Below are positions 1 to 12,671 of a stretch of DNA of 12,671 nt, piece after piece. Below the pieces are notes generated by a model. That model searched no databases. It was not told the DNA's origin and saw only the letters and a list, made by a program, of their open reading frames with translations. The translations under genes were made by a program, and so were the position numbers. This stretch comes from Candidatus Desantisbacteria bacterium CG1_02_49_89 (GTDB taxonomy: Bacteria; Desantisbacteria; UBA1551), in assembly GCA_001871075.1 (NCBI GenBank), contig MNUP01000072.1:1-12671 (forward strand), in the 5' to 3' direction. Numbering within the stretch: position 1 is the stretch's first letter; each line of letters begins with the position of its first letter.

Positions 1-2
1 AG

Positions 3-51
3 CCCCTCACCTTTTCCCTCTCCCCATAGGGGAGAGGGCGGGGGTGAGGGG
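3..51. repeat. Perfect interrupted palindrome (dispersed hairpin repeat)
   Basis: CCCCTCACC (3-11) pairs with GGTGAGGGG (43-51), and CCCTCTCCCC (16-25) pairs with GGGGAGAGGG (29-38). A TTTT/CGGG internal loop separates the two stems and the apical loop is the three bases ATA. Both stems are perfect. Palindromes of this C-rich/G-rich type are widespread intergenic repeats in several Gram-negative phyla (from memory). A T-run at 60-66 follows eight bases after the stem, so it could also terminate transcription of whatever gene lies upstream of the window. The hairpin is seen directly; its role is inferred. Confidence 0.85.
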
Positions 52-67
52 TATGGTTATTTTTTTA

Positions 68-146
68 ATCGCTGCGATCTATCCGTTATCGCTGCAATCG
101 TCAGTTGTTCATCACCGTAATCATCAGTTAAAAATCACCGTAATCA
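68..146. repeat. Degenerate tandem direct-repeat array upstream of the first gene
   Basis: Two adjoining 23-base units (101-123 and 124-146) each read TCAGTT, four variable bases, then ATCACCGTAATCA, matching at 19 of 23 positions. Two looser relatives of the second half lie upstream: ATCGCTGCGATC at 68-79 and ATCGCTGCAATCG at 88-100. Spacing between the ATC-starts is 20, 23 and 23 bases, about two helical turns. The array ends 15 bases before the start codon at 162. It may be a stack of operator sites or a decayed minisatellite. No convincing sigma-70 promoter is seen here; a TTGTTC/TTAAAA pair at 105-133 is weak. Confidence 0.7.
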
Positions 147-161
147 AAAAGGTCTTCGAGG

Positions 162-1367
162 ATGAAAAACGATCTCACTGAAAAAGGGATGCTGGTAACC
201 GTATTCTGGTTCCCGATTGTGAATGTGATCATGTACGCAGGTTTGATCTTTTCATTTTTCAGTTCTTTGACCAAACCGAAAGAATTTAAAAAGAAAACCG
301 GGCTGGATTACGCGATCCTATTTTTTTTCCTGATCGTGGCTCTTTCTGTTTTCACGTCTCAGGATAAATTGCTTAGTATTTACGGGCTGGCGGCATTCTG
401 CGCTTACCCGGCGGTTTATTTCCTTTTTTCAAAAAAAATAAACGCGGAAAATATCCCGGGGATCGCAAGAAATGTTTTCTATTCACTTTTGATTGTTTTG
501 GCGATGGCAGTAGTTCAGGTTGTTGCGCCCGGTCCGTTCCTGCTGAAGAATAAGGGGTTTTTCGATTTCCTGGGCCTGGGCTGGGAGAAGGGGCTGAATG
601 CGTGGCCGGGGACAAGGCTTGTGTCAACCCTGGGAAACCCGAATGTCCTGGGCGCTTACCTTATCCTTGTTCTTCCTGTTCTTGCCTGTTTTTTCCTGTA
701 TAAACCGTCTTATAAAACCGGCATTATTTTTATTGCCGGGGCTCTGTGTTTATTTTTTACTTATTCCAGGGCTGCCTGGATCGGTTTTTTTGCCGGTATC
801 CTGACCATAGCTGTAATATCCCGGAGACGGCTGATCGTTTTATTGTGCCTGCTGATGATGATACCTTTCGCCGCCATGCCGGGCCTGAGGAACCGGCTTG
901 TTTCGATTTTCAGGCCTTCTGCGCAATACGGCAATGTGGGCAGGTCTTACGCGTGGCAGGCAAGCATTAATATGATAAAGGCGCATCCTCTGCTGGGCAC
1001 CGGCATAAACACATACTACAGGGTGTATCCCGAATACCAGCCGCCTGGGTCAACCGACAGGTATCCGCATGCGCATAATGTTTTTTTGCAGATCGGAGCT
1101 GAAACAGGGCTGACAGGCTTGATGGCGTTCTGCGTTCTCGTTATACTCTTTTTAAAACTTTCGGTGCAGACCTACAGGAAATACGCGGTGCAGGGAAACG
1201 GGCAGGGGCTGCAATGGCTGGTACTCGGTATAATAGGCTCAACCGCGGGATTTCTTGTCCAGAATATCGGTGACTGCACTTTCGTGAGGGGGCAGATGGG
1301 CGTGATGTTCTGGGCGATGATGGGTATCGTGAAAGGATTTTCCGGAAGTATTGAGGAACAAAAATAA
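162..1367 (+). CDS. O-antigen ligase/polymerase (Wzy_C) family membrane protein, copy 1
   Basis: A 401-residue polytopic inner-membrane protein with about ten to twelve hydrophobic segments. It would either polymerise flipped oligosaccharide units (Wzy role) or transfer finished glycan to a lipid or protein acceptor (WaaL role). Visible family marks are STLGNPNVLGAY (155-166), YSRAAW (201-206), and the large periplasmic-loop signature from HPLLGTGINTYY (275-286) to YPHAHNVFLQIGAETGLTGL (301-320), including His305-Asn306 and several Arg. Length is normal for the family. In-frame stop TAA at 141-143 bars a longer protein; AAAGG at 148-152 lies nine bases before the ATG. A start at Met10 (base 189) is possible. 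It opens the cluster, 11 bases before the Wzz-like gene. Sequence alone cannot separate ligase from polymerase. Confidence 0.87.
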   Translation: MKNDLTEKGMLVTVFWFPIVNVIMYAGLIFSFFSSLTKPKEFKKKTGLDYAILFFFLIVALSVFTSQDKLLSIYGLAAFCAYPAVYFLFSKKINAENIPGIARNVFYSLLIVLAMAVVQVVAPGPFLLKNKGFFDFLGLGWEKGLNAWPGTRLVSTLGNPNVLGAYLILVLPVLACFFLYKPSYKTGIIFIAGALCLFFTYSRAAWIGFFAGILTIAVISRRRLIVLLCLLMMIPFAAMPGLRNRLVSIFRPSAQYGNVGRSYAWQASINMIKAHPLLGTGINTYYRVYPEYQPPGSTDRYPHAHNVFLQIGAETGLTGLMAFCVLVILFLKLSVQTYRKYAVQGNGQGLQWLVLGIIGSTAGFLVQNIGDCTFVRGQMGVMFWAMMGIVKGFSGSIEEQK

Positions 1368-1378
1368 GGAGAGCAGTA

Positions 1379-2080
1379 ATGGAAGAAAAAGAAAAGGGCC
1401 TGGTGGAATATCTGGGTGTGATAAAGAAACGAAAATGGATCCTGGTGATCGCGCTGCTTATTGGTTTTGCGGTTTCGCTGATCAGCGTTATCGCCACGAA
1501 GCCGGTATATCGCGTTGAATCCGCTTTTGAGGTCGGTTTCATCCAGTCCGGATATATCGTGGAGTGTACGAACATGGCGCAGATATGCAGGACCGCGAAT
1601 TTCAGGAACAAGATCAGGGAAACGCTTTCCCTGCCCGCGGGAGAAGACGTGCCGCTGAACGCAAAGTCAAGCGGTCCGGTTATTTACCTTATTAGCAATA
1701 CGCAATTCCCGGAAAGATCGGTAAAAATATTGAATACGGCGATGGATATTATAGTCAGAGAGCATGATGCAATGTATAAAGAGGCGATGAAGCCGTTCCT
1801 GAGCGAGATCGACAGCTACCGCAGGCAGATAGAAACGCTTCGGTCAGGGCAGGACGAAGTTTCGCGCATGTATCTGCTGAACCTTAGGATGCAGCTAAGC
1901 CAGCTCGAAAAGATACTGGCGCCCTACAGGACTACCAGGGTCCTGTCTCCGGCAGCGGTTTCGGAAAAACCGGTAAGACCGCGTCCTTTTACCGATATTG
2001 CCATTGGTTTACTGCTAGGCCTGCTTGCTGGATTATTCGCTGTTTTTTCAAGGGAATACCTGTTCCCGGAGAAGTCCTAA
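1379..2080 (+). CDS. Wzz-like polysaccharide chain-length determinant (no kinase domain)
   Basis: A 233-residue inner-membrane protein of Wzz architecture. It has a short cytoplasmic N-terminus containing VEYLGVIKKRKW (9-20), a transmembrane helix at about 20-40, a periplasmic region with a helical stretch at about 142-180, then a proline-rich entry (EKPVRPRP, about 196-203) and a second helix at about 206-224. Wzz proteins oligomerise and set modal chain length with Wzy. At 233 residues it is on the short side compared with classical Wzz (about 320-340), because the periplasmic region is short. No Walker motifs or tyrosine cluster follow, so it is not a BY-kinase fusion. The Shine-Dalgarno AAGGAGAG (1366-1373) overlaps the previous gene's stop codon, which implies coupling. 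Confidence 0.85.
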   Translation: MEEKEKGLVEYLGVIKKRKWILVIALLIGFAVSLISVIATKPVYRVESAFEVGFIQSGYIVECTNMAQICRTANFRNKIRETLSLPAGEDVPLNAKSSGPVIYLISNTQFPERSVKILNTAMDIIVREHDAMYKEAMKPFLSEIDSYRRQIETLRSGQDEVSRMYLLNLRMQLSQLEKILAPYRTTRVLSPAAVSEKPVRPRPFTDIAIGLLLGLLAGLFAVFSREYLFPEKS

Positions 2081-2085
2081 AAACC

Positions 2086-3585
2086 ATGAAATTAAAATCC
2101 AGTTCCCTGATCAGGGATATATCGCAGACTTTTGTAGTGGAATTGATCGTTCTGGCAGGTTTTGTTGTTATATACAGGATCATTGCGGTAAATTTCGGGT
2201 CCGAAGGGGTAGGGGAGTATTCTCTTATCAAGAGGGTGATCGCTCTTCTCCAGCCGCTTTTGATCCTGGGTTTTACCATAGGGATCCCGAGGTATATCGC
2301 CTTGTGCGGGAGCAAAGAAGAAGCGGTTCCTTACGCACAGGCGGGTTTTGCGTCAGCCCTCATTTTTGTTATTTTATTACTGCTGTTGTTAAATGCCTTC
2401 GGCGGTTTTTTTTCGAAGATATTTTTCGGCAGCACCTCTTACGCACACCTTGTTTTTCCATTTTCTGTGCTGATGTTCGGGCTTTCGCTGCATGTGCTTG
2501 TTTATTCGTATTTCCGCGGAAACATGCATGTCAGGTCGTTTAACTCGCTCCAGACGATCAATCTTGCAGTTGCTCCGGTAGCGATCCTCGCATTCTCCGG
2601 GAACGTGACACTTGCCCGCCTTGTTATGCTGATGGGGATAAGCACGGCAGTTATTTCCGTGATATTCATGATTCCTTTCGCGGGGCGGCTTTTTATGCCG
2701 CCGGGGAAAAAAGTGCTGGGCAGATCCCTCAGGGAATTACTTATTTACAGCCTGCCGCGGGTGCCGGGAGAATTTGCAATGGCAGGGCTTTTTTCTTTAA
2801 GCCCGGTTCTTGCGGTCCATTTCGCTTCTATGCGGGATGCGGGATACCTTGCGGTAAGCCAGAGCCTGGTAACCGGAATATGCGGGATGGCAGCGCCGCT
2901 TGGCATAATCCTTCTGCCAAAGGTGAGCAGCCTGGCAGGGCAGGGCAAGCAGGAAAGGATAAGCGAAGGCATAGGCCTGGTCAACGGTGCTGTTTTTCAA
3001 TTTTCCATCTTCCTGTTCTTCCAGCTCATAATATTCACAGATGCCATTATAATGCACTGGCTGGGCCCCGGATTCGCGGGCGCAACCTGCGTTTTTCAGA
3101 TAGCGCTGATATCCGTATTCTTTTACATGTATTACATATCGATGCGCAGTATCCTGGACGCGGTGCTTGTAAAACCCGTCAATACGTTCAATATTTTCCT
3201 GTCGCTGGGCCTGCTCCTGGGTTTGACGGCGGTATTGCTGATCTTTTGCCGTAGGTCAATTCCGGCTATTATAAGCATAAGCATAGCGTTCGCCGCGGGC
3301 CTTGTGCTCCTGGGTATACTTACTTATGCGTCTGTCAGGAAGCTGTATCCCGATAACCATCGGAAAGACATGGGATATATATCCGCCGCTTTGATCATTA
3401 ACCTGCCAATAGCCTTTATTGCCTTTGTTCTAAAGAAGGTTGTCAGCCCAAAACTCATATACCTTTTGTTTTTTGAGATGGCGGCCTGTGTTGCTTATTT
3501 TAGCTTGCTGTGGTTATTCAAAACCGAATGGATAAGGAGGGTATTCGGCAACATGACTGAAAAAACCGGAGCTGAACAGGTATGA
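2086..3585 (+). CDS. wzx: Wzx-type lipid-linked oligosaccharide flippase (MOP superfamily)
   Basis: A 499-residue, almost wholly hydrophobic protein with about 12-14 predicted membrane helices, the usual size for Polysacc_synt/MurJ-like flippases. It should move undecaprenyl-diphosphate-linked repeat units from the cytoplasmic to the periplasmic face. Family-like stretches are FGSEGVGEYSLIKRV (37-51) after helix 1, YSYFRGN (140-146), YSLPRVPGEFA (221-231, the repeat of the fold) and RDAGYLAVSQSL (250-261), a counterpart of the usual 'G.Y..A..L' element. It sits five bases after the Wzz-like stop; GGAGAAG (2069-2075) inside the previous gene is the likely ribosome site. It overlaps the next gene by four bases (ATGA). 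A T8 run near 2406 lies in frame and is intact. Confidence 0.92.
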   Translation: MKLKSSSLIRDISQTFVVELIVLAGFVVIYRIIAVNFGSEGVGEYSLIKRVIALLQPLLILGFTIGIPRYIALCGSKEEAVPYAQAGFASALIFVILLLLLLNAFGGFFSKIFFGSTSYAHLVFPFSVLMFGLSLHVLVYSYFRGNMHVRSFNSLQTINLAVAPVAILAFSGNVTLARLVMLMGISTAVISVIFMIPFAGRLFMPPGKKVLGRSLRELLIYSLPRVPGEFAMAGLFSLSPVLAVHFASMRDAGYLAVSQSLVTGICGMAAPLGIILLPKVSSLAGQGKQERISEGIGLVNGAVFQFSIFLFFQLIIFTDAIIMHWLGPGFAGATCVFQIALISVFFYMYYISMRSILDAVLVKPVNTFNIFLSLGLLLGLTAVLLIFCRRSIPAIISISIAFAAGLVLLGILTYASVRKLYPDNHRKDMGYISAALIINLPIAFIAFVLKKVVSPKLIYLLFFEMAACVAYFSLLWLFKTEWIRRVFGNMTEKTGAEQV

Positions 3586-4712
3586 TCGCAAAAATCTTTC
3601 TTTCTCTTCTGCCTTTAGCGATCCTGGGCATAACACCACGATCGTGGACAGCATCCGTGATCGGAACTGCCGGATACTGCCTTGCGGCATTCGTTTCATC
3701 GGTTTCCGGCCAAAACGGCAAAAGATCCGAAGGCCTTTCCTGGGTTTATGTTTCCGCGATCGGTATTTTTCTACTGGCAGAGATGCTTTTTAATCCTTCA
3801 ATGAACGGCTACGGCACGGAAAAAGGATTCTACTTCCTGCTTATAGTGCTTCCTTTCAGCTTGGCTGCAAGCAGGCTTGTAAGGGCTCCCGAGGATTTCC
3901 GCTTTGTAATGCTTGGTTTCCTGCCGCTTGGCTTGGTCCTCGCGCTGATGACGGTTGTCCTGAACCGTCCTATTCTTGGAATATCCCGGTATTCCTGGAC
4001 AGGTAATTTATGTGCCATAAGCGCGGTCATCCTGCTGCAGTTCAAGATCATAAAGAACAAGATGATTGCCTTTTTGCTTTTTTTACTTTCCTCGGCAGGA
4101 GTCGCGGTCTCCGCGTCAAAACAGGCGGCCGTCATGCTTGTTGCCGGATTTGCCGCCACGCTTCTATTCAATTGCTTTGATCTTAAAAGAAGAAAAAAAG
4201 ATATTCTTATCCTGTCCGCGATCGTCCTGGTACTGGTTTTCTTCTGGAACCAGTTTACCGGCCTGCCGGTGATGCATCACCTGATGGGCAGGATCCAGCA
4301 CAGTATGCGGTTTGACGACCGCGTCCTGATGCTTCCTGCTGCCTGGAACGGGTTCCTGGCATCTCCCTTTGCGGGTATAGGGATAGGTAATTACGCAGAA
4401 ATATATACGGATTTTTCATACTTTTACCCCCATAATATATTCTTGGAGATCCTGTGCGAATTCGGAGCGGCTGGAATGATCATATTTTTCCTGCCGATAA
4501 TTTTGCTCTGCGTTTTCCTGATTTCAAAATGGTCAAAGACCGGGAATGATTATTACAGGTACCTTTTTCTTTTTTTTCTTTGTTTTCTTGTGGTAGCAAA
4601 CTTCGGCGGAGATTTTCAGAGCAATAGGGGAGTATGGGTTTTTGGCATAATGATGTTCGGTTTCCTGTCTTTTCCTAAATACGCAGGTAATAATACACAA
4701 GATGGAAGATAA
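3582..4712 (+). CDS. O-antigen polymerase/ligase (Wzy_C) family membrane protein, copy 2
   Basis: A 376-residue polytopic membrane protein with about ten or more hydrophobic segments. The diagnostic periplasmic-loop region runs from SPFAGIGIGNYAEIY (261-275) to YPHNIFLEILCEFGAAGM (282-299) with His284-Asn285. The C-terminal GGDFQSNRGVWVFG (342-355) resembles GDCTFVRGQMGVMFW in the first Wzy_C-family protein of this cluster, supporting a shared fold. The start overlaps the flippase stop by four bases, a classic translational-coupling arrangement, and the gene overlaps the GT2 gene by eleven bases. Being embedded between flippase and glycosyltransferase makes it the better candidate for the Wzy polymerase of this locus, leaving the first copy as possible ligase. 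That assignment is inferred. Confidence 0.86.
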   Translation: MIAKIFLSLLPLAILGITPRSWTASVIGTAGYCLAAFVSSVSGQNGKRSEGLSWVYVSAIGIFLLAEMLFNPSMNGYGTEKGFYFLLIVLPFSLAASRLVRAPEDFRFVMLGFLPLGLVLALMTVVLNRPILGISRYSWTGNLCAISAVILLQFKIIKNKMIAFLLFLLSSAGVAVSASKQAAVMLVAGFAATLLFNCFDLKRRKKDILILSAIVLVLVFFWNQFTGLPVMHHLMGRIQHSMRFDDRVLMLPAAWNGFLASPFAGIGIGNYAEIYTDFSYFYPHNIFLEILCEFGAAGMIIFFLPIILLCVFLISKWSKTGNDYYRYLFLFFLCFLVVANFGGDFQSNRGVWVFGIMMFGFLSFPKYAGNNTQDGR

Positions 4713-5715
4713 AAAGCCGTTCGTTTCGGTGATCATTCCCTGCAGGAATGAAAAAGAATTCATAAGAGATTGCCTGGAATCCATTATTGCCCAGGACTAT
4801 CCAAAGGATAATCTTGAGTTTTTGGTTGTTGATGGCATGAGCGAAGACGGGACACGTGACATAATCAGGCAGTTTTCATGCCGGCATCCTTTTATCAAAC
4901 TCATAGACAATCCGAGAAGAATTACCCCCTGTGCATTTAATACAGGTATTAAAAATGCAAGCGGTGAAGTAATTATAAGAATGGACGCGCACGCTGTTTA
5001 TAAAGAGGATTATATTTCAAAGTGCGTAAAATACTTATTTGAATACAGAGCGGACAACGTCGGCGGTGTGCTTGTAACCAGGCAGAGAGAAGACAGCTTT
5101 ATCGGTAGGGCAATAGCACGGGCTTTGTCAAATAGTTTTGGGGTTGGCAACTCCATTTTCAGGACGGGCGCGGAAAAACCTGTATGGGTTGATACGGTTT
5201 TCGGAGGTTGTTACAAAAAGGAAATTTTTGATAAAGTCGGACTTTTTAACGAAGACCTGATTTTCAGCCAGGATATAGACTTTAATCAAAGGTTGAAAAG
5301 AGCAGGGGGCAGAATATTGCTTCATCCTGATATAAAAAGTTATTATTATGCAAGATCCAGATTTATGGATTTCTGCAGGTATAATTTTAAAAACGGAGTA
5401 TGGATCACGTATCCATTAAAATTTGTAAAAACATTTCCTTTCTCATTAAGGCATATTATCCCGCTTATTTTTGCATCAAGCCTTATTATTCTGGCTGCAC
5501 TGTCGCCTTTTTTTGTATTTTTTTTCTGGTTGTTTATATGTATATCAGGATTTTATTTTGTCATAAATATTTTTTTCTCAGCGAAAATAGCCATGAATGA
5601 ATCTGATTTTCGATATTTATTTATTATGCCCGTAGTATTTTTTTCACTTCATTTCCTATACGGATTAGGTTCTATCTGGGGAATAATAAAATTGCCGGGG
5701 AGACAGCGTGGTTGA
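4702..5715 (+). CDS. GT2 family glycosyltransferase, ExoA-like, with C-terminal membrane segments
   Basis: A 337-residue GT-A-fold glycosyltransferase that would add a sugar from a nucleotide donor to the growing lipid-linked unit at the cytoplasmic membrane face. Seen: FVSVIIPCRNE (7-17), nucleotide-site LVVDGMSEDGT (41-51), metal site MDAHAVY (94-100, a D-x-H form of DxD), VFGGCYKK (166-173), and acceptor/catalytic SQDIDFNQRLKRAGGRI (189-205). Hydrophobic segments at about 250-295 and 303-327 anchor the C-terminus. The overall pattern resembles succinoglycan ExoA-type enzymes. The donor and acceptor sugars cannot be told. The gene is clearly richer in A+T than those before it, with some 60-base rows near 20-33% GC, suggesting a separate origin. 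Its last eight bases overlap the methyltransferase gene. Confidence 0.9.
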   Translation: MEDKKPFVSVIIPCRNEKEFIRDCLESIIAQDYPKDNLEFLVVDGMSEDGTRDIIRQFSCRHPFIKLIDNPRRITPCAFNTGIKNASGEVIIRMDAHAVYKEDYISKCVKYLFEYRADNVGGVLVTRQREDSFIGRAIARALSNSFGVGNSIFRTGAEKPVWVDTVFGGCYKKEIFDKVGLFNEDLIFSQDIDFNQRLKRAGGRILLHPDIKSYYYARSRFMDFCRYNFKNGVWITYPLKFVKTFPFSLRHIIPLIFASSLIILAALSPFFVFFFWLFICISGFYFVINIFFSAKIAMNESDFRYLFIMPVVFFSLHFLYGLGSIWGIIKLPGRQRG

Positions 5716-6490
5716 TCCAAGAAAGCAAGATGAGGCCGAGTTTCACGACAAACTTAGAAATGAATCGCTCAAGTATGAAGATGGCAAATACAGATATCTG
5801 ACATCAAATAGAAAATATTATTCGGTTGTCCGCAGATCCAGGGATTTTACCCGTGAGTGGCTTAAAAAGAGATGCCGCGGCAGAAAAGGTCTTGATTACT
5901 GCTGCGGGAACGGCGAAAATAATATTTTTATGGCAAAGAACGGCGCGGAGAGCATGGGTATTGACATTTCAGGTATTTCGGTTGAAAACTGCAAGAAGCA
6001 TGCTTTTGAAGAGGGAGTGGGCGATAAAGCCTCTTTTCTGGTGATGGACGCGGAAAACATGAAGTTTGAAAACGATAGTTTCGATGTCGTTATCTGCAGC
6101 GGAGTGCTTCATCATCTTGATATAGAAAAAGCTTTCAGGGAACTGTCCAGAGTTCTAAAACCCGAAGGGGAAATCATCTGCATCGAGCCGCTTGTATACA
6201 ACCCGCTGTTTCAGTTATACAGGAGAATAACTCCGCAGTTGAGAACCAAATGGGAGACGGAGCACATTCTCACGCTGAATGACCTGGAAAAAGCAAAGAA
6301 ATACTTCGGGAAAATAAACACAAGTTTCTACCACCTTTTTACGCTTCTTGCAGTGCCTTTCAGGAACAGCAGATTTTTTGACCCGATCCTTAGACTGCTG
6401 GAAGCAGCGGATTCAGTGGCAATGAAGCTGCCGCTCGTGCAGCTGATGGCGTGGCAGATGGTTTTCATACTTTCAAAACCTTTAAAATGA
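5708..6490 (+). CDS. Class I SAM-dependent methyltransferase
   Basis: A 260-residue Rossmann-fold methyltransferase. Motif I is GLDYCCGNGENN (61-72), with CCGNGE in place of the usual GCGTG; the acidic SAM-ribose residue lies in GIDIS (84-88); motif II/III regions are MDAENMKF (113-120) and FDVVICSGVLHHL (125-137); then RVLKPEGEIICIEP (148-161). This is the Methyltransf_11 pattern. The 'QDEAEFHD' N-terminus (7-14) is typical of methyltransferases found among glycan genes. The start is GTG at 5708, preceded by GGGGAG (5697-5702) at five-base spacing and overlapping the GT2 gene by eight bases. It probably O- or N-methylates a sugar of the repeat unit, or the chain end. A lipid or quinone substrate cannot be excluded. 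Confidence 0.88.
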   Translation: MVDPRKQDEAEFHDKLRNESLKYEDGKYRYLTSNRKYYSVVRRSRDFTREWLKKRCRGRKGLDYCCGNGENNIFMAKNGAESMGIDISGISVENCKKHAFEEGVGDKASFLVMDAENMKFENDSFDVVICSGVLHHLDIEKAFRELSRVLKPEGEIICIEPLVYNPLFQLYRRITPQLRTKWETEHILTLNDLEKAKKYFGKINTSFYHLFTLLAVPFRNSRFFDPILRLLEAADSVAMKLPLVQLMAWQMVFILSKPLK

Positions 6491-6500
6491 CCACCAGTAT

Positions 6501-6621
6501 GTCATTGCGAGCCCTAAGGGCGCGGCAATCCAGATACGAGATTGCTTCGCTATCGCTCGCAACGACGGATTGTCCCGAAGGGATCCCTTTGGGACTTCGT
6601 CGCTTCTCTCCCCGCAATGAC
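6501..6621. repeat. Palindromic MITE-like intergenic repeat element (121 bases)
   Basis: Ends are the inverted repeats GTCATTGCG (6501-6509) and CGCAATGAC (6613-6621). Inside are GCAATC (6525-6530) pairing with GATTGC (6540-6545), and a near-perfect 24-base palindrome (6572-6595) containing GTCCCGAAGGGA next to TCCCTTTGGGAC. No start-to-stop reading frame here has coding character. The outer sequence is the well-known dispersed type beginning GTCATTGCGAG, seen in many environmental bacterial genomes (from memory). No target-site duplication is evident. It fills most of the 176-base gap between the methyltransferase and the sugar-phosphate transferase. The remaining 45 bases (6622-6666) are plain AT-rich leader. 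Confidence 0.85.
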
Positions 6622-6666
6622 AGAAAAGGCATTTATGTCGCAAGGTTTCATTAATTATAGGTTAAA

Positions 6667-7263
6667 ATGTTAAAGCGACTGTTTGATATAATTGTTTCTG
6701 CTGCGGGAATCCTGTTGCTTTCACCTTTCTTTGTGATTACCGCAGCAATAATAAAACTGGATTCAAAAGGGCCTGTTTTTTACAGGGGTGTGAGGGTAGG
6801 CAGGAAAGGTAAATTGTTTAAAATTTACAAGTTCAGGACTATGGTAGCAGATGCCGATAGGATCGGAGGTTCTTCGACGCCTGAAGATGATCCGAGGGTC
6901 ACGAGGATCGGAGGAATGCTCAGGAAATTCAAGCTGGACGAACTGCCCCAGCTTCTTAACGTGCTTGAGGGCGATATGAGCTTTGTGGGACCCAGGCCGG
7001 AGGTTTCATTTTATGTCAACATGTTCAAAGAAGAGGAAAAAGTAATCCTTAATGTAAAACCAGGTATTACTGATTGGGCTTCATTGTGGAATTCAAATGA
7101 AGGTGCGGTTCTTGCCGGAAGTTCTGATCCAGAAAAAATTTATATGGAAAAAATAAGACCAGAAAAAATAAAGTTGCAGTTAAAATACATTAAGGAACAA
7201 TCATTCAGTGTAGATCTGAAAATAATATTTTTAACGCTAAGAAAAATCGTATTTAGAATATAA
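6667..7263 (+). CDS. Small monotopic sugar-phosphate transferase initiating lipid-linked glycan synthesis (PglC-like)
   Basis: A 198-residue bacterial sugar transferase of the minimal monoPGT type. It lacks the N-terminal CoA-binding/transmembrane half found in WbaP/WcaJ. It would move a sugar-1-phosphate from a UDP-sugar to undecaprenyl phosphate, the first committed step. Seen: KRLFDIIVS (3-11) leading into the re-entrant hydrophobic helix (to about 30), GPVFYRGVRVGRKGKLFKIY (35-54) and KFRTM (55-59), the catalytic Asp-Glu pair in KLDELPQL (89-96; D91, E92), GDMSFVGPRPE (102-112) and KPGITDWASLW (131-141). Size matches PglC (about 200). The ribosome site is weak (AGG at 6659-6661). It follows a repeat element, so it may be transcribed apart from the upstream genes. 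Its A+T-rich 3' end resembles the GT2 gene. Confidence 0.93.
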   Translation: MLKRLFDIIVSAAGILLLSPFFVITAAIIKLDSKGPVFYRGVRVGRKGKLFKIYKFRTMVADADRIGGSSTPEDDPRVTRIGGMLRKFKLDELPQLLNVLEGDMSFVGPRPEVSFYVNMFKEEEKVILNVKPGITDWASLWNSNEGAVLAGSSDPEKIYMEKIRPEKIKLQLKYIKEQSFSVDLKIIFLTLRKIVFRI

Positions 7264-7284
7264 GTCTGCAGTCAATTATGCAAT
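7263..7284. repeat. Left copy of short direct repeat bracketing the E1 gene pair
   Basis: AGTCTGCA (7263-7270), then GTC, AAT and TATGCAAT (7277-7284). It begins on the last base of the sugar-transferase stop codon. The right copy at 9292-9310 has the same two eight-base blocks, one substitution and lacks the AAT. The two copies lie either side of the E1-alpha/E1-beta genes and nothing else. Confidence 0.7.
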
Positions 7285-7314
7285 TGTTTGAATTTTTATT
7301 GTTTAACTTATAAT
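7284..7314 (+). promoter_or_regulatory. Possible sigma-70-type promoter before the E1 pair
   Basis: The 64-base AT-rich gap holds a perfect TATAAT (7309-7314). Candidate -35 boxes are TTGTTT (7284-7289, 19-base spacer) or TTGAAT (7288-7293, 15-base spacer); neither spacing is ideal. Predicted initiation near 7321 would leave only about seven bases before the ATG at 7328 and would fall at the GGGAG ribosome site, so the transcript would be nearly leaderless. A direct repeat ATTGTTT (7283-7289 and 7299-7305) overlaps the box. Confidence 0.3.
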
Positions 7315-7327
7315 AAAACAGGGAGCC

Positions 7328-8308
7328 ATGAAATATTCCAGGACATTGCTAAAAAACTTTTATAAGACAATGCTACGGATTAGGTTGTGCGAGGAAAGAT
7401 TTGTCCACCCCATAATAAACGGCGAAATAAAATGTCCTGTGCATTTATATTCCGGCCAGGAAGCAGTTGCTGCCGGCGTATGCGCAGCTCTGCGCGCGAC
7501 AGATTACGTTTTCGGCAACCACCGTTCCCACGGCCATTTTCTGGCAAAAGGCGGTAGCTTGAAAAAACTTGTCGCTGAGGTTTATTGCAGGGAAACCGGT
7601 TGTTCCCGGGGCAGGGGAGGATCCATGCACCTTATAGATGTTAACAAAGGCATGCTTGGATCAACGCCGATAGTGGCAGGCACCATATCTCTTGCACTTG
7701 GCGCATCACTTGCTTCAAAAATAAGGAAAGATAGGCGCGTAACTGTCAGTTTTTTTGGCGACGGTGCTGCGGGCGAGGGTGTTATGTATGAATCCTTGAA
7801 CTTCGCGGCACTTAATAAATTACCTATTATTTTTGTCTGCGAAAACAATCTGTATTCAACGCATATGTCTTTAAGAGAATGTAGAACGAAAAATAATATT
7901 TACAGGATAGGCGGGTATTTTGGCGTTCGGAGTTACCGTTCTGATGGTAATGATGTGCTTAAGGTTTATGAAAGAGTCAATAGGGCTGTGAAGTTATGCA
8001 GGTCGGGAAATGGACCGGTATTTATCGAATTCATGACTTACAGAATGCGCGGGCACGTCGGGCCGAACGACAACATCCATGGATTGCATACAGACATAAG
8101 GCCAAAAAAAGAGATTGCGGAATGGCGAAAAAAAGACCCAATCAGGAAATTCAGCAAATACCTTGCGGAAGAAGGTGTTTTAAGCGAAAAAGACCTGGAA
8201 TCAATAAAAGAAAAAGTGAATAAAGAAATTGCTGGGGCGTTCTTGTTTGCGAAGAGAAGCCCTTTTCCAAAAAAGGAAGAGTTGGGCAGATATGTCTTCA
8301 GGGAATAG
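7328..8308 (+). CDS. Thiamine-diphosphate-dependent E1-alpha-like subunit
   Basis: A 326-residue homologue of the alpha subunit of 2-oxoacid dehydrogenase E1 (PdhA/AcoA/BkdA1 family). Seen: YSGQEAVAAG (41-50), NHRSHGHFLAKGG (64-76), GRGGSMHL (95-102), and the ThDP/Mg motif beginning FFGDGAAGEGVMYESLNFAA (142-161) and ending in FVCENN (169-174), with GDG at 144-146 and NN at 173-174. The late loop reads TYRMRGHVGPND (237-248), where dehydrogenases usually have a 'TYR..GHS..D' loop. Length is slightly short but complete. The ribosome site GGGAG (7321-7325) is only two bases from the ATG. The beta gene overlaps its end by 17 bases, so the two subunits are coupled. No lipoyl E2 or E3 is in the window, arguing for a carboligase or decarboxylase role within sugar synthesis. 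The substrate is unknown. Confidence 0.9.
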   Translation: MKYSRTLLKNFYKTMLRIRLCEERFVHPIINGEIKCPVHLYSGQEAVAAGVCAALRATDYVFGNHRSHGHFLAKGGSLKKLVAEVYCRETGCSRGRGGSMHLIDVNKGMLGSTPIVAGTISLALGASLASKIRKDRRVTVSFFGDGAAGEGVMYESLNFAALNKLPIIFVCENNLYSTHMSLRECRTKNNIYRIGGYFGVRSYRSDGNDVLKVYERVNRAVKLCRSGNGPVFIEFMTYRMRGHVGPNDNIHGLHTDIRPKKEIAEWRKKDPIRKFSKYLAEEGVLSEKDLESIKEKVNKEIAGAFLFAKRSPFPKKEELGRYVFRE

Positions 8309-9287
8309 AATTCTGCAATACAGCTTGGCTATCAATGAAGCCCTGCACCAGATAATGGCTGCGGATAAATCCGTATTCCTTATAGGGCAAGGGGTTAAGA
8401 GCCCTTGGTATGTGGGAAACACTACCGGGGGTCTGTTAAAAAAATACGGCGCAAGCCGTATTATTGATACTCCTGTTTCGGAAAATGCAGTTACGGGAAC
8501 GGCTGTGGGGGCTGCTATTGCCGGCATGAGGTCGGTCGTCGTCCATCCGAGGATTGATTTCATGGTATACGCCTTTGACCCGGTCATTAACGAGGCGGCG
8601 AATTACCATTACATGTTCGGTGGCAGAGTCTGCGTACCGGTTGTTATCTGGGGCATAGTGAACAGGGGCGGAGAGCAGGCAGCCCAGCACTCCCAGTCAC
8701 TTCACGCTCTCTTTGCACATATTCCGGGTTTAAAAGTTGTCATGCCTTCAACGCCTTATGACGCAAAAGGGCTGATGATCGCAGCCATTAAAGACAATAA
8801 TCCAGTTTTATTCATAGATGACCGCTGGCTGTACGGCATTAAGGGAAATGTGCCGCGCGACATGTATACAGTCCCAATAGGCAGGGCGGTCATACGTAAA
8901 AAAGGCAGAGACGTAACCCTGATTTCAGTTTCATACATGGCCGAGGTGTCAAGACAGGCGGCCCTGATGCTGGTAAAACAGGGCATCAGCGTTGAACTTA
9001 TCGACCTCAGAACAGTTAAGCCTCTTGATAAAGAGATGGTCCTCAGGTCGCTGAAAAAAACAGGTAGGTTGATAATCGCTGACGGAGGATGGAAGACCTG
9101 CGGAATGGCGGCTGAAATATCGGCGTCTATTTCTGAAGAAGGATTCAGGTACCTTAAAGTTCCGATAAAAAGGATAACGCTTCCTGATATTCCGGCCCCC
9201 GCAAGTTCAGTTTTGGAAAAGGCATATTATCCGTCAATCGGGGATATAGTAAGCGCCGCAAAGAAAATGATGCAAAAATCGGCGTAA
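8292..9287 (+). CDS. Thiamine-diphosphate-dependent E1-beta-like (transketolase-like) subunit
   Basis: A 331-residue homologue of E1-beta (PdhB/AcoB/BkdA2 family), partner of the alpha subunit for an alpha2-beta2 enzyme. Seen: DTPVSENAVTGTAVGAAIAG (59-78), where E64 is the expected cofactor-activating glutamate; EAANYHYMFGGR (101-112); RGGEQAAQHSQSLHALFAH (125-143) and PGLKVVMPSTPYDAKGL (145-161); then the C-terminal transketolase domain with VELIDLRTVKPLD (234-246). ATG 8292 is chosen over an in-frame TTG at 8229: family proteins begin close to the 'ALNEAL'-type segment, here YSLAINEALHQ, and GGAAGA (8275-8280) lies upstream. Unusual are VHPRIDFMVYAFDP (84-97), where dehydrogenases carry a hydrophobic 'E(F/I)..F' stretch, and GIVNRGGEQ (121-129). 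Confidence 0.9.
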   Translation: MSSGNRILQYSLAINEALHQIMAADKSVFLIGQGVKSPWYVGNTTGGLLKKYGASRIIDTPVSENAVTGTAVGAAIAGMRSVVVHPRIDFMVYAFDPVINEAANYHYMFGGRVCVPVVIWGIVNRGGEQAAQHSQSLHALFAHIPGLKVVMPSTPYDAKGLMIAAIKDNNPVLFIDDRWLYGIKGNVPRDMYTVPIGRAVIRKKGRDVTLISVSYMAEVSRQAALMLVKQGISVELIDLRTVKPLDKEMVLRSLKKTGRLIIADGGWKTCGMAAEISASISEEGFRYLKVPIKRITLPDIPAPASSVLEKAYYPSIGDIVSAAKKMMQKSA

Positions 9288-9291
9288 TCTT

Positions 9292-9310
9292 AGTCTGCAA
9301 TCTATGCAAT
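9292..9310. repeat. Right copy of short direct repeat bracketing the E1 gene pair
   Basis: AGTCTGCA (9292-9299), ATC, then TATGCAAT (9303-9310), immediately after the E1-beta stop (TAA 9285-9287). It matches the copy at 7263-7284 except for one substitution and a three-base deletion. It also supplies part of the leader of the next gene, whose ribosome site AGGAG starts at 9312. Confidence 0.7.
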
Positions 9311-9321
9311 CAGGAGTTCTA

Positions 9322-10431
9322 ATGTCATATAAAGTTCGTTTTGTAGATCCGGCTAGGAATTACAAGATGATCAAAAAAGAGATTGACGCAGCTTATCATG
9401 AAGTGATGTCGCGCGGGGACCTTATTATGCGCGGACAGCTGAAGCACTTCGAAGAAAAGCTTGCGGGGTTCGTCGGCACAAAATACGCGGTCGGGCTCAA
9501 TAGCGGATATGACGCACTTCATATTTCCATGATGGCCGCGGGGATAAAGTCCGGCGACGAAGTGATAGTTCCCGCGCATACGTTTCTCGCTACTGCATCC
9601 GCGGTTGTAAACGCGGGTGGCAGACTGGTTCTTGCGGACGTGTCAGAGGATTATAATGTTGATCCCGGAAAGATCGAAAAGGCGATTACTTCGAGGTCAA
9701 AGGCTATAATACCCGTGCACTTGAACGGCAGGGCATGCGACATGGATGCGGTAATGTCTATTGCAATAAAACACAGGCTTGTTGTCATTGAGGATGCCTG
9801 CCAGTCGCTCGGAGCTACCTTCCGCGGCAAAAAAACCGGCTCCTTCGGTTTAACGGGCTGCTGGAGTTTTTATCCTTTCAAGATACTCGGTGGCTACGGA
9901 GACGGAGGCGCAATAACGACTAATGACGCAAAAGTTGAAAGATACGCAAAATTGCTGCGTTATAACGGAGAAAAAAAAGAAACCGGCGCCTATTACTACC
10001 ACGGTTTTACATGCCTGCTTGATAATATCCAGGCGGCTTTTCTTGCCGTAAAACTGCGTCATCTTCCTGAATGGCTGAGAAGGCGCAGGAAGATCGCGGA
10101 TATTTACAGAAAGGGATTGAGCGGCATAGAGGGTCTGAAGCTGCCGCATTTTGAGGACAAGAGATTCGGGGATGTTTTCCAGAATTATGTCGTTAGGACG
10201 AGTAGAAGGGATGAGCTGTATAATCACCTGAAAAAAAACGGGGTAGAAATACTCATACACTGGAGGATCCCTTATTATAAATATAAAGGTCTTAAACTTA
10301 AGACCGGAAGATTTTCCGAGACTGAATCTATTTCGCGCGAGGTCCTTTCGCTGCCCATGAACGTTGAAATAACCGATGCCCAGGTCAAATATGTGATAAA
10401 GACCATATGCAATTTTTTTCAATTTATGTAA
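9322..10431 (+). CDS. DegT/DnrJ/EryC1/StrS family nucleotide-sugar aminotransferase
   Basis: A 369-residue PLP enzyme that would transfer an amino group, usually from glutamate, to a keto-sugar nucleotide. Seen: FVDPARNY (7-14), LNSGYDALHISMMAAGIKSG (59-78), DEVIVPAHTFLATASAV (79-95), PVHLNGRACDM (131-141), VIEDACQSLGA (155-165, D158 binds the PLP nitrogen) and WSFYPFKILGGYGDGGAITT (181-200) with the PLP lysine K187. The 'FYP.K..G..GDGGA' context resembles C3-aminotransferases (QdtB/WlbC types) more than C4 enzymes such as PglE. ATG 9322 is preferred over 9304 because AGGAG (9312-9316) sits five bases before it. It is followed 13 bases later by a second, unrelated aminotransferase. Full length and intact. 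Regiochemistry is inferred from one motif. Confidence 0.92.
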   Translation: MSYKVRFVDPARNYKMIKKEIDAAYHEVMSRGDLIMRGQLKHFEEKLAGFVGTKYAVGLNSGYDALHISMMAAGIKSGDEVIVPAHTFLATASAVVNAGGRLVLADVSEDYNVDPGKIEKAITSRSKAIIPVHLNGRACDMDAVMSIAIKHRLVVIEDACQSLGATFRGKKTGSFGLTGCWSFYPFKILGGYGDGGAITTNDAKVERYAKLLRYNGEKKETGAYYYHGFTCLLDNIQAAFLAVKLRHLPEWLRRRRKIADIYRKGLSGIEGLKLPHFEDKRFGDVFQNYVVRTSRRDELYNHLKKNGVEILIHWRIPYYKYKGLKLKTGRFSETESISREVLSLPMNVEITDAQVKYVIKTICNFFQFM

Positions 10432-10444
10432 TCAGGAAGTAAAA

Positions 10445-11617
10445 ATGAAGCCGTTATCTCGCATAACTGAAAAATTCACCGAATCGGTGATTAGGGAAAT
10501 GACACGCATCTGCGATGCCGTCGGAGGGTATAACCTTTCTCAGGGTTTCCCTGATTTTGAATCTCCCGCGAAGGTCAAGAATGCGGCAATAAAAGCGATC
10601 CTCGGCGGTTATAACCAGTATCCGGTTACTTTCGGGGAACCTAAATTAAGGAAGGCGATTGTGAAGAAGGCCTGGAGCTTCAACAGGATTAGGTGCAACC
10701 CGGAAACAGATATAACAGTTACCTGCGGAGCTACCGAAGCCATGATAGCAACATTAAAAGCGGTTATAAACCCGGGTGAAGAAATAGTCATTTTCGAACC
10801 TTTTTATGAGAACTACGGTCCTGACGGCATCCTTTCAGGGGCAAAACCGCGGTATGTTTCACTATACCCGCCGGATTGGAAATATTATTCAAAAGAACTT
10901 TCGGCCGCTTTTAACAGGAAGACCAAGGCGGTTATCATAAACACCCCGAATAACCCGACAGGCAAGGTGTTTACCAGGCAGGAACTGGAGGAAATAGCAT
11001 CCTTGTGCGCCAGGTGGGACTGTCTAGCTGTCACAGACGAGATCTACGAGCATATAACCTACGACGAAGAAAAACATATTTCAATGGCTTCATTAAATGG
11101 TATGGCACATAGGACCGTCACGATCAACTCCATTTCCAAGACCTATTCTGTTACAGGTTGGCGCGTCGGCTGGGCTATAGCGGACAGCAGGATCACCAGC
11201 AGAATAAGGAAGGTACATGATTTCCTGACCGTGGGAGCGCCGACTCCTTTCCAGGAAGCGGCGGCTTTCGCTTTGGGAATGCCGGCGGCATATTACCGCA
11301 GACTGCGTTCCAGATATGAAAAGTCGAGGGAGTTTTTATTCAACCTTCTTGTTGAGACCGGGTTCCGGCCTTTCATGCCCAAAGGGGCTTATTATATAAT
11401 GGCGGGAATAGGCGACCTTATGAAGAAACTGGACATTAGAGACGATTTTTCATTCAGTAAAAAACTTATCGAGATGACTGGTGTTGCGACTGTCCCGGGG
11501 ACATCTTTTTATTCGTCTTTAGGGAAGGGCAGGGACCAGATAAGGTTCTGTTTCTGCAAGAAACAGCAGACTCTTGATAATGTAAAAAAGGGACTGATGC
11601 GCCTGAAAAACGCTTAG
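10445..11617 (+). CDS. Class I/II PLP aminotransferase (aspartate/kynurenine aminotransferase-like)
   Basis: A 390-residue fold-type I aminotransferase interconverting an amino acid and a 2-oxo acid. Seen: YNLSQGFPDFESP (29-41), TCGATEAM (93-100), INTPNNPTGKVFT (165-177, N170), VTDEIYEH (196-203, D198 and Y201), SISKTYSVTGWRVGW (229-243) with the PLP lysine K232, and QIRFCF (365-370) with the carboxylate-binding R367. The 'SQGFPDF' opening is reminiscent of kynurenine/glutamine-K and methionine aminotransferases (KAT/YbdL subgroup), so the substrate may be an aromatic or sulfur amino acid, but this is tentative. AGGAAG (10434-10439) is five bases from the ATG. Sitting between sugar genes, it may feed a 2-oxo acid to the adjacent E1-like enzyme or supply amino groups; this is not demonstrable here. 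Confidence 0.9.
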   Translation: MKPLSRITEKFTESVIREMTRICDAVGGYNLSQGFPDFESPAKVKNAAIKAILGGYNQYPVTFGEPKLRKAIVKKAWSFNRIRCNPETDITVTCGATEAMIATLKAVINPGEEIVIFEPFYENYGPDGILSGAKPRYVSLYPPDWKYYSKELSAAFNRKTKAVIINTPNNPTGKVFTRQELEEIASLCARWDCLAVTDEIYEHITYDEEKHISMASLNGMAHRTVTINSISKTYSVTGWRVGWAIADSRITSRIRKVHDFLTVGAPTPFQEAAAFALGMPAAYYRRLRSRYEKSREFLFNLLVETGFRPFMPKGAYYIMAGIGDLMKKLDIRDDFSFSKKLIEMTGVATVPGTSFYSSLGKGRDQIRFCFCKKQQTLDNVKKGLMRLKNA

Positions 11618-11629
11618 AACGGGGAGAAA

Positions 11630-12671
11630 ATGAAAGCTAAGAATATATCGCTTGTTCTTATTGATTTTGTTCTTCTGAGTCTGGCGATACTCCTGGCTTT
11701 CAGGATACGTTTCCCTGATTTTGCCGCACTCCCCAATTTTCTCGCGTTTAAGAAATATTTTGTGTTCTTCATACTTATTAAGATCTGCTCGTATTACCTG
11801 TTCGGGCTTTACGGAGGGATATGGAGGTACGCGGGCCTCAGCGAAGCTTTCAGCGTATTATACGCCGTTACGGCCGGGACCCTGGCATCTATCAGTTTTA
11901 TCTTTTTCACCCAGGTTCCCTTTGTCTTCAAAATGCCGCTCGTGCCCCGTTCGGTAATACTCATAGACTGGTTTTTCAACCTTCTTTTTATAGGGAGCGT
12001 CCGTTTTGTGCCAAGGATCCGCAAGGATCTATGGCTCAAGCCTGCCTCAGTTGCAAAGAGGCTTCTGATAGTCGGCGCGGGAGATACCGGCGAGCTTGTG
12101 ATCAGAGAGATAGCAAGGCATCCGGAGCTTGGTTACAAGCCCGTGGGTTTCATTGATGATGATCCGGAAAAAAGAGGCAGAAGGATACACAACCTGAAGG
12201 TCCTGGGGACAAGGGAAGATATCCCCCTGATCATTGAAAGGGAAAATATAGTTGAAATAATAATCGCGATACCTGCCGCTTCTGGAAGGATAATACGGGA
12301 AATAGTAAATTACTGCCAGAAGGTAAAAGTAGAACTGAAGATAGTTCCCGAGATCCCCAAGATCCTGCAGGGCGGTGTTTCTTTCGCGGACCTGCGAAGC
12401 GTGAAGCCCGAGGACCTGCTCGGGAGGGAAATGGTTGAGATCAACAGCGAGGACGCAAGGATTTTCCTGCAGAACAAGGTGATACTTGTCACGGGAGCGG
12501 GTGGTTCTATAGGTTCAGAGATATGCAGGCAGGTTTCGGGTTTCGGTCCCGCCCGCCTGATAATGCTTGACCATAATGAGAACGATGTTTATTTTATCGA
12601 AATTGACCTAAAAAGGAATTATCCCGTCCTGCAGTTCAGGACGGTTATAGGAGATATAAAGGACCCGATGC
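11630..12671 (+). CDS. CapD/FlaA1/WbpM-family nucleotide-sugar dehydratase/epimerase, 3' end outside window
   Basis: Open from ATG 11630 (ribosome site GGGGAG, 11621-11626) to the window edge: 347 codons of a protein usually about 600-650 residues. The N-terminal part is membrane-bound with about four hydrophobic helices (roughly 6-26, 43-60, 76-97, 106-124). Next comes a first Rossmann unit, LLIVGAGDTGELVIREI (145-161) and VGFIDDDPEKRG (172-183). A linker with LLGREMVEIN (263-272) leads into the catalytic SDR domain, VILVTGAGGSIGSEICRQ (284-301) and LIMLDHNEND (310-319). The catalytic triad lies beyond the edge. Relatives (WbpM, PglF, FlaA1) are UDP-GlcNAc 4,6-dehydratases making 4-keto-6-deoxy sugars for amino sugars such as bacillosamine or QuiNAc. 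It follows the aminotransferase by 12 bases. Confidence 0.93.
   Translation, partial: MKAKNISLVLIDFVLLSLAILLAFRIRFPDFAALPNFLAFKKYFVFFILIKICSYYLFGLYGGIWRYAGLSEAFSVLYAVTAGTLASISFIFFTQVPFVFKMPLVPRSVILIDWFFNLLFIGSVRFVPRIRKDLWLKPASVAKRLLIVGAGDTGELVIREIARHPELGYKPVGFIDDDPEKRGRRIHNLKVLGTREDIPLIIERENIVEIIIAIPAASGRIIREIVNYCQKVKVELKIVPEIPKILQGGVSFADLRSVKPEDLLGREMVEINSEDARIFLQNKVILVTGAGGSIGSEICRQVSGFGPARLIMLDHNENDVYFIEIDLKRNYPVLQFRTVIGDIKDPM

Follow-up and report, generated by a model that had tools for sequence, protein, structure and literature searches.

Candidate E2-independent, sugar-branching E1-type enzyme pairs in bacterial surface-glycan gene clusters

A pair of genes for E1-alpha- and E1-beta-like subunits of a thiamine diphosphate (ThDP) enzyme lies in a glycan cluster of Candidatus Desantisbacteria bacterium CG1_02_49_89, and probably encodes an E2-independent carboligase of the aKADH2/E1 superfamily that branches the first sugar of a surface glycan. 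An intact catalytic pair, independence from E2, a fixed gene cassette and two exchangeable slots within this cassette are all seen in the sequences. In the pathway that we propose, a PglF-type dehydratase would supply an NDP-4-keto-6-deoxy (amino)sugar, and the E1 pair would take a C2 acyl unit from a 2-oxo acid by decarboxylation, pyruvate being the likeliest donor, and place it onto the sugar ketone, so that a tertiary alcohol bearing an acetyl branch arises. A DegT-type aminotransferase would then aminate the branch ketone, which in sister loci would be reduced by an aldo/keto reductase (AKR), and a small phosphoglycosyl transferase (PGT) would start the glycan by loading the branched sugar, as its first one, onto undecaprenyl phosphate. 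We infer the donor, the acceptor, the position and stereochemistry of the branch, the product and the order of the steps. A sequence-only reading of this DNA had already suggested that an E2-less E1 pair branches a sugar of the surface glycan. This suggestion is supported in part, by the absences of E2, the E1-alpha tree, and the exchange of DegT with AKR and of E1 with transketolase. Our proposal goes beyond it in two points: DegT probably acts on the newly made branch ketone, and the branched sugar is probably the one first loaded by the PGT.

The window, i.e. the whole stretch of DNA that was analysed (12,671 nucleotides), makes up the whole of contig C145, one of 150 in a genome of 2.48 Mb, so that the flanks of the E1 pair cannot be read beyond it. 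According to a Pfam domain search, it is filled by a Wzx/Wzy-type glycan cluster (Table 1). Two differing Wzy_C genes, of polymerase or ligase type, are present in this one cluster. As first read, the E1 pair sits between the PGT upstream and two aminotransferases downstream, of the DegT type and of class I. The closest solved chain to the PGT is of the diNAc-bacillosamine-1-phosphate transferase PglC type (8g1n, E 2e-29), and those closest to the DegT are 7b0d, QdtB (3frk) and WbpE. For the latter gene, a start at ATG 9322, which follows CAGGAG, is favoured over one at 9304. The truncated dehydratase matches the N-terminal part of TIGR03025 and of the PglF/WlaL chains 5bju-5bjy, and most of the relatives that are complete have a full-length homologue of it beside them.

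Table 1. Coordinates of the genes in the window and of the split transketolases that take the place of the E1 pair at other loci.
Feature	Locus	Coordinates	Strand	Basis or state
Wzy_C protein, first copy	window	162-1367	+	Pfam
Wzz-like protein	window	1379-2080	+	Pfam
Flippase-like protein	window	2086-3585	+	membrane character only; no Pfam match
Wzy_C protein, second copy	window	3582-4712	+	Pfam
GT2	window	4702-5715	+	Pfam
Methyltransferase	window	5708-6490	+	Pfam
Small phosphoglycosyl transferase (PGT)	window	6667..7263	+	Bac_transf PF02397, E 1.5e-61
E1-alpha-like ThDP subunit, 326 aa	window	7328..8308	+	PF00676, E 4.6e-68
E1-beta-like ThDP subunit, 331 aa	window	8292..9287	+	PF02779 + PF02780
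DegT/DnrJ/EryC1-type aminotransferase, motif SFYPFKILGGYGDGG	window	9322..10431	+	PF01041, E 6e-99
Class I aminotransferase (kynurenine/glutamine-transaminase K type)	window	10445..11617	+	profile and structure-chain matches
PglF/WbpM-type membrane 4,6-dehydratase, truncated by contig end	window	11630..12671	+	TIGR03025, PglF/WlaL chains
Split transketolase	L220	967-2731		intact
Split transketolase	L221	7860-9709		intact
Split transketolase	L222	6952-8737		intact
Split transketolase	L223	7724-9456		intact
Split transketolase	L225	10294-12088		intact
Split transketolase	L226	6890-8637		intact
Split transketolase	L227	7526-9348		intact
Split transketolase	L224	2-896		partial, frame-broken, at contig end

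Both E1 subunits are intact, with full-length Pfam matches. The ATG of E1-beta at 8292 overlaps the stop of E1-alpha, the two genes sharing 17 bases; a TTG at 8229, given by the ORF finder, is unlikely to be the start. The ThDP motif of E1-alpha is formed by G144-D145-G146 and N173-N174. Residue numbering was carried over from the E1 of G. stearothermophilus, which is justified by equal spacings: D173-N202-H271 of its alpha subunit correspond to D145-N174-H243, and E59-H128 of its beta subunit to E64-H133. The ThDP motif, the activating glutamate E64-beta, H133-beta (the equivalent of the catalytic H128-beta) and H243-alpha (the equivalent of H271-alpha) are invariant among the 34 aligned core sequences defined below. 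The Pfam matches and the alignment thus agree with the sequence-only reading, which had described two intact subunits at 7328-9287 with a GDG...NN motif and the activating glutamate. The closest solved chains for the pair are those of human PDH E1 (E 1.5e-53 and 1.5e-70). E1-alpha scores below the cut-offs of the NCBIfam PDH E1-alpha equivalog models (321.2 of 393.85 bits and 204.6 of 411.35 bits), and E1-beta lies above the cut-off of a broad NCBIfam PDH E1-beta subfamily model.

No E2 or E3 gene occurs within the window, which comprises contig C145 only. The same statement in the sequence-only reading therefore holds, but it is weak evidence when taken alone, because the genome does have an E2 elsewhere: its sole copy lies on contig C100, in an operon with an E1 pair of its own. 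A third E1 pair of this genome (L096, 3476-5680 on contig C147) also has no adjacent E2; it lies in the midst of sugar genes, next to genes that resemble those for an aldolase and an alpha-mannosidase and to one for a PfkB-like kinase.

It is the comparative data that make the argument from the lack of E2 a strong one. We found 34 relatives of the E1-alpha, at 50-67% identity, in Omnitrophota, deltaproteobacteria, Bacteroidota, Elusimicrobia, a Turneriella, a Victivallaceae and candidate phyla. The core set comprises 35 loci, the phylum of the window offering just two genomes for sampling close relatives. Searches of Bacteroidota (395 genomes) and of the phylum of genome G022 (five genomes) yielded no further core members, and a search of plasmids gave relatives at no more than 44% identity. 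None of the 35 core loci has an E2 within 6 kb of the E1 genes, and no E2 domain was found anywhere in 14 of the 22 genomes checked, including assemblies of 3.2, 3.9 and 5.7 Mb. The relatives are mostly metagenome-assembled genomes, so that each single absence is weak evidence; their sum is not.

The E1-alpha tree points in the same direction. Of its 99 rows, 70 fall into a single group (SH-aLRT 100), every core member among them, and none of the loci in this group has an E2 next to the E1 genes, whereas all 25 E2-linked rows fall outside it; the tree comes from a quick search and carries SH-aLRT support only, without bootstrap. The reference operons include a Bacillus relative and an Acetobacterium. 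E1-beta entered trees only in concatenation with E1-alpha, within the core. The window E1-alpha belongs to the core clade of this orphan, i.e. E2-less, group, apart from PDH-, acetoin- and BCKDH-type operons. Both checks put forward by the sequence-only reading, a search for neighbouring E2 genes and a tree against the known dehydrogenase types, consequently speak for an orphan pair, the second with respect to E1-alpha.

Residues around the region that engages the lipoyl domain of E2 are altered as well. In E1-alpha, I206 organises loops that engage this domain and is key to their conformation (PMC2663715). Its equivalent in the window is T178, and each of the 34 aligned core sequences has Thr or Ser at this position. 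An insertion specific to the core lies in the outer loop of E1-alpha (equivalent to about 247-265). In E1-beta, R87 is present in 58 of 58 orphan sequences versus none of 21 E2-linked ones, and QGVKSPWYVG stands in place of the usual GED-V...GG-F stretch. As judged from sequence, these changes in loops and pocket suggest that lipoyl docking has been lost and that the pocket may accommodate a polar acceptor.

The gene order of the core loci is fixed: PGT, E1-alpha, E1-beta, DegT, often a class I aminotransferase, and dehydratase, with the PGT at most 4 kb from the E1 genes in 34 of 35 loci. Among these 35 loci, the E1 pair neighbours a DegT in 28, an AKR in five (L016, L024, L027, L151 and L155; PF00248 checked in three), both in none and neither in two (L035 and L036). 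As the loci share ancestry and were gathered by a search, Fisher tests of this exclusivity are given no weight. The sequence of L036 ends 1.3 kb downstream. L035 carries, at 4827-6438, a PGT and an E1-alpha, followed by an S-layer-like protein gene, with no E1-beta in its 12.7 kb contig, and is possibly a remnant. At two of the AKR loci, L151 and L155, the gene immediately after E1-beta, in the usual place of DegT, is the dehydratase, and the AKR lies upstream of E1-alpha, which makes the change between DegT and AKR two-sided. The AKR label requires four changes on the concatenated E1 tree, and the AU test rejects a single clade of AKR loci (p 5.7e-7). A DegT locus and an AKR locus (L023 and L024) are 90% identical in E1-alpha and 94% in E1-beta, but only 42% in the PGT. 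Conversely, the PGT tree unites the five AKR loci in one clade (support 94) and three loci with an upstream DegT in another (99). The PGT therefore tracks the enzyme that finishes the ketone rather than the E1. The simplest explanation would be a ketone shared by all loci, made by E1 and then either aminated or reduced, with a PGT that recognises the sugar in its finished form; part of the co-inheritance of PGT and AKR could reflect physical linkage, the two being neighbours.

All DegTs carry the GDGG-type motif of QdtB and WbpE, which we take to mark enzymes acting on 3-keto sugars as opposed to the PglE/ArnB type. Together with the exchange pattern, this motif favours the branch over the ring as the site where DegT acts, although a ring ketone could be its substrate instead. 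A class I aminotransferase stands directly beside the pair only where the DegT belongs to the subgroup with motif SFYPFKILGGYGDGG, in the window and in 13 other core loci; it may supply the donor or perform a second amination.

The slot of the E1 pair is itself exchangeable. With the window DegT as query, samples of two phyla yielded DegT loci without any E1 pair, and in eight loci (seven intact and one partial) a split transketolase lies between PGT and DegT, in the place of the E1 genes. These enzymes consist of Transketolase_N (PF00456) and the pyr/C halves, where the window alpha subunit has PF00676 instead. Where the contig allows, genes of the same kinds as in the E1 loci follow downstream: a class I aminotransferase or a methyltransferase, and a dehydratase. 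No locus combines an E1 pair and a transketolase in its cassette; L036 does have a transketolase, but at a distance of 6-7 kb. The label switches between E1 and transketolase at least five times on well-supported branches of the DegT tree. That ThDP enzymes of two superfamilies, with C2 transfer in common, are interchangeable upstream of the same DegT argues more strongly than anything else for a C2 transfer which leaves a ketone. Split transketolases accepting ketones are given only from Streptomyces in a cited review, where they are proposed, as yet unproven, to put hydroxyacetyl on keto sugars (PMC12247030).

Could the pair nevertheless be an ordinary 2-oxo acid dehydrogenase E1 that shares E2 and E3 from elsewhere in the genome, its place in a glycan cluster being accidental? 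The E2 on contig C100, the PDH E1 Pfam domains and the identical catalytic residues would fit, but we regard this as highly improbable: that E2 already has its own E1 pair, more than half of the genomes checked for the clade are devoid of any E2 (the 14 mentioned above), the same cassette is kept in many phyla, and the pair stands outside the E2-linked E1s with altered lipoyl-engaging residues. An identity as PDH or acetoin dehydrogenase E1 was accordingly rejected on the E2 absences, the separate tree group and the changed residues.

Small aldehydes are normal acceptors of E1-type enzymes and of transketolases, both of which occur in the slot, and small oxo acids could be products or substrates of the class I aminotransferase. 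The ThDP enzyme might thus join C2 to a small aldehyde rather than to an NDP-4-keto sugar, giving an acyloin or deoxyketose which, once aminated by DegT, becomes or joins a sugar. We consider this unlikely, as no nucleotidyltransferase or kinase recurs in the cassette, whereas the 4,6-dehydratase and the PGT do, and as the PGT follows the processing enzyme, which fits a modification of the NDP-sugar itself. A 4,6-dehydratase with an aminotransferase is also the usual bacillosamine-type route, and this gene set, with PglC as the closest solved PGT, is what would be expected if the 4-keto group of the sugar were the substrate of DegT or AKR (QuiNAc4N versus QuiNAc/FucNAc), with the E1 pair making a separate acyl or carbonyl substituent at another place. 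However, the GDGG-type motif of all DegTs is not that of PglE/ArnB, the AKR loci offer no amine for acylation, and no acyltransferase recurs in the cassette, which makes this scheme quite unlikely.

If C2 branching of the first sugar by the E1 pair is accepted, the cassette as a whole may be modular and shared horizontally across phyla: either an E1 pair (acetyl) or a split transketolase (hydroxyacetyl) and either a DegT (amine) or an AKR (alcohol) would be freely exchanged, with the PGT matched to the finished C2-branched first sugar. We hold this wider picture with about as much belief as doubt.

E2-less aKADH2 pairs branch sugars, or have been proposed to do so, in the avilamycin, paulomycin, aldgamycin, kosinostatin and kibdelomycin pathways, and KbDH-alpha/beta of kibdelomycin couples pyruvate in vitro with ketones including sugar analogues (PMC12247030). 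Compared by description, these antibiotic pairs (AviB1/AviB2, Pau11/Pau12, EvdU5/EvdS3, those of aldgamycin and kosinostatin, and KbDH) share with the window pair the lack of E2 and a keto-sugar-forming enzyme in a deoxysugar context (PMC12247030, PMC4753412, PMC4425429, PMC10338323). Depending on the pathway, their branch ketone is reduced, as by the AKR Pau7 on the C4-acetyl branch of paulomycin (PMC4753412), whose cluster was confirmed by mutation of pau11 (PMC4425429), or transaminated, as in kibdelomycin (PMC12247030). By analogy, the cassette would parallel this logic step by step in a surface glycan, with DegT or AKR presumably acting on the branch. Unlike the antibiotic pairs, the core pairs lie in Wzx/Wzy-type clusters of Gram-negative and candidate-phylum bacteria and are tied to an initiating PGT.

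In the cited review, branching in lipopolysaccharides is ascribed to YerE-like enzymes, while aKADH2 enzymes appear mainly in connection with antimicrobial natural products (PMC12247030). YerE-like enzymes (yersiniose, erwiniose; decarboxylase superfamily) furnish keto sugars of surface polysaccharides with a branch of two or more carbons. They are, in contrast to the window pair, single-chain flavoproteins of the acetolactate synthase type with an unrelated domain set, and a YerE-type identity is ruled out for the window subunits, which are E1_dh, Transket_pyr and Transketolase_C proteins. The split transketolases of miharamycin and amipurimycin are two-gene ThDP enzymes also proposed to transfer hydroxyacetyl to a keto sugar (PMC12247030); they belong to another superfamily than the window pair, and it is enzymes of this kind that hold the E1 slot in L220-L227. 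With the E1 of PDH, BCKDH and acetoin dehydrogenase, the window pair has its domains, ThDP motif and catalytic Glu and His in common, but it differs in the missing E2 partner, the altered lipoyl-engaging loops and its separate tree group.

A literature search, outside which most subscription papers lay, turned up no previous mention of this cassette, or of E1 pairs or split transketolases within gene clusters for surface polysaccharides. If our reading is correct, branching by E1-type enzymes, so far known mainly from antibiotic production, would be widespread in the surface glycan synthesis of anaerobic and candidate-phylum bacteria, and a new class of sugars would await discovery in such glycans. 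The exchangeable slots would provide natural pairs of enzymes, such as those of L023 and L024, for studying the substrate choice of these enzymes and of the PGT, and an annotation as 'PDH E1' in such genomes would be no proof of a pyruvate dehydrogenase.

Orphan E1 pairs are also found outside the core clade. Distant pairs with a DegT directly after them occur at L061 (1-3000, a Coxiella-like endosymbiont), L047, L054, L056, L059, L060, L090 and L228, so that the link between E1 and DegT recurs beyond the core. On plasmid pDMC1 of Solidesulfovibrio magneticus (L189, 8995-13204), an E1 pair is followed by an annotated GDP-L-fucose synthase and a DegT within a glycan cluster, and this strain is a possible test organism for the more distant orphan pairs. 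A second orphan group (L164, 5010-14507, and L160, 1987-7789, both on the minus strand) lies by a kinase/cytidylyltransferase fusion, a SIS isomerase and two epimerases, i.e. neighbours that resemble a heptose-like NDP-sugar route, L164 having a split transketolase as well; a similar order is seen at L041, L044, L048, L049, L052 and L053. Finally, judging from sequence starts only, the orphan pair of L162 (1412-6489, minus strand) lies near nucleotidyltransferase-like and CDP-glucose-dehydratase-like genes, a 599-aa acetolactate-synthase-like ThDP enzyme and a NeuB-like enzyme.
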